Origin: a bacterium
Lineage (GTDB): Bacteria > Actinomycetota > Thermoleophilia > Solirubrobacterales > Solirubrobacteraceae
Direction of reading: 5' to 3'
Assembly (NCBI GenBank): GCA_021323635.1
Contig: JAJPKQ010000041.1
Span: forward strand, 120,253-184,252
DNA length: 64,000 bases
Shown piece by piece: positions 1 through 64,000 of the stretch; the first letter of the stretch is position 1, and every line of letters begins with the position of its first letter. The position numbers and the translations under genes were made by a program. The notes beneath the pieces are model-generated. The model did no database searches. It was given only the letters and a program-made list of their open reading frames with translations, and was not told where the DNA came from.

Positions 1-183
1 GATCACGTCCTGCTCCTTGCCGCCGATAGGATATCAAGATACTTCAATATAGAAGTTTCTTTATAGCATCCTTGGCCTTGACGCGTCCGACCCAACTGCG
101 CCAACAAGCGCAGCAGGGGTTGCTCCCAGTTTGCCTTGCAGCGCGGTAGATCGCCGCCTGGCCTGCGGTACAGGCGCGCGTCC

Positions 184-1422
184 CTACACCATCGCGGCGC
201 GGCGGGCCCCGCGCAGGACCCGCGGCGGCTGCGCAGCGCGCCAGCGCGGCTTGGCCAGCAGCATCTGCACGACGCTGATGCGCCGCTCGGTGAAGCCCGC
301 CTCGCAGTAGGCCAAATAGAGCCGCCACAGACGCCGAAAGCGCTCATCGAAGCCCAGCTCATCGAGATGGCGCGCCCGCTCGAAGCGCGCGCGCCAGCGC
401 CGCAGCGTCTCGACGTAGTGGGGCGTCAGGTCACGCATCGCAACCATGCTCATGTCGGTGTGGCGCGCCAGGCAGCGGGCGATCACCTCCCGCGAGGGCA
501 GGCAGCCGCCCGGGAAGATGTGCGTGCGGATGAAGCTGCGCGAGGCCTTCTCGACGGCGTAAGCGCGGTCGTCGATCACGATCGCCTCAAGCAGCATCGT
601 GCCACGCTCGCTGAGCAGCTCCGAGCAGCGTGCGAAGTAGGTGCCCAGATCGCGCGCGCCCACCGCTTCGATCATCTCGATCGAGACGAGCTTCTCGTAG
701 CGCCCGCACAGCTCTCGGTAGTCCTGGAAGAGCACGTTCACCTGCCCCTCCAGGCCCGCCGCGCGCACCTGCGCGCGCGCGCGCTCGTATTGGCGCCGCG
801 AGATCGTGGTCGTCGTCACGCGCGCCCCGCGCGTGGCCGCCGCGTGCAGCGCGAAGCTGCCCCAGCCGCCGCCGATCTCAAGCACGTGGTCCTCCCGCCC
901 GAGCTCGAGGTCCTCGCAGATCAGCTCGAGCTTCGCCCGCGCGCCCTCAGCGAGCGTCATCTGCGGCGCTTTGAAGTAGGCCGTGGAGTAGGTCATCGTC
1001 TCATCGAGCATCGCCTCGAAGAGCTCGTCGCCGAGGTCGTAGTGGGAGGCGATCGCGCGCGCGCTGCGCGCCTGCGTGTTGCGTACGCGGATGCCGCGCA
1101 GCGCCTGCAGCGGCACGCGCAGCGGCGCCAGCCACCGCCGCCAGCGATCGAGCGCGCCCGCGTTGAGCGCCGCCACGCGCCCCACCGCCACCAGGTCCGG
1201 GCTCTCCCAGTGGCCGTCCCGATAGGCCTCCGCAAGCCCACGGCTGCCGTGGCGCAGCGCCGTCCAGAGCGCCGGCGAGCGCACCTGCACGAGCGCCCGC
1301 GGCGCCCCCTCCCCCACGGTCAGCCGACGCCCCTGCTCATCGACGATCGTCAGCTCGCCGCAGCGCAGGCGCGCAAGCAGCGAAAGCGCGATGCGGCGGG
1401 CGATGCGTCGATCCGCTCTCAC
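184..1422 (-). CDS. Cyclopropane-fatty-acyl-phospholipid synthase family SAM methyltransferase
   Basis: ORF 412 aa; SAM motif VLEIGGGWGSFALHAA and CFA-type SHYDLGDELFEAMLDETMTYSTAYF; 4-nt overlap with upstream DUF1365 ORF. Confidence 0.92.
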   Translation of the reverse strand: MRADRRIARRIALSLLARLRCGELTIVDEQGRRLTVGEGAPRALVQVRSPALWTALRHGSRGLAEAYRDGHWESPDLVAVGRVAALNAGALDRWRRWLAPLRVPLQALRGIRVRNTQARSARAIASHYDLGDELFEAMLDETMTYSTAYFKAPQMTLAEGARAKLELICEDLELGREDHVLEIGGGWGSFALHAAATRGARVTTTTISRRQYERARAQVRAAGLEGQVNVLFQDYRELCGRYEKLVSIEMIEAVGARDLGTYFARCSELLSERGTMLLEAIVIDDRAYAVEKASRSFIRTHIFPGGCLPSREVIARCLARHTDMSMVAMRDLTPHYVETLRRWRARFERARHLDELGFDERFRRLWRLYLAYCEAGFTERRISVVQMLLAKPRWRAAQPPRVLRGARRAAMV

Positions 1423-2159
1423 GGCTGCACCTGCGGGTGCGGATGGACGGGCACACCGCGCAGGCCGAGCGCGAGCGCGTGGCCGTAGATCAGCGCCAGC
1501 ACGCGCCAGGAGCCCCCCGGGTAGCGCAGTGCCGTCGCCGCGAGCGTGCGGCGCTCAAGCGGCCGCCGCTGAAGCGCAAGCGCCGCCGCAAAGACCTCCC
1601 TGCCGTCCTCGCTGCTGGAGATCTCGACGCCGAGCGTCTGCCCCGGCGCGCTCGCGCGCACGCGGTAGCGCTGGCGCATGCCCATGAAGGGCGAGACATG
1701 TAGCGCCTTGTCAAGCTCGCCTTCAAGGCCGGCGCCCCCGCCACCGCGCGCAAGGACATAGGAGTGGCGCTCACCCCAGGGCGTGTTGGTCACCTCCGCC
1801 ACCATCGCATCGAGGCGCCCCTGCGGCGTGAAGCAGTAGTAGAAGCTGACCGGGTTGAAGCAGTGCCCCAGCCAGCGTAGCTGGGTGAGCAGGCGCACCG
1901 GCCCGCTCGGCGCGCTCCCCTGCTCGCGGCGCACCCGCTCGCGCACCGCCTCGGCGAGATCAAGCGCGGGGTCGCCGAGGTAGTCGGAGCGGCGAAAGCG
2001 CACAAGCCCCGGGCGGGGCTTGATCAGATAGCCGCCCAGCAGGCCTCCCAGCTCATCGAGGTCCAGATAGATGAGCGCGAGGCGGTGGCGAAACTGGCAG
2101 CGGCGCACAGCGGCGCGGCGATGGCAGATCGTGCCCTCGTAGATCGCGCTGGCGCTCAC
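1419..2159 (-). CDS. DUF1365 family protein
   Basis: ORF 246 aa; YEGTICHRR, GHCFNPVSFYYCF, VTNTPWGERHSYV motifs; overlaps neighbours by 4 nt on both sides. Confidence 0.9.
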   Translation of the reverse strand: MSASAIYEGTICHRRAAVRRCQFRHRLALIYLDLDELGGLLGGYLIKPRPGLVRFRRSDYLGDPALDLAEAVRERVRREQGSAPSGPVRLLTQLRWLGHCFNPVSFYYCFTPQGRLDAMVAEVTNTPWGERHSYVLARGGGGAGLEGELDKALHVSPFMGMRQRYRVRASAPGQTLGVEISSSEDGREVFAAALALQRRPLERRTLAATALRYPGGSWRVLALIYGHALALGLRGVPVHPHPQVQP

Positions 2160-3412
2160 AGGCTCACCGGCGTCCTGCGCACGCCGCCCAGCTCGCGCAC
2201 GACCGCAACTGCGCTGTCGAGCCCGTCCTCGTGAAAGCCATAGCCCCAGTAGGCGCCGCAGTAGTGGGTGCGGTTGCGCCCGCTGATCTCCGCGCGGCGG
2301 GCCTGCGCCGCCACGCCGGCCGGTGTGAAGACGGGGTGGGCATAGGAGAAGCGCGCGATGATCTGCTCGGGGTCGATCGCCTCGGTGCGGTTGAGCGTCA
2401 CGCAGAGCTCACGGTCGGCGTCGAGGGACTGCAGCCTGTTCATATGGTAGGTGACCGTCGCGCGGCCCGTGGGCTGCGCGTCGAGATGGTAGTTCCAGCT
2501 TGCCCACGCGCGGCGCCGGCGCGGCAGCAGCGAGCGGTCGCTGTGCAGCACCGCCTCATTGGGCTGGTAGGGAATCGCCGCAAGCAGCTCGCGCTCGCGC
2601 TCGCTGGGGTCGGCCAGCAGCGCCAGCGCCTGGTCTGAATGCGTGGCAAAGACCACCGCGTCAAAGCGCTCAGGTGGGCAGCCGCGCACCGTCACCTCGA
2701 CATGCTCTGCGCTGCGCCAGACCGCGGTGACGGGCGCGGCCAGGCGCAGGCGCGGGCGCCAGGGGGCGATCAGCGCGCTCACGTAGCGCTGTGAGCCGCC
2801 GCATACAGAACGCCAGCGCGGGCGCCCCCGAAAGGAGAGCATGCCGTGATTGTCGAAGAACTCAAGCAGGAAGCGCGCGGGAAAGGACCACAGCTGCGCG
2901 GGATCGGCCGACCACACAGCCGCCACCTGCGGAACGATCAGGCACTCGATGAACGCGCGCGAGTAGCCGCGCTGCTCCAGCCACTGGCGCAGCGAGGGGT
3001 CCTGATCGGAGCGCAGCAGCTGGAGGGCGTCGCGGTTGAAGCGCCAGAGGTCAGCGACCATGCCGAGGAAGCGCGGGCTGGCGGCGTGGCGGCGACGCGC
3101 AAAGAGCCCGTTGGGCGATGCGCCGTTGTACTCGAAGTCGCGCCCGTCGCTGACGCCGAAGCTCATCTCAGCAGGCTGCGTTGCGACGCCCAGCTGATCG
3201 AGCAGGCGTTCAAAGCGCGGGTAGTTGCGGTCGTTGAAGACGATGAAGCCGGTGTCGACGTCGTAGGCGCCGCGCTCGGTCTCCACGCGCACGGTGTTGG
3301 CGTGGCCGCCCGGTCGCTCAGAGGCCTCAAAGAGCGTGATCTCGTGCTCGCGGTGCAGCAGGTGCGCGCACACCAGCCCGGAGACGCCGGCGCCGATGAT
3401 CGCGATCCTCAT
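2156..3412 (-). CDS. FAD/NAD(P)-dependent amine-oxidase-like oxidoreductase
   Basis: Start MRIAIIGAGVSGLVCAHLLHREHEITLFEASERPGGHANT (Rossmann GxGxxG). The longer ORF to 4090 is an artefact over the divergent regulator. Confidence 0.9.
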   Translation of the reverse strand: MRIAIIGAGVSGLVCAHLLHREHEITLFEASERPGGHANTVRVETERGAYDVDTGFIVFNDRNYPRFERLLDQLGVATQPAEMSFGVSDGRDFEYNGASPNGLFARRRHAASPRFLGMVADLWRFNRDALQLLRSDQDPSLRQWLEQRGYSRAFIECLIVPQVAAVWSADPAQLWSFPARFLLEFFDNHGMLSFRGRPRWRSVCGGSQRYVSALIAPWRPRLRLAAPVTAVWRSAEHVEVTVRGCPPERFDAVVFATHSDQALALLADPSERERELLAAIPYQPNEAVLHSDRSLLPRRRRAWASWNYHLDAQPTGRATVTYHMNRLQSLDADRELCVTLNRTEAIDPEQIIARFSYAHPVFTPAGVAAQARRAEISGRNRTHYCGAYWGYGFHEDGLDSAVAVVRELGGVRRTPVSL

Positions 3413-3474
3413 CGCCCCAACGCTCGCCGCCTCGGCGCCGGGTCGCTTGCGGGCATCGATCGCATCGGCAGCCA

Positions 3475-3529
3475 GTATAGACGCTCTGTGGAGATGCTGT
3501 AGAGATATCGTATAGAGATCGTCTAGACT
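3475..3529 (+). promoter_or_regulatory. Five imperfect 11-bp direct repeats, candidate CarH/LitR operator
   Basis: gtatagacgct/ctgtggagatg/ctgtagagata/tcgtatagaga/tcgtctagact in exact 11-nt phase, consensus nnGTAnAGAnn, in the divergent intergenic region. Confidence 0.6.
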
Positions 3530-3535
3530 GTGGCC

Positions 3536-4396
3536 ATGGTCGATCAGCCCCGGGTGCGGATAGGCGAGCTCTCCCGCCGCGTCGGTGTCAGCCCACAGCT
3601 GCTGCGCGCCTGGGAGGCCCGCTACAGCCTCCTTGCGCCCGCGCGCAGCGCAGGCGGGCTGCGCCTCTACTCGGCAGAGGATGAGCGGCGCGTGCGGCTG
3701 ATGCTCGAGCAGCTCGCACAGGGCGCGCCCGCGGCCGAGGCCGCACGAGTGGCGCTCGCCCGCGAGCGCACGCCCGCAGGCGGGCACATGGCCGATGCAC
3801 AGGAGCTTGCGCGCGAGCTTGAGGCGGGCGTCGCCGTGCTCGATGAGCCGCGCACCCAGGCGGTGCTCGACCGCGCCCTTGAGGGTCGGCCGCTGGCGCA
3901 GGCGCTCGGCGATCTGATCCTCCCCTTTCTGCGCCACATCGGCGAGAGCTGGGCTGCGGGAGAGATCGGCGTCGCCCATGAGCACTTTGCCAGCAACGCG
4001 ATCGGCGCCCGGCTGCGCGCGCTGGCGCGCGGCTGGGGCGCGGGTGTGGGCCCGCGCGCGCTGCTCGCCTGCCAGCCGGGCGAGCGCCACGACCTGGGGC
4101 TGCTCTGCTTCGGCCTGGCGCTGCGCGAGCGCGGCTGGCGGATCGCCTACCTGGGCGCCGACACGCCCCTCGCCGACGTGATTGGCGCCGCCCGGGAGCT
4201 CTCCCCCGCGATCGTCGTCCTCGCCGCCGTCGAGCGCGAGCGCTTCCGGCGCTCCGCGGCGCAGATCAAGGCGCTGCGCAAGCAGGCTCGCGTGGCAATC
4301 GGCGGCGCGGGCGCAACGCCCCCGCTGGCGGCGCAGCTGGGCGTGGAGCTGCTTGCAGGCGATGCCGTGAGCGAGGCGGCGGCGCTGGTGCCATGA
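3536..4396 (+). CDS. MerR-family regulator with cobalamin-binding domain (LitR/CarH-like)
   Basis: N-term RIGELSRRVGVSPQLLRAWEARYSLL (MerR HTH); C-term HEHFASNAIGARLRAL and ERHDLGLLCFGLALRERGWRIAYLGADTPLADV (B12-binding type). Alternative GTG start at 3530. Confidence 0.9.
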   Translation: MVDQPRVRIGELSRRVGVSPQLLRAWEARYSLLAPARSAGGLRLYSAEDERRVRLMLEQLAQGAPAAEAARVALARERTPAGGHMADAQELARELEAGVAVLDEPRTQAVLDRALEGRPLAQALGDLILPFLRHIGESWAAGEIGVAHEHFASNAIGARLRALARGWGAGVGPRALLACQPGERHDLGLLCFGLALRERGWRIAYLGADTPLADVIGAARELSPAIVVLAAVERERFRRSAAQIKALRKQARVAIGGAGATPPLAAQLGVELLAGDAVSEAAALVP

Positions 4397-5388
4397 GCGC
4401 GATCAGCAGCGCAGAGGAGCGCGCGATGAGCGGCGCGGCGCGCTTGCTCGATGCGGCCCTCGAGGCCACCCTGCTCGGCTACACAAGCCTCGGCTACCGC
4501 ATCCGCAGGCGCACGTGGAGGCGCGAGCCACTGCCCTCGATGAGCGGGCGGGTGGTCCTGATCACGGGCGGGTCCTCCGGCATCGGGCGCGCCGCCGCCG
4601 AGGGCTTTGCGCGCCTGGGCGCCTCCCTGATCCTGCTCTCGCGCGACCCCCGTCGCGGACGTGAAGCGCGCGAGGCGATCGCCGCGGCGTCCGGGAGCGC
4701 GGCGGTCGCCTTCGAGCCCTGCGACCTCAGCGACCTCGCAGCGGTGCGCGCCTTCGCCAAGCGCTTCTGCGCGCGGGGCTCACGGCTCGATGTGCTGATC
4801 AACAACGCCGCGCTGCTCAGCGAGCGCCGGCAGCTCTCCCGGCAGGGGATCGAGCTGACGCTTGCGACGAACGTGCTCGGGCCCTTCCTGCTGAGCTCCC
4901 TGCTCAGGGGGCCGCTTGAGCAGAGCGCCCCCGCGCGCCTGATCACGGTCTCCTCCGGGGGGATGTACACGCAGCGCTTGGCGCTCGATGACCTGCAGTG
5001 CGAGCGCGAGCGCTTCAACGGCGCCCGCGCTTACGCCCACAGCAAGCGCATCGGGGTGATCCTCTCCGAGCTGTGGGCAGAGCGGCTTGCAGGCAGCGGC
5101 GTGGTCGCCCACGCGATGCACCCCGGCTGGGTCGACACCCCCGGCCTTGCCGCCTCGCTGCCGCGCTTCCGCGGTCTCCTGCGCCCGCTGCTGCGCAGCC
5201 CCCGGCAGGGCGCTGACACGCTGCTATGGCTGGGCGCGGCAGCGGCGCCCGGTAGCAGCTCAGGCGGCTTCTGGCACGATCGCAGGAGGCGTCCGACGCA
5301 TCGCTTCCGCTGGACGCAGGAGAGCGAGCAGGAGCGCGAGCAGCTGTGGCAGGAATGCGAGCGACTGTGCGGGCTGGTGAGGCGATGA
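4393..5388 (+). CDS. SDR family oxidoreductase
   Basis: VVLITGGSSGIGRAAAEGFARLGA, NNAAL, YAHSKRIGV; ATGA overlap with the regulator. Confidence 0.9.
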   Translation: MSAISSAEERAMSGAARLLDAALEATLLGYTSLGYRIRRRTWRREPLPSMSGRVVLITGGSSGIGRAAAEGFARLGASLILLSRDPRRGREAREAIAAASGSAAVAFEPCDLSDLAAVRAFAKRFCARGSRLDVLINNAALLSERRQLSRQGIELTLATNVLGPFLLSSLLRGPLEQSAPARLITVSSGGMYTQRLALDDLQCERERFNGARAYAHSKRIGVILSELWAERLAGSGVVAHAMHPGWVDTPGLAASLPRFRGLLRPLLRSPRQGADTLLWLGAAAAPGSSSGGFWHDRRRRPTHRFRWTQESEQEREQLWQECERLCGLVRR

Positions 5389-5858
5389 GCTACACGATCG
5401 AGCGCGAGCAGCTCGTGCGCGCGCCGCTTCAGGAGGTCTTCGCCTTCTTCTCGCGCGCGCGCAACCTCGAGGCGCTGACGCCTCCCTGGCTGCGCTTCAG
5501 CGTGCTTGAGCCCGAGCCCGAGCAGATGCGAACGGGCACGCTGATCGCCTACCGCCTGCGCGTCCACGGCGTGCCGCTGCGCTGGGTCTCGCGCATCGAG
5601 GAGTGGCAGCCGCAGCGGCGCTTCGTCGATCTGCAGCTGCGCGGCCCCTATCGCTTCTGGCGCCACACGCACCAGTTCACCGCCGTGGCCGAGGGCACGA
5701 TGATCTCCGACAGCGTCGTCTACGAGCTTCCGCTCGGCCCGCTCGGCTCACTCGCCCACGCGCTGATCGTGCGTCGCGACCTCGAGCGCGTCTTCGACTA
5801 CCGCCGGCTTGCGGCAGAGCGCATCTTCGCAGGCGGCGCTCACCGTCGATCACGATGA
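5385..5858 (+). CDS. SRPBCC family protein
   Basis: SYTIEREQLVRAPLQEVFAFFSRARNLEALTPPWLRF; ATGA overlaps with both neighbours. Confidence 0.85.
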   Translation: MSYTIEREQLVRAPLQEVFAFFSRARNLEALTPPWLRFSVLEPEPEQMRTGTLIAYRLRVHGVPLRWVSRIEEWQPQRRFVDLQLRGPYRFWRHTHQFTAVAEGTMISDSVVYELPLGPLGSLAHALIVRRDLERVFDYRRLAAERIFAGGAHRRSR

Positions 5859-7360
5859 GCGTGGCGCTGCTGTGGCTGCGGCGCGACCTGCGCTTGGCCG
5901 ATCATCCGGCGCTCTGCGCCGCGCTTGGTAGTGCCGAGCGGCTGGTGCCTGTGTTCTGCCTCGATCGCCGCCTGCTTGAGGGCCGCAACCGCAGCGACGT
6001 GCGCACGCAGCTCCTGATCGACTGCCTGAAGGAGCTCGATCGCTCGCTGCAAGAGCGCGGCAGCGGGCTGGTGCTGGTCGATGGCGCCCCCGAGCGAAAG
6101 CTGCCGGCGCTGGCCAGAGCGCTCGGCGCGCAGGCGGTGCACGCGAGCGCCGACCTGGCGCCCTTCGCCGTGCGCCGCGATCGGCGGGTGCGCCGCGCGC
6201 TTGAGTCAATGGGCGTAGCGCTGCACCTGCATCCGGGGCTTTATGTCGTTGATGACCCCGCCGCGATCAGAACCCGCGCCGGCGAACCGCACACGACCTT
6301 CACCCCTTATCACCGCGCCTGGTGCAAGGCCGAGCGCCGAGCCGTGCTGGCGGCCCCGCCGCTGCTGCCACCGCTGGTGGGCGCGACCAGGCGCACGCAG
6401 CTGCCGAGCCCCTCGCAGCTGGGCCTGCGGGGAGCGCGTGCGCGCGCCCCGCGCGGCGGCGAGGAGGCAGCACGGCAGGCGATGGAGGCCTTCCTCGCCG
6501 AGGGCCTCGACGGCTACGCGCGCGATCGCCAGCTGCTGCGCGAGGGCGCGAGCTCCCGCCTCTCCCCCTACCTGCGCTTCGGCTGCATCTCGCCGCGCGA
6601 GCTCGAGGCGCTCGCGAGCCCGGGCGCAGATGCGCAGGAGCTTCACCGTCAGCTCTGCTGGCGTGACTTCTACGCCCAGGTGCTGCGCCACTTCCCCGAG
6701 AATGTCAGGCACGAGCACCAGCGCCGCTACCGCGGGACGCTGCGCTTCGAGCGCTCCGAGCGCGCCTTTCAAGCGTGGCGAGAGGGTCGCACCGGCTATC
6801 CGATCGTCGATGCGGCGATGCGCCAGCTGGCAAGCGAGGGCTGGCTGCCAAACCGCGCGCGGCTGATCTCAGCCTGCTTTCTCTGCAAGGACCTCGGCAT
6901 CGACTGGCGCTGGGGGGAGCGCTGGTTCATGCGGCAGCTGCTCGACGGCGACGTCGCCTCCAACAACGGCAACTGGCAGTGGATCGCCTCGGTGGGCGTC
7001 GATCCCCAGCCCCCCGCGCGGCGCCTCTACAACCCCGTCCTCCAGCAGCGCCGCTACGACCCCGACGGGCGCTATGTGCGCCGCCACCTCCCCGAGCTTG
7101 CGCGGGTACCCGACGAGCACTTAGCCGAGCCCTGGCTGATGCCCGCAGCCCTGCAGCGGGAGGTCGGCTGCGTGATCGGCCGCGACTACCCCGCGCCGAT
7201 CGTCGAGCACGCCTGCGCGCGACGTGAGGCGCTCTGCCGCTATGAGCGCGCACGCCATCGAGGCGCTGTGGAGAGTGGCCGGGCGCCCGCGGCACGGCAG
7301 AGCGTCGCCGACTGCGAGAGGGGCGATCGCTCAAGCCAGATCGGACACACAGACATGTGA
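5855..7360 (+). CDS. phr: Deoxyribodipyrimidine photolyase / cryptochrome family
   Basis: LLWLRRDLRLADHPAL; GYPIVDAAMRQL; DGDVASNNGNWQWIASVGVDPQPPARRLYNP. Confidence 0.93.
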   Translation: MSVALLWLRRDLRLADHPALCAALGSAERLVPVFCLDRRLLEGRNRSDVRTQLLIDCLKELDRSLQERGSGLVLVDGAPERKLPALARALGAQAVHASADLAPFAVRRDRRVRRALESMGVALHLHPGLYVVDDPAAIRTRAGEPHTTFTPYHRAWCKAERRAVLAAPPLLPPLVGATRRTQLPSPSQLGLRGARARAPRGGEEAARQAMEAFLAEGLDGYARDRQLLREGASSRLSPYLRFGCISPRELEALASPGADAQELHRQLCWRDFYAQVLRHFPENVRHEHQRRYRGTLRFERSERAFQAWREGRTGYPIVDAAMRQLASEGWLPNRARLISACFLCKDLGIDWRWGERWFMRQLLDGDVASNNGNWQWIASVGVDPQPPARRLYNPVLQQRRYDPDGRYVRRHLPELARVPDEHLAEPWLMPAALQREVGCVIGRDYPAPIVEHACARREALCRYERARHRGAVESGRAPAARQSVADCERGDRSSQIGHTDM

Positions 7361-7370
7361 TAATGGACGC

Positions 7371-7922
7371 ATGACGGAGATCGCCGCGCTTGCCAAAGAG
7401 GTCGCGGTCGACGAGCGCACCCTGCGGCGAGCGATCGCCATCGGCGCGCTCCACGCGAGGCGCAAGAGCCCTCGCCGGATCGAGCTCACGCTGGGCGAGC
7501 GGGCATACATCCGGCGCTCCTGGCGACTGATCGCGACCTTGCGCGCCGCGCTTAGGACTGAGCGCAACGTGCGCTTTGCGCTGCTGTTCGGCTCCGCTGC
7601 GGTGGGCGGCGACACTTTGCAAAGCGACGTCGATCTCTTGATTGAGCTGCGCGATGCGAGCCTCGTGCGAGTGATCGACCTGAAGGCGAAGCTCGCAGGC
7701 CTGATCGGCCGCCCGGTTGATTTGGTCCTGCTGTCTGATGCCAAAAAGGAGCCCTCATTCCTGGCGCAAGCGATCGCGGACGGGCGTGTGCTGATCGACC
7801 GCGAGGGTACCTGGGATCTCCTGCGTCGTCGCGCGAGCACGCTGCGCCGAGAAGGCAAGAGGGCTGACGCCGTCGCAGCGAAAAACGCACTGGCGGCGAT
7901 CGATCGAATGTTCCCGGCGTGA
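7371..7922 (+). CDS. mntA: MntA-like minimal nucleotidyltransferase antitoxin with N-terminal HTH-like extension
   Basis: FGSAAVGGDTLQSDVDLL = exact GSX10DXD motif; ORF just upstream of a HEPN protein. Confidence 0.8.
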   Translation: MTEIAALAKEVAVDERTLRRAIAIGALHARRKSPRRIELTLGERAYIRRSWRLIATLRAALRTERNVRFALLFGSAAVGGDTLQSDVDLLIELRDASLVRVIDLKAKLAGLIGRPVDLVLLSDAKKEPSFLAQAIADGRVLIDREGTWDLLRRRASTLRREGKRADAVAAKNALAAIDRMFPA

Positions 7923-7931
7923 GCAAGCGCG

Positions 7932-8459
7932 ATGGAGGCCCGAGCGCGCAAAGCCGACCGCAATCGCCGGCAGCGCCGGATCATTCGGCACCTCGCAGAT
8001 TTTCCACGCCAGTACGCGGCGCTGGAGCACGCGATGTTGGCGTTCGGAGAAAGCTTCGACTTGCACGAATTCAAGAAGGCCTTCAACACTAACGAGGACA
8101 TCGACGCTTACAATCGCGTGCAGGCGCTCGAGCGCGCACTGGGTCGCGTCCAGAACTTCATCGCAGACCTTGCTCAGGACGGCGTCAAGCTCGCCCAGCT
8201 GCCGTCCGCCCCCGACCAGCACATCTCGCCGACAAACAAGGCATTCGCCGCTCTACATCAAGCGGGCGTGATCAGCGGCCAGCTCCGCAAGCGCCTGATG
8301 AGGGCACAGGAGGCGCGCTCCGTGATCGAGCATGGCTACATCGAGACCTCCGCCAGCCAAGTCCACGCAGCCGCTGTGCTGATCCACTCCTGCGCGCGCG
8401 ACTTCATCGTGCCCTACCGCGGCTGGATCGAGACGTACCTCGACGACTTGGACGGCTAA
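7932..8459 (+). CDS. hepT: HepT-like HEPN toxin
   Basis: RSVIEHGY = exact RX4HXY HEPN motif at 8316-8339; 9-nt gap after the MNT gene. Confidence 0.75.
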   Translation: MEARARKADRNRRQRRIIRHLADFPRQYAALEHAMLAFGESFDLHEFKKAFNTNEDIDAYNRVQALERALGRVQNFIADLAQDGVKLAQLPSAPDQHISPTNKAFAALHQAGVISGQLRKRLMRAQEARSVIEHGYIETSASQVHAAAVLIHSCARDFIVPYRGWIETYLDDLDG

Positions 8460-8539
8460 AAGTCGATCGGGGTGGCGCGCCGGCTCTCTGGCCAGCAACG
8501 CCAGCAAGTCGCGCAAGAGGCTCGCGCTGGAAGACGGCG

Positions 8540-8665
8540 GCTGGCGCTCGAGCCGCTGCTCCACCCAGAAGACCCCGCCAGTGCAGTGGATCGCCTCGGT
8601 CGGCGCCGATCCCCGGCCTGCGCGCGGCGCGAGGCGCTCTGCCGCTATGAGCGCGCGCGCTTGCG
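8540..8665 (+). pseudogene. Degenerate photolyase C-terminal fragment
   Basis: 8584-8618 matches 6977-7011 of phr with about 3 mismatches (QWIASVGADPRP); 8616-8660 matches 7211-7255 with 3 mismatches in 45 nt (ACARREALCRYERAR); intervening ~200 bp missing. Confidence 0.75.
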
Positions 8666-8729
8666 GAGCTAGACTCCCGCGGCAGACACAAAGCAACCAC
8701 GGGAGTCGGGAACGAGGTCGATCGGCACG

Positions 8730-9733
8730 TTGGGCCACCGCAGCATCGCGTCAGTCGCAGCACTCTCCCTCGCCCTTGGCGCAAGCCCTGTGAGCGCAGG
8801 AGCAGCCCACCGCAGGGCGCAGGCAGCTGCCAGGATCCCGGTGCCCCTGCCCGGAGACTGGGAGGGCGGCGGCCCGCACGGCCTGCCGCTCTCCTTCGAG
8901 CTCACACGCCGCCACGGGCACCTCGTCGCAAGCAGCATCGCCGTCGGCTATCCGCAGTCCTGTCCCGCCGACGAGCGCGACGCCGAGGCCGTCGCGCTCA
9001 CCGACACCTCCTACGCCGGCCCCGGCGGCCTCCACTCCGCAGGCCCCTTCGAGCGCTCGAGCGCCGCCGTGCTCCCCGGTCGCGAGGCCGGCAGCTCCGC
9101 CACCACCTTCCTGACGATCATCACCGGGCGCTTCAGCAGCGCGCGCTCGGGGTGCTGCACACGCTGAGCAGCGCGCGCGTGCGCTGCGGCTGGCCTCAGC
9201 GCGAGCTCACCTGGCACGTTCACCGCGCCCGGCGCATCACGATGCCGGACGCAACCTGGCAGGCGGCGATCTGCGGCCCGAGGGTCACCGGCGGCAGGGT
9301 CACCCTCTCGGTCGCCGGCGAAGGCCGCGTGCTGAGCTCGATGCAGGCGGCCTTCACCTGCGCCTCCGGCCAGGAAGAAGGCAACGCGAACGTCGGCTCG
9401 ACGCCAGCGTATGAGCTGGTGCGCGCCGATGGCAGCTTCCTCTCGCCGCAGGTCGTGACCAGCATCGACGGGGTCAACGTCTCCTGGTCGGGCAGCTTCT
9501 CCGCCGCCGGCGCGCTGCAGGGCACGCTCACCACCTACGACCCCTGCACCAGGGCGGCCATCACCGCCACCTTCAGCGCCGCCGCGCCCTCCTCCCGACA
9601 ACCTCAGGCGCGCTCAGGCGCAGAGCGCTGCCGAGGGGAAGGGCTAGCCCCGGTCGAGCGCCAGCGCGCGCAGCGCCTGCTGGCGACAGGCCCTGATCGC
9701 GGAGTCAAAGCGCGGGCTGCTGGTGCTCGTTGA
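8730..9733 (+). pseudogene. Exported hypothetical protein, split by an apparent 1-nt frameshift near 9149-9152
   Basis: Signal-peptide-like start in frame 8730..9167 ends ITGRFSSARSG; frame 9152 continues VLHTLSSARVRCGWPQRELTWHVHRARR; one extra G in the GGGG run would join them. Confidence 0.6.
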
Positions 9734-10132
9734 GGTCGGCGCGCCGAGGGCGGGCACTCCCCTGCTGTTGCGGTGCGGCGGCGCGATGCTCACGCCGTGG
9801 CTTGTCATGCAGCTTGCGTAGGCGGCCATCGCGGCTTCAAGCTGCTTGTAGTGGGCAGCAAGCGAGATGCTTGACGTGACAGCGGCGCTTGACGTCACCA
9901 CGCTCGCGGAGGAGGTCTGCGCCCGCAGCGCGCTCGTGGTCCTGCTCGTGGCGCTCGCGCTCGTGCTGCCCGAGCCGCCGCAGCCCGCGATCGCGGCCCC
10001 TGCCGCCAGCAGCGCACAGGCACCGGCGAGGGCGCGCCTGGCCGATCGGCCTGGGCGCCGCCCACGCAGCGGGCGCACGACTCCCGAGCCTCCCCCGGGA
10101 TCGCTGAGGGTGCGGGCTGCTCCAATCCTCAT
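9644..10132 (-). CDS. Putative lipoprotein / exported hypothetical protein
   Basis: Lipobox-like GAAIAGCGGSGS followed by Ser/Thr-rich region; start chosen at MRIGAARTL. Confidence 0.6.
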   Translation of the reverse strand: MRIGAARTLSDPGGGSGVVRPLRGRRPGRSARRALAGACALLAAGAAIAGCGGSGSTSASATSRTTSALRAQTSSASVVTSSAAVTSSISLAAHYKQLEAAMAAYASCMTSHGVSIAPPHRNSRGVPALGAPTSTSTSSPRFDSAIRACRQQALRALALDRG

Positions 10133-10228
10133 CGGCAGGGAATAGTAGCGATCTGCGCCCTGGCTGGCGTCGCCCGCCGGGGGTCGCGGCGGCGATCCGC
10201 ACCGCATCCCGCCGCGGATCGGATCACC

Positions 10229-13200
10229 TCACCCCACCATCACCGCCGTCGCCTCCGCGCTCGAGCTCCCGGAGACTTCGTTGGCACCCATGTTGCTGAG
10301 CAGTTCGCGCCACTGCTTGGGCACGACGATCGAGAAGGTGGCTTCGCTGACCCTCACCTCCTGCCCCGGCGTCACCGCAGACGGCGCGCTTGCGCTCATC
10401 GTCACCTGCGCGCTGCCGAGGCTGTTCACCGACCCCGGCGCAAGCACGCATTCGGCTGTATAGGTGGTCGAGTAGCGCTTGGCTGCTGCTGGCGCCGATG
10501 CGATCGGGATTTCCGCAAGCTGGATCGTCGCGGGCACTGAGCAGGCGACGAGCACGGGCCCGGCGACCGAGCTGCCCGACTTGTAGCCGGTCACGGTCGT
10601 CTGTATGCCCTTGCCAGTCGAGCGATATTCGCCTGATTTGAGCGTTTCGAAGGCCGGTCCCGGGGTCTGGATCTGAAGCTTGGCCGCTTCGCCCACCGAC
10701 CCGCTCACCAGGAGCGGCCCGAAGGAGAAGCCGCCTTCCTTGGGGATTGCGATCACCAGTTCGCTCCCTGACTGCACCGTCGCGTGAAGCGCAAGGGCGC
10801 CTTCAGGCGCGCTCATGCGGTAGCTGAAGCGATCGGCTGGGACGGGCGCGCTCAGCCCCTGCGGGGTCGCCACCCTCACATCGACTTCGCCCGCGCCGGG
10901 CGGCGCGGTGGCGGCGATCGATTCGCCGCTCGAGCTGACGCTGAAGTTTGTCGCAGCCTGAGTGCCAAAGCGCACTTCGCTTGCCTGCGCCAGATTAGAG
11001 CCGCTGATCGTGACGCTGCTCCCGCCCCCTTCAGGCCCGCTCGCGGGCGAGATCGAGCTGACCGTCGGGATCTGCACGTCCCGCAGCGCAAAGCCGTAGT
11101 GCTCGCCGGCGCTGATTGCGCTCACGCCTTCAAGGCCTGCCACTTCCACCGCCACGCGAGTGCACCCGGTCCATTCGGTGATGCAGTGTTCGGGGCCGTT
11201 GGTCTTTCCGTCGGCAAGCTCGCCGTCGAGGTTGTCGCCCCAGGCCATCACCTTGCCGGCCTTGGTCAGCGCCATGTCGTAGAAGCCTCCGGCGGAGATC
11301 GCGGTCACTTCTTCGCTGAGCCCCTTGACCGACACCGGGACGGCGCTGTAGTACTTGCTGCCGTCGCCGAGTTCGCCCATCGCGTTCCAGCCCCACGTCC
11401 GGACGGCGTGGCTCTTGGTCAGCGCCATGCCATCCGCATACCCGGCGGAGATCGCGATCACTTCGCCTTCAGCGATGTCCTGCACCTGGACGGGCACGTC
11501 CTGGTTGCCGCTGACGTTGGCGCCGAGATCGCCGCCGAAGTCCTCCCCCCAGGCCATCACGGTGCCGTTTTCAAGCAGCGCGTAGGAGTGGCTGCCGCCG
11601 GCCGCGATCGCCTTGACGTGCGCGAGCCCCTGGACGGGCGCCGGGGAGGCGTCGTACTGCCCTTCGCCCATCCTGCCGTCGCCCAGCTGGCCCCAGTCGT
11701 TCTCACCCCACGAGTACACGCTGCCGCCCTTCAGGAGCGCGAGGCTGAAGTCCCCGCCTGCGGCCACGGCGATCGCTTCTTCAGGCAGGCCCCCGACTTC
11801 CACCGGCGTGTCGCTGGCGGCGGTCGTGCCGTTGCCGAGCTGGCCGTACTGGTTGGCTCCCCAGGCGTAGACCTTGCCTTGGCGCAGCGCGACCGCATGT
11901 TCCTGCCCAGCTGCCAGCGCGCTCACGCCCGCCAGCTGCGCGGAGCAGGGCGCCTGCTCGCCCGGTGCGCAGACGGCGACGGGAGTGCTCTGAGACGCTT
12001 CCCCGCTCTTGCCGTCGCCAAGATCCCCTTCGCTGTTGGCGCCGAAGGCAAACACCCGCCCGCCTTCGCCAAGCTCCAGGGTCAGCAGGTCCCCGGCGGC
12101 AACCTGCGTGACGCCCGGCACTTCGCTTGAGCCGGCCACGTGCAGCTGCCCTTCAAGCGTCCCGTTGCCCAGTTCGCCGCGGTTGTTTGAGCCCCAGGCG
12201 AGGATCGGCGAGCGCTGGTAGACGTACCGGTCCGCGCTGCTCTTGGCAGTGGTGCCGCCGCCGGTGGTCACGCTCACATCGACCGTGCCCGAGCCCGCGG
12301 GTGCCACCGCGCTGATCGACGTCGGCGAGGTGACGAGGAAGCTGCGCGCGCTCTTGGCGCCGAACTTGACCGATTCCACCTTCTGGAAGCCTTCGCCGTA
12401 GATCGTCACCGCCGAACCCGCGGCTTCAGGGCCCGACTGGGGCGAGAGGCCCGTCAGGACCGGTGTCGCCAGGTAGAGGAAGGCGCTGCCGGGACCCGTC
12501 GCGCTGGTTCCGGCGCCCGTCCTGACCGTCACATACACTTCGCCGCTTCCGGCCGGCGCCACCGCGGTGAGTTCCGTCGGCGAGAGCACATCGACTTCCG
12601 TTGCCTGCGCGCCGCCGAAGTACACCGCCTGCACTTCTTCGAAGTGTTCGCCTACGATCGTCACCTTGCGTCCGCCGGCGAGCGGCCCCGATTCGGGTGT
12701 CACCCGGCTCACCACCGCAGAGCCGTAGTAGAAGCGGTCCGCTTCGCTCGTCGCGCTGGTGCCTGCGGGGTTGCGCACCGTCACGTCTACCGTCCCCTTG
12801 CCCGGCGGCGCGGTCGCTTCGATGATGCTCGCTCCGACAAAATGGATGTTCGAGGCCTCGGCGCTCCCAAACCAGACACTTTCGGCCTGGTCCAGATGTT
12901 CGCCCACAATCTTCACATTTGTGCCGCCCGATTCAGCCCCGCTCCGCGGGCTGATGGAGCTGATCGACGGCAGATACCAGAAGCTATCGCTCGACCCACC
13001 GCCCTGTTCGGTGACTATGCCGTCGATCGTGGGGGAGGTGCCGGCTGGCGTCGTGACCGTGACGTTCACAGAGCTGACGCCATCGGCCGAAGGCTCGCTG
13101 ACCGCCGTGATCGAGCTGCTAGATGTAACTGTGAAACAGGGGGACGCGGAGACTTCGCAGCTGTGCTCCACTCGCGGGCCGAAGGCAACGGCGCTCGCGC

Positions 13201-15205
13201 CGCTGAGGTTCGTACCGGTGATCGTGACCGTCGTGCCGCCGCCACCCGGGCCGCCGACGGGTGACAGCGACGTCACAGCGGGATAGTCGCCGTAGCTGTA
13301 GGTGGCGTCCGCGGTCGGCTTGGAGGTCCCGCTCGCGGTCACGACGCTCACGCTCACCGTGCCGCTGCCTTCGCCGGGCGGAGCTTCCACGAGCATCCTG
13401 CTGTCTTCGACCACATCCTTGATCGTCGCGCGCCTAGTGCCAAATCGCACTTCCGTTGCGCCATCAAGCCCCGACCCCTCTATTGCGACGGTACCTCCGC
13501 CGCCGATCGGCCCCTGATCGGGATAGAGAGCGACCACGCTGGGTGAAAGCGGCGCTTCGAGCGCCGGTGAGGCGCATTCGATGTACGGCGAGGGCAGGCT
13601 GCACTGATTCCCCGACTGGCTGCCGATGATGAGCGGTTCGACCAGGGGCGGATATTCGCCTTCCTTTTCCGGGGCCTTCGCGTTGATGTACGGGGCGGGC
13701 AGCGATTCGCCGAAGTCATTGCCTGTGAACCGGTTTTCGCCGACCTGCAGCGGCTCTTCGAGCGCCGATTCGCTCCAGGGCGTCATGAACACCGAGTTGT
13801 TCCAGATATGCCATCCACCCGCGACCAGCCGGTTGCCTTCAAAGGTGTTCCTGTAGAGATAGTTCCTCGGTTCGGCTTCGCCCTGGGGGTTCTTGGCAAG
13901 TTCTTTTCTGGAGCCGGCCAGCACGACCAGCGAGCCCGAATGAGCGACGGTGTTGCCGCTGAAGACGTCTTCGAGGTAGCTCGTTGCCCAGTACGAGCAG
14001 AACCCCGTCGCCCAGGCATTGTCGATCACATTGTTGATGAACCTGTCGTGAGCGGCGAGGCCCGTCGACTCGAATCCGCAGTCAAACGAGCTCAGGAGCT
14101 GGTTGTTTGCAATCGTGTCTTCCGCGTCCGACCTGGTCAGCATCACGTCGTCGGCGCCCACCGAGCCTTCTGGATACCAATGCCGCTTGAGCCCCGCTTC
14201 ATAGCCCTTGAGGTTTGAGTCTCCATCGATGCTGTTGCCGTCCACGGTGTCCTTTGTGCTGTACTGAAATTCGAACGGCTCGCCCGCGCCCTGGCCCGGC
14301 TGTGTCAGCGTGTTGAAGCCGAAGTAGTCTTCCGTTGAGCGCACCTGACCAAGCGTCGCGTTGGTGAACGTGTTGCTGTCGAACGCCACTTTGCTGTCTT
14401 CGCTCAGCGATACGCCGTCCGTCCCGCTGCCGGCGCCGAACGCATCATTCGCGAAGGTGCCGGCGGAGCTGTTAACGACGCTAGCCAGGAGGGCGTTGCT
14501 GTATAGCGCTTCCGGGTTGTAGAAACTGCAGTTGGCAATGAGAAAGCCGGTCACGTCTTTGAGCTTGAGCAAGTCTCCGAACCCGTTCGTGGTTGGTTCG
14601 TCAGTGATGCTGTGATTGGCGCATTCGAGGCTGACGCCTTGCGCTGATTCAAACGTGATGCAGCTCTGGCTCGGCGGCATCACCAAATCGCTTCCCAGCA
14701 CGTAGTGCCCTGCACCCAGCGGCGTCGACTGGCAGCCTTCGATTGTGCTCGCCGCGCTTGCGGTCTGCACTTCCAGCGGTTGGCTGGCGGGGCTGCGATT
14801 GCTGCCGGCCAATGCCACCACACTGAAAGAGCGCTTGGCCCCAGGGCTGAGACCTGTGACCAGGAGGTTGGTCGTGTATCCGTCGGTCGTTGCGATCCGC
14901 GCGCCTTCCTCGAGCACTTCGTAGCCGCTGATCGCTTCTCCTGCTCCAGGCGTCGCGGCCTGCCAGGAGAGCGCAACATCGCTCAGGCCTTCGGTTGCTC
15001 GCAGCCCGGACGGCGCTGTCGGTTGGGCGCTGGCCGCCGCAGGAAGCGCGAGCGATGCGAGCGCCGCCAAGAGCAGCGCCGGACGCGCAAGGCCCCGCTG
15101 AGCAGCATTGCGACTGCGTCGTGCCTGCTTGGCATGCCGGCGGGCTATGCGAGCCCCGCCTTCCGTCGGTCGCGCAGGCTGGTGCAATGGTGATATAGCC
15201 GTCAC
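10229..15205 (-). CDS. Giant exported protein: FN3 + parallel beta-helix + IPT/TIG repeats + RCC1 propeller + C-terminal ECVLAP module
   Basis: TAPSGLRATEGLSDVALSWQA (FN3); ISPRSGAESGGTNVKIVGEHL (IPT); VYAWGANQYGQLGNGT (RCC1). GTG start at 15205 preceded by GGGAGG; ORF open to 15358. Confidence 0.85.
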   Translation of the reverse strand: MTAISPLHQPARPTEGGARIARRHAKQARRSRNAAQRGLARPALLLAALASLALPAAASAQPTAPSGLRATEGLSDVALSWQAATPGAGEAISGYEVLEEGARIATTDGYTTNLLVTGLSPGAKRSFSVVALAGSNRSPASQPLEVQTASAASTIEGCQSTPLGAGHYVLGSDLVMPPSQSCITFESAQGVSLECANHSITDEPTTNGFGDLLKLKDVTGFLIANCSFYNPEALYSNALLASVVNSSAGTFANDAFGAGSGTDGVSLSEDSKVAFDSNTFTNATLGQVRSTEDYFGFNTLTQPGQGAGEPFEFQYSTKDTVDGNSIDGDSNLKGYEAGLKRHWYPEGSVGADDVMLTRSDAEDTIANNQLLSSFDCGFESTGLAAHDRFINNVIDNAWATGFCSYWATSYLEDVFSGNTVAHSGSLVVLAGSRKELAKNPQGEAEPRNYLYRNTFEGNRLVAGGWHIWNNSVFMTPWSESALEEPLQVGENRFTGNDFGESLPAPYINAKAPEKEGEYPPLVEPLIIGSQSGNQCSLPSPYIECASPALEAPLSPSVVALYPDQGPIGGGGTVAIEGSGLDGATEVRFGTRRATIKDVVEDSRMLVEAPPGEGSGTVSVSVVTASGTSKPTADATYSYGDYPAVTSLSPVGGPGGGGTTVTITGTNLSGASAVAFGPRVEHSCEVSASPCFTVTSSSSITAVSEPSADGVSSVNVTVTTPAGTSPTIDGIVTEQGGGSSDSFWYLPSISSISPRSGAESGGTNVKIVGEHLDQAESVWFGSAEASNIHFVGASIIEATAPPGKGTVDVTVRNPAGTSATSEADRFYYGSAVVSRVTPESGPLAGGRKVTIVGEHFEEVQAVYFGGAQATEVDVLSPTELTAVAPAGSGEVYVTVRTGAGTSATGPGSAFLYLATPVLTGLSPQSGPEAAGSAVTIYGEGFQKVESVKFGAKSARSFLVTSPTSISAVAPAGSGTVDVSVTTGGGTTAKSSADRYVYQRSPILAWGSNNRGELGNGTLEGQLHVAGSSEVPGVTQVAAGDLLTLELGEGGRVFAFGANSEGDLGDGKSGEASQSTPVAVCAPGEQAPCSAQLAGVSALAAGQEHAVALRQGKVYAWGANQYGQLGNGTTAASDTPVEVGGLPEEAIAVAAGGDFSLALLKGGSVYSWGENDWGQLGDGRMGEGQYDASPAPVQGLAHVKAIAAGGSHSYALLENGTVMAWGEDFGGDLGANVSGNQDVPVQVQDIAEGEVIAISAGYADGMALTKSHAVRTWGWNAMGELGDGSKYYSAVPVSVKGLSEEVTAISAGGFYDMALTKAGKVMAWGDNLDGELADGKTNGPEHCITEWTGCTRVAVEVAGLEGVSAISAGEHYGFALRDVQIPTVSSISPASGPEGGGSSVTISGSNLAQASEVRFGTQAATNFSVSSSGESIAATAPPGAGEVDVRVATPQGLSAPVPADRFSYRMSAPEGALALHATVQSGSELVIAIPKEGGFSFGPLLVSGSVGEAAKLQIQTPGPAFETLKSGEYRSTGKGIQTTVTGYKSGSSVAGPVLVACSVPATIQLAEIPIASAPAAAKRYSTTYTAECVLAPGSVNSLGSAQVTMSASAPSAVTPGQEVRVSEATFSIVVPKQWRELLSNMGANEVSGSSSAEATAVMVG

Positions 15206-15398
15206 AGTGCCGCCTCCCGGTCGCATGCCGTGCAGCGCAGCCGCGCCGGACATGTTGTGCATTGCGCAGAGATTAGTCGCGTCGGGGCCAACCACATGCG
15301 CCAAAGTGGTGTACGGGCGCCGCCTTGATGCGCCAATCCGGTGCGCGCACCGGCGCACAGACCGGTTGACACCCCAGAGCGCTCCCAGCCCCGTCGCC

Positions 15399-15870
15399 TC
15401 AAGCCAGCACCGCCAGCTTCACCACCGTGTCACCGACGGCGATGTATGCGTAGCCGCCGCTCGCGGCAAGCCCACCGCGGTAGTAGTGGCCGCCGCCAAA
15501 GCTCGTCATGTATTGGCCGCGGGCGTCGGCTCCTGCACGCGGGCGTCGTTGTAGTTGTCGATCGCCCAGAGGTTGCCGGCGGCGCGAGCGCGCAGGCTGC
15601 TGTCCCTGTTGCTTCTGCGAGCCCCGCCCCCGCGGCCACCAGCGCGCCCTCACCCCCGTGCGGACGCAGGGACACCCGAGCGGCGGGCGCGCCTGCGCCC
15701 GCCGCCGCGATCAGACGAGCAGACGGCGTACCAAGGGGAAGCGCTGCCGCCGCCAATGCGCCGCAGGTCGGGAGCCGCTGCCGGCGCAGGGCACTAGCCG
15801 CTCGCAGCACCTGAGCGAGCAAAAGCAGGGCGATGCGGCTCATCGGGCTCGCTTCACCATTCCTGTGCCG
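15399..15870 (-). pseudogene. NHL-repeat-like exported protein remnant with frameshifts
   Basis: One minus frame reads GNLWAIDNYNDARVQEPTPA, the next reads QYMTSFGGGHYYRGGLAASGGYAYIAVGDTVVKLAVLA; upstream frame has signal-peptide-like MSRIALLLLAQVL. Confidence 0.5.
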
Positions 15871-16089
15871 CCGCCGCTCAGCGATGTGGAGCACGTCGGC
15901 TCGCCCCGAGCAGGACCGCCACTGCATTTCCAATCTCACTTGCGATGCTTACCGCCCGCAATCGCATGGGGTGCTCGAAAGTGGCGCGGCTCGCTTGAAT
16001 ATTGCGCCGAAGTGGCAGCCGCTGTGAGCGGCTGGGTGAGCGGCCACCCCGTGCTGGCGCGCCCTGGCAGTGTGAGCTGCCTGCGGCGC

Positions 16090-16123
16090 GCTCCGCGCGG
16101 GCGCCGAAGCGCCCGCGCGGAGC
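16090..16123 (-). terminator. Hairpin terminator after the IPT/RCC1 gene
   Basis: Inverted repeat gctccgcgcgggcgc/gcgcccgcgcggagc with 4-nt loop, just downstream of the 16129 stop. Confidence 0.55.
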
Positions 16124-16128
16124 CTCCC

Positions 16129-18495
16129 TCAGCCGACGATCTGCACGGTTGCGGTCGCGCTTGAGCTGCCGGACACTTCGTTGGCCCCCAGGCCGATGAG
16201 CGATTCACGCCAAGTTTCAGGCACGTGGATCACGAAGTTGGCTCCGGTCAGCGTCACCGACTCACCCGGCGTGAGTGCGGCTGGAGCGAGCAGGTTGATG
16301 GTGACCTGCGCGCTTGCCTTGTCGTTCAGCACGCCTGGCCCGAGCATGCAGCTGGCGGTGTAGGTGGCGCTGTAGGCGCGCGCTTCACCTTCGCCTGCTT
16401 CGATCGGGATTTCTGCGGCGATGATCGTCGCGGGCACCGTGCAGGCGGCATCCACCGGCCCGATCACATGCGAGCCGGAGCGGTAGCCGCTGACGGAGGT
16501 CTGCACCCCGCCGCCGGTCGAGCGGTATTCGCTCGGTTCGGTTTCTTCAAAGGCCGGCTCAGGCGTTTCGATCTCCACCTTCGCCACTTCCCCGATCGCT
16601 CCGGTAGCGATTAGAGGCCCGAAGGAAAACGCCCCCCGCTGCGGCAGCGTGATCGTCAGCGGCGCGCTCGCTTCCACTCCGGATGAAAACGCGAACCCGC
16701 TCAGCGGCGCGCTCATCCGGTAGCTGAAGCGATCGGCGGCGACAGCGGTGCTGAGCCCATGTGGCGTCAGCACCCTGACGTCGACTACGCCCGCCCCGCG
16801 GGGCGCCACCGCGGTCAGCGACTGGCCGCCGGGAGCGACCGCGAAGGAGCTTGCCGCAGTTGAGCCGAAGCGCACTTCGCTTGCTTCCTGGAGATTCGCC
16901 CCCGTGACGGTGACGCTCGTGCCGCCCGCTTCCGACCCGCTTGCGGGCGAGATGCCCGTGACGGCGGGCGGCGTGCGGTGGCGGATCGCAAAGGCGTCAT
17001 GTTCGCCTGCCGCGATCGCGATCGGTTCGGCGACGCCTTCGACGAGCAGCGGCAGGCGACTGCAGCCGGTCGATTCATTGATGCAGTGTTCCGGCCCATG
17101 TGTCTGGCCGTCACCGAGCTCCCCGTCCAGATTGTCACCCCATGCCAGCAGCGAGCCGCCCTTCGTCAAGGCCATGTCAAAGAAGCCGCCGGCGGCGATC
17201 GAGGCGATTTCTTCGTGGAGGCCGGAGACTGCCACGGGCACGTTGCTGTAGCTGCTGCTGCCATCGCCCAGTTCGCCAAGCGCGTTCCAGCCCCAGGTCT
17301 TGACCGTGTGCGAGCTGGTCAGCACCATGCCGTCTGCGTACCCCGCGGCCACCGCTAGCGCTTCACCTTCGGCGATGCCCTTGACCGCCGTCGGGACGTC
17401 CCGGTTGCCGCCTTCGCCGATGCCGAGCTCGCCGCCGAAGTTCTCGCCCCAGGCTACGACCGTGCCGTTGCTCAACAGCGCGAACGCGTGCGCTCCGCCC
17501 GCTGCGATTGCCTTGACGCCTTCAAGGCCGGCGACCTGAGTGGGAGCGGTGCTGTTGTAGGTTTCGCCTTCGCTGCCATCGCCAAGCTGGCCATAGTTGT
17601 CGCGACCCCACGACCACACCGTCCCGTTGCGCATCAACGCCAGGCCAAACGCTTCGCCCGCGGCTACCGCGATCGCTTCTTCGGGCAATCCCGCCACGGA
17701 CACCGGCGCATCGCTGTTGGCGGTGGTGCCATCGCCCAGCTGCCCGTACTTGTTTGACCCCCAGGCGAGAACCCGTCCTTCGCGCAGCGCCAAGCCGAAA
17801 GCGGAGCCGGCCGCAAGCGCGCTCACGTGCGTCAGCTGCGAGGCGCAGGGCGCACGTTCGCCGGGTGCACACACGGCGAGGGGCATGCTCTGGTGGGCTT
17901 CGCCGCTCCTGCCATCGCCAAGCTCGCCTTCGGCGTTGCTGCCGGAGGCGACAACAGCGCCGCCTTCAAGCAGCGCAAGCGTCATTTCGCCGCCGGCGGC
18001 GATCGCAGACGGCGGCGAGGCGAGCCCGGTCGGGGCCGCGCGCAGGCGCCCTTCGAGCGTGCCATCGCCGAGCTGGCCGGCGAGATTGCCTCCCCAGCCG
18101 TATGCGGAGGCCGGCTCATATACGTAGCGATCGGCGCTGCCCGCGGCGCTTGCGCCGGCCGCGGTCATCACGCTCACTTCGACAGCCCCCGCCCCCGGAG
18201 GCGCTTCGGCGACGATCTCGCTCGGCGAGGCCACGGTGTAGCTGAGTGCGTTTGCAGCGCCGAAGCTGACCGATCGCACGCCTTCAAAGTGGGCGCCGTC
18301 TATCGTCACCTGATTGTGGCCGCTTTCCGGGCCGCTCTGGGGCGTGACCTGGCTGATCGTGGGCGGCAGCGCGGCTGCCGCGGTAGCGGGCATCGCTGCA
18401 CAGGTCAGCGCAAGCACCGTGGAGAGCAGCGCAAGGGCACCGCTCAGGGCGCGTCCTGAGCGTGCGCAGTTTTCATGCTTTGTGTGCTGCTGCAA
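16129..18495 (-). CDS. Exported IPT/TIG + RCC1 repeat protein with C-terminal ECVLAP-like module
   Basis: Signal peptide; SAYGWGGNLAGQLGDGT, VLAWGSNKYGQLGDGTTANSD; paralogous to the C-terminal half of the 10229 gene. Confidence 0.88.
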   Translation of the reverse strand: MQQHTKHENCARSGRALSGALALLSTVLALTCAAMPATAAAALPPTISQVTPQSGPESGHNQVTIDGAHFEGVRSVSFGAANALSYTVASPSEIVAEAPPGAGAVEVSVMTAAGASAAGSADRYVYEPASAYGWGGNLAGQLGDGTLEGRLRAAPTGLASPPSAIAAGGEMTLALLEGGAVVASGSNAEGELGDGRSGEAHQSMPLAVCAPGERAPCASQLTHVSALAAGSAFGLALREGRVLAWGSNKYGQLGDGTTANSDAPVSVAGLPEEAIAVAAGEAFGLALMRNGTVWSWGRDNYGQLGDGSEGETYNSTAPTQVAGLEGVKAIAAGGAHAFALLSNGTVVAWGENFGGELGIGEGGNRDVPTAVKGIAEGEALAVAAGYADGMVLTSSHTVKTWGWNALGELGDGSSSYSNVPVAVSGLHEEIASIAAGGFFDMALTKGGSLLAWGDNLDGELGDGQTHGPEHCINESTGCSRLPLLVEGVAEPIAIAAGEHDAFAIRHRTPPAVTGISPASGSEAGGTSVTVTGANLQEASEVRFGSTAASSFAVAPGGQSLTAVAPRGAGVVDVRVLTPHGLSTAVAADRFSYRMSAPLSGFAFSSGVEASAPLTITLPQRGAFSFGPLIATGAIGEVAKVEIETPEPAFEETEPSEYRSTGGGVQTSVSGYRSGSHVIGPVDAACTVPATIIAAEIPIEAGEGEARAYSATYTASCMLGPGVLNDKASAQVTINLLAPAALTPGESVTLTGANFVIHVPETWRESLIGLGANEVSGSSSATATVQIVG

Positions 18496-18720
18496 TGTCC
18501 TTCCTCCTTCACAGGTTGGGCGGCATCGGCTGACTGCCTGCTCCGCGCGGGGATGGCGAGCTCACGCCTGCCGCGTCGAGCAGCGCGGCCGAGCGGTCGC
18601 TCTCTGACGGCAGGCACCGTAATGGCAACCTCCCGGCGCTTCAAGGCAGTGCGCCAACATGGCGCACTGCTGCACCACTTTGGCCTCACCGCCGCCGGCG
18701 CGGCGCTCGCGCCAATGCGC

Positions 18721-18757
18721 GAGGGCCCGGCGCGCTGGTGGATCGCGCCGGGCCCTC
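18721..18757 (-). terminator. Hairpin terminator downstream of 18799 gene
   Basis: gagggcccggcgcg / cgcgccgggccctc 14-bp arms. Confidence 0.6.
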
Positions 18758-18798
18758 GCCTGCAGTCCCTCAGTGGAGCGCTCGCGCGCGCAGGCGCC

Positions 18799-20067
18799 CT
18801 ACGATTCAAGCCTCAGCGCGCTGCCGCTGCCAAAGAGCAGTTCGTTGAGGATCACACGCATCGGCGCGTCAAAGAAGCTGCCGTGGCATTCAAAGGGCGC
18901 GAGGGCGCCGCCCGTGGCGAGGGTGAGCTGCCCGGCAAGCGCCTGCGCCTCGGTGGTCACCTCGGCGATTTCAAGCGAGCTTGGTTCGGCGGTCGCGCAT
19001 CGCACCGGCAGTCGCAGGCCGAAGAGCGCGAGCGAGCTTATGTTCAGCGCAAGCTGCCCTTGCGCGTGCACGCCCCAGCGACCGGGCGGCCCGTTCAGCA
19101 CCGCGGTGATGCCGGTGAAGGGCTTGACCTGCGTGACTTCCATCCCCAGCTCGATCGGCACCAGGCCCAGCAGGCGCACCGGCGCGGTGAACGACGGCAG
19201 CTTCGCGCTTGCTGCGAAGCTGCCGTCCTGGCCGCCTGAGTAGTAGGAGGCCGAGCCTTCCAGAGCCCCCTGTGGCAGCGCGACGCTCTGATGCGAGCGG
19301 CCGAGCGTGATCGTGCCGCCGATCGCCTCGTCGTAGCTTGCCTGCAGCGGCAGCGGCAGCACTTCGGAGATCGGGATCGCCGCCACCGTGGCGGCGACCG
19401 GCGAGCAGTCCACGTGCAGTTCGCTCAGCACGACTTCTCCCGCTTCGTTGTAGCCGCTGAGCACGAGCATGAGCCCCGCGCCTGTTGCCACATACGAGTT
19501 GCTGCGTTCGGGCGAGCTCTGGAATCCGGCTTCGCCGGCAAGCGCGATTTCGACCGCGGTTCCGTAGCGGCCTGTGACCGTCTCCTGCGGCGAGCTTGCG
19601 GCGCCTGATGCAGGGGCGCTCAGGGTCACCGGTTCACCGGCGCTGACCGGCGCGCGCAGCGGCAGCGGCCCTTCGGCTTCTCCGCCGAGCGTGAACGAGC
19701 CGGGAGTGGCGTTTGCCACATCGAGCTTCAGTCGGTCGAGCGCGCCTTCAACCCTCGTTGCGCCAAACTCTCTTATGGTCGCACCCGTTTCGGCCGGGAG
19801 CGTCAGCGTCGCTACGATGCCGTGAGCCTGAAACTGCTGCCGTTCGCCCACTTCGTCGGGCGCGGACATGCTCACCGCAAGCTGCGCGTCGAAACGATAG
19901 CTGATGGTTTCCGGGGCAAGCACGCATTCGACCTGCTCGCTTGCGGAATAGGGCTTTTCCTCCGTGGCGGCCTGCGCCGGCGCGCCGAGCAGCGCGCCCG
20001 CAAGCAGCGCCGCGCTTACAGCTGCCGTGGCCGCAGGGGCTCGCCGTGAGCGACGCATGAGCAACAT
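18799..20067 (-). CDS. Exported protein with N-terminal ECVLAP module and C-terminal LFGLRLPVRC module
   Basis: Signal peptide; VECVLAPETISYRFDAQL...; SLALFGLRLPVRCATAEPSS; SD GGAGGG upstream. Confidence 0.75.
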   Translation of the reverse strand: MLLMRRSRRAPAATAAVSAALLAGALLGAPAQAATEEKPYSASEQVECVLAPETISYRFDAQLAVSMSAPDEVGERQQFQAHGIVATLTLPAETGATIREFGATRVEGALDRLKLDVANATPGSFTLGGEAEGPLPLRAPVSAGEPVTLSAPASGAASSPQETVTGRYGTAVEIALAGEAGFQSSPERSNSYVATGAGLMLVLSGYNEAGEVVLSELHVDCSPVAATVAAIPISEVLPLPLQASYDEAIGGTITLGRSHQSVALPQGALEGSASYYSGGQDGSFAASAKLPSFTAPVRLLGLVPIELGMEVTQVKPFTGITAVLNGPPGRWGVHAQGQLALNISSLALFGLRLPVRCATAEPSSLEIAEVTTEAQALAGQLTLATGGALAPFECHGSFFDAPMRVILNELLFGSGSALRLES

Positions 20068-20150
20068 CTGATCCCTCCACTTTGTTCCGGAGCTGCAGCC
20101 CGCGTGCAGCTGACGCGGCGGGCCGCATCGCGTGGGAGCGCGACTCCCTA

Positions 20151-20179
20151 ATTTTGCTACCGCGGCGCGCCGTTGTCAA
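20151..20179 (-). promoter_or_regulatory. Housekeeping-type promoter TTGACA-N17-CAAAAT
   Basis: Plus strand attttg (20151) and tgtcaa (20174), spacing 17, upstream of the 20067 start. Confidence 0.65.
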
Positions 20180-20300
20180 GATCGGGCGTCGAGAAAGCTG
20201 CCCGCAGCCGTGCCGGCGAGCGCCAGCGCACCGCCCGCCTCTCGTTGGCGTGAGCGCCGCCGCAATAAAGCCAACCGCCACATGTGCCGATAGGAGGCAC

Positions 20301-22355
20301 ATGCGACCACTGGCGCTGATCGGCGTGGTCGCCTCGCTGGTGCTTGGGGCGGTTGCGATCATCACTACCGATGAGAGCTTGTCCAGCGTCCGCAGCGGCC
20401 AGGAAAGGGCGCTCCAGGCCGCTGTCGGCGCCGAGTCCGCGTTGATCCGCGAGGGCGAGCGGGAGGCGGAAACTGGCGTCTCGGTGCTCGTCTCAGACCC
20501 GCTCGTGCGCTCGCTGCTGACCGAAGCGCCGCTCGCAGCCCAAGCGCGCGCGGAGGCGCAGGCCAACGTCCAGGCGGCGCTTGCGGAAATGCGCCGCACC
20601 GCCTTCATCCCGCTGCAGTCCGCCTGCCTGGTGGCACGCAGCGGCGCGCAGATCGCCTGCGCTCCCAGCGGGCCGCGCTACTCAACCTCCGCAAACCGAG
20701 GCTTTCTGGCGCTGCTGAGCGCTGCGGGTGCCGCCGGCGGCGGGCGCCGGGCGGAGACGCCGATCACCGCGCCGGGCGCGAGCACCCAGGATGTCGTCAG
20801 CAACCCCTTCATCTCGCCTCTGACCGGCGGCCCCGCCGTCGCGCTGCTGGTGCCGGTGCGCATCGGCAGCGCCCTCGCGGGCCTCGTGCACATGGACGTT
20901 GCCGAGGCGACGACCAAGAGCGGCGCGATCATCGTCGCCGACACGCCCGGAGCGCGCATCGAACTTGCCGCCTTCTCGGGCGGGACTCTGCAGCTCAACA
21001 ACGCCGCCGCCCGCCTCTCTGCGGCGGGGTTCCAGGCCGCGCAGACGCTGCCCGTGCGCAGCGTTCACCTCGGCAGCCGGCCGGTGCGTCTGGTCAACGG
21101 CTCGCATCGTGCGCTGATCGTCTCGCTGCCGCTGACCTTCGGCTCCGCGCAGGACGGCGTCGCCGCGGTGGCAAGCGCGATCGCGCCGGTGCCGACCTTC
21201 TTCGGCACGCTCTCAGCGGCCATGCTCGCGCTGCTTGTGATCTCCGCGGTCATGCTGATCGCGGCGCTCGCCTACCTCGTGGTCTCGCTGCGCCGCGCCA
21301 GCCGCGACCTGGCGACAGACCCGCTCACGGGACTGCGCAACCGCCGCAGCCTGCTGCGCGACCTTGAACGCTCCTGCCGCATCGCGACGCTCGATCACCC
21401 CGCGCGCCTGTGGCTGCTTGACCTCAACGGCTTCAAACGCTACAACGACGCCTTCGGCCGCGTCGCCGGGGACAAGATGCTAGAGCGCCTCGCCGAGCGC
21501 CTGCACGCGGTCGTCAAGGGTCGCGGCACCGCCTACCGCGTCGGCGGCGATGAGTTCTGCGTGCTGATCCGCGGCCCGCTCAAGGAACCCCAGACGATCC
21601 TTGAAGAGCTCACAAACTCGCTCACCGAGCACGGCGGCGCCTTTGACATCACCTGCTCGGCGGGCGCGGTCGCGATCCCCCGCGACACCGCCGAGCCCGC
21701 GCAGGCGCTGCTGCTCGCCGACCAGCGGATGTACCAGGAGAAGGCCGCGCGCGGCGTCGACACGACCGAGCTGGTCACAGCGGTGCTGACCGCCGCGCTC
21801 GCCCAGCGCCATCCCGACCTCGGCGACCACTCCGACGACGTCGCCGAGGAGGTGGAGATGCTCGCGCGCGCCGCCGGCCTCGAGGGCGAGGCGCTCGCGC
21901 TGGTCTCAGCCGCCGCCTCGCTGCACGACATCGGCAAGCTCGGCGTTCCGGACCGCATCATCACGAAGCCCGGCCCGCTCGATGAGGCAGAGTGGGAGTT
22001 CATCCGCCAGCACACGCTGATCGGCGAGCGGATCATCGCCGCTGCGGGCCTGCCGATGGAGGGCGTCGGCGCACTTGTGCGCTCCTCGCACGAGCGCTGG
22101 GACGGCACCGGCTACCCCGATGGCCTCGCCGGCGAGCAGATCCCGCTGGGGGCGCGGATCATCACCATCTGCGACGCCTACGGCGCGATGCTCTCCGAGC
22201 GCTCCTACAAGCGCCCGATGGCGGTGGGGGATGCGCTTGCGGAGCTGCGCCGCTGCGCGGGCACCCAGTTTGACCCCCACCTCGTCGAGGTCTTCTGCCG
22301 TCTGATCGGCGAGCGGCGCTCCCCGCGCGAGCGCACGCGCGGCGCGGTCGGCTGA
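20301..22355 (+). CDS. Membrane sensor GGDEF + HD-GYP-type domain protein
   Basis: N-terminal TM and extracytoplasmic region; DPLTGLRNRR, RVGGDEFCVLI; SLHDIGKLGVPD, HERWDGTGYPDGL; AGGAGG before the ATG. Confidence 0.88.
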   Translation: MRPLALIGVVASLVLGAVAIITTDESLSSVRSGQERALQAAVGAESALIREGEREAETGVSVLVSDPLVRSLLTEAPLAAQARAEAQANVQAALAEMRRTAFIPLQSACLVARSGAQIACAPSGPRYSTSANRGFLALLSAAGAAGGGRRAETPITAPGASTQDVVSNPFISPLTGGPAVALLVPVRIGSALAGLVHMDVAEATTKSGAIIVADTPGARIELAAFSGGTLQLNNAAARLSAAGFQAAQTLPVRSVHLGSRPVRLVNGSHRALIVSLPLTFGSAQDGVAAVASAIAPVPTFFGTLSAAMLALLVISAVMLIAALAYLVVSLRRASRDLATDPLTGLRNRRSLLRDLERSCRIATLDHPARLWLLDLNGFKRYNDAFGRVAGDKMLERLAERLHAVVKGRGTAYRVGGDEFCVLIRGPLKEPQTILEELTNSLTEHGGAFDITCSAGAVAIPRDTAEPAQALLLADQRMYQEKAARGVDTTELVTAVLTAALAQRHPDLGDHSDDVAEEVEMLARAAGLEGEALALVSAAASLHDIGKLGVPDRIITKPGPLDEAEWEFIRQHTLIGERIIAAAGLPMEGVGALVRSSHERWDGTGYPDGLAGEQIPLGARIITICDAYGAMLSERSYKRPMAVGDALAELRRCAGTQFDPHLVEVFCRLIGERRSPRERTRGAVG

Positions 22356-22382
22356 TCCTCGCGCGGGGCAGCCTTTGAGCGC

Positions 22383-23630
22383 TCAGCGCGGCGGCTGCGC
22401 ATTGGCCGGGACCGCCTCCAGCTCGGTGAGCGCGAGCGCCAGCTTGAGCTCTGCCAGGCAAGCGTGCAGCGCCTTGCCCAACCGCTCCTCGACTCGGCGC
22501 ACGCGCCGCTGGATGGTGTGGCGATCGACTCCCAAGGCGGAGGCCGCCGAGGCGGCGTTGCACCCTGAGTCAAGGTAGGCGCGCAGCGCCGCGCAGACCT
22601 CCCCCTCGCCGCGCTCAAGCGCGCGCAGGGGCGCGATGTAGGTGCGGGCGAGGTGGCGGCACAGCAGCTCGTCAGCGAGCGCCGCCGCCGTCAGGCAGTG
22701 CTCGCCAAAGCGCGCATGCCCGCCCTCGCGCACCATCGCCACACGCAGCGCAGCCTGCGCCTGGCGGTGGCTCTCGCGAAATCCCTCGACGCCGGCGCAG
22801 GGCTCCCCGACGCCGATCGCCGCGCCGGCGCCCGCGAGCCCTCTGAGCGCCGCTGCGACCTCGCCGGCGCCGCCCGCAGCCGCAAGCGAGAGCCATGCCC
22901 AGGCGCACCCCGCGCTCTGGTCAACGATCAGCGCAGCGCAGCGCAGCCGCCCGCGCAGCGCCGTCAGCGCAGCCTTTGCCCCAGCGCCCACTCCCACCAG
23001 CGCGAGGTGGGTGGCGCGCAGGTCGTAGCCGAGCAGCTCGCTGTCGGCGCTCTCGCCGGCAAGCAGCGCCTCCACGATCTGCCGCCGGCGGCGCCCGGGC
23101 TCCGCCGCCAGGCGCTCGCGCTCGGCACGGTGCTCCGAGACCAGGAGCGCCATCATCCGGTCGACGATCGGCCCCTGCAGACGCGCGATCTCACGCAGAG
23201 TCTCGGCGGAGATCGCCGGCGCCTCTTCCATAATCAGCTCGCCGAGCAGCAGCTCGCCGGCCACGCAGCGACGCAGCGACTGCTCCAGATCGACGCCGCG
23301 ACGCGCGGCCAGTCGGATGTGGTCGACGATCTCGGGCGCAAAGCGCGGGCGCTCCGGATCGCCCGTCTCGATGCCCTCGAGCGCCGCCTCGAGCCCGGCC
23401 GCGACAGCGCCGCGCAGGCTTGCGAGATAAGGGGCATCGCCGCGGTCCACGGGCGTGCCGACGGCGCACATGCGCTCGAAGATTGCCTCGCGGAGCGCGG
23501 GGTTGCGCGCACGCAGCCGCGCAGCCAGCTCGCAGCGCGCACGCAGCAGCTCGCAGCGCGCACGCAGCAGCTCGCTTGACCCCCGCTGCCCGCCGCCATG
23601 TTGGCGCTCAGCACGTGCCGATGCGCTCAC
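22383..23630 (-). CDS. PucR-family transcriptional regulator
   Basis: C-terminal DSGCNAASAASALGVDRHTIQRRVRRVEERLG (PucR HTH); GTG start chosen because it overlaps a short upstream ORF; ORF open to 23870. Confidence 0.75.
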   Translation of the reverse strand: MSASARAERQHGGGQRGSSELLRARCELLRARCELAARLRARNPALREAIFERMCAVGTPVDRGDAPYLASLRGAVAAGLEAALEGIETGDPERPRFAPEIVDHIRLAARRGVDLEQSLRRCVAGELLLGELIMEEAPAISAETLREIARLQGPIVDRMMALLVSEHRAERERLAAEPGRRRRQIVEALLAGESADSELLGYDLRATHLALVGVGAGAKAALTALRGRLRCAALIVDQSAGCAWAWLSLAAAGGAGEVAAALRGLAGAGAAIGVGEPCAGVEGFRESHRQAQAALRVAMVREGGHARFGEHCLTAAALADELLCRHLARTYIAPLRALERGEGEVCAALRAYLDSGCNAASAASALGVDRHTIQRRVRRVEERLGKALHACLAELKLALALTELEAVPANAQPPR

Positions 23631-23683
23631 CGCCACGCTCTCACCGGCCACGGTGCACGCGATCGCCAGTCGATGACCGCCAT
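23627..23683 (-). CDS. Short upstream ORF (MAVIDWRSRAPWPVRAWR*)
   Basis: AGGAGGG upstream of the ATG; TGA overlaps a GTG in the PucR frame (GTGA). Confidence 0.4.
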   Translation of the reverse strand: MAVIDWRSRAPWPVRAWR

Positions 23684-23769
23684 CTCTGCCCTCCTGTGCT
23701 TGCGATCCGGAGTTGCGACCCGCTAACGGCGGCGCCGGCAGGTCGCCTCGCGCCAGGCGCGATGCAGTC

Positions 23770-23798
23770 ATTTTGCGTCTCCTTGCGGTCGCTGTCAA
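23770..23798 (-). promoter_or_regulatory. Promoter TTGACA-N17-CAAAAT for the PucR regulator
   Basis: Plus strand attttg (23770) and tgtcaa (23793), spacing 17. Confidence 0.65.
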
Positions 23799-24062
23799 GG
23801 GGCGCGCCGGCCGGATGCAACGAGCCGACGACACGCAACGCCCCGCATCGGCTCTCCGCGGCGCCCGCATCTGCCGGGCTCACGACAGTTCTGGTGCGCT
23901 CGCGCTACACTCGCGCGCGCAAGGGAAAAAAGGGCTTGGCGCACCGCCTGTCGGGCGCCGAGTCACGGAGGAGCCCTCGGGTGACGTGGCGTGCTGCGCG
24001 CTGCGTGCCCGGCACGTGATCCGGGAGCCATCAACCATCGACCACGAGGAGGGTCGTAACCA

Positions 24063-25910
24063 ATGTTGCATCATCGTAGGATGATCGGCGTCCTGCTTGC
24101 GGGCGCGTGCGCTTTTATGGCGCCGCTCCTGACAGCGGGGAGCGCCTCGGCAGCGCCCGTCGAAGGCCCGGCGGGTGAAGCCTTCTACACCCCGCCCTCG
24201 CCGCTGCCTGAAGGTCCCCACGGGACGCTTGTCTGGTACCGGCCGATGACGGTCAACCTCAATGTCAGCATCCCCGCCGTGAAGGCCTGGCGCGTCCTCT
24301 ACAAGTCCACCGACCAGATGGAAGCGCCGGACGTAGTCACCGGCACGGTGATCGTGCCGAGCGAACCGTGGAAGGGCTCTGGCGAACGCCCCGTCGTCAC
24401 CTACGCCGAGGGCACGCAGGGACTCGGCCACCAGTGCGCGCCCTCGCTTCAGATCGAAGCCGGGACGGAGTACGACGGCGGCGCGATCATCGCCGCGCTG
24501 CATAAGGGCTACGCGGTGGTCGTGACCGACTACCAGGGCTACACCAACGGCTCCACCCCCTCTTACATCGCCGGCCGCGACGAGGGCTACGCCGTGCTCG
24601 ACATCGTCAAGGCAGCCCAGCAGCTGCCCGGAGCGGGCATCAGCGCCAGCGCCCCGGTGATCGTCTGGGGCTACTCGCAGGGCGGCCAGGCGGCCGGCTG
24701 GGCGGGCGAGCTGCTGAGCTCTTATGGCACGGAACTCAACGTCAAGGGCGTGGCTGTGGGCGGCGTGCCCGGCAACCTGCTCGACGTCGCCGAATTCAGC
24801 GAAGGCACCCCCGGATCGGCGCTTGCGCTCGACTCCTTCGTCGGGCTGCTTGCCGCATATGAAAGCTTCGTCAAGCCTGAATCGGTGCTGAAGTCGACGC
24901 TGACGCCAGAAGGGATCGAAGCGATCAACAAGCTCAAGAGCGAGTGCGTGCTGCAGTCGATCGCGGAATTCCATGATGTCCACTTCAGCCACTACGACCA
25001 GAAGGGCGAAACGCTCTCGGAACTGGCGAAGAGCAACTTCGCGATCGGCGACATCGTCGAACAGCAGACGCTCGGGACGACGGGCATACCGGTTCCCGTC
25101 TACCACTACCACGGCCTGCGCGACGAGTTCGTGCCGGTCAAGCAGGACATCGAACTCCATTACGCCTGGTGCAAGCTCGGGGTGCAGGATGACTTCCAGC
25201 TCTACCCAGGCGACCACCTGCTGACCGACCCGACCGCGATCTCCTACGTCATGAGCTGGATCCAGGAACGCCTTGAAGGCAAGCCGGCGCCAAGCACCTG
25301 CGGGCAGCACAGCGAATCCTCGCCGCTGCCGACCGACGCGCGGCTCAGCCCCGAGACGGGCGACCTCGTGATCCCGGTGCCCGAATGGCAGATCAGCGGC
25401 TCGGTGACCGACGCGAAGCTCAACATCGCGCTGAAGGTGCCCGCCGGGGCGACGCTCTCCTCCGAAGCGGACATCACCTCCGGCAAGCTGAGCGCAAGCA
25501 TCTTCATCCCGCCGATCGAAGAAACGGTCAAGCTCTTCGGGCTGATCCCGGTCACGATCGACGGCGAACTGAAGCAGGCGGGGGCGATCGAAGGCACGAC
25601 CAGCCTCAGCAACACGGGCGTGCTCACGCTCAACGCAGACGGTCACGCCAACCTCTACACCAAGTCGTTGACGGTCTTCGGCCTGCGGATCCCGCTTGAA
25701 TGCCACACCGAAAAGCCGATCGAACTGCCGCTGTCGGTGAGCGAGGCGGCAAACGCGCTTGAGAGCGGCAGCATCAGCCTCTCGGCGAAGGTCACGATCC
25801 CGCCCTTCACCGGCTGCGGCTTCTTCGGGCCGCTGACGAGCCTGATCCTCTCAGGACCGAACAACCCGATCGCGCTGAGCGCCTCGCCACCGCCACCGAT
25901 CAACTGGTAG
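24063..25910 (+). CDS. Secretory lipase (LIP family) with C-terminal LFGLRIPLEC module
   Basis: Signal peptide; VVTYAEGTQGLGHQCAPS; VWGYSQGGQAAGWAGEL (GxSxG); SD GAGGAGG. Confidence 0.85.
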   Translation: MLHHRRMIGVLLAGACAFMAPLLTAGSASAAPVEGPAGEAFYTPPSPLPEGPHGTLVWYRPMTVNLNVSIPAVKAWRVLYKSTDQMEAPDVVTGTVIVPSEPWKGSGERPVVTYAEGTQGLGHQCAPSLQIEAGTEYDGGAIIAALHKGYAVVVTDYQGYTNGSTPSYIAGRDEGYAVLDIVKAAQQLPGAGISASAPVIVWGYSQGGQAAGWAGELLSSYGTELNVKGVAVGGVPGNLLDVAEFSEGTPGSALALDSFVGLLAAYESFVKPESVLKSTLTPEGIEAINKLKSECVLQSIAEFHDVHFSHYDQKGETLSELAKSNFAIGDIVEQQTLGTTGIPVPVYHYHGLRDEFVPVKQDIELHYAWCKLGVQDDFQLYPGDHLLTDPTAISYVMSWIQERLEGKPAPSTCGQHSESSPLPTDARLSPETGDLVIPVPEWQISGSVTDAKLNIALKVPAGATLSSEADITSGKLSASIFIPPIEETVKLFGLIPVTIDGELKQAGAIEGTTSLSNTGVLTLNADGHANLYTKSLTVFGLRIPLECHTEKPIELPLSVSEAANALESGSISLSAKVTIPPFTGCGFFGPLTSLILSGPNNPIALSASPPPPINW

Positions 25911-25936
25911 CGGCGACGCATCAGCGCCAATCCTCA

Positions 25937-25962
25937 GAGCGGCCGCCCACGGGCGGCCGCTC
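25937..25962. terminator. Bidirectional hairpin between convergent genes
   Basis: gagcggccgccc-ac-gggcggccgctc perfect inverted repeat. Confidence 0.6.
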
Positions 25963-26010
25963 TGCATATGATCACCTGCCGCGGGCGCTGCCGACGCCCG
26001 CCGCAGCGCC

Positions 26011-26808
26011 CTATTCGAGATCGACCGCGGTGATGCTCCCGCGCGCAGAGCAGGCGTAGTGGTATTCGCCGGCCAGCGGTTCGCTGAAGCTGACGCGCAG
26101 CGTGACGTCGAGGAAGAGCGCCTTGGCGCTCGTTGTGATCGATCCGCTCATGTGGTCGAGCACCGCTTCGGCATGTTCGCCGTAGTTGCTTTCCGCTTCG
26201 GCGATCAGGGTCCCGCCCGGCCGTGTGCCTTCTTCAGCAAGCGCTTCGTTTACGACCGGCGCCTCCTGCGCTTCGGCTGCGCCATGCGATTCGCCCGCCG
26301 CCAGCGAGCCGCCTGAGACCGTAGATCCGCTCGGGCCGTAGGCGAGCAGCTTCACGCGCCCCTTCTGACGCACCTTGCCCTCTTCGCAGAGCACCTTGAG
26401 CGCGATGGCGCTTTCGCCATTTTCATAGAGCGACTTCACGAGCGCCTGCGCGCCCGCGACTTCGGCGCTTGCTTGAAGCTCTGTGGCCAGAGCGCCGGTG
26501 GGGCCGGTCGCGCCGGTCGGGCCGGTGGCGCCGGTGGGCCCGGTCGCGCCCGTGGCGCCGGTCGGGCCATAGGCGCCGTTCTGACCAGGCGCGCCAGTGG
26601 GCCCGGTCGCGCCGGTCGGGCCGGTGGCGCCGCGACGGACGCTGCTGCGCAGGGCACGCAGCACGCGTGGGCTGATCTGGTGGATCGAGGTGATCAGGTA
26701 GCGCTGGGAGGCCCATGCCGCGCCGCCTGCGAGCGCGAGCGCAAGCGCCGCCGCAAGGCCTGCTCTGCGCCCCAGCGCCAGGCGCCGTTTGAGCGCAGGC
26801 CCGCTCAT
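26011..26808 (-). CDS. Exported collagen-like GXT protein, QISP type
   Basis: [16 protein letters not shown] followed by [16 protein letters not shown] repeats. Confidence 0.8.
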
Positions 26809-27665
26809 AGCGCCACCGGGTAGACCGCCCCGCTGGCGGCGCAGAGTTCCTTGCCCACTTCAAGCGTCGCCTCGAGGTGCACCACCTCGGTCGGGGTGTT
26901 GATCGTGCCCGAGACGTGCGCGATCTTCGCCGGTTCTTCGCTGCTGCGCAGCAGTTCCGCCGCCGCGCCCTTACTTTCATGCGGGCTCAGTTCGGCCTCC
27001 GTCACGATGGGGGTGAGCAGAGAGGGCGCAGCGCCGGAGGGCTTTGCCTCGATCTCCATCCTACTCATGACGTAGGAGCCCGTCGGCGCGGAGATCACCA
27101 GGAACAGCGCCGTGCCTCCGAGCGGCAGGCATCCCATGTGCCCGACAACCTGCCCGGGCAGCGCAAAGAGGAATTCTTCCGCAGCGGTGTTTGTGCTGAC
27201 CGAGAAGGCGCTTGCCAGCTCGACTTCGCGCGGCGGCCCGAGCGCTCCGACGCCGCCGCTGGCACCCGCCGCTCCCTGGCCGCCGCTTGCGCCGGCCGGC
27301 GAGGCCCCCACAGCGCCACGGACGCCGGTGGCGCCCGTGGGACCAGCCGGACCCGCTTGCGGGCGGCCTCCGCGCAGCCTGCGGCGCAGCTCCCGGAGCG
27401 CGCGCGGCGAGATCTGCCCGATTGAGCGCAGCAGCACGTCGCTTCTGCGCGCGCTGCGCCTGCGCGAGGATCGCCTGCCGTGGCGCCGGCGCCCGCGGGC
27501 GTCTCGCTGCAGGCGTGCGCTTGAGGCCACGCGCGCTCGCGCGCCGGCGTGCGCGTGCGCCTGGCCGCTTGCAGCCGATGGCCCCAGCGCAAGCGCCAAG
27601 CCGCTCGCGGCCAGCACGCCGCAGAGCATCGTGCATCGTGGGCGTAGCAGATGGTGAGCGCTCAC
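26805..27665 (-). CDS. Exported short collagen-like protein, QISP type
   Basis: [40 protein letters not shown] start with GGAGGA upstream; 4-nt overlap with next gene. Confidence 0.75.
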
Positions 27666-27867
27666 AGGTCCTCCCGCGCCGGTCAGCCGGCGCCGCTTCA
27701 GTCCTCCGTCCGGATGACTCCGGTGGCGCGGCAAGCGCCGCGCCACTGCTCACTGTAGCAGCGCGGCGGGGCCCTGCCGCCAGCGAGCCGATGGGTGAGA
27801 AGACGACGGAGCCCGCCGCGGCGATGCCGCGACGGGCTCCGATCCTACTTTCCTTCGCTGCGCTCGC

Positions 27868-29238
27868 CTATGACTTGGGCGGGGCGATCGTGAAGGTGAA
27901 CGGGTTTTCCGGACCGGACATCAGGATCGTGAAGAGCGATCCGAAGATGCCGCCGAAGATACCGCCGCACTGCACGTGCGGAAGGTTGGCCTTGCCGCTG
28001 AAGGTCGCGCCGGTCAGCAGGGCCGAGGCGGGCGCGGTGGTTTCAAGCGGGAAGGTGACCGGTTCAGCGGTCTTGCACGACATCGAGAGGTTGAGCCCGA
28101 AGAGGCTCACGCTCGTGATTTCAATGTTGTCACGCGCGGTTCCCTTGAAGTGCAGTTCGCCGTTTGCTTCCTTGCTGATGTGGGCATGCACCGGTTCACT
28201 CTCGACGAACTTCAGACCGAGGTTGGTGCTCAGGAAGCCGAGGATCTTGACCGACCCGCTGAAGGGCGGACAGGACGTGTTGCCTTCCAGTTCGCCGGGG
28301 ATCGTAGCCTGCCCGTTGAAGGTGCAGCCTTCGGGCAGGTTGATCGACTGGCCGAGCTTCTTGACGGTCATCGACCCGCTCAGCGACCAGTTGGTGAACT
28401 TGGCCTTGAACACTTCTTCCGAGCTCGTTGTCGTCGTCGTGGTAGTCGAGCTTGACGAGCTGCTCGTCGTGGTCGTCGTCGTGGTCGTCGTCGTGGTCGT
28501 CGAGCTGCTGCTGCTGCTGCTCGTCGTTTCGATCGGGATTTCACCGAGCACCACGCCCGCAGGCGCCGTGCAGGCCACCTTCGATTCGCTGACCACTTCT
28601 TCGCCGGCTTCGTTGTAGCCGACCGTCGAGGACTCGATGCCTTCGCCGGTCGCTTCGTAGCCGGAGCCAGAGGCGGCCTTGCGGAAGCCCGCCGCGGTCG
28701 AGACCGTCAGCGCGGCGTTGCCCGAGGACCCTGCGACGTACGGCGCGAAGGAGAACGTCGAGCCGGTCGGCGCGGTGAAGGAGAGCGCTTCCTTCTTCAC
28801 CGGGGTCTTGTAGGGCAGCCCGTTGACCCATTCGGTTTCGTGCAGGCCCTTGGCCGCGTTGAAGGTCGTCGGCGTGGAGTTGGACGCCACCACGTCGAAC
28901 GCCCTCACGTACCCGCGCGCTTCGGTGGCGCCCAGGCCCGAGAGCACTTCGCCCCATTCCTTCGGGGTGGTGATCGTCGAGGTCGCGTTGTGCAGCGTGT
29001 ATTCCTCGCCGGGCGTCAGCGACGCCGGGCCGGTCGCCCGCGCGACAACCGTGACCTTGCCGAGCCTGTTGAGCAGGCCCGGGGCCAGGACACATTCGAT
29101 TTCAAATGTCTTGACGTATTCCTTTTCGGCCGTCTGTGCGCCGCCGGGCGCGGCAACGACCATCGTCGCCGCCATCGCGGCAAGCGTCCCGAAGGCCACG
29201 GTCCAGCCGATCGGCCTAAATCGCAAACGTCTGAGCAT
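27868..29238 (-). CDS. Exported protein: N-terminal ECVLAP module, Ser/Thr linker, C-terminal LFGLNLSMSC module
   Basis: FEIECVLAPGLLNRLGKVTV...; TTSSSSSSSTTTTTTTTTTTTSSSSSS; SLFGLNLSMSCKTAEPVTFPL; SD GGAGGAG. Confidence 0.8.
   Translation of the reverse strand: MLRRLRFRPIGWTVAFGTLAAMAATMVVAAPGGAQTAEKEYVKTFEIECVLAPGLLNRLGKVTVVARATGPASLTPGEEYTLHNATSTITTPKEWGEVLSGLGATEARGYVRAFDVVASNSTPTTFNAAKGLHETEWVNGLPYKTPVKKEALSFTAPTGSTFSFAPYVAGSSGNAALTVSTAAGFRKAASGSGYEATGEGIESSTVGYNEAGEEVVSESKVACTAPAGVVLGEIPIETTSSSSSSSTTTTTTTTTTTTSSSSSSTTTTTTTSSEEVFKAKFTNWSLSGSMTVKKLGQSINLPEGCTFNGQATIPGELEGNTSCPPFSGSVKILGFLSTNLGLKFVESEPVHAHISKEANGELHFKGTARDNIEITSVSLFGLNLSMSCKTAEPVTFPLETTAPASALLTGATFSGKANLPHVQCGGIFGGIFGSLFTILMSGPENPFTFTIAPPKS
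28425..28535. repeat. Trinucleotide-type (GTC/GCT) low-complexity tract encoding Ser/Thr linker
   Basis: cgtcgtggtcgtcgtcgtggtcgtcgtcgtggtcgtcgagctgctgctgctgctgctcgtc. Confidence 0.85.
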
Positions 29239-29330
29239 GAATCTCCTCCGTTCTAGTTTTGACGTTGATAAGCGGCGCCCGACTCTCCTCCGACGCCGTA
29301 ATACAGCTATCCCTACCGCTGCTTGAGGCC

Positions 29331-29359
29331 ATTATGCCAGCTGGCCGCGAGCTTGTCAA
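29331..29359 (-). promoter_or_regulatory. Promoter TTGACA-N17-CATAAT
   Basis: Plus strand attatg (29331) and tgtcaa (29354), spacing 17, upstream of the 29238 start. Confidence 0.75.
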
Positions 29360-29409
29360 GGCCCGCTTGCGACCTCTTCAGATCGCCCCCGCGCGGGCTG
29401 CAGCGGCGC

Positions 29410-31974
29410 TCAGCGGACGGTCAGCAGTTCCTGGCCTTCAAAGCCAAGCACACGCAGCGAGCCGCTGAGGTAGGCGAGCGTCGCGGGCGAGCCCGGCTCG
29501 TGCAGGGTGCCGGAGGTGGCGCCTTCAAGTTCAAGCGTCGAGGGCGAGAGCCCGTTGGCGACGCCGTCGACGACCTTTGCTTCGAGGCTTCCCACCAGCG
29601 GCAGTTCAAGCCCGAGCGTCGGATCGACCACGTCGATCGCCAGGCACCCTGCCGGCGGCGGTTCTGCGCTGCAGCTACCTTCTCCCGCCGGCTGCCCGAT
29701 GCGCGCGTAGGGCACGCCGACCTTGTAGAGCAGCGCCCCTTCCCAGGGCAGCGAGAGCGCGCCGCGGGCAACGGAGGTGATCACCTTGCGTTCTTCGCGT
29801 TCGGAGCAGGTGGCAAGCGGTTCGCTCGCGTTCACGCAGACCTGCGCCTCGACGCTGTGTGTAAGCAGTGGCGCTTCCGCGCTCACCCACGCCGCGCTGC
29901 TCTTGCCGGCGTGACCGTGCTTGAGCTGGCATTCGGCGCTTGGCGCTTCGCCGGATTGGGCGGGAAGGCGCCCGGAGGCAAAGATCGAGAGCACCTGCCC
30001 GCGCCCGGCCTTCGGTTCGCCTTCGTTCCAGGCCGAGCCGTAGGCGAGCGTGATGCATTCAAGCGAGATTTCAAGCGTCGGCGCTTCCAGCTTGAGCTCG
30101 CCATAGGCGGTCAGCGACAGCCGTTCGTCGGCAGCGTTCGTGCCGTTCGCCACTTCAACTGAGCGGTTGTTGCGGAAGATCGACGGCGGGCGATAGGCGA
30201 ACTGGCTGGCGCTGCTTGCGGCGCTGGTTCCCGCGGGCGTGCTCACGCTCACGCTCACCGTCCCGCCGCCGGCGGGGCTGGAAGCCTGGATCTCGCTGTC
30301 GGAGATGACGGTGAAGGAGCTCGCCGCCCGTTCGCCGAAGCGCACCGCGTCGGCGCCGGTGAAGCCCGTCCCGGTGATCGTCACGGTGGTGCCGCCCGAG
30401 GCCGGTCCGCTTGCGGGGCTGAGCGCGCTCACCGACGGCAGCGGCGCCGCGGGCACGCCGTTCGGCGCGCCGTTGCCGCTTGGGCCGTCGTAGCCGGTCG
30501 CCGCGTGGCAGAGGTATTCGTCTTCGGTCGGCGGCGTGCAGGTGCCGTTGGAGCCGGTCGTGACGTCGTAGAGCAGCGAGGGGTCGCGGTAGAAGAGCGC
30601 CGGATAGAGCGAGCGCGAGAAGGCGCTTGCGTGCGCGGCGATGCCGGCGAAGAGCGGCGCGGAGGCGCTGGTGCCGCAGAAGTTTTCAAAGCCGCCATAT
30701 GCGCTCGAGTAGATCGAGACCGGCGTGGCGCACGCGGCGACCGCCGCGATGTCGTTGTCGGTGCGCTTGGCGCAGCCCTTGTCGCTCTGCCAGGAGGGCT
30801 TTGGCTCATACTCCGAGCAGCCCGAGCCGGTGCCGACTTCGCGGCTTGCTTCGTTCCAGACTTCTTCGACGTAGCCGCGCGCGTTGCTTGCCTTGTGCAG
30901 GCTCGTGCCACCGACCGCCACGACGCCGGGCGCGGTTGCGGGGAAATTCGGCGCGGCAAGGCCGACGTAGTGGTCGTTGTAGCCGGAGTCGCCCGCGGAG
31001 GCGACGAAGAGGACGCCTTCGTGGCTGTAGTCGGGCGCGTATTCGGCGCAGCCGTCGCTCTTGCACCAGCCTTCGTAGTCTTCGGGGTAGCCGTAGCTGT
31101 TGGAGACGATGGTTGCGCCCAGGCGCACCGCACTCTGCGCGGCGGCGGCAAGGCTTGCCGGTTCTTCGCTTGACCCCTCGACCAGCAGGATGTGGCATTC
31201 CGGGCAGGCGGCGGAGACCATGTCCAGGTCAAGCGCGCTCTCGCCGATCCAGCCGCGAGATTCTTCGCTGGGGTAAGGGCCTTCCTTGCCTTCCTGGTTG
31301 ACGCGCCGAAAGCAGCCGTTGGCCTTCGTGCAGGGCGCAAGACCATAGTGTTCGCGGTACTTGGCAAGGTCCGCTTCGGCGCCCGCGTAGCCGTAGGCGT
31401 CGATCACAGCGACCGTCACAGAGGAGCCGCCGCCGGCCGGGATCGAGTAGGCGGCGCGCAGGTCGGCGGGGTCATAGCCGCCCTTTTCGCCCGAGCCTTC
31501 AAGCAGCGGGCCTCCGTCGGGCAGCGCGAAGCCCCCGGCGCGCCTCACCGGCTGGGGGTCTGCGATCGCTTCGCAGGCCCCGCGCGGGCAGACCCAGTAG
31601 GGCTTGGTTGTTGAGGGTGTCGTCGAGACGGCGCCGGGCGAGCGCCGGCGGTGCAGCTTGGGCGGCGGGCCGGAGATGAGTGGGCGCGGCGGGACCTGCG
31701 AGCCCGGGCGCCGCGCTGTCGAGGGCCGCGATGGGCCCCTTCTCGCGACCGCGCTGCGCTGCAGGGCCACGCTGCCTCCGGCGCCGGGCGGCCGCGACGA
31801 GGCGATCTGCAGGCGCTGAGCGCTCTGCAGGGGGCTACCAGCTCGGCTGGCGCTGACACCGCGGCCGCCGCTCAGCGCCGCGGCGCCGATCGCGCCGCCG
31901 AGCGCCAGCGCGCTGGCGAGAGCGATCGCTGCGAGCCATCCACTCCGTCTGCCTCGTGCTCCTCCGTGATCCAT
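29410..31974 (-). CDS. S53 (sedolisin-type) serine peptidase with IPT domain and C-terminal GQELLTVR-type module
   Basis: TVAVIDAYGYAGAEADL; ESALDLDMVSA; FCGTSASAPLFAGIAA; SALSPASGPASGGTTVTITGTGF; ends GFEGQELLTVR. Confidence 0.85.
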   Translation of the reverse strand: MDHGGARGRRSGWLAAIALASALALGGAIGAAALSGGRGVSASRAGSPLQSAQRLQIASSRPPGAGGSVALQRSAVARRGPSRPSTARRPGSQVPPRPLISGPPPKLHRRRSPGAVSTTPSTTKPYWVCPRGACEAIADPQPVRRAGGFALPDGGPLLEGSGEKGGYDPADLRAAYSIPAGGGSSVTVAVIDAYGYAGAEADLAKYREHYGLAPCTKANGCFRRVNQEGKEGPYPSEESRGWIGESALDLDMVSAACPECHILLVEGSSEEPASLAAAAQSAVRLGATIVSNSYGYPEDYEGWCKSDGCAEYAPDYSHEGVLFVASAGDSGYNDHYVGLAAPNFPATAPGVVAVGGTSLHKASNARGYVEEVWNEASREVGTGSGCSEYEPKPSWQSDKGCAKRTDNDIAAVAACATPVSIYSSAYGGFENFCGTSASAPLFAGIAAHASAFSRSLYPALFYRDPSLLYDVTTGSNGTCTPPTEDEYLCHAATGYDGPSGNGAPNGVPAAPLPSVSALSPASGPASGGTTVTITGTGFTGADAVRFGERAASSFTVISDSEIQASSPAGGGTVSVSVSTPAGTSAASSASQFAYRPPSIFRNNRSVEVANGTNAADERLSLTAYGELKLEAPTLEISLECITLAYGSAWNEGEPKAGRGQVLSIFASGRLPAQSGEAPSAECQLKHGHAGKSSAAWVSAEAPLLTHSVEAQVCVNASEPLATCSEREERKVITSVARGALSLPWEGALLYKVGVPYARIGQPAGEGSCSAEPPPAGCLAIDVVDPTLGLELPLVGSLEAKVVDGVANGLSPSTLELEGATSGTLHEPGSPATLAYLSGSLRVLGFEGQELLTVR

Positions 31975-32128
31975 CCTTGTCTGCGCAGAGATTGAGGCGA
32001 CACCCCTGCCGACCCTGTGCCTGCGCTCCTCCTGTCAGAGCAGGATACACGATCGCAGTGCGTGCCGCCAAGGCGCGCGCAACGCGACCTCCACGCCCCC
32101 GCTTCAGCGCTCTGCGGCGCCCGGCGGC

Positions 32129-32947
32129 TCAGCCGCCGGGGGTGTTGATCACAGCGTGCGAGTTGGGGAAGCCGTGAGTGAAGAGGACCACCGAGCCCCA
32201 CGCGGTGCCCGGCTCTTCAAGGTAGGGCTTGAGCGATTCGGGGTCAAAGCCCGGCTTGAGATGGAGCTTCTGCGGCAGCGCGTAGACCGCGAAGGTGATC
32301 AGCCCGCCCGAGCGCGGGGAGGCGTGGGCTGGGATTTCCGGTGGGCAGACGTCGTACTTGAGCGTGCCGAAGGAGTTGCGCCCGAGCACGGCACCCTTGG
32401 GGATCGTTTCAGCTTCGAGATAGTTCATCGTCGGCGGCAGCCCGGCCATCGCGAAGTTCGTGACGCGCTGCTGGCCGTGGATGAGCGTCCTGACCAGGAT
32501 CAGCTGTTCGGCGCCGGTGGTGCCGTTGAGCGGCTTCCAGGAGATCTCCGGCTGGCGGTTGCGCCCCCGGCAGGTGTTGACGGGGTTGATCGCGCCGTTC
32601 TTCTGCTCGGCGCCGGTGACGATCGCGATCGTCGGTCCGTGCGGCTGCTGGCTGCCCTGCCCGCCGACGGTTGAGGCGGGGAAGCGTGCGCTGGCGCTGC
32701 TGCTCGTGCGCACCTGCGCTGCCGTCTTGGCCGCCTTGCTTGCGCCACCGCAGGCGGCGATGGCAAGTGCGCTGAGCGCGCCCAGCAGCGCGAGCCCGGC
32801 ACGGCAACCGCAGTTGCGGCTTGGCGATGCAGCTCCTCTCGATCCCACTTCGCGCCGTATGGTAGCACCCGCTGAGGTGTGCGGTGCGCGCGCGCCTGCC
32901 CGGCCGCGGCGGTTGCGATCGCGCCGACGTCCGGCCGGGCCGCGCAT
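32129..32947 (-). CDS. Exported PEBP (YbhB/YbcL)-like protein; start uncertain
   Basis: Lipobox-like SALAIAACGG; PEISWKPLNGTTGAEQLILV; YDVCPPEIPAHASPRSGGLITFAVYALPQKL. Confidence 0.65.
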   Translation of the reverse strand: MRGPAGRRRDRNRRGRAGARAPHTSAGATIRREVGSRGAASPSRNCGCRAGLALLGALSALAIAACGGASKAAKTAAQVRTSSSASARFPASTVGGQGSQQPHGPTIAIVTGAEQKNGAINPVNTCRGRNRQPEISWKPLNGTTGAEQLILVRTLIHGQQRVTNFAMAGLPPTMNYLEAETIPKGAVLGRNSFGTLKYDVCPPEIPAHASPRSGGLITFAVYALPQKLHLKPGFDPESLKPYLEEPGTAWGSVVLFTHGFPNSHAVINTPGG

Positions 32948-32975
32948 AACCGCCGCGGCCCGGGCCTGGGCGCTG

Positions 32976-33869
32976 CTAGCGCACGGTGATGAGTTCGCGG
33001 CCTTCGGCGCCGAGCAGCTTGATCGTGCCGTTGATGTAGACGACCGATTCGCCGTTCGTGCCGGGAATCACAAGATCGCCGCTCTTGGTGCCTTCGAATT
33101 CGATCGTCGAGGGCGAGAGGCCGTTCGCCAAGCCGTTGACAAGCTTGATTTCCATGCTCCCTTCAAAGGGGAACTGGAGGTTGATCGCCGGGTAGAGGAT
33201 CGCCAGGCGGATGCAGCCGGGCGGAGCGGGGGTTTCGCTGCAGGACTTCCCGCTTTCGGTCGGTATGCCGAGCCTGAGGTAGGGATAGCCGCCCTTGACG
33301 ACGACTTCCCCGTTCCAGGGCGTGGTGAGAGCGGGGCGATGCACGGTCCTGATGATCGTCTTTTCTTCGGTTTCGCCGCTCTTCTCGCATTCTTCAAGCT
33401 TCTTTGCGGGGTTGATGCAGACGATCCCGCTCTGCTGAGTCTCTTCAAGCGGCTGTTCGGCCGTCACCCACGCCTCGCCCGCCGCTTCGCCCAGATAGGT
33501 GAAGCGGCAGAGCTCGCTCATTTCGGTGTGTTCCCCGGTCGGCGTGTGGCCCATCGCCCACCACTCCAGCACCGAGAAGTGCGCGCGCACCGGCGAGCCT
33601 TCGTTCACCGCCGAGCCGAAGAGCACGTTGGTGCATTCGATTTCCAGTTCCTTCTCCTTGACCCCGGAGCCGGGCGTCGGTTCGAATTCGTTCGAGGAGG
33701 TGAAGGTGGTGTAGCCGAAGGCGAAGACCGGCGCGGCTGAGCCCGTTTCAAGCAGGCGGTTGTTGCGGACCCATTCGGGGTAGCCGGTCGCGATCGTCCC
33801 CCAGGCCGGAGCCGCAAATGCAAGCAGCGCCGCAAACGGCGCAATGAACGTAAGAAGCCTCCTGAGCAC
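32976..33869 (-). CDS. Exported protein of the GRELITVR family
   Basis: Signal peptide; RNNRLLETG, VLEWWAMGHTPTGEH, GLANGLSPSTIEFEG, ends GAEGRELITVR. Confidence 0.75.
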   Translation of the reverse strand: MLRRLLTFIAPFAALLAFAAPAWGTIATGYPEWVRNNRLLETGSAAPVFAFGYTTFTSSNEFEPTPGSGVKEKELEIECTNVLFGSAVNEGSPVRAHFSVLEWWAMGHTPTGEHTEMSELCRFTYLGEAAGEAWVTAEQPLEETQQSGIVCINPAKKLEECEKSGETEEKTIIRTVHRPALTTPWNGEVVVKGGYPYLRLGIPTESGKSCSETPAPPGCIRLAILYPAINLQFPFEGSMEIKLVNGLANGLSPSTIEFEGTKSGDLVIPGTNGESVVYINGTIKLLGAEGRELITVR

Positions 33870-33964
33870 GGCTGTTCCTCCCTGTTTCTGCTCCCGTTTA
33901 CGTGTCCTCCCGTGCCTTGCGCTGCGACCGCCGGCCGCGAAGCGGGCTCCGGGATCTCTGCTCC

Positions 33965-33993
33965 AGGATAGTCACTCTCGCCGCGTTTGTCAA
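33965..33993 (-). promoter_or_regulatory. Promoter TTGACA-N17-TATCCT
   Basis: Plus strand aggata (33965) and tgtcaa (33988), spacing 17, upstream of the 33869 start. Confidence 0.7.
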
Positions 33994-34012
33994 CCGCCGG
34001 CGCGCATCCCGG

Positions 34013-37000
34013 CTACTTCCTCCTCCGCGCCCCCCTTGCGTGCCTCCTTCGCGCGCCCCGTCGCCGCCCTGCCCTTGCCTTCTTGGCCTTGCGCTTGGCC
34101 TTGGGCTTGGCCTTGGCGGCCGTGCAGCCCTGGACTTCGATCTTGGTCGTGCGGTTGATCAGCACGCCGCTCTGGCTTTCAAGGGTGGTCGGCATCTGCA
34201 GCGTCCGTGGCACGTGGAGCGTCACGCGCAGGCGCCGGCGCACGATGCGCCCGTGGCGGCGGCGGTAGACGATGCGCCGCACGCTCTTGGTCGTCGTGCA
34301 CAGCGAGCCGTTGGCGGCGAGGATCGAGTGGGGGCCCTCGGGCAGCACCGTTTCAAAGGAGCTGATCGGGGTGTCGGGGATCGATTCGAACTTCGAGTAG
34401 GTGATCCCGTCCTTGATCTGGGTCTTGCCGTCGAGGGTGACCTTGACCCCTTCGCCTTCAAGCAGGAACTCGAGGTCGGGGAACTGCGCCCCGCCGTGGG
34501 AGACGAGGATCGCCGGGCCCGAGAGGGGCGACTTCAGCAGCGGCGTGATCGCGGTGGCGGTGCCGACGAAGGACTGCGGCGGGCAGGCGGCGGGGTCGGC
34601 GGCAAACTGCGCTTCGGTGCAGGCGTGCTGGAGCGTCGAGAGGCGCGAGGGCAGCGCCACGGGCAGCTGGACGTCGACGCGCCTGAGGTCTGCTTCGCCG
34701 GGGCGCTGGGCGACCTTGACGGTGAGCGCGGCGCCTTCAAGGCGTGAGGTCTTAGCCTGGGTGGTGGCCGAGAAGGAGGGGTCGAAGGCGAGCGCCGCGC
34801 AGTTTGCGGGGGTGTAGGGGGTGGCCAGGGAGGCCTTGGCGCCTTCGCCGGCCGGCAGCGTTTCGGTGCCGGTGAGCAGGCTCTGAATCTGAGCGGCGGC
34901 GCAGGAGGTGGCGTTGCGCATGAAGGAGGGGCGGTTGAGGCTGACTTCCAGGGCGCGCAGGCGCACCGGGGCGCCGGAGACGATCGTGGGCACGCTCGAG
35001 GTGGTGGTGACCTGGGCGGTTTCAGGGTTGATCGAGATCTGGGCGATGGTCAGGATCTTGCCGAAGTCATAGGGGCCGACGTGTTCTGCGTCGACGACGA
35101 TCGCAAGGCCGAAGGGCGAGCTCTGAGCGCCTTCGTGGATCGGGCCGGTCAGGTAGACGCTGCCGCCCAGGGTCAGCAGGCTCTTTGAGCCGAAGGGCGA
35201 TTCCGCGCCCAGGAGCGCCCCGGCGCCCGAGGCCGCGCGCACGCTCCCGACCTGGCTTTCGGGCGGACAGGCGAGGGCGCGCGCCTGCGCTTCGCTGCAG
35301 AGCACGGGGACCGCCGCGATCGCGCCCACCAGCCCCGGCGGCAGCGTGGTCTTGATCGCCTGCAGGTACTGGTCTTCGGCGGGGCGCCCGAAGGTCAGCG
35401 TGAAGGCGCTCTGGGCGCCGGCCTGGGGGTCTGAGAGCGCGCTCTGCTGGGTGGGGGCGAAGGGGACGGCGAAGGGGCAGCCGGCAAGGGCGAAGGGGGC
35501 CGAGGGCGAGGCCGCAGGGGGCCCTTCCGAGGAGCCGTAGGGGGTGATCAGGCTCTGCAGGGCGCTCTGGGCTTCGCAGCGCAGGGGGTTTGCGAGCGCG
35601 GCCTTGGCGCCTGCCTGCAGGCGCACGATCGCATCGGCGAAGGGCACCTGGGGGGATTCGACTGTGGTGGTCAGACGGCCGGTCTGGGGGTTGGCGGCGA
35701 TGTGGCCGATCTGGCGCACCGAGACGCCGTATTGGGGCGCTTCGGCGTCGAGGAAGATGCGGTACTCGTTGCCCGACTGCGGTTCGTCTGAGGTCGGCGC
35801 GGCGACGTAGATGGAGCCTTCCAGGGGGTAGGTGCGTTCGGCGGGCGAGGGGCACTGGGCGAGGCTCGTCTTGGCCTTTTCGGTGCAGCGGGGAGCGGGC
35901 AGGTCGGGGGTTTCGATCGCGAAGCTGCCGATCTTCGAGGAGGGCTTGCAGCGCGGCGGGGGCGGCGGCGATTCGACCTCTTCGCCGTGGCTTTCGATCA
36001 TCTTGGAGCTGCCCAGCACCACCGCGCGAGCGCCGGATTCTTCGATCCCCTCTTCTTCGTCGCTGCAGGCTTCAAGGCCGTTTGCCTCAGAGGGGTTGAC
36101 GCTCATGCCTTCGGGCATCGTCACCGAGACCACCTTGGCGTCGGCGCTGGCGCGCCCCTTGAGCCCCTGCGGGACGGAGACTTCGATCGTGGCCCCGTTG
36201 GGGGCGCCCGCGGACGCGCTTGAGCTCTGCAGGGCGACTGCGGGGGAGAAGGGCGCGGCGCCTGCCGAGCTGCAGCCTGAGAGCGGCGCAGCGCCCGCTG
36301 CATCGGCGCTTTCGCTGGCTGCGCGGTAGACCTGCGGGAGCGTGCCGGGAGGCACGCTTTCCTGGCCGGTCAAGGTGTGGTTTGCAGTGTAATTTGCTTC
36401 GTTGTAGCCGTAGGATTCAAGGCGCAGGTGGTAGGTGAGCGCCGAGGCGCACTGCGAGGGCTCGGTGATCAGCCCGTCTTCGCCGGCGTTGCCGAAGAAG
36501 ACCAGTCGCTGGAGGAAGACCGGCGTGGGCAGGTCGGGGGCTTCGGAGACGGTGGCATAGGCGTGGTAGTCGCCGCCCGAGAGCGCCTGGGCGGCCCCCC
36601 AGCCCGCTTCCGCTGCCGCTTCGCGGTGCCAGCTGAGGTGCCCGCGGATGAAGACTTCCTCGGGGGCCCCATGCACTTCCAATGCCACAAAGCCGAATTC
36701 CGCCGGCGCCGCTTCTTCGCCGGCCGCCGGCGGCCGCGGCTTGAGGTTGTAGATGCCGGCGACATCATCGTTCAGTTGTTCCCCTGCCGAAAGCCCCGAC
36801 CTCTTGGCTTCCCCCAGCGGCCCCTGCACCGCGACGTAGGCAAAGCCGATCAGCGACTGGGGACAGTGCGCGGTTGCTTCTTCGATCTTTTCCACCGCGC
36901 ACTGCGGCACCGCCTGGGGGTTGAAGATCAGCCCCGCCGGCAGGTCCTCGCGCACGCTCTTGAGCACCCCCGCCGGTTCACGGCGGCCGTGTTGCCCCCC

Positions 37001-39163
37001 CTTTGTCTGCAGTTCCCCCGCTGCCATTTCAAAGCCGCTGTCAAAGTAGGGCGCATACCCCGAGGCCTCCATGAAGAGCGCTTCCGGCGGGGAGAGGTAG
37101 CCGCAGAAGGGGTCTTCAAGCGAGCAGGTGAGCGCTTCAAAGCTCCCCGGGCCGCTCTGGGGCAGGCCAAAGCGCGGGTAGGTGAAGCGATCCGATGGCG
37201 TGGGCAGGCTCTCCCCTTCGGGGCCTACCAGGCGGATGTCGACGCTGCCCCCTTCGGGGTCCGGGGGCGCCGTTGCGATGATCGTGCCGCTCTGATTGCC
37301 TTCTTCGCCGTTGCCTTCGCTTGCCACATTTCCGCGGTGAAGCGCCACAACGTTCGCAAAGGGCGCGCGGCGCGAGCCAAAGTAGACTTCCTTGATCGGG
37401 CTGAACGCGGTGGCGAAGATCTTCACCTGCGTGCCCCCCCCATCGGGCCCTTCGGCGGGCGCGATCGCCTGGACTTCAGGCTGGGAGCGCGGGGTGAAGT
37501 CGCTCTGCAGCCAGGCGGGGCTGATCCCCAGCGCGCTTTCTGCGATCAGGGGGAGGGCATCGTTCTGGCTTCCGCCGGCGAAGGGCAGCGCCACGCGCAG
37601 GTGCCCGTGCGCGCCTTCTTCTGCTTCCCTTGGCTGCAGGCTCGCCTGCTTGCCGAAGAAGGTCACGCGCCTTACCCCGGCCAGGTTCTGCCCGGAGATC
37701 GTGAGCAGCTCCCCGCCCAGGTAGCTTCCTTCCCGCGGTGAGAGCGCTTCGATGATCGGCAGCCCGAAGACAAAGAGCGACGCTTCTTCTTCGGCGCTTG
37801 ACCCTTCGGGCCCTGCGAGGGTGAGGTGCGCTTCAAGGGCGCCTGAGAGCGCCGGCGCACGCACTTCAAGCCGCTGCGCCGAGAGCACCTTCAGCGCTTC
37901 GCCCGCGGCCCCCCCGAAGGAGGCGCCGGTGACCTCCGCGCTGCCCCCGCGCTCAAAGCCGTGCCCTTCGACCGTGATCGTCGTGCTCTGGCCAAGCGGG
38001 GCGCCGTGGCGGGAGAGCGCGGTGATCACCGGGCCGTAGTAGAGGGTGTCGGAGGGGCCGGGGACCGCGGCGGTCTGTGCTTCATGGCTCCCGCTGATGT
38101 AGTAGTAGAGCTGAACGGGGACTGCGCCCGGCGCGTGCGCCGGTGCCGTGACCTTGATTTCGCTCCGGCTCTGCGAGCTTGGCGTGAGCCTCTCCCCGCC
38201 GATCGACACCGCCGTGACGACCTTCCCCGCGCCGCTTTCAAAGCCGTGGCCGCGGATCGTGATCTGCTGGCCGCCTGAGCTTGGCAGTTCCGCGCCTTCG
38301 ATCGCTTCAATCGAGGGGCCGGCGAAGAGGCGCCCCGCCGCCGAGGGCGGGCTGGTGCCGCCGGCGCCGCGCACCACCACCGTGTCGACTTCGGGCTGGT
38401 TGGGATGACAGCGCTTTTCCGCGTGACTTACAACTTCAAAGCCACCGGCGCCAAGCACCGCATTGGGCAGCGTGCCTTCGAGGGTGCCGAGCGCGCTGCC
38501 CGCGTGTGGCGTGTAGGTGACGTTGCTGAGCGTGCGCTCGAAGTTAAAGCCGAATTCGCTGCCCTGCACGCAGCCTTCAAGCAGCACCACTTCATCGCTC
38601 GCTTCAAGGCCGATCCCTTCGACGGTGATCTTTTCGCCCGCCTGGGTGCCGGCGATTTCATCGCTCCCCCCCGGCCCCTTGACCGCCACGACCGTGGGGC
38701 CGTAGGTGAAGAGAGCGGGGGTGGCGGGTGTGGCCTTCTCTTCTTCTTCGAGGATCTGCGCTTCGCTGAGGCCCTTTTCTTCGCTCACCCCCGCGGGGGT
38801 GCGCACGCGCACCTGCACCGCGCCCGCGTTGTGCGCGGGCGCTTCGACTTCCACTTCGCCGTTTTCCAGATCGGCAAGGCGCGCTGCTTCGATCGGGGTG
38901 CCGTCTTCGAAGTGGCCGAAGTAGACGGCGCTTGCCTGCGCGAGGTTGCGCCCGCGGATCTTGATGCGCTCCCCGCCTGAGACCGCGCCGCGGTGGGCAG
39001 AGAGCGCTTCGATCACCGGCAGGCCCGCTTCGCTTGCCGTGGCGCCGCCCCCCAGGGCCAGAAGGGCGCAGAGGCAAGTTGAGGCAAGCAGCGCGCCCAA
39101 GGTGAAGCCATGCGCGCGCCGCAAAGCCTTGGACCGCGATCCCCTCTTGCTGTAGTGATCCAT
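34013..39163 (-). CDS. Giant exported IPT/TIG-repeat surface protein with Lys/Arg-rich C-terminus
   Basis: 1716 aa; many P.G..GGG..V.I.G..F repeats; C-term KAKPKAKRKAKKARAGRRRGARRRHARGARRRK. Confidence 0.85.
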   Translation of the reverse strand: MDHYSKRGSRSKALRRAHGFTLGALLASTCLCALLALGGGATASEAGLPVIEALSAHRGAVSGGERIKIRGRNLAQASAVYFGHFEDGTPIEAARLADLENGEVEVEAPAHNAGAVQVRVRTPAGVSEEKGLSEAQILEEEEKATPATPALFTYGPTVVAVKGPGGSDEIAGTQAGEKITVEGIGLEASDEVVLLEGCVQGSEFGFNFERTLSNVTYTPHAGSALGTLEGTLPNAVLGAGGFEVVSHAEKRCHPNQPEVDTVVVRGAGGTSPPSAAGRLFAGPSIEAIEGAELPSSGGQQITIRGHGFESGAGKVVTAVSIGGERLTPSSQSRSEIKVTAPAHAPGAVPVQLYYYISGSHEAQTAAVPGPSDTLYYGPVITALSRHGAPLGQSTTITVEGHGFERGGSAEVTGASFGGAAGEALKVLSAQRLEVRAPALSGALEAHLTLAGPEGSSAEEEASLFVFGLPIIEALSPREGSYLGGELLTISGQNLAGVRRVTFFGKQASLQPREAEEGAHGHLRVALPFAGGSQNDALPLIAESALGISPAWLQSDFTPRSQPEVQAIAPAEGPDGGGTQVKIFATAFSPIKEVYFGSRRAPFANVVALHRGNVASEGNGEEGNQSGTIIATAPPDPEGGSVDIRLVGPEGESLPTPSDRFTYPRFGLPQSGPGSFEALTCSLEDPFCGYLSPPEALFMEASGYAPYFDSGFEMAAGELQTKGGQHGRREPAGVLKSVREDLPAGLIFNPQAVPQCAVEKIEEATAHCPQSLIGFAYVAVQGPLGEAKRSGLSAGEQLNDDVAGIYNLKPRPPAAGEEAAPAEFGFVALEVHGAPEEVFIRGHLSWHREAAAEAGWGAAQALSGGDYHAYATVSEAPDLPTPVFLQRLVFFGNAGEDGLITEPSQCASALTYHLRLESYGYNEANYTANHTLTGQESVPPGTLPQVYRAASESADAAGAAPLSGCSSAGAAPFSPAVALQSSSASAGAPNGATIEVSVPQGLKGRASADAKVVSVTMPEGMSVNPSEANGLEACSDEEEGIEESGARAVVLGSSKMIESHGEEVESPPPPPRCKPSSKIGSFAIETPDLPAPRCTEKAKTSLAQCPSPAERTYPLEGSIYVAAPTSDEPQSGNEYRIFLDAEAPQYGVSVRQIGHIAANPQTGRLTTTVESPQVPFADAIVRLQAGAKAALANPLRCEAQSALQSLITPYGSSEGPPAASPSAPFALAGCPFAVPFAPTQQSALSDPQAGAQSAFTLTFGRPAEDQYLQAIKTTLPPGLVGAIAAVPVLCSEAQARALACPPESQVGSVRAASGAGALLGAESPFGSKSLLTLGGSVYLTGPIHEGAQSSPFGLAIVVDAEHVGPYDFGKILTIAQISINPETAQVTTTSSVPTIVSGAPVRLRALEVSLNRPSFMRNATSCAAAQIQSLLTGTETLPAGEGAKASLATPYTPANCAALAFDPSFSATTQAKTSRLEGAALTVKVAQRPGEADLRRVDVQLPVALPSRLSTLQHACTEAQFAADPAACPPQSFVGTATAITPLLKSPLSGPAILVSHGGAQFPDLEFLLEGEGVKVTLDGKTQIKDGITYSKFESIPDTPISSFETVLPEGPHSILAANGSLCTTTKSVRRIVYRRRHGRIVRRRLRVTLHVPRTLQMPTTLESQSGVLINRTTKIEVQGCTAAKAKPKAKRKAKKARAGRRRGARRRHARGARRRK

Positions 39164-39268
39164 CTCTGACCCGAGCGAGACCCTATCACACTTCGCGGGA
39201 GGGTGTCACCTGCAGGCGCCGGGGCCGCCGCGGCGGCCCCGGCCCTCCTGCCTGCAGGGAGCCTCTTG

Positions 39269-40159
39269 CTAGTGGACCGTGATCAGTTCCTGGCCTTCAA
39301 AGCCGAGGATCTTGACGGATCCGTAGGTGTAGCCCTTCACTTCGCGGTTCTTCTTGTAGTAGAGCGCCGGTTCTTCGGACCTTGCCCCTTCGAATTCCCA
39401 CGTCGAGGGCGAGAGGCCGTTGGCAAGCCCGTTGACGGCCTTGGGGTTGTTGTGCCCTTCAAAGGGCAGGTCGAGACCCAGCTGCGGCACGATGATCTGC
39501 ACGCGAATGCACCCCGGTGGAACGTGTTCGCTGGTGCTGAGATGCGCCGCTTCGCAGCTCTTGCCTTCTTCGCTGGGGATGCCGATCTTCACGTGGTAGT
39601 TGCCGGTCCCTTCTTCGACCAGTTCGGCGTTCCAGGGCAGCGTCAGGTTTTCACGGCTGACCTTGGTGATGACCTTTCTTTCTTCGGTTGCGTGTTCCTT
39701 GGCGCGGCATTCGGCAAGCGTTTCTGAGGGGTTGATGCAGATCAGCGCTTCCTGCAGGCTCTCGACCAGTTCCGGTTCGGCGGTCGCCCACGCCAGCACG
39801 TTTTCCTTCGTTTCGCCCTTTTCAACGTATCGGCACTTGGCGCTCAGTTCGGGGTGTTCGGTGGTCGGGTCATGGCCGCTTGCCCACCAGACCAGGATCT
39901 GCCCCTTGGGGTTGGTGCCGGAGGTCGGGTTTTCCGAGTAGCCGAAGCCGACGTTGACGCATTCGATCGTCGTCAACAGCGGTGCCGTCGATTCAAGCTC
40001 GATCTGCCCGTAGCCGACGTTGGGGACCTGAGCCCCGGCTTCAACCAGCCTGTTGTTCTTGTAGATCTTCAGCGCCGCCTGCGAGGTGGCCGGCAGCGCA
40101 AAGAGCGCCGCCATCGCCACCAGCGTGGCCACGCCTGCTCGATGCTTGTGCGCGATCAT
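39269..40159 (-). CDS. Exported protein of the GQELITVH family
   Basis: Signal peptide; YKNNRLVEAG; VWWASGHDPTTEHPE; GLANGLSPSTWEFEG; ends GFEGQELITVH; paralogue of 32976 gene. Confidence 0.78.
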   Translation of the reverse strand: MIAHKHRAGVATLVAMAALFALPATSQAALKIYKNNRLVEAGAQVPNVGYGQIELESTAPLLTTIECVNVGFGYSENPTSGTNPKGQILVWWASGHDPTTEHPELSAKCRYVEKGETKENVLAWATAEPELVESLQEALICINPSETLAECRAKEHATEERKVITKVSRENLTLPWNAELVEEGTGNYHVKIGIPSEEGKSCEAAHLSTSEHVPPGCIRVQIIVPQLGLDLPFEGHNNPKAVNGLANGLSPSTWEFEGARSEEPALYYKKNREVKGYTYGSVKILGFEGQELITVH

Positions 40160-40285
40160 TGCGATCTATATCTCCTTCCCTTGTACGTTGTCTGTTTGTG
40201 GGTCCGGTACAGCCCAGCCGCCGACAGGAGCACTGGCTGTGATCGTGCACAGCCGCGCAAGCCTCCGCCAGCCATTTACGCAGCC

Positions 40286-40314
40286 ATTATACATTTGCTC
40301 GCAGCCGTTGTCAA
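40286..40314 (-). promoter_or_regulatory. Perfect-consensus promoter TTGACA-N17-TATAAT
   Basis: Plus strand attata (40286) and tgtcaa (40309), spacing 17. Confidence 0.8.
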
Positions 40315-40331
40315 ACGGGTAGCCATCAGGG

Positions 40332-41372
40332 TCACTTGCCCGTGATCGCGTAGGTCCCCTGCGCGCGCACGTAGCTCTGAGGCGCGAGTGCCGGTTCGTC
40401 TTCCTTTGCTTCAAAGGACAGGAGCGCACCGTCGGCCGTGACACCGGGGCCGCCGGTGCCCGAGCCTTCCGTGGGGTTGGAGATCCCGTGCAAGGCGACC
40501 GCGGCCCCTGTTTCGGTTGTTATTTCTTCATGCCCGGCGTAGACGCAGAGGTAGCCGGGCTTCGCCTTCGGTTCTTCAAGGATCGCAGGATCGGGCACTT
40601 CCGTAGATTCAATACAGCCGACTTCGTGGGCTGTGCCGGCCTCGATTTCCGCGACCTTCGCCGCTTTCACGTAGACCTCTTTGAAGGCCGCCGCTTCTGT
40701 GATTGGCGTCACAAAGGAGATCGCTGCCACGGCGTAACTCGGAGGCTGCAAGATACGTGCCGGGCTGTAGACGGCCCACAGGCCCCGCTCCGTTTCCCCG
40801 CTGGCTAAAGTCGCCGGCAGCACCGCGCCGGTCGCGCCCGTTGCCGCCTTGCCGGTCGGCCCGGTCGGGCCGGTCGGGCCGGTCGGGCCGAGCGCGCCTT
40901 CGCCCGTCGGCCCCGTCGCCCCGGTGGCACCGGCGGGCCCGGTGAGACCCGCCGCGCCGCTCGGGCCCCGCGCCCCCGCTGAACCTGCGGGGCCGGTGGC
41001 CCCGGTTACGCCGGCGGGACCCCGCGCGCCGGTCGCTCCGGTGGCGCCGGTGGGGCCGGTCTGACCGACGCCGCCCTGCGGACCCTGCGCGCCGCCTTCG
41101 CCCGCCGGCCCCTGAGGCCCGGTGGCACCTGCTGCGCCGCTCGGGCCAGTTGCCCCCCGCACGCCGAGCGGGCCGGCTAGACCCCACGAGAGCGCGCGAT
41201 AGCCGCGCGGGCAGCGGCCCACGCGCACCCTGAGCACACCGGTGTGCCGATTGGTGCAGGCGTGGACGACGCCGGCAGCGCCGGCCGGGAGCGCAGGCAG
41301 TGAGACAGCGGCAGCCACCGCAGCCACGGCGACGGCCGCAAGAGACCCCCCAAAGGTGCGTGCTGCGCGCAT
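40332..41372 (-). CDS. Collagen-like GXT protein with C-terminal head domain
   Basis: [36 protein letters not shown] then GXY repeats; ATG overlaps the stop of the upstream gene by 1 nt (TGATG). Confidence 0.85.
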
Positions 41373-42385
41373 CAGCCGCTCACCGCCCATGTGCCGGCGT
41401 AGTCGGGTCGTCCTTCGTTCTTGGTGCTTTCAAATTTGACCAGCGCTCCCTGCGCTGATGAGCCGCCAGCTCCAGCCGGCGTCTCGATCGCCTTCAGCTT
41501 CATGTCCAACGGCGATTCCACCCCGACGTACACGCACAGATACCCCGCCGCGGCCTTGGGCGCCTTTGCCGTGCCGCCTTCACAGGCGACCGGGCCGCTC
41601 TGGCCACGAGGAACGTAGACGACGTGTTCGGAGTCCAGCGGCGCGCTGAGCGGCACCGAAAAGCTGATCACAGCGACCGCGTTGCCACCGGCGCTCACTT
41701 CAGAGGCTGAGAATGCCTGCCAGACCCCCGTCTCCGTCTCGCCGGGTGCAAGCGTCGCCTCGCCGCCCCCGCTTGGGAAGAGCGTGCCGGTCGCCCCTGT
41801 GGCCCCGTGTTCGCCGGTGACGCCGGTCGGACCGGTCGGCCCCGTGGGCCCGGTCAGTCCGGTCGCGCCGACGCCCGCCGGCCCGGTTTCGCCGGTGGCA
41901 CCAGTCGGCCCGCTCGGACCGGTGGCGCCGGCGCCGCCAGTTGCCCCGGTCGCACCGGCCACGGCGCTGGCTGGGCCGTGTGCGCCTGGCGGGCCGGCCG
42001 CGCCAGTCGCCCCTGTAACGCCGGCAGCGCCTTCGGCGCCGCGCGCACCCGTTTCTCCGGTGACACCAACCGGCCCCTGTGCGCCGGGTCCGCCCGGCGC
42101 ACCCGCTGGTCCCTGAGCGCCCTGTGCCCCGGTGGCGCCGGTGGCGCCGCGTGGCCCGACCGTCGCCGCGCGCAGCCAGGAGATCGCCCCCTCACCGCGC
42201 CCGCAGCGCCCGTGCGCGATGCGCAGCACGCCACTGCGGTGGTTGAAGCAGGCGTGAATGACCCCGGTGCGCGCCCTGCCACGCAGGCCACTGCGCGCCT
42301 GAGCGAGCGTGCCTGTCCCGAGCAGGCCTGCGCCAAGCGTCAGAACAGCGGCCGTGCCGGCAACGATCCGCCTCGCCACCATCAT
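41372..42385 (-). CDS. Collagen-like GXT protein with C-terminal head domain
   Basis: [32 protein letters not shown] then GATGATG repeats. Confidence 0.85.
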
Positions 42386-43419
42386 GGCGCGCTCACCGCC
42401 CAGCTTCCCGAGACGTTGATCTTGGCGCCGGGGGACTCGGGACCGAAAACGATCACCGCGCCCTCGCGCGAGCTCTTGCCGGCTTCGCCGGCTGCGTTCT
42501 GCACCGCATCAAAAGCAGCGCCGCTGAGCGCTTCGGCCGCCGTAAAGATGCACAGGTACCCCGCCTGGGCGCGCGGTGCCGCTGCGCTGCCGCCCGCGCA
42601 GGGCCCAGACGCCGGCGTCGATTCGCTTGCCTTCAGGTAGACGACATGGCCTGCTTCGGTGATCGCCGCAGCCAGCGGGACGGGGAAGCTGATCTGCGCA
42701 GCTGCGAAATACCCTTCCGTTTCGCTTGCTTCAAACAGGTGAGGTTCGCTCACTATTGCCCAGGTGCCCGTCTCCGTTCCTTCCGCGCTGACGCTGGCAG
42801 GCAGCGCTGTCGCGCTCGCCCCGGTCGGCCCGGTCGTGCCTTCGGGCACGACGCCTCCCGGACCGCTCGGCCCGGTCGGGCCGGTCGCCCCTACTGTGCC
42901 GGTGCCGCGCGCGCCCGTGGCCCCGGTCACGCCGACAGCACCCGTCGGACCGGTGGGACCGGTGGGACCGGTGGGACCGGTGGGACCGGCTTCCCCGGTG
43001 GCGCCGGTGGCGCCGGTGGGACCGGTCGGGCCCACGACACCTGGGACACCCGTGGGACCGGTGGCGCCCACCACTCCCGCAGGGCCATGTGATCCTGTTG
43101 CACCGGCAGCACCGACGGAGCCGATCACGCCAAGCGGCCCCGGGGCGCCCGCAGGGCCGCTTGCCCCCGGCGGGCCGGCGGCGCCACGCACGCGCCAGCT
43201 GATCGCGGCGCTGCCGTGTGGGCAGCGCCCGCCGCGAGCCAGCCGCAGCAGCCCGCTCTTGCGACTCATGCAGGCGTGAATCACCGATCCCTGCGCGGCG
43301 GCACGCACGCCTGGCGCAAGACGCTGCGCCTGCGCGCCCTGCGCGCATAGGCCTGTCAGCGCTCCTGCAGCCAGCGCGCCGACCAACAGCTTATTCCCCT
43401 CTACATATCCAAGCATCAT
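42382..43419 (-). CDS. Collagen-like GXT protein with C-terminal head domain
   Basis: [34 protein letters not shown] then GPTGPTG repeats; start [10 protein letters not shown] after GGAGAG. Confidence 0.85.
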
Positions 43420-43513
43420 CTCTCCTCGCCGTAGAGTAGCACAGATCCCCATAGGCTCGCTCGCGCTCGTCGTTCCTGTGCATAGCGCCGCGCAAATTGC
43501 GGCCCTTAACGCA

Positions 43514-43544
43514 AGAGCGACCCGGGCGCTGCCCGGGTCGCTCT
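43514..43544 (-). terminator. Hairpin terminator after collagen-like gene
   Basis: agagcgacccgggc-gct-gcccgggtcgctct 14-bp stem. Confidence 0.65.
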
Positions 43545-43576
43545 CTCTCCGAAGCCTTTGGCTTACGCCGTCAGGC

Positions 43577-46799
<3,223 letters not shown>

Positions 46800-46954
46800 G
46801 AGCCGGATGCAAGCGGCGCAGATCGGGCCCTGCCAAGCGCTTGTGGCGCGGCGCGCCGCGCCCCTGTATCCTTGGCGAGATGAGGTGCAGGCAGTTCGGC
46901 GCAGAGCCCGCGGGCGCTGCGCCCCAAACCAGAGAATCGGGAGGTCAGAGGCAG

Positions 46955-47380
46955 ATGGAGAGCATTGGCAAGCAGACGCGCCCAGGCGGCGGTCGCGGGG
47001 CGCAAGGCAGGGCGCTGGGCCCCCAGCGCCTGGGTCGCGCAGCGGCGGCCGGCGGGGCGGCGCTTGCTGCGGCGGCGCTGATCGCAGCCTGCGGCGGATC
47101 AGGCAGCGCAAGCGGCTCGAGCGGATCGGCAAGCGGCGGCGGCGGCAAGCACCTCGACGTCGCGCGCGTCGAGCTCTCGATCGAACAGAGCATCTTCCGC
47201 GAGAAGCACATGACCGCGCGGGTGACCTGCCCCAGCGACGTCGAACAGCGCGCCGGCAACACCTTCACCTGCTATGCCACCGGCACGGTGGTCGGCAAGA
47301 ACGGGCGGCGCGAATCCTTCCGCACCCCCTTCATCGTCGAACAGCAGAACAACAGCGGCTACGTCTACTACCATTCCTAG
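46955..47380 (+). CDS. DUF4333-like lipoprotein
   Basis: Lipobox AALIAACGG; MTARVTCPSDVEQRAGNTFTCYATGTV. Confidence 0.75.
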   Translation: MESIGKQTRPGGGRGAQGRALGPQRLGRAAAAGGAALAAAALIAACGGSGSASGSSGSASGGGGKHLDVARVELSIEQSIFREKHMTARVTCPSDVEQRAGNTFTCYATGTVVGKNGRRESFRTPFIVEQQNNSGYVYYHS

Positions 47381-47485
47381 TGCGCCGCGGGCCAGACGCC
47401 CGGGCGACTGGAGCAGCAGGCAGCGCGCCAGGAGGACGCGGGGTCGGGCGGACGCAGGAGCCGCCGGCCCCGGGCGCGCCTGCCC

Positions 47486-48088
47486 CTACCCCTCGCTGTA
47501 GCTGAAGCTGAGGCTCTCGGCGACCTCCGCGAGCGTCGGCGCCATCGCGTCGCGACGGGAGACGGTCAGCCGTTCTGCCGGCAGCGGCCAGCGCACCGCG
47601 ATGTCGGGGTCGTCAAAGGCGATCGTGCGTTCCAGCGCCTCGTCGAAGTAGCCGCTCTGCAGGTAGACGACGTCGGCGATGGCGCTTGTGACGCAGAAGC
47701 CGTGAGCGAAGCCGACCGGGCAGTAGAGCATGTGCATCGACTCCTCGTCGAGATTGAACCCCTCCCACTGCCCGAAGGTCGGCGAGCCCCGGCGCAGGTC
47801 GACGACGACGTCAAAGATCGCGCCGCGCGCGCAGCGCACGAGCTTGGCGATGCCCGCGCCCTCCTGATAGTGCAGGCCGCGCACGACCCCTTCGCGCGAG
47901 CGGGAGTGGTTGTGCTGGACCATCTCCTGCGCGACGCCCAGCGCCGCCAGCTGATCGCGACGGTAGGTCTCGCAGAAGAAGCCGCGCTGATCTGAGTGCT
48001 TGCTCAGGGCAAGCAGGATCGGCCCCTGCAGGCGCGTCGCCAGTCTCTCCATCGCCGTAGGGATACCAGCTTGCGGGCGCCGCTGCAT
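47486..48088 (-). CDS. dTDP-4-dehydrorhamnose 3,5-epimerase family protein
   Basis: DQRGFFCETYR, QHNHSRSREGVVRGLHYQ, VDLRRGSPTFGQW, PVGFAHGFCV. Confidence 0.88.
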   Translation of the reverse strand: MQRRPQAGIPTAMERLATRLQGPILLALSKHSDQRGFFCETYRRDQLAALGVAQEMVQHNHSRSREGVVRGLHYQEGAGIAKLVRCARGAIFDVVVDLRRGSPTFGQWEGFNLDEESMHMLYCPVGFAHGFCVTSAIADVVYLQSGYFDEALERTIAFDDPDIAVRWPLPAERLTVSRRDAMAPTLAEVAESLSFSYSEG

Positions 48089-49132
48089 TCAGCGCGCACG
48101 CGCGCGCGCGCCAAGCAGCCGATAGGGCAGCCAGAGCGCGTTGAGCGCGGCGGGGCCGGGCGGCGGCAACAGCGCCGAGTCCAGGCGCAGCGCGAAGCGC
48201 CCGATCAGCTCGCGATCGGCGCGCCTGCGCAGCGCCGCCAGCTGGCGCCTGCGGGCGCGCAGCGAGCCGCGCATCGCCAGCAGCGAGCGATAGGCGCCGA
48301 GCTTTGCCGGCAGCCAGCCGCCGAGCGCCGCGACCGCCAGCAGGCCGAGCTCCGTCGCCGCCAGCGCCGGCGCCAGCGCAAGCAGCGTGCGCGCTTCGTA
48401 GTTTGAGAGCACGCAGGCCAGGCGGTTGCGCTCCAAGAGCAGCCACTTGCGCTGCCCGTGGCGGGCGAACTCGTAGTCGTGGCGGGCGCAGGCGCGCGGG
48501 CAGAAGAGCACCTGGAAGCCGGCGATCAGCAGCCGCCAGGCCAGGTCCACGTCCTCGTAGTAGAGGAAGAGCTCCTCGCGCATCCCTCCCACCAGCGCAA
48601 AGGCCGAGCGGCGGATCAGGCAGCAGGCGCCGGAGACCACCGCGACCGCGCGCGGGTCGCCCAGCTCGCGCTCTGCGCCGTAGCCGCCCGCCGGCGAGAT
48701 GCCCGAGGGGTGCAGCGGGTTTGCGCCCGCGTTGACGCGCTCGCTCTCGCCCAGCAGGATCTGCGCGCCCGCCAGCGCCACCTGCGGGTCGCTCATCGCC
48801 GCCAGCAGCTCCGCGAGGCACCCCGGCTCGGCACGGGCATCGGGGTTGATGCAGAGCACGTGCTCGCCCGCCGCCGCCGCCACGGCGCGGTTGACCGCGG
48901 CCGGGTAGCCGACGTTGCGCCCCTCGCCTATCACGCGCACCTCCCGCTCGCCGGCAAGCGCCGCTGCCAGCGGCGGGGCGCCGCCGTTGTCGACCACGAT
49001 CAGCTCCCGCGGCGGCACGCTCTGCGCGCGCAGGCTTGCGATCGTGCCGCGCAGCTGCTCAGGCTCGCAGCCGTAGGCGACGATCACCGCGCTGACCGAG
49101 GCGGCCGGCCGCCGCTCAGGGGGAGTGCCCAC
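48089..49132 (-). CDS. GT2 family glycosyltransferase (rhamnosyltransferase-like)
   Basis: VSAVIVAYGCEPEQLRGTIASLRAQ; NPDARAEPGCL; FLYYEDVDLAWRL; GTG start overlapping DUF2304 stop. Confidence 0.85.
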   Translation of the reverse strand: MGTPPERRPAASVSAVIVAYGCEPEQLRGTIASLRAQSVPPRELIVVDNGGAPPLAAALAGEREVRVIGEGRNVGYPAAVNRAVAAAAGEHVLCINPDARAEPGCLAELLAAMSDPQVALAGAQILLGESERVNAGANPLHPSGISPAGGYGAERELGDPRAVAVVSGACCLIRRSAFALVGGMREELFLYYEDVDLAWRLLIAGFQVLFCPRACARHDYEFARHGQRKWLLLERNRLACVLSNYEARTLLALAPALAATELGLLAVAALGGWLPAKLGAYRSLLAMRGSLRARRRQLAALRRRADRELIGRFALRLDSALLPPPGPAALNALWLPYRLLGARARAR

Positions 49133-49613
49133 CGGCAAGCTCCTCGGCGGGGCGCCCCTGCGCGTCGGCCGCCGCCGCGGCGGGGGGCTGCGCGTGCGCC
49201 TGCTCGCGCTCGCGCCGGTGCTCCTCAAGCATCGTGCGCAGCAGCGCGACGCGCTGGGCAAGCTGCTTGTTCTGGTCGGCGAGGCGCGAGACCGTTGTCG
49301 AGAAGTGCACCAGCATCACGATCACGAACAGGAAAGCGATCGCAAAGAGCGCGGAGGGGGCGTAGTAGATGCCAACGGCGTGAGCGAGCGTCGTCAGCAG
49401 TCCCTGCCAGAGCCCGAGCACAAGCACGATCGCGCCCGCCAAAAGCCACAGCAGCGCGTAGCGCTCCATCAGCCGCTTGCGGCGGACCAGCTCGAAGATG
49501 AAGGCGCAGACAAGCAGCGCGACAAGCACCACCTCGACGCGCTGGCTGATGGGCGGCGCAAGGTGCGTGCTGCGGCCCACAGGCGCAATCGCGGCCAGCC
49601 CAGGAGCGCTCAC
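49116..49613 (-). CDS. DUF2304 membrane protein
   Basis: RRKRLMERYALLWLLAGAIVLVLGLW. Confidence 0.8.
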   Translation of the reverse strand: MSAPGLAAIAPVGRSTHLAPPISQRVEVVLVALLVCAFIFELVRRKRLMERYALLWLLAGAIVLVLGLWQGLLTTLAHAVGIYYAPSALFAIAFLFVIVMLVHFSTTVSRLADQNKQLAQRVALLRTMLEEHRREREQAHAQPPAAAAADAQGRPAEELAGGHSP

Positions 49614-50431
49614 GTCGCCTTCACCGCCAGCTGCTCCTGCGCCGGTGCCTCACCCTCGGCTTGCGCTCCGCCTTCAGCCCCTACACCAGGCGCAGCCTCC
49701 ATGGCACCGCGCTCCGGACGGGCGCGGAAGAGGCTCACGAAGATCGCCAGCGCCACCTTGACCATGTAGTAGACGGAGCGCGTCGCCGATATCGCCGAGC
49801 GGCCGCTGGTGCGCGGGCGCATCCGCACCGGCACCTCCGCCGAGCGCAGCCGGTGAGCGTGCATCAGCACGATCGCCTCAACCTCAGGGTAGTCATGAGG
49901 GTAGTCGCGGGCAAAGAGCTCGATCCCCGCGCGATCGGTCATGCGGAAGCCCGACGTCGGGTCGGTGACGCGAGCGCCCGTGATCGCCGAGACGGCAGCC
50001 GCGAAGATGCGGATGCCCACGCGGCGCGCAGCCGAGGAGCGGTAGCCCTCGCCGTCCTCGGCCAAAAAGCGCGAGCCCGTGACCATGTTCAGGCTCGGAT
50101 CCTCCTCCAGGCGCGCCAGCAGCTTCGCAAGCTCGCCGGGGTCGTGCTGGCCGTCGCCGTCAACCTGTACCGCGACCTCGTAGCCGTGCTCGCGCGCGTA
50201 GATGTAGCCGCCCTGAACCGCGCCGCCGATGCCGACGTTGAAGGGCATCCGCAGCACCCGCGCGCCCGCCTGCGCGGCGCAGGCGGCGGTGCGGTCGCTG
50301 GAGCCGTCGTCGATCACCAGCACGTCAAAGTCGGGTGCGCGCGCGCGCAGCGCGGCGACCGTCGCGGCGATCGCGCCCTCCTCGTTGTAGGCGGGGACGA
50401 TCGCGAGCTTGCGTGCGAATGAGCGCTTCAT
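49610..50431 (-). CDS. GT2 family glycosyltransferase (dolichol-phosphate-mannose synthase-like)
   Basis: AIVPAYNEEGAIAATVAALRAR; VLVIDDGSSDRT; VQVDGDGQHDPGEL; start preceded by GGAGGGAGG. Confidence 0.88.
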   Translation of the reverse strand: MKRSFARKLAIVPAYNEEGAIAATVAALRARAPDFDVLVIDDGSSDRTAACAAQAGARVLRMPFNVGIGGAVQGGYIYAREHGYEVAVQVDGDGQHDPGELAKLLARLEEDPSLNMVTGSRFLAEDGEGYRSSAARRVGIRIFAAAVSAITGARVTDPTSGFRMTDRAGIELFARDYPHDYPEVEAIVLMHAHRLRSAEVPVRMRPRTSGRSAISATRSVYYMVKVALAIFVSLFRARPERGAMEAAPGVGAEGGAQAEGEAPAQEQLAVKAT

Positions 50432-50473
50432 GGTAGTTTCCCTCCCTCCGCTGTACTGCACTGCTCTGGGAGA

Positions 50474-50502
50474 AGCATGCTGCAACGATGACTCCTTGTC
50501 AA
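50474..50502 (-). promoter_or_regulatory. Promoter TTGACA-N17-CATGCT
   Basis: Plus strand agcatg (50474) and tgtcaa (50497), spacing 17. Confidence 0.55.
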
Positions 50503-50564
50503 CACGATAGCTGCGGGGCTGCGCACCGGCCCGCCCAATCCGACCGCCGGGCCCGCTGAGGACG

Positions 50565-53090
50565 ATGGGACTGCTCCTGGCCTGGGTGGCCTTCCCGCTG
50601 CTCTTTGCGGCGCTGGGGACGGGCTTTGGAACGCTTGTCGAGCTTGCGAGCGGGCGCTCGCTGGGAGCTGCGCTGCTGATCCCGGTCGGGCTCGCCGCGG
50701 CGCTCGTGCTCGCCGGGACGCTGACCGCCTTTGCAGGCAGCGCCCCGGTCGCCGTCCCGCTCTGCGGCGCGCTCGCGGCGATCGGGCTGCTGATCGCGCT
50801 GGCGCGCGCCCGTCACGCGCCGCGGCGGGCGCCGATCGGCGCGATCCCCGCGCTGGTTGCGATCGCCGCGATCCTCGCCTACGGCGCGCCCGTGATCTTC
50901 TCCGGGCAGGCGACCTTCACGGGCTTCGTCAAGCTCGACGACACCTCCACCTGGCTGAACGTCGCCGACATCATCATGTCGCACGGCCGCTCGGTGGCCG
51001 GCCTTGCGCCCTCCACCTTCTCGCTGACCTTCACCGGCGACATCGGCGCCTCCTACCCGCTCGGCGCGTTCGTCCTGCTCGGGCTTGGGCACGGCCTCTC
51101 GGGCATCGACTCAGCCTGGATCTTCCAGCCCTACGAGGCGCTCTGCGGAGCGGGCATCGCGCTTGCGATCTGGTCCTTCTGCGAGCGACTGATCGCGCGC
51201 CCCTGGCTGCGCGCGCTGGTCGCCTTCATCGGCTGCCAGCCGGCGCTGCTCTACGGCTACGCGCTGTGGGGGGGCATCAAGGAGATCACCGCCGCCTTCA
51301 CGCTCGCGCTCGGGATCGCCGTTGCGGCGCGGCTGGCGGCGGAGGAGCGCGAGCGCTCGCTCGCCGAGCAGCTGCGCGCCGCCATCCCCCTCGGCCTCGT
51401 CGCCGGCGCCCTGATCCAGGTGCTGGGGATCGGCGCCGGCGGCTGGGTCGCGCCCGCCTTCCTGATGCTGCTCGTGATCTCTCTTGCGGGCGCGCGCAGG
51501 GCGCAGGTTCTCTGGGGGCGCCTGCGCACGATCGGCGCAGCCGCGCTGACCACCGCCGCCGGCATGATCCCGGTCTGGGCGGTGCTCGCAACCTTCCTCG
51601 CCAACGACGCCGGGCTCTTCTCCGAAGGGCAGTCCGCGCACACCCGCCTGGGCAACCTCTTCGGCCCGCTCTCAGGCTGGCAGCTGGCAGGCATCTGGCC
51701 GGTCGGCGACTTCCGCTTCACGCCCGCGGCGGCGCAGACCGTCCCCTTCATCGCGCTGGTGATCGCCGGCGCGCTGGCCGGGATCGCGCTGGCAAGCACG
51801 CGCCGGCAGCTCGGGCCGCTGCTCTATGCAGGCTCGGCGCTGCTGGGGGCGGCGATCGTCGACCTGGCGGGCGCGACGCCGTGGGTGACCGGCAAGGCGC
51901 TTGCGATCTCCTCGCCAGCGCTGCTTGCCGCGGCGCTGACCGGCGGCGCGCTGCTGATCTCCTCAAAGCGCCGCGCGGTGCGCTGGTCGGGCAGCTACCT
52001 GCTGCTTGCGCTCACCTTCGGCGTGGTGTGGTCAAACGTGCTCGCCTACCACGACGTCACGCTCGCGCCGCGCGCGCGCCTCGCCGAGCAGGCGAGCTTT
52101 GACCCGCTGCTGAAGGGCAAGGAACCGACCTTCGTCAACATGTACGAAGTCTACGCCGACCGCCACTTCCTGCGCGAAGGGGCGCCGACCGAGCCCGCCG
52201 AGTACAGGCCCTTCACGCTGCCCCTTGCCGACGGGACGGTCCTCACCGAGGCCGCATGGGCGCCGATCGACGCCTTCTCCCCGACGCTGCTGGAAGGCTT
52301 CCGCTCGATCGTCACCCAGCGCTCGCCCGCCGAAGCGCGCCCGCCCTCGACCTTTGCGCTCGTGCGCGAAGGTCGCTACTACGACCTCTGGCAGCGCCCG
52401 GCGCACCCGAGCACCCAGATCCTCGACCTTGCTCCGCTTGGCGAAACCGACAGCCATCCCTACTGCGGCAACGCCGAGCGCGGAGGCGCCAGCGAGCCGT
52501 TGTGCGCGCTTGACCCCGTCTCGGTGCCCTCCTGCCCGGCGGTCGCCTCGCTTGCGCGCAGCGCCGCCGCCGACCACGCGCAGCTGACCGCCTACCAGTC
52601 GCCGCCGCCCACCGTCGCCTACGGCGACGAAGTCGTCTGGCCGGGCAGCTGGGCGCACGAAGACGCAAGCCACAGCCTCGCGCCGACCGCGCCGGGCAGC
52701 GCCGTCGCCCACCTTGTCGTGCCCTCAAGCCAGCGCTACGCCCTCTACCTCGCCGGCAGCTTCGCGCGCGGCTTCGAAGTGAGCGTCGACGGCCGCCACG
52801 TCGGTGAAGTGCGCAACGAACTGGCGCTCTTCACCCTCTACGCCCCCGTCGCCGACCTCTATCTCAGCAAGGGCGTGCACACCGTCACGCTCACCTACCC
52901 CTCCGGCTCCTCCTTCCCGGAAATCCTCGAGCCCGGGAGCGGCTGGAACGCCTACACCACCCTCAACGCCTTCCTGCTCCAGCCGCTTGAAAGCCCGCGC
53001 GCGCAGCTGATCACGGTCGCGCCGTCAGCGTATCGCTCGCTGTGCGGTCGCCCGCTGGAGTGGATCGAGATCGCAAGGCCCCTGCGCTGA
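50565..53090 (+). CDS. Large polytopic membrane protein with C-terminal extracytoplasmic domain (DUF6541-like)
   Basis: 841 aa, ~12 hydrophobic segments then ~330 aa soluble domain. Confidence 0.75.
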   Translation: MGLLLAWVAFPLLFAALGTGFGTLVELASGRSLGAALLIPVGLAAALVLAGTLTAFAGSAPVAVPLCGALAAIGLLIALARARHAPRRAPIGAIPALVAIAAILAYGAPVIFSGQATFTGFVKLDDTSTWLNVADIIMSHGRSVAGLAPSTFSLTFTGDIGASYPLGAFVLLGLGHGLSGIDSAWIFQPYEALCGAGIALAIWSFCERLIARPWLRALVAFIGCQPALLYGYALWGGIKEITAAFTLALGIAVAARLAAEERERSLAEQLRAAIPLGLVAGALIQVLGIGAGGWVAPAFLMLLVISLAGARRAQVLWGRLRTIGAAALTTAAGMIPVWAVLATFLANDAGLFSEGQSAHTRLGNLFGPLSGWQLAGIWPVGDFRFTPAAAQTVPFIALVIAGALAGIALASTRRQLGPLLYAGSALLGAAIVDLAGATPWVTGKALAISSPALLAAALTGGALLISSKRRAVRWSGSYLLLALTFGVVWSNVLAYHDVTLAPRARLAEQASFDPLLKGKEPTFVNMYEVYADRHFLREGAPTEPAEYRPFTLPLADGTVLTEAAWAPIDAFSPTLLEGFRSIVTQRSPAEARPPSTFALVREGRYYDLWQRPAHPSTQILDLAPLGETDSHPYCGNAERGGASEPLCALDPVSVPSCPAVASLARSAAADHAQLTAYQSPPPTVAYGDEVVWPGSWAHEDASHSLAPTAPGSAVAHLVVPSSQRYALYLAGSFARGFEVSVDGRHVGEVRNELALFTLYAPVADLYLSKGVHTVTLTYPSGSSFPEILEPGSGWNAYTTLNAFLLQPLESPRAQLITVAPSAYRSLCGRPLEWIEIARPLR

Positions 53091-54522
53091 TCGCCGCGCG
53101 CAGCTCGGGCGGGAACATGCCGATCCCAAGGCCCGCCGCCACGAAGACCAGGGCCGCCAGCAGCGCGCTCGCGATCCCCCCCAGCGGCGAGAAGGCGAGG
53201 ATCGCGCTTGCGGGCGCCGCGGCGCCAAGGACGCGCGCCAGGAAGGGCGCGCCCACCATCACCGGGCCCGTGGCGCGTCGCACCCGCCAGTAGATCATGC
53301 TCGCCAGCAGCGCGTCGCCGAGCACGCTGGCAAGCGCGCCGCCCCTGGCGCCGAGCGCCGGGACGAGGATCGCCGCAAAGCAGCCCACGCCCGCCAGCGC
53401 GACCGCGTTGGTCGCGATCAGCTCGCGCTGGCGCCCCAGCGCGATCAGCGCGCCCGTCCAGAGCTGATAGAGGGCGATGAACAGGAGCGCCACCACCTGG
53501 ATCGAGAGCACCGCTCCGGCGGGGCGAAAGCGCGCGCCGCCGATCAGGGCGATCACGGGCGCCGCAGCGCGCGAGGCAACCAGGATCACCAGCGCCCCCG
53601 CGATCACCGCCCCCTCGCCAAGCCCGCGCAGCGCGTAGCGCAGCCGCTCACGATCCTCCCGCGCCGCCGCCGAGAGCAGCGGTATCGCAACCTGCGCAAC
53701 CAGCACAGGCGCCATCACGAGCGGTTCCATCGCGCGCAGCGAGCCGCCGAAGTAGCCGGTCTGGCGCGCGCTTGCGATCAACGACATCAGCAGGATCACA
53801 AAGCGGAAGTAGAGCTGCCCGAGCACCAGCGCCGCGGCGACCGGCAGGCCCTTGGCGAGCAGCTGCCGCTGCGCTGAGCGCTCAAAGCGCGGCGCGATCA
53901 GCGCCGCGCGACCGGCAAGCAGGGGCACAAGCGCAAGCGCAAGGCCGCCGGAGAGGATCTGAACGGCAAAGAAGGGGGTCAGCGCGGCGCCCCGCGCCAC
54001 CAGCAGCGCGACGCCCGCAAGCGTCACGACCTGGCGGGAGAGTTCAAAGAGCGCAAAGGGCACGTTGCGCAGCTCCACCAGCCGCCCCAGCAAAAGCGCG
54101 CTTGCGATCGCCGCGATCATCACCCCCGCTCCCGCCAGCGCGCTGCCGATCACCATGCTCTGCGGGTAGCCCGCCGCCAGCGCAAAGAGCACCGGGGCCG
54201 CGACGCCCACGGGCGCGACCAGCAGGCGCTGGCCGAGGACGTTCTGCAGCAGCGCCGCGCGCTCGGCGCCGCTGCGCAGCGCAAGCTCGCTGCCCGCCGC
54301 CGCGTTCAGCCCCGTTTCGGCAACCGCCACCGGGACCGCAACGAGCGAGAGCACCGTCACATAGCGGCCCGAGCCCGCGACGCCCAGGTGGCGCAGCAGC
54401 AGCGCCGCGGTGCCGATCCCCACCGCGATCCCGCCCAGGTTCGCGCCCACCCGCCAGAGCGTGCCGCGGATCACATGAGCGCCGGCCGCCGCCGAGCGCA
54501 GGACGTCCTCATCGCCGCTCAA
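53011..54522 (-). CDS. Oligosaccharide flippase / polysaccharide biosynthesis membrane protein
   Basis: 503 aa polytopic; MATE/Wzx-like pattern; adjacent glycosylation genes. Confidence 0.75.
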   Translation of the reverse strand: MSGDEDVLRSAAAGAHVIRGTLWRVGANLGGIAVGIGTAALLLRHLGVAGSGRYVTVLSLVAVPVAVAETGLNAAAGSELALRSGAERAALLQNVLGQRLLVAPVGVAAPVLFALAAGYPQSMVIGSALAGAGVMIAAIASALLLGRLVELRNVPFALFELSRQVVTLAGVALLVARGAALTPFFAVQILSGGLALALVPLLAGRAALIAPRFERSAQRQLLAKGLPVAAALVLGQLYFRFVILLMSLIASARQTGYFGGSLRAMEPLVMAPVLVAQVAIPLLSAAAREDRERLRYALRGLGEGAVIAGALVILVASRAAAPVIALIGGARFRPAGAVLSIQVVALLFIALYQLWTGALIALGRQRELIATNAVALAGVGCFAAILVPALGARGGALASVLGDALLASMIYWRVRRATGPVMVGAPFLARVLGAAAPASAILAFSPLGGIASALLAALVFVAAGLGIGMFPPELRAAISAGALRSRSTPAGDRTASDTLTARP

Positions 54523-55370
54523 GCGCGCCAGAGCTCCGGGCGCGGCGGCGGGAAGACAAGCGGCCCGCGCGCCAGCCGCGCAACCTCCGAGAGCGGCGCC
54601 GGGTGCAGCAGCGCCGTGAGGCTGTCGGCGCGCAGCGGCAGCCCCACGCCGAGCGCCTCCGCCGCACGCATCCCCGCCGCGAGCGGGCGCGCCGGGACGC
54701 CCACCACCAGCGGCGGCGGGCCGGAGCCCGACGCGAGCATCACTGCCAGCGCACGCAGGCTCAGCGGCTGCTCGTGCGCCGCAAAGAGCGGGCGCTCATA
54801 GCGCGGGCGCTCACCCGCGATCAGCTCGCAGACCAGCTCTGCAAGCGTGCGGTCGTGGCTGAGAAAGAGGCGCTGCGCGCCGGCGCCGACCATCGGGATC
54901 ACCCTCCTGCCCGCCAGCACGCGTGCAAGCGTGCCGAACATGCCACCCGCCGCAGCGCCGAATACCAGCCCCGGGCGCAGCACGACGCCGCCGCGCTCCG
55001 CCACCGCCTGCTCCACCCACAGCTTCGCCTGCCCGTAGCGCGAGCGTGCGCCCGGGAAGGCCGAGAGCGAGGAGATGAAGATCGTCAGCGCGCTCTGCGC
55101 GGCGGCGGCATCGACCAGCGCCAGCGAGCCCAGGCAGTTTACGCGGTAGGCGTCGGCGCCGCGCGCCTGCAGGTCCCAGGCACAGTGCACGACCGCCCTC
55201 GCCCCTGCGAGGCTGCCCTCCTGCAGCTCCTCGCCGAGCGCGAAGCGCCGGGCGCCCTCGCCCAGCGCCCGCGGGCTGCGCACGAGCGCAACAGCGTCAG
55301 CTCCGCGCTCGCGCAAGCGCGCGAGGATGCGCGCTCCGATGTAGCCGTTGGCCCCCGTGACAGCGATCAT
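54519..55370 (-). CDS. NAD-dependent epimerase/dehydratase family protein
   Basis: MIAVTGANGYIGARILARLRERGADAVALVR; SRYGQAKLWVEQ. Confidence 0.85.
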   Translation of the reverse strand: MIAVTGANGYIGARILARLRERGADAVALVRSPRALGEGARRFALGEELQEGSLAGARAVVHCAWDLQARGADAYRVNCLGSLALVDAAAAQSALTIFISSLSAFPGARSRYGQAKLWVEQAVAERGGVVLRPGLVFGAAAGGMFGTLARVLAGRRVIPMVGAGAQRLFLSHDRTLAELVCELIAGERPRYERPLFAAHEQPLSLRALAVMLASGSGPPPLVVGVPARPLAAGMRAAEALGVGLPLRADSLTALLHPAPLSEVARLARGPLVFPPPRPELWRA

Positions 55371-55376
55371 TGCCGC

Positions 55377-57017
55377 TCAGTCTGACGGCAACGCTGCGCA
55401 GGCGTCGGCGATGCGGTGGGCGTTTGCCATCGCCGTCACCGTGATCGTGCCGCCCGGGATCGCCGGCAGGCAGGCGGAGTCGACCACATGAACGCGCCTT
55501 GACCCCTGCGGGCGCCCGAGCAGGTCAGCGCCGCCCGGCGCTCGATCCGCGCTCATCGGCAGCGAGGCGCCATAGTGGTAGCCGCCGCCCGGCGGCGCCA
55601 CCTCCGCAAGCGGGGGCAGCGGGAGCAGCCCGGCCGGGGCGAGCGCGCGCGTCAGCGCCCTGCGCAGCCGCGCGAGCACCAGCGGCGTGCGCTCGCCCAC
55701 CACCGCGCAGAGCCTGAAGCGGCGCCCTCCCTCCCAGCGCACCCGCACAGCGCCGGAGTCGGCGGAGTGCAGAAAGCAGATCGCGACCACGATGCGCCGC
55801 GTCGCCGCCTCCAGCGTCGGGCCGAGCAGCGCGCTCAGCAGCGGCCGGGCGGCACGCGCGCGCTCGGCGAGGCCGTCGTTGTAGGTGTAGAGCGAGACGT
55901 GGACCGGCTCGGAGCTGACGCGCTCATCCTCGACGACCAGAAAGGCCTGGGCAAGCGTGTAGGCGCGCTCGCGCGCGTCCGCGGCGGCGCCGCCAAGCCA
56001 GGCGCAGGGAAGGTAGAGCGTCTGGCTGTCACGCAGCAGCGCCTCCTCAGCGAGCAGGCCTGAGCGCTGCAGGATGAAGGTCGAGGAGAGCGCGCCCGCC
56101 GCAAGGTAAGCGCGCTCCGCGAAGATGCGCGCGCCCTGGCCGCCGTCGGTCGCCGCGGCCTCGATCTCCACGCCCCCCTCGCGCTCGTGCAGACGCTCGA
56201 CGTGGAGGCCGGGACGATATTCGATCGCGCCCGCGCGAGAGAGCTCCGTGATCGTCTGGCGGGCGGAGTAGATGTGGTCGTAAGGGCAGCCGTCAAGGCA
56301 GTGGCCGCAGTAGGCGCAGCCGCGCTCCGGCGCAGGGTGGCCGACGCGGACCGCAAGGCGCGCCGCCCCGAAGTGAACCCCCGCGCGCGCCAGCGCCGCC
56401 CGCCGTGCGCGCAGGCGGGAGAGCAGCCGCTCACCGAGCTCCGAACGCAGCAGCGGGCCCTGCGGCTCGCACACGAACGGGTAGCGGCGCTCGAGCTCGT
56501 CGTGCTCGCCCGCGTGGGGCACATAGGAGAAGACCGCCTCATAGCCCTGCCGCAGATCCTCCGCGCGCAGCGGCCAGCCGCGCAGGTCGCGATCGGTGTA
56601 AGGGAGCACGCCCGCCCCCCAGACGTTCGAGAGCCCGCCGAGCGCATAGGAGACGCGCGCGCCCACACGCTCGCGCTCGGATTCCGCGCTTGCGAGCGCG
56701 AGCACGCCGTCGTCGCGGAAGGCGTAGTCGGAGCCGAACTGCTGCTTGTAGCCTGCGCCGTTGGCGCCATCGGCGCGGAAGCGGGCAAGCGCCAGGTCAG
56801 CGCGCGACCAGCTCTCCGGGCCGCCGGCGGCCATGCGCGCCCGCAGCGCCTCGCGCCCGGGCTCCAGGCGCAGGCCGACATCGAGCACGAGCGGGCGGAT
56901 CCCCGCACGCGCAAGCGCGCTTGCCGCCGCCGCACCCGCCGGACCCGCGCCGATCACCACATGACCGGCGCGCTCGCGCGCGCGATCCTCCTCTCCATCC
57001 ATCCTCCCTCCGCTCAT
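55377..57017 (-). CDS. GMC-family FAD oxidoreductase with CxxCxxCxxxCP motif
   Basis: VVIGAGPAGAAAASALARAG; CAYCGHCLDGCPY; HVVDSACLPAIPGGTITVTAMANAHRIAD. Confidence 0.85.
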   Translation of the reverse strand: MSGGRMDGEEDRARERAGHVVIGAGPAGAAAASALARAGIRPLVLDVGLRLEPGREALRARMAAGGPESWSRADLALARFRADGANGAGYKQQFGSDYAFRDDGVLALASAESERERVGARVSYALGGLSNVWGAGVLPYTDRDLRGWPLRAEDLRQGYEAVFSYVPHAGEHDELERRYPFVCEPQGPLLRSELGERLLSRLRARRAALARAGVHFGAARLAVRVGHPAPERGCAYCGHCLDGCPYDHIYSARQTITELSRAGAIEYRPGLHVERLHEREGGVEIEAAATDGGQGARIFAERAYLAAGALSSTFILQRSGLLAEEALLRDSQTLYLPCAWLGGAAADARERAYTLAQAFLVVEDERVSSEPVHVSLYTYNDGLAERARAARPLLSALLGPTLEAATRRIVVAICFLHSADSGAVRVRWEGGRRFRLCAVVGERTPLVLARLRRALTRALAPAGLLPLPPLAEVAPPGGGYHYGASLPMSADRAPGGADLLGRPQGSRRVHVVDSACLPAIPGGTITVTAMANAHRIADACAALPSD

Positions 57018-57066
57018 CCCTGGCGCTCCTTCGCTGCCAACAGCCTAGCGCCTCTCAGCGCCAGGC

Positions 57067-58731
57067 TCAGGAGGAGCGCTGCAGCGGCAAGCGCGCGTGC
57101 TCCGCGCGGCCCGCAAGCGGGCGCCACGAGCGCGCTCGCACGTAGAGCCCCCAGGCCGACATCGCGGCGGCCGCCGCAAGCGGCGCATAGGCTGGAATCA
57201 CAAAGCGGTAGTCATAGCCCTTGACGAGGATCGGGAAGAAGAGCATCGCAAGCGCGCTCAGCCCGAAGAGCACCATCCCGGAGCGCAGGCGCGGCGCGCG
57301 CTCGCGCACCCGCCCGCCGAGCGCAAAGGGCCCGGCCAGCATCAGCGCAAGCAGCAGCCCCATCAGCACGCCGTCCAGGCGCGTGACCTCCTCCCAGGCA
57401 AAGAGCGGGGCGACATCGCCGTGGTGCGGCGCCCCTTCGCTCGGGTAGAGCTTGTGCTGCCAGTATTCGACGAATTCGTTTTTGCCCGGCGGGCGCTCTT
57501 CCGGGCCCCAGCGCAGCCACGCCATCAGTTCGTCGGCGGACATGTCGCTGTAGGAGGGATGGTTGGGGTCAAAAAGCCGCAGCGTGTCCAGCCAGACCGC
57601 GTGCAGGTATTCAAGCGGCTCGCCCAGGATCGCCGCCTCCGTCCATTCCTGCATCAGTTCCATCGCGTGCGGATAGCTCGATACCCGATAGGGCGGGCCG
57701 AAGAGCTGCTGCGCAGGCGAGTCAGGGCTGTAGATGTATTCACCGCCGCCTTGGAGGGTGCGCTGCGAGGTCGGCGTGTATTCGCAGAGCGCGCTCGTGC
57801 CCGCCGGCGGCGTGAAGTCGTTGCAGTTTGCCCAGGGCGCGGCGCGCGCGTAGAAGTTCCAGGCGTTGTTGGCGCTCAGCAGGCCGGGCATCCCCGATTC
57901 GAGCTTGCGCCAGGCCACATAGACGCCGACCGTGCCAAGCGCGCAGACACCCGCCAGCAGCGCCAGCGCAAGCGTCCTGCGGCTCGGGCGCCCAAGCGCA
58001 AAGAGCAGCCATAAGCAGATCACGGCGCCCATCACGCTGCCCGCGCCACGCTCCCAGACGCCCAGCCCGACCACCAGCCCGCAGGCCCCAGCCCAGCGCA
58101 GGCTGCCTGAGAAGGCCGCGCGAGCTGCGCAGTAGAGCATCGCCATCAGCAGGAAGATGAAGAGCGAGTCGCTGAGCGCGGTGTGCTCGAGGATCACCTC
58201 ATCGCCGGCCAGCGCCAGCGCAGCGGCCGGCGCAAGCCCCAGCCAGCGCGGGCCCCCGCAGCGACGCACCGCCAGGTAGGCCACCACCGCCGCGATCAGG
58301 CCCGCCAGCTCCTGGCCGTAGATCGCGGGCGCAAGGTAGGGGCTGATCGCGTGCATCACGTCCAGGTACATCGAGTAGCCCTGCGTCCTGATCGGGTCAG
58401 CCCACAGCGTCGTGTGGGCATCGTCGAAGTAGATCCCCGAGTCCGAGTAGCCCGTGAAGGCCGGCGCCCAGACGAGCGTGATCCAGACGCGCAGGGCGAC
58501 CCCCACAGCGAGGATCGCGATCAGCGCCTGCACGATGCGATCCCGCCGCGCGCGCGCAACGGCGGCTGCGGCGAGGCGCAGCGGCAGCCCGCGGCCCGCG
58601 CGCGCTCCAGGAGCGTTCGGCAAGCTCGCTCGCGGCGGCGCAGCGGTCCCGCTGGCGCCGAGGAGCTGCGCTCGATCGGCTCTCAGCGCCCGGACGGGCC
58701 TCATACGCTCAAGCATCTCCCTGCCAACCAA
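57067..58731 (-). CDS. Polytopic GT39-like/ArnT-like glycosyltransferase
   Basis: 554 aa; FTGYSDSGIYFDDAH after the first TM, multiple TMs. Confidence 0.7.
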   Translation of the reverse strand: MVGREMLERMRPVRALRADRAQLLGASGTAAPPRASLPNAPGARAGRGLPLRLAAAAVARARRDRIVQALIAILAVGVALRVWITLVWAPAFTGYSDSGIYFDDAHTTLWADPIRTQGYSMYLDVMHAISPYLAPAIYGQELAGLIAAVVAYLAVRRCGGPRWLGLAPAAALALAGDEVILEHTALSDSLFIFLLMAMLYCAARAAFSGSLRWAGACGLVVGLGVWERGAGSVMGAVICLWLLFALGRPSRRTLALALLAGVCALGTVGVYVAWRKLESGMPGLLSANNAWNFYARAAPWANCNDFTPPAGTSALCEYTPTSQRTLQGGGEYIYSPDSPAQQLFGPPYRVSSYPHAMELMQEWTEAAILGEPLEYLHAVWLDTLRLFDPNHPSYSDMSADELMAWLRWGPEERPPGKNEFVEYWQHKLYPSEGAPHHGDVAPLFAWEEVTRLDGVLMGLLLALMLAGPFALGGRVRERAPRLRSGMVLFGLSALAMLFFPILVKGYDYRFVIPAYAPLAAAAAMSAWGLYVRARSWRPLAGRAEHARLPLQRSS

Positions 58732-58870
58732 TCCTCTCGCTCTCGATATTCAGAGTTGCCTGCGACCGCGGTCGCTTGACCGAGCGCACGTGGACGCCCG
58801 CCGATCCTGCGGCCTGCGATAGCCCACAGGCCGGCCCGCGCCCGCGTCCACCCGATCCGATCCTCCTCCA

Positions 58871-58900
58871 ATTATGCACGCACGCAGCCCCGGCTGTCAA
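58871..58900 (-). promoter_or_regulatory. Promoter TTGACA-N18-CATAAT
   Basis: Plus strand attatg (58871) and tgtcaa (58895). Confidence 0.65.
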
Positions 58901-59023
58901 GCGCGCCGGCAGCGCGGCTGCGTTGGGCGACGGGACGCGGCAGAGCTGGTTGCATCAGCTGCAACGCGCCTTGCGAGGCGCCCAACTGCATCGGTCTGTC
59001 GGGCACTCCTGCTAGCTTACCTT

Positions 59024-59038
59024 TACGCCGTTGGCGTA
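59024..59038. promoter_or_regulatory. Palindrome tacgcc-gtt-ggcgta upstream of XRE gene
   Basis: Perfect 6-bp arms, 3-nt spacer, ~100 bp before the ATG. Confidence 0.4.
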
Positions 59039-59139
59039 TTGTGCTTGAGCATAAAAAGTGCCAGCGCACGCTTAGCCACATTGTGTGTTTGGCGCTCGAC
59101 CGCGAAAGAACCACAGAGCGAAGGGAGCAATAAGACACG

Positions 59140-60207
59140 ATGCCGCAACGCAAGGCAACATCTAAGACCAAGGCCGCGAAACGGCCAGCCACAGTCGCAA
59201 GCAAGGGGTCAAGCGCAAAGGCGGCGCCCGCGCGCCAGCGGTCAAGCAGCCGCGCCGCCGCAGCCGCCTCCTCGCGCTCCTCCGCACGCAGCGGCTCGAG
59301 CGCCCGCACTACCGCCAAGCGCGCCGGCGCATCCACCCGCGCCGCCGGAGCGCGTGCCGGCGCGAAGGCAGGCAGCGCCCGCGCCGGTGGCGCACGCGCA
59401 GGCGCGAGCGCCAAGCCTGCCAGCAGCCGCACCGCGGCAAAGGGCGCCAGCACGGCGCGCAAGAGCGCTGCCAAGGGCAGCGCGCCGGCGCGCAAGGGGG
59501 CAAGCAGCCGCGCCCGGGGGACCGCCAAGGCGGCCGCCGCCCCCGCACGGAGCACGAGCGCGAAGGGCGGCCGCGCAGCCGCCAAGGCGCCCGCCCGCAG
59601 GGCCGCCACAACGCGGCGCAGCGGCCGTCGCGGCGGCCGCCTGCGCGCGGAGATAGAGGCCAACGTCGTCGACTTCGGCGAGCGCCTGCGCGCCTACCGC
59701 AAGCAGGCCGGGCTCTCCCAGCTTGCCCTTGCCGAAGGCGCCGACGTCGATCTCGCTGCGATCTCCTTCCTCGAGCGCGCCAAGCGCGCGCCCAACCTCG
59801 GCACGCTCGTGCGCGTCGCCCGCGCCGTCGGCGTGCCCCCGGCGGTGCTCGCCGACGCGGCGGCCGCCAAGACCTACGGCCTGCCCAAGGTCAGCGACGA
59901 GCCGCTGCCGCGCGGTCGCGCCGGGGCGACGAGGGTGCGTCGGCGCGCGCGCGCCAAGGGCGCAGCGGCGCGGGCGCGCAAGAGCCGCGTCGACGCAACC
60001 CCGCTCAAGCGCTTCGGCGCCAACCTGCGCCGCGCGCGCATCGACGCGGGCCTCTCCCAGGAGCGCCTTGCGGGCTCTGCGGAGCTGGATCGCGCGGCGA
60101 TCTCGATCATCGAGCGCGGCGGGCGCTCCGCCAACCTGCGCACGCTGCTGAAGCTAGCCTGGGCGCTCGAGAAGAGCCCCGCGGAGCTGCTCGAGGGCAT
60201 CGAGTAG
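59140..60207 (+). CDS. Histone-H1-like Ala/Lys/Arg/Ser-rich tail fused to two XRE-type HTH domains
   Basis: ~160 aa low-complexity basic N-term; FGERLRAYRKQAGLSQLALAEGADVDLAAISFLERAKRAPNLGTLVRVARAVGV and FGANLRRARIDAGLSQERLAGSAELDRAAISIIERGGRSANLRTLLKLAWAL. Confidence 0.85.
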   Translation: MPQRKATSKTKAAKRPATVASKGSSAKAAPARQRSSSRAAAAASSRSSARSGSSARTTAKRAGASTRAAGARAGAKAGSARAGGARAGASAKPASSRTAAKGASTARKSAAKGSAPARKGASSRARGTAKAAAAPARSTSAKGGRAAAKAPARRAATTRRSGRRGGRLRAEIEANVVDFGERLRAYRKQAGLSQLALAEGADVDLAAISFLERAKRAPNLGTLVRVARAVGVPPAVLADAAAAKTYGLPKVSDEPLPRGRAGATRVRRRARAKGAAARARKSRVDATPLKRFGANLRRARIDAGLSQERLAGSAELDRAAISIIERGGRSANLRTLLKLAWALEKSPAELLEGIE

Positions 60208-60270
60208 AGCCACCGGCGGCACAGATCCGCAAGCGCGCAAGCCCGCAGGCCCGGGTGGGAGCGCGGCGGG

Positions 60271-60298
60271 GGCGGGACCGCCATTCGGCGGTCCCGCC
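60271..60298. terminator. Bidirectional hairpin between XRE gene and ncRNA-B
   Basis: ggcgggaccgcc-attc-ggcggtcccgcc 12-bp perfect stem. Confidence 0.75.
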
Positions 60299-60475
60299 GC
60301 GCCCTGGTCGCGTCTCCGCACCCGGAGCCCTGCGGGGCCCTCCTCCCTGTCCCTATGTGCCTGTCCACTGCCAGGGGGACGGGCGTTGGGCTCCTCCTGA
60401 GACCTTCCTTGGTAGTGGCGAGGGGAAACCACAGACACCGAAGGCTCTCCGCGCCCGTCCCTCCTGACAGGTGGC
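60271..60475 (-). ncRNA. Candidate structured non-coding RNA B (~205 nt)
   Basis: Promoter at 60482-60510, 18-bp helix between 60368-60385 and 60452-60470, terminal hairpin; no convincing ORF. Confidence 0.55.
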
Positions 60476-60481
60476 AGATCT

Positions 60482-60510
60482 CTTATAGCCGATCCGGCAA
60501 GGCATGTCAA
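60482..60510 (-). promoter_or_regulatory. Promoter TTGACA-N17-TATAAG for ncRNA-B
   Basis: Plus strand cttata (60482) and tgtcaa (60505), spacing 17. Confidence 0.75.
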
Positions 60511-60579
60511 GGCCGGGACACAAATAATTTCCGGCCCCCGCCCGATTCGCGCTCACCCGCCGAGCACAGCAGGCGCACC

Positions 60580-60617
60580 GCGAGTGGAGCCGCCTTCCTC
60601 CTTGCGGCTCCACTCGC
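60580..60617 (-). terminator. Hairpin terminator of ncRNA-A
   Basis: gcgagtggagccgc / gcggctccactcgc 14-bp arms, loop AAGGAGGAAG on minus strand. Confidence 0.65.
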
Positions 60618-60761
60618 ATCCCTCTGGCGCCCCCGCGGGACGTCCTCCCTGGATCTTGCTCCTGCGCGTCCCGGTGGATGCGCAGGACCCTCGTCTCCTG
60701 ATGCCTGAGCGCTGTTGACCGCCCAAAGCCGCACCTCGCAAGCCTCCTGCTTGAAGATGCA
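60580..60761 (-). ncRNA. Candidate structured non-coding RNA A (~180 nt)
   Basis: Promoter at 60768-60796; hairpins CAAGC-AGGAG-GCUUG and CCUGCGC...GCGCAGG; terminal 14-bp hairpin 60580-60617. Confidence 0.55.
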
Positions 60762-60767
60762 CCCACC

Positions 60768-60796
60768 CTTATACATCAATCCGAGGCGCCTGTCAA
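60768..60796 (-). promoter_or_regulatory. Promoter TTGACA-N17-TATAAG for ncRNA-A
   Basis: Plus strand cttata (60768) and tgtcaa (60791), spacing 17. Confidence 0.75.
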
Positions 60797-60833
60797 GGCC
60801 CTGCTCACACTGCGGCGAATGCGCTCGTGATCG

Positions 60834-62162
60834 CTAGCGCCCGGCGCTCGGCAGGCCGCCTGTGTAGTAGGCGTAGGTTTCGGCCAGGCCCTCCTCCAGC
60901 CCCACCTTCGGCTCCCAGCCGAAGGCCTCGCGCATGCGCGTGGCATCCAGCGCCGATCGGCGCAGCTCGCCCATGCGCGGGGGCATGTGCTGGGCGGTGA
61001 CGCTGCGCCCGGAGACGCCCTGCAGCAGCTCCCAGAGCCGGTTGACGGAGGTCTGCACGCCCGTGCCGACGTTGTAGACGCCGGGCGAGGGCCGCTCCGC
61101 GGCGGCGACGAACGCCGCAGCAACGTCGCGGACGTGGATGTAGTCGCGCGTCTGCTCGCCGTCGCCGTAGATGCGCGGCGCCTCGCCATTGCGCAGGGCC
61201 TGCGAGAAGATCGCCACCACGCCTGCCTCGCCGTGGGGGTTCTGGCGCGGGCCATAGACGTTGGCCAGACGCAGGACCGTGTTCGGGCACTCGTAGAGGC
61301 GCGCCCAGTGCGTGGTGTAGATCTCGCAGCAGAGCTTGCCGATGCCGTAGGGCGAGAGCGGGTCGGGCGGAAAGTCCTCGTTTGTCGGCAGCGGCGCGTC
61401 TTCGCCGTAGAGGGCGCCGCCGGTGGAGGCAAAGACGAAGCGCGAGTTGCGCGAGCGCGCGCCCTCGAGCACGTTGAAGGTGCCCACGACGTTCGGGAAG
61501 AAGTCCATGAAGGGGCTCTGCACCGAGACGGTGACGCTCGCCTGCGCGGCAAGGTGGAAGACGTAGTCGGGGCAGAAGTGGTAGGCGAGCTGAAAGGCGC
61601 GCACGTCATCGACAAGGTTCATCTTCTCGAACATCGCGCCGTCGGGGACGTTCTCGATCCGCCCGCTGGAGAGGTCGTCGACGACCAGCACGCGATAGCC
61701 GCGCTCGAGCAGCAGCTCCGCGACATGCGAGCCGATGAAGCCCGCGCCGCCCGTCACCAGCGCGCGCTTGCCCGCGATGCGCTCCTCCTCGTCGAGGCGC
61801 AGGTAGGACCACTCCGGCCAGTGGCGGCGCTCGAGCACCAGTTCACGCGCCTCTTCCTCGGTGTAGTAGCCCTCCTTGCAGATCTTTTCGATGAAGGCGT
61901 AGTCGTCGAAGGGCACCCCTTCCTCATCGAGCTCGTCGGGCTCTTCGTTGTAGTAGTCCTCCTCGTCCTCCTCATCCTCCTCGCCGCCGCCGCCGGCCTC
62001 GGCGATCAGCTCTTCGAGCTCTGCGTCGTCGAACGCCGGGGCGCCCTGCGAGCGCTCCACGTCAAACTCGCTTGCGGCGGCGACGCGATCCTCCTCGCTG
62101 CGCTCGCCCCCCTGCCGCTGCGACCACCGGCTCTCCTCATCCCCTGACCGCTCAGCTGTCAT
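60834..62162 (-). CDS. NDP-sugar epimerase/dehydratase (extended SDR) with acidic N-terminal extension
   Basis: RALVTGGAGFIGSHVAELLLERGYRVLVVDDLSSG; SPYGIGKLCCE; N-term GEEDEEDEEDYYNEEPDELDEEG. Confidence 0.85.
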   Translation of the reverse strand: MTAERSGDEESRWSQRQGGERSEEDRVAAASEFDVERSQGAPAFDDAELEELIAEAGGGGEEDEEDEEDYYNEEPDELDEEGVPFDDYAFIEKICKEGYYTEEEARELVLERRHWPEWSYLRLDEEERIAGKRALVTGGAGFIGSHVAELLLERGYRVLVVDDLSSGRIENVPDGAMFEKMNLVDDVRAFQLAYHFCPDYVFHLAAQASVTVSVQSPFMDFFPNVVGTFNVLEGARSRNSRFVFASTGGALYGEDAPLPTNEDFPPDPLSPYGIGKLCCEIYTTHWARLYECPNTVLRLANVYGPRQNPHGEAGVVAIFSQALRNGEAPRIYGDGEQTRDYIHVRDVAAAFVAAAERPSPGVYNVGTGVQTSVNRLWELLQGVSGRSVTAQHMPPRMGELRRSALDATRMREAFGWEPKVGLEEGLAETYAYYTGGLPSAGR

Positions 62163-62300
62163 CTCTTCGCGCCTCTCTTGGTGTTGTAGCTCCTGGATGC
62201 CGCGGGCGCCGCGGGCGCTCGGGCAGCGTTGACAGCCGGGACGCTACCAGCCAGCGCACGCGCGCAGCGGCCCACGCGAACCCCTCCGCTCAGCTCCCCT

Positions 62301-62948
62301 TCAGATCGCGACCGCACGCTCCTGGAGGTGCGCTGCGACCTTGCGCTTGACGCGCTGCAGGGCGTTGTCCACGGTCTTCGTCGGGCAGCCGACGCGCGCT
62401 GCGATCTGCTCGTAGCTCATGCCGTCGAGATAGAGCGAGAGGACGCGGCTCTCAAGCTCGGAGAGCGATCCGGCAAGGCACTGCAGCAGCGCCCGCAGCT
62501 CCTCGGCCGAGGAGACCTGGCTGAAGGGCTCCCCGGCGCTTGGCCCCGGCAGGATCTGCTCGAGCGTCCCCTGCTCGTCGCCGCCTGCACCCGGCTTGAG
62601 CGAGAAGGGCACGTACTGGTTGAGCGGCGCGTGCTTCTTGCGCGTCGCCGTCTTCACCGCCGTGATGATCTGGCGGGTGATGCACAGCTCGGCGAAGTTG
62701 CGGAAGGAGGATTCGCGATCGGGGCGGAAGTCGCGGATCGCCTTGAAGAGCCCGAGCATGCCCTCCTGGAGCAGGTCGTCGGTGTCGCCGCCCGCCAGGA
62801 AGTAGGAGGAGGCCTTCAGGCGCACAAAGGACTGGTACCTGCGGATCAGGCGGTTGCGTGCCGCCACCTCGCCCCTGCTGGCAAGGGCGACAAGGAAGCG
62901 ATCATCAACCTGTACTTCACGTCGAGATTTAGATGCAGCGTATGCCAC
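62301..62948 (-). CDS. Sigma-70 family factor, SigH-like
   Basis: GDTDDLLQEGMLGLFKAIRDFRPDRESSFRNFAELCITRQIITAVKTATRKKH; region 4 MSYEQIAARVGCPTKTVDNALQRVKRK; GTG start preceded by GGAAAGGA. Confidence 0.85.
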   Translation of the reverse strand: MAYAASKSRREVQVDDRFLVALASRGEVAARNRLIRRYQSFVRLKASSYFLAGGDTDDLLQEGMLGLFKAIRDFRPDRESSFRNFAELCITRQIITAVKTATRKKHAPLNQYVPFSLKPGAGGDEQGTLEQILPGPSAGEPFSQVSSAEELRALLQCLAGSLSELESRVLSLYLDGMSYEQIAARVGCPTKTVDNALQRVKRKVAAHLQERAVAI

Positions 62949-63080
62949 GAGCAGATCCTTTCCGGGCTGCGAGCGGGCACATTCACGTGCTGCCCAGCCC
63001 AAAAGTCGCTCAGTGGCGCACTCCTCCCCCGGCGCCAAGACTGAGATTTGTATCTGAAGCTCAGCTTTATGTTGAACGGC

Positions 63081-63109
63081 ATACTGCCACACCCTGCGGA
63101 CGTCGTCAA
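63081..63109 (-). promoter_or_regulatory. Promoter TTGACG-N17-CAGTAT upstream of SigH-like gene
   Basis: Plus strand atactg (63081) and cgtcaa (63104), spacing 17. Confidence 0.5.
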
Positions 63110-63184
63110 GTCAGCGCGGCAAAACGCACAGAAACTTGCAAAAGCTGCTCAACGCTGCGCAGCTGGCGGGGTGCGGCTGCGCTT

Positions 63185-64000
63185 CTAGTCCGGCGCCTGG
63201 CCGCCCGGGCCCTCGCTCGCACGTGCAATGAGCTCCGGGCCGCCGGGCCCGTCGCGCAGCACCCAGCCACGCTCGCGAATCTCCTCGCGCAGCTGATCCG
63301 CACGCGCGTAGTCGCGTGCCGCCCGCGCCCGCTCGCGCTCCTCAAGTAGCACCGCAAGCTCCGGATCGCCTGCCAGCGGGTCGCGCGCGCTCTCCAGCGG
63401 CTGCACGTCGAGGCCAAGGACATCGAGCATCTCGCGCAGATCCTCGTCGCCGACCTCCTCCCCGGCGACGGCGCGCCGGTTTGCCTCCCGCACCCAGCCG
63501 AAGAGCGCCGCCAGCGCGCGCGGCGTGTTGAAGTCCTCAGCAAGCGCCGCAAAGAAGCCCGCCCTGATCGGCGCCATCGCCTGCGGGCTCGCCCGCCCCG
63601 CCTGCAGGCGCCGGAGCGCCTCGCGGATGCGCGCGATGCCAAGCTCTGCGTCGCGCAGCGCCTGGGGCGAGTAGAGCAGCGGCTGGCGGTAGTGGCCTGA
63701 GAGCAGGAAGAGGATCGTCGCGTGCGCGCCAAAGGCTCCGATCACCTCGTGCAGCGGCGCGATGTTGCCAAGCGACTTTGCCATCTTCTCGCCCGTCATC
63801 TGCACCATCCCGTTGTGCACCCACAGCCGCGCCAGCTCGGCGCCCTCCTGCTCGTGCGCGCAGCGACTCTGGGCTGCCTCGTTCTCATGGTGGGGGAAGA
63901 TCAGGTCCGCGCCGCCGCCGTGGATCGCAAAGCCCACGCCAAGCGCCGCCTCAGCCATCGCGGAGCACTCGATGTGCCAGCCCGGGCGACCCTCCCCCCA
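63185..64000 (-). CDS. cysS: Cysteinyl-tRNA synthetase, C-terminal part (runs off window)
   Basis: GWHIECSAMAEAALGVGFAIHGGGADLIFPHHENEAAQ; GEKMAKSLGN. Confidence 0.93.
   Translation of the reverse strand, partial: WGEGRPGWHIECSAMAEAALGVGFAIHGGGADLIFPHHENEAAQSRCAHEQEGAELARLWVHNGMVQMTGEKMAKSLGNIAPLHEVIGAFGAHATILFLLSGHYRQPLLYSPQALRDAELGIARIREALRRLQAGRASPQAMAPIRAGFFAALAEDFNTPRALAALFGWVREANRRAVAGEEVGDEDLREMLDVLGLDVQPLESARDPLAGDPELAVLLEERERARAARDYARADQLREEIRERGWVLRDGPGGPELIARASEGPGGQAPD

Follow-up and report, generated by a model that had tools for sequence, protein, structure and literature searches.

On the minus strand of the 626 bp spacer that runs from the stop codon of an epimerase gene (60834) to the end of a convergent HTH gene (60207), two tandem units were found by direct reading of the sequence: RNA-A (60580–60761, about 182 nt), followed by RNA-B (60271–60475, about 205 nt). 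Both are putative non-coding RNAs, and computation shows no coding signature in either. It is proposed that they are a CsrB/CsrC-like pair titrating CsrA in a FliW-bearing bacterium outside the gammaproteobacteria, an interpretation on which our own judgement is evenly divided. Titration of CsrA would be the simplest account of all the facts, because the promoters look strong, the DNA downstream of them is non-coding, AGGA motifs are numerous and in part looped, two such units are present, and the genome encodes CsrA. A first-pass annotation of the window (the whole stretch of 64,000 nucleotides that was analysed) had described RNA-A; RNA-B, directly downstream, lay outside its finding.

Promoters and genomic context

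The promoter assigned to RNA-A (60768–60796, minus strand) consists of TTGACA (60796–60791), a spacer of 17 nt and TATAAG (60773–60768), and begins 38 bp past the epimerase stop, just where the first-pass annotation had placed it. The same TTGACA-N17-TATAAG arrangement precedes RNA-B (60482–60510, minus strand), 286 bp from the first. A string search for the exact pattern returned two occurrences in the whole 2.64 Mb genome, namely these two, and one in 23 further genomes searched from the genus. The AT-rich stretch AAATTATTT (60522–60530, minus strand) lies at about −55 to −47 of RNA-B, a placement that, as read from the sequence, resembles that of an UP element.

Within 1.54 Mb of the genome, 20 promoter sites came close to the consensus; for five of them, including those of RNA-A and RNA-B, non-coding DNA made up 90% or more of the following 200 nt. 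Among the five, the RNA-A and RNA-B promoters were the only perfect ones, with 6 and 5 downstream AGGA motifs versus 0–1 for the rest; both read into wholly non-coding DNA and had the highest downstream AGGA counts of all 20 sites. By their sequence they appear to be the two strongest-looking promoters of the genome. Across the genus, promoters of the TTGACA/TATAAG class mostly belong to primary-sigma-like, ArsR and transporter genes. Most genomes of the genus (e.g., at loci L076, L098 and L199) share the highly conserved promoter TTGACAACGCAACTAT-N7-TATAAT ahead of the primary-sigma-like gene, which also has a conserved leader (CCGACTCCAAGCATCGGATTA). The window has a third perfect promoter, TTGACA-N17-TATAAT (40287–40314, minus strand); some 130 nt downstream of it begins a protein whose first residues resemble a signal peptide.

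The upstream neighbour (60834–62162, minus strand) encodes an NAD-dependent epimerase/dehydratase that carries an N-terminal extension, about 130 residues long and acidic, with E/D runs; matches in relatives mostly begin near residue 130 and lack the extension. The downstream, convergent neighbour (59140–60207, plus strand) encodes two HTH_3 domains and an N-terminal tail of 170 residues, rich in Lys, Ala, Ser and Arg, that recalls the tail of histone H1.

Structure and motif content of RNA-A

The 5′ end of RNA-A was set about 7 nt past the −10 box and its 3′ end at the terminal hairpin. The predicted fold (−96 kcal mol−1, z=−4.85) is unusually stable and contains the three hairpins listed in the first-pass annotation. 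The first of these, CAAGC-AGGAG-GCUUG (60739–60753, minus strand), presents AGGA in the loop of a 5 bp stem, with the GGA 99% unpaired, and tops a longer outer stem (60761–60730); it is a candidate CsrA site. The second is a 7 bp hairpin with the loop GUCAACAG (60705–60726, minus strand), and the third is the 14 bp terminal hairpin (60580–60617, minus strand), whose loop, AAGGAGGAAG, holds two overlapping and fully unpaired AGGA motifs. A further predicted hairpin, UCCUGCGC...GCGCAGGA (60661–60688, minus strand), contains an AGGA that is mostly base-paired. The remaining AGGA motifs were predicted to be about half unpaired in AUCAGGAGAC, between hairpins (60696–60699, minus strand), and partly unpaired in CCAGGGAGGACG (60643–60646, minus strand). 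Because the 14 bp hairpin has no U-run, it is not a canonical terminator, and the 3′ end was inferred from the hairpin; the terminator of the first-pass annotation thus stands as a hairpin only.

Six AGGA, four AGGAG and ten GGA motifs were counted, slightly more than the roughly five AGGA/AGGAG motifs noted at first. Mononucleotide shuffles gave 1.2–1.3 AGGA (p about 0.001 or less). AGGA occurs in two hairpin loops whose stems measure 5 bp or more, as against 0.04 such loops expected, and not one of 1000 dinucleotide shuffles attained two; the accessibility of GGA over RNA-A as a whole was no higher than in shuffles.

Structure and motif content of RNA-B

RNA-B contains five AGGA motifs, including two CAGGAGG, versus about 0.9 expected from shuffles (p about 0.002 or less). 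In its predicted fold (z=−3.0), a long closing stem joins about 60469–60452 to about 60385–60364, and a 12 bp GC hairpin without a U-run (60271–60298, minus strand) probably marks the end of the RNA. Several GGA motifs were predicted to be unpaired between hairpins. The only hairpin loop with AGGA has a 2 bp stem, below the 5 bp threshold applied to RNA-A, and for that reason the case for RNA-B is weaker. Over both RNAs CAGGAG occurs five times, versus 0.21 expected from the intergenic rate of the genome. Paralogy of the two by sequence was considered and rejected, since their local alignment score was not above that of shuffles (p 0.19).

Comparison with the rest of the genome and with E. coli

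AGGA motifs were counted in 190 nt non-coding windows on both strands of 1.54 Mb that included the window (58% of the genome), with gene calls from a simple, crude codon model. Among truly non-coding stretches RNA-A ranked first (6) and RNA-B next (5); the other stretches with 5–6 AGGA, when read by eye, had the appearance of missed coding sequence. With one and the same script, AGGA motifs per 100 nt amounted to 3.8 for csrB, 4.1 for csrC, 3.3 for RNA-A, 2.8 for RNA-B and 0 for gcvB.

RNA-A and RNA-B resemble E. coli CsrB/CsrC in being a pair of small RNAs with repeated CAGGA, in having about 3–4 AGGA per 100 nt, and in the presence of CsrA in the same genome. The AGGAC and AGGAA loops of csrB and csrC sit on stems of 5–6 bp, much as the AGGAG loop of RNA-A sits on 5 bp. 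The pair differs from CsrB/CsrC (369 and 245 nt) in its shorter RNAs, a GC content of 68–72%, the adjacency of the two units, the lack of covariance-model similarity, and a host that has FliW. In CsrB the element CAGGA(U/A/C)G recurs, and GGA presented by a hairpin loop is recognised by CsrA (PMC7652899); the corresponding motif of RNA-A and RNA-B is CAGGAG, in contrast to the CAGGA(U/A/C)G of CsrB/CsrC. CsrA prefers an ANGGAN hexaloop, and SELEX sites favour stems shorter than 14 bp (PMC7652899), whereas the loops of RNA-A comprise 5 and 10 nt and its 14 bp stem exceeds the favoured length.

The RsmX, RsmY and RsmZ RNAs of Pseudomonas, which titrate RsmA/RsmE, comprise about 110–200 nt and several GGA hairpin loops. 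RNA-A and RNA-B are likewise short and carry GGA motifs, but they have no Rfam match.

CsrA and FliW

The genome encodes two CsrA proteins that score above the Pfam cut-off. One csrA gene is located directly downstream of fliW in a flagellar cluster beside flgL and flgK, and the second is a standalone gene in the neighbourhood of eno and mfd. Residues 1–57 of the standalone protein align with CsrA/RsmE proteins of solved structure, and L4 and R44 (E. coli numbering), which contact RNA, are kept. The genome also has a SigH-type sigma gene beside cysS and a gene for a WhiG-type flagellar sigma factor, which may point to an actinobacterial host, perhaps of the Thermoleophilia; in the stretches of the genome that were read, neither a WhiB-like motif nor 16S rRNA was found. 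CsrA was found in 39 and FliW in 11 of the 41 genomes searched, many of which are incomplete assemblies.

The fliW gene immediately upstream of one csrA recalls the FliW–CsrA partner switch of Bacillus and Campylobacter. That switch, however, uses a protein antagonist, and the standalone csrA is not beside fliW. A review together with a genome survey assigns RNA antagonists of CsrA to the gammaproteobacteria and FliW to other groups (PMC4682653; PMC7652899); FliW is reported to be absent from gammaproteobacteria (PMC7652899), so that the host does not belong to that group. According to Zere et al., FliW and the BarA–UvrY system, which drives these RNAs, are almost mutually exclusive, and Actinobacteria, among others, were proposed to be possible users of FliW (PMC4682653). 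The presence of FliW, the known antagonist of CsrA outside the gammaproteobacteria, counts against a sponge.

The CsrA-like titration suggested in the first-pass annotation gains partial support from the two csrA genes, from the density of AGGA motifs and from the AGGAG loop. If it operates, RNA-A and RNA-B would be strongly transcribed as a tandem pair of structured small RNAs and would sequester CsrA through numerous AGGA (ANGGA) sites, some looped and others in the linkers between hairpins, in the manner of CsrB/CsrC and RsmY/RsmZ in gammaproteobacteria. The likely partner would be the standalone CsrA, which is encoded away from FliW. With the RNAs in high abundance, CsrA would leave the ribosome-binding sites of its mRNAs, and any physiological effect may follow from this.

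Search for relatives

As the first-pass annotation had supposed for RNA-A, no known RNA family was recognised: the window gave no Rfam match, and between 60150 and 60850 neither CsrB/CsrC, RsmY/RsmZ nor 6S RNA appeared even at E values up to 10. BLAST searches with the spacer against 231 further genomes from the order revealed no relative (E≤1e-4); hits in genomes G021, G028 and G040 had the appearance of chance matches inside other genes. Single-sequence covariance models of RNA-A and RNA-B gave only chance hits in 60 relatives, and on inspection these were overwhelmingly coding sequence. No conserved synteny was seen, the flanking genes leading to no syntenic copy in relatives; viral contigs and plasmids gave no match; and about a quarter (800 kb) of the genome of relative G009, surveyed in the same way, contained no comparable unit. 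Because no relatives were found, neither covariation nor family membership is claimed, and by sequence the pair is an orphan among the genomes searched.

The absence of homologues, although CsrA occurs in almost all of the genomes examined for it, counts against a sponge. Small RNAs of the CsrA-titrating class diverge quickly in sequence, so that missing relatives are not decisive at this distance; they nevertheless lower confidence.

An sRNA-like unit in genomes G007 and G017 was considered as a counterpart and rejected, as it is a multicopy element of G017 (loci L210 and L229–L250, e.g., C3:84519–84813; L096 at G007:C186:4121) that is absent from G000. A TTGACA/TATA promoter precedes about 240 nt without an ORF; the element also has the conserved core GGAGAGGGA, a GC hairpin and a (CT)n tail. 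Rfam yielded no match for it, and the several copies of AGGGA that it contains likewise agree with ANGGA. About six long copies with 81–100% identity, together with many terminal fragments, are present in G017. Riboswitches were located elsewhere in the genome under study, all on the minus strand: c-di-AMP (L123:15000–15146), TPP (L145:19725–19834) and ZTP (L150:19871–19954).

Alternative explanations

RNA-A and RNA-B could be unrelated structured small RNAs, such as base-pairing riboregulators, with RNA-B perhaps a 6S-like, polymerase-binding RNA, and their AGGA motifs could serve another function or none. For the pair we rate this as rather improbable, less so for RNA-B. The long stem closing RNA-B from 5′ to 3′ and its more weakly paired central region recall 6S RNA; any small RNA that is abundant typically has a strong promoter, and homologues are missing for many lineage-specific ones. 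Yet neither 6S nor any other bacterial family was matched in Rfam, even at the permissive E value given above, a clear open central bubble is lacking in RNA-B, and an AGGA enrichment close to the csrB/csrC level in both neighbours would have to be a coincidence.

That the RNAs act as ribosome decoys, with AGGAGG/AAGGAGG loops pairing with the anti-Shine–Dalgarno end of 16S rRNA and so occupying or regulating 30S subunits, appears quite unlikely. The AAGGAGGAAG loop of RNA-A and the CAGGAGG strings of both RNAs are near-perfect Shine–Dalgarno strings, whereas AGGGA, CAGGAGA and CAGGAGC are better CsrA cores than Shine–Dalgarno sequences. Decoys of ribosomes and of CsrA predict the same sequence, and because their motifs overlap, sequence does not separate the two; we know of no abundant natural ribosome-decoy RNA of this kind.

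We consider it very unlikely that the region is simply a fast-evolving spacer in which the hairpins terminate the epimerase and HTH genes while promoters and motifs arose by chance. The converging genes that end on either side, the strong GC hairpins and the lack of conservation would fit such a spacer, but two perfect promoters, unique in the genome and so close to each other, both lead into AGGA-rich non-coding DNA, neither hairpin has a U-run, and a simple terminator needs no 600 bp. Coding of one or more small proteins is extremely unlikely: minus-strand frames of 69–137 codons do cross the spacer, but all frames tested were negative on the codon usage of the genome itself (−0.18 to −0.30 per codon for those crossing RNA-A, versus a gene median of +0.20), and the RNA-crossing frames lack the high third-position GC typical of genes.

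Implications

All CsrA-decoy RNAs known to date come from another bacterial group, and they are regarded as gammaproteobacterial; the open-access literature that was searched described none in the present lineage. Under the CsrA-titration proposal, the twin small RNAs would control the standalone CsrA and would have arisen independently of the gammaproteobacterial RNAs, and a single cell would oppose its two CsrA proteins both with FliW and with RNA; this extended claim is a tentative one, towards which we lean slightly less than away from it. Most genomes of the lineage have CsrA, many of them without detectable FliW, and the pair, if it functions as proposed, would explain the control of CsrA for one species. 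It would then also follow that the strategy of antagonising CsrA with RNA has evolved more than once.
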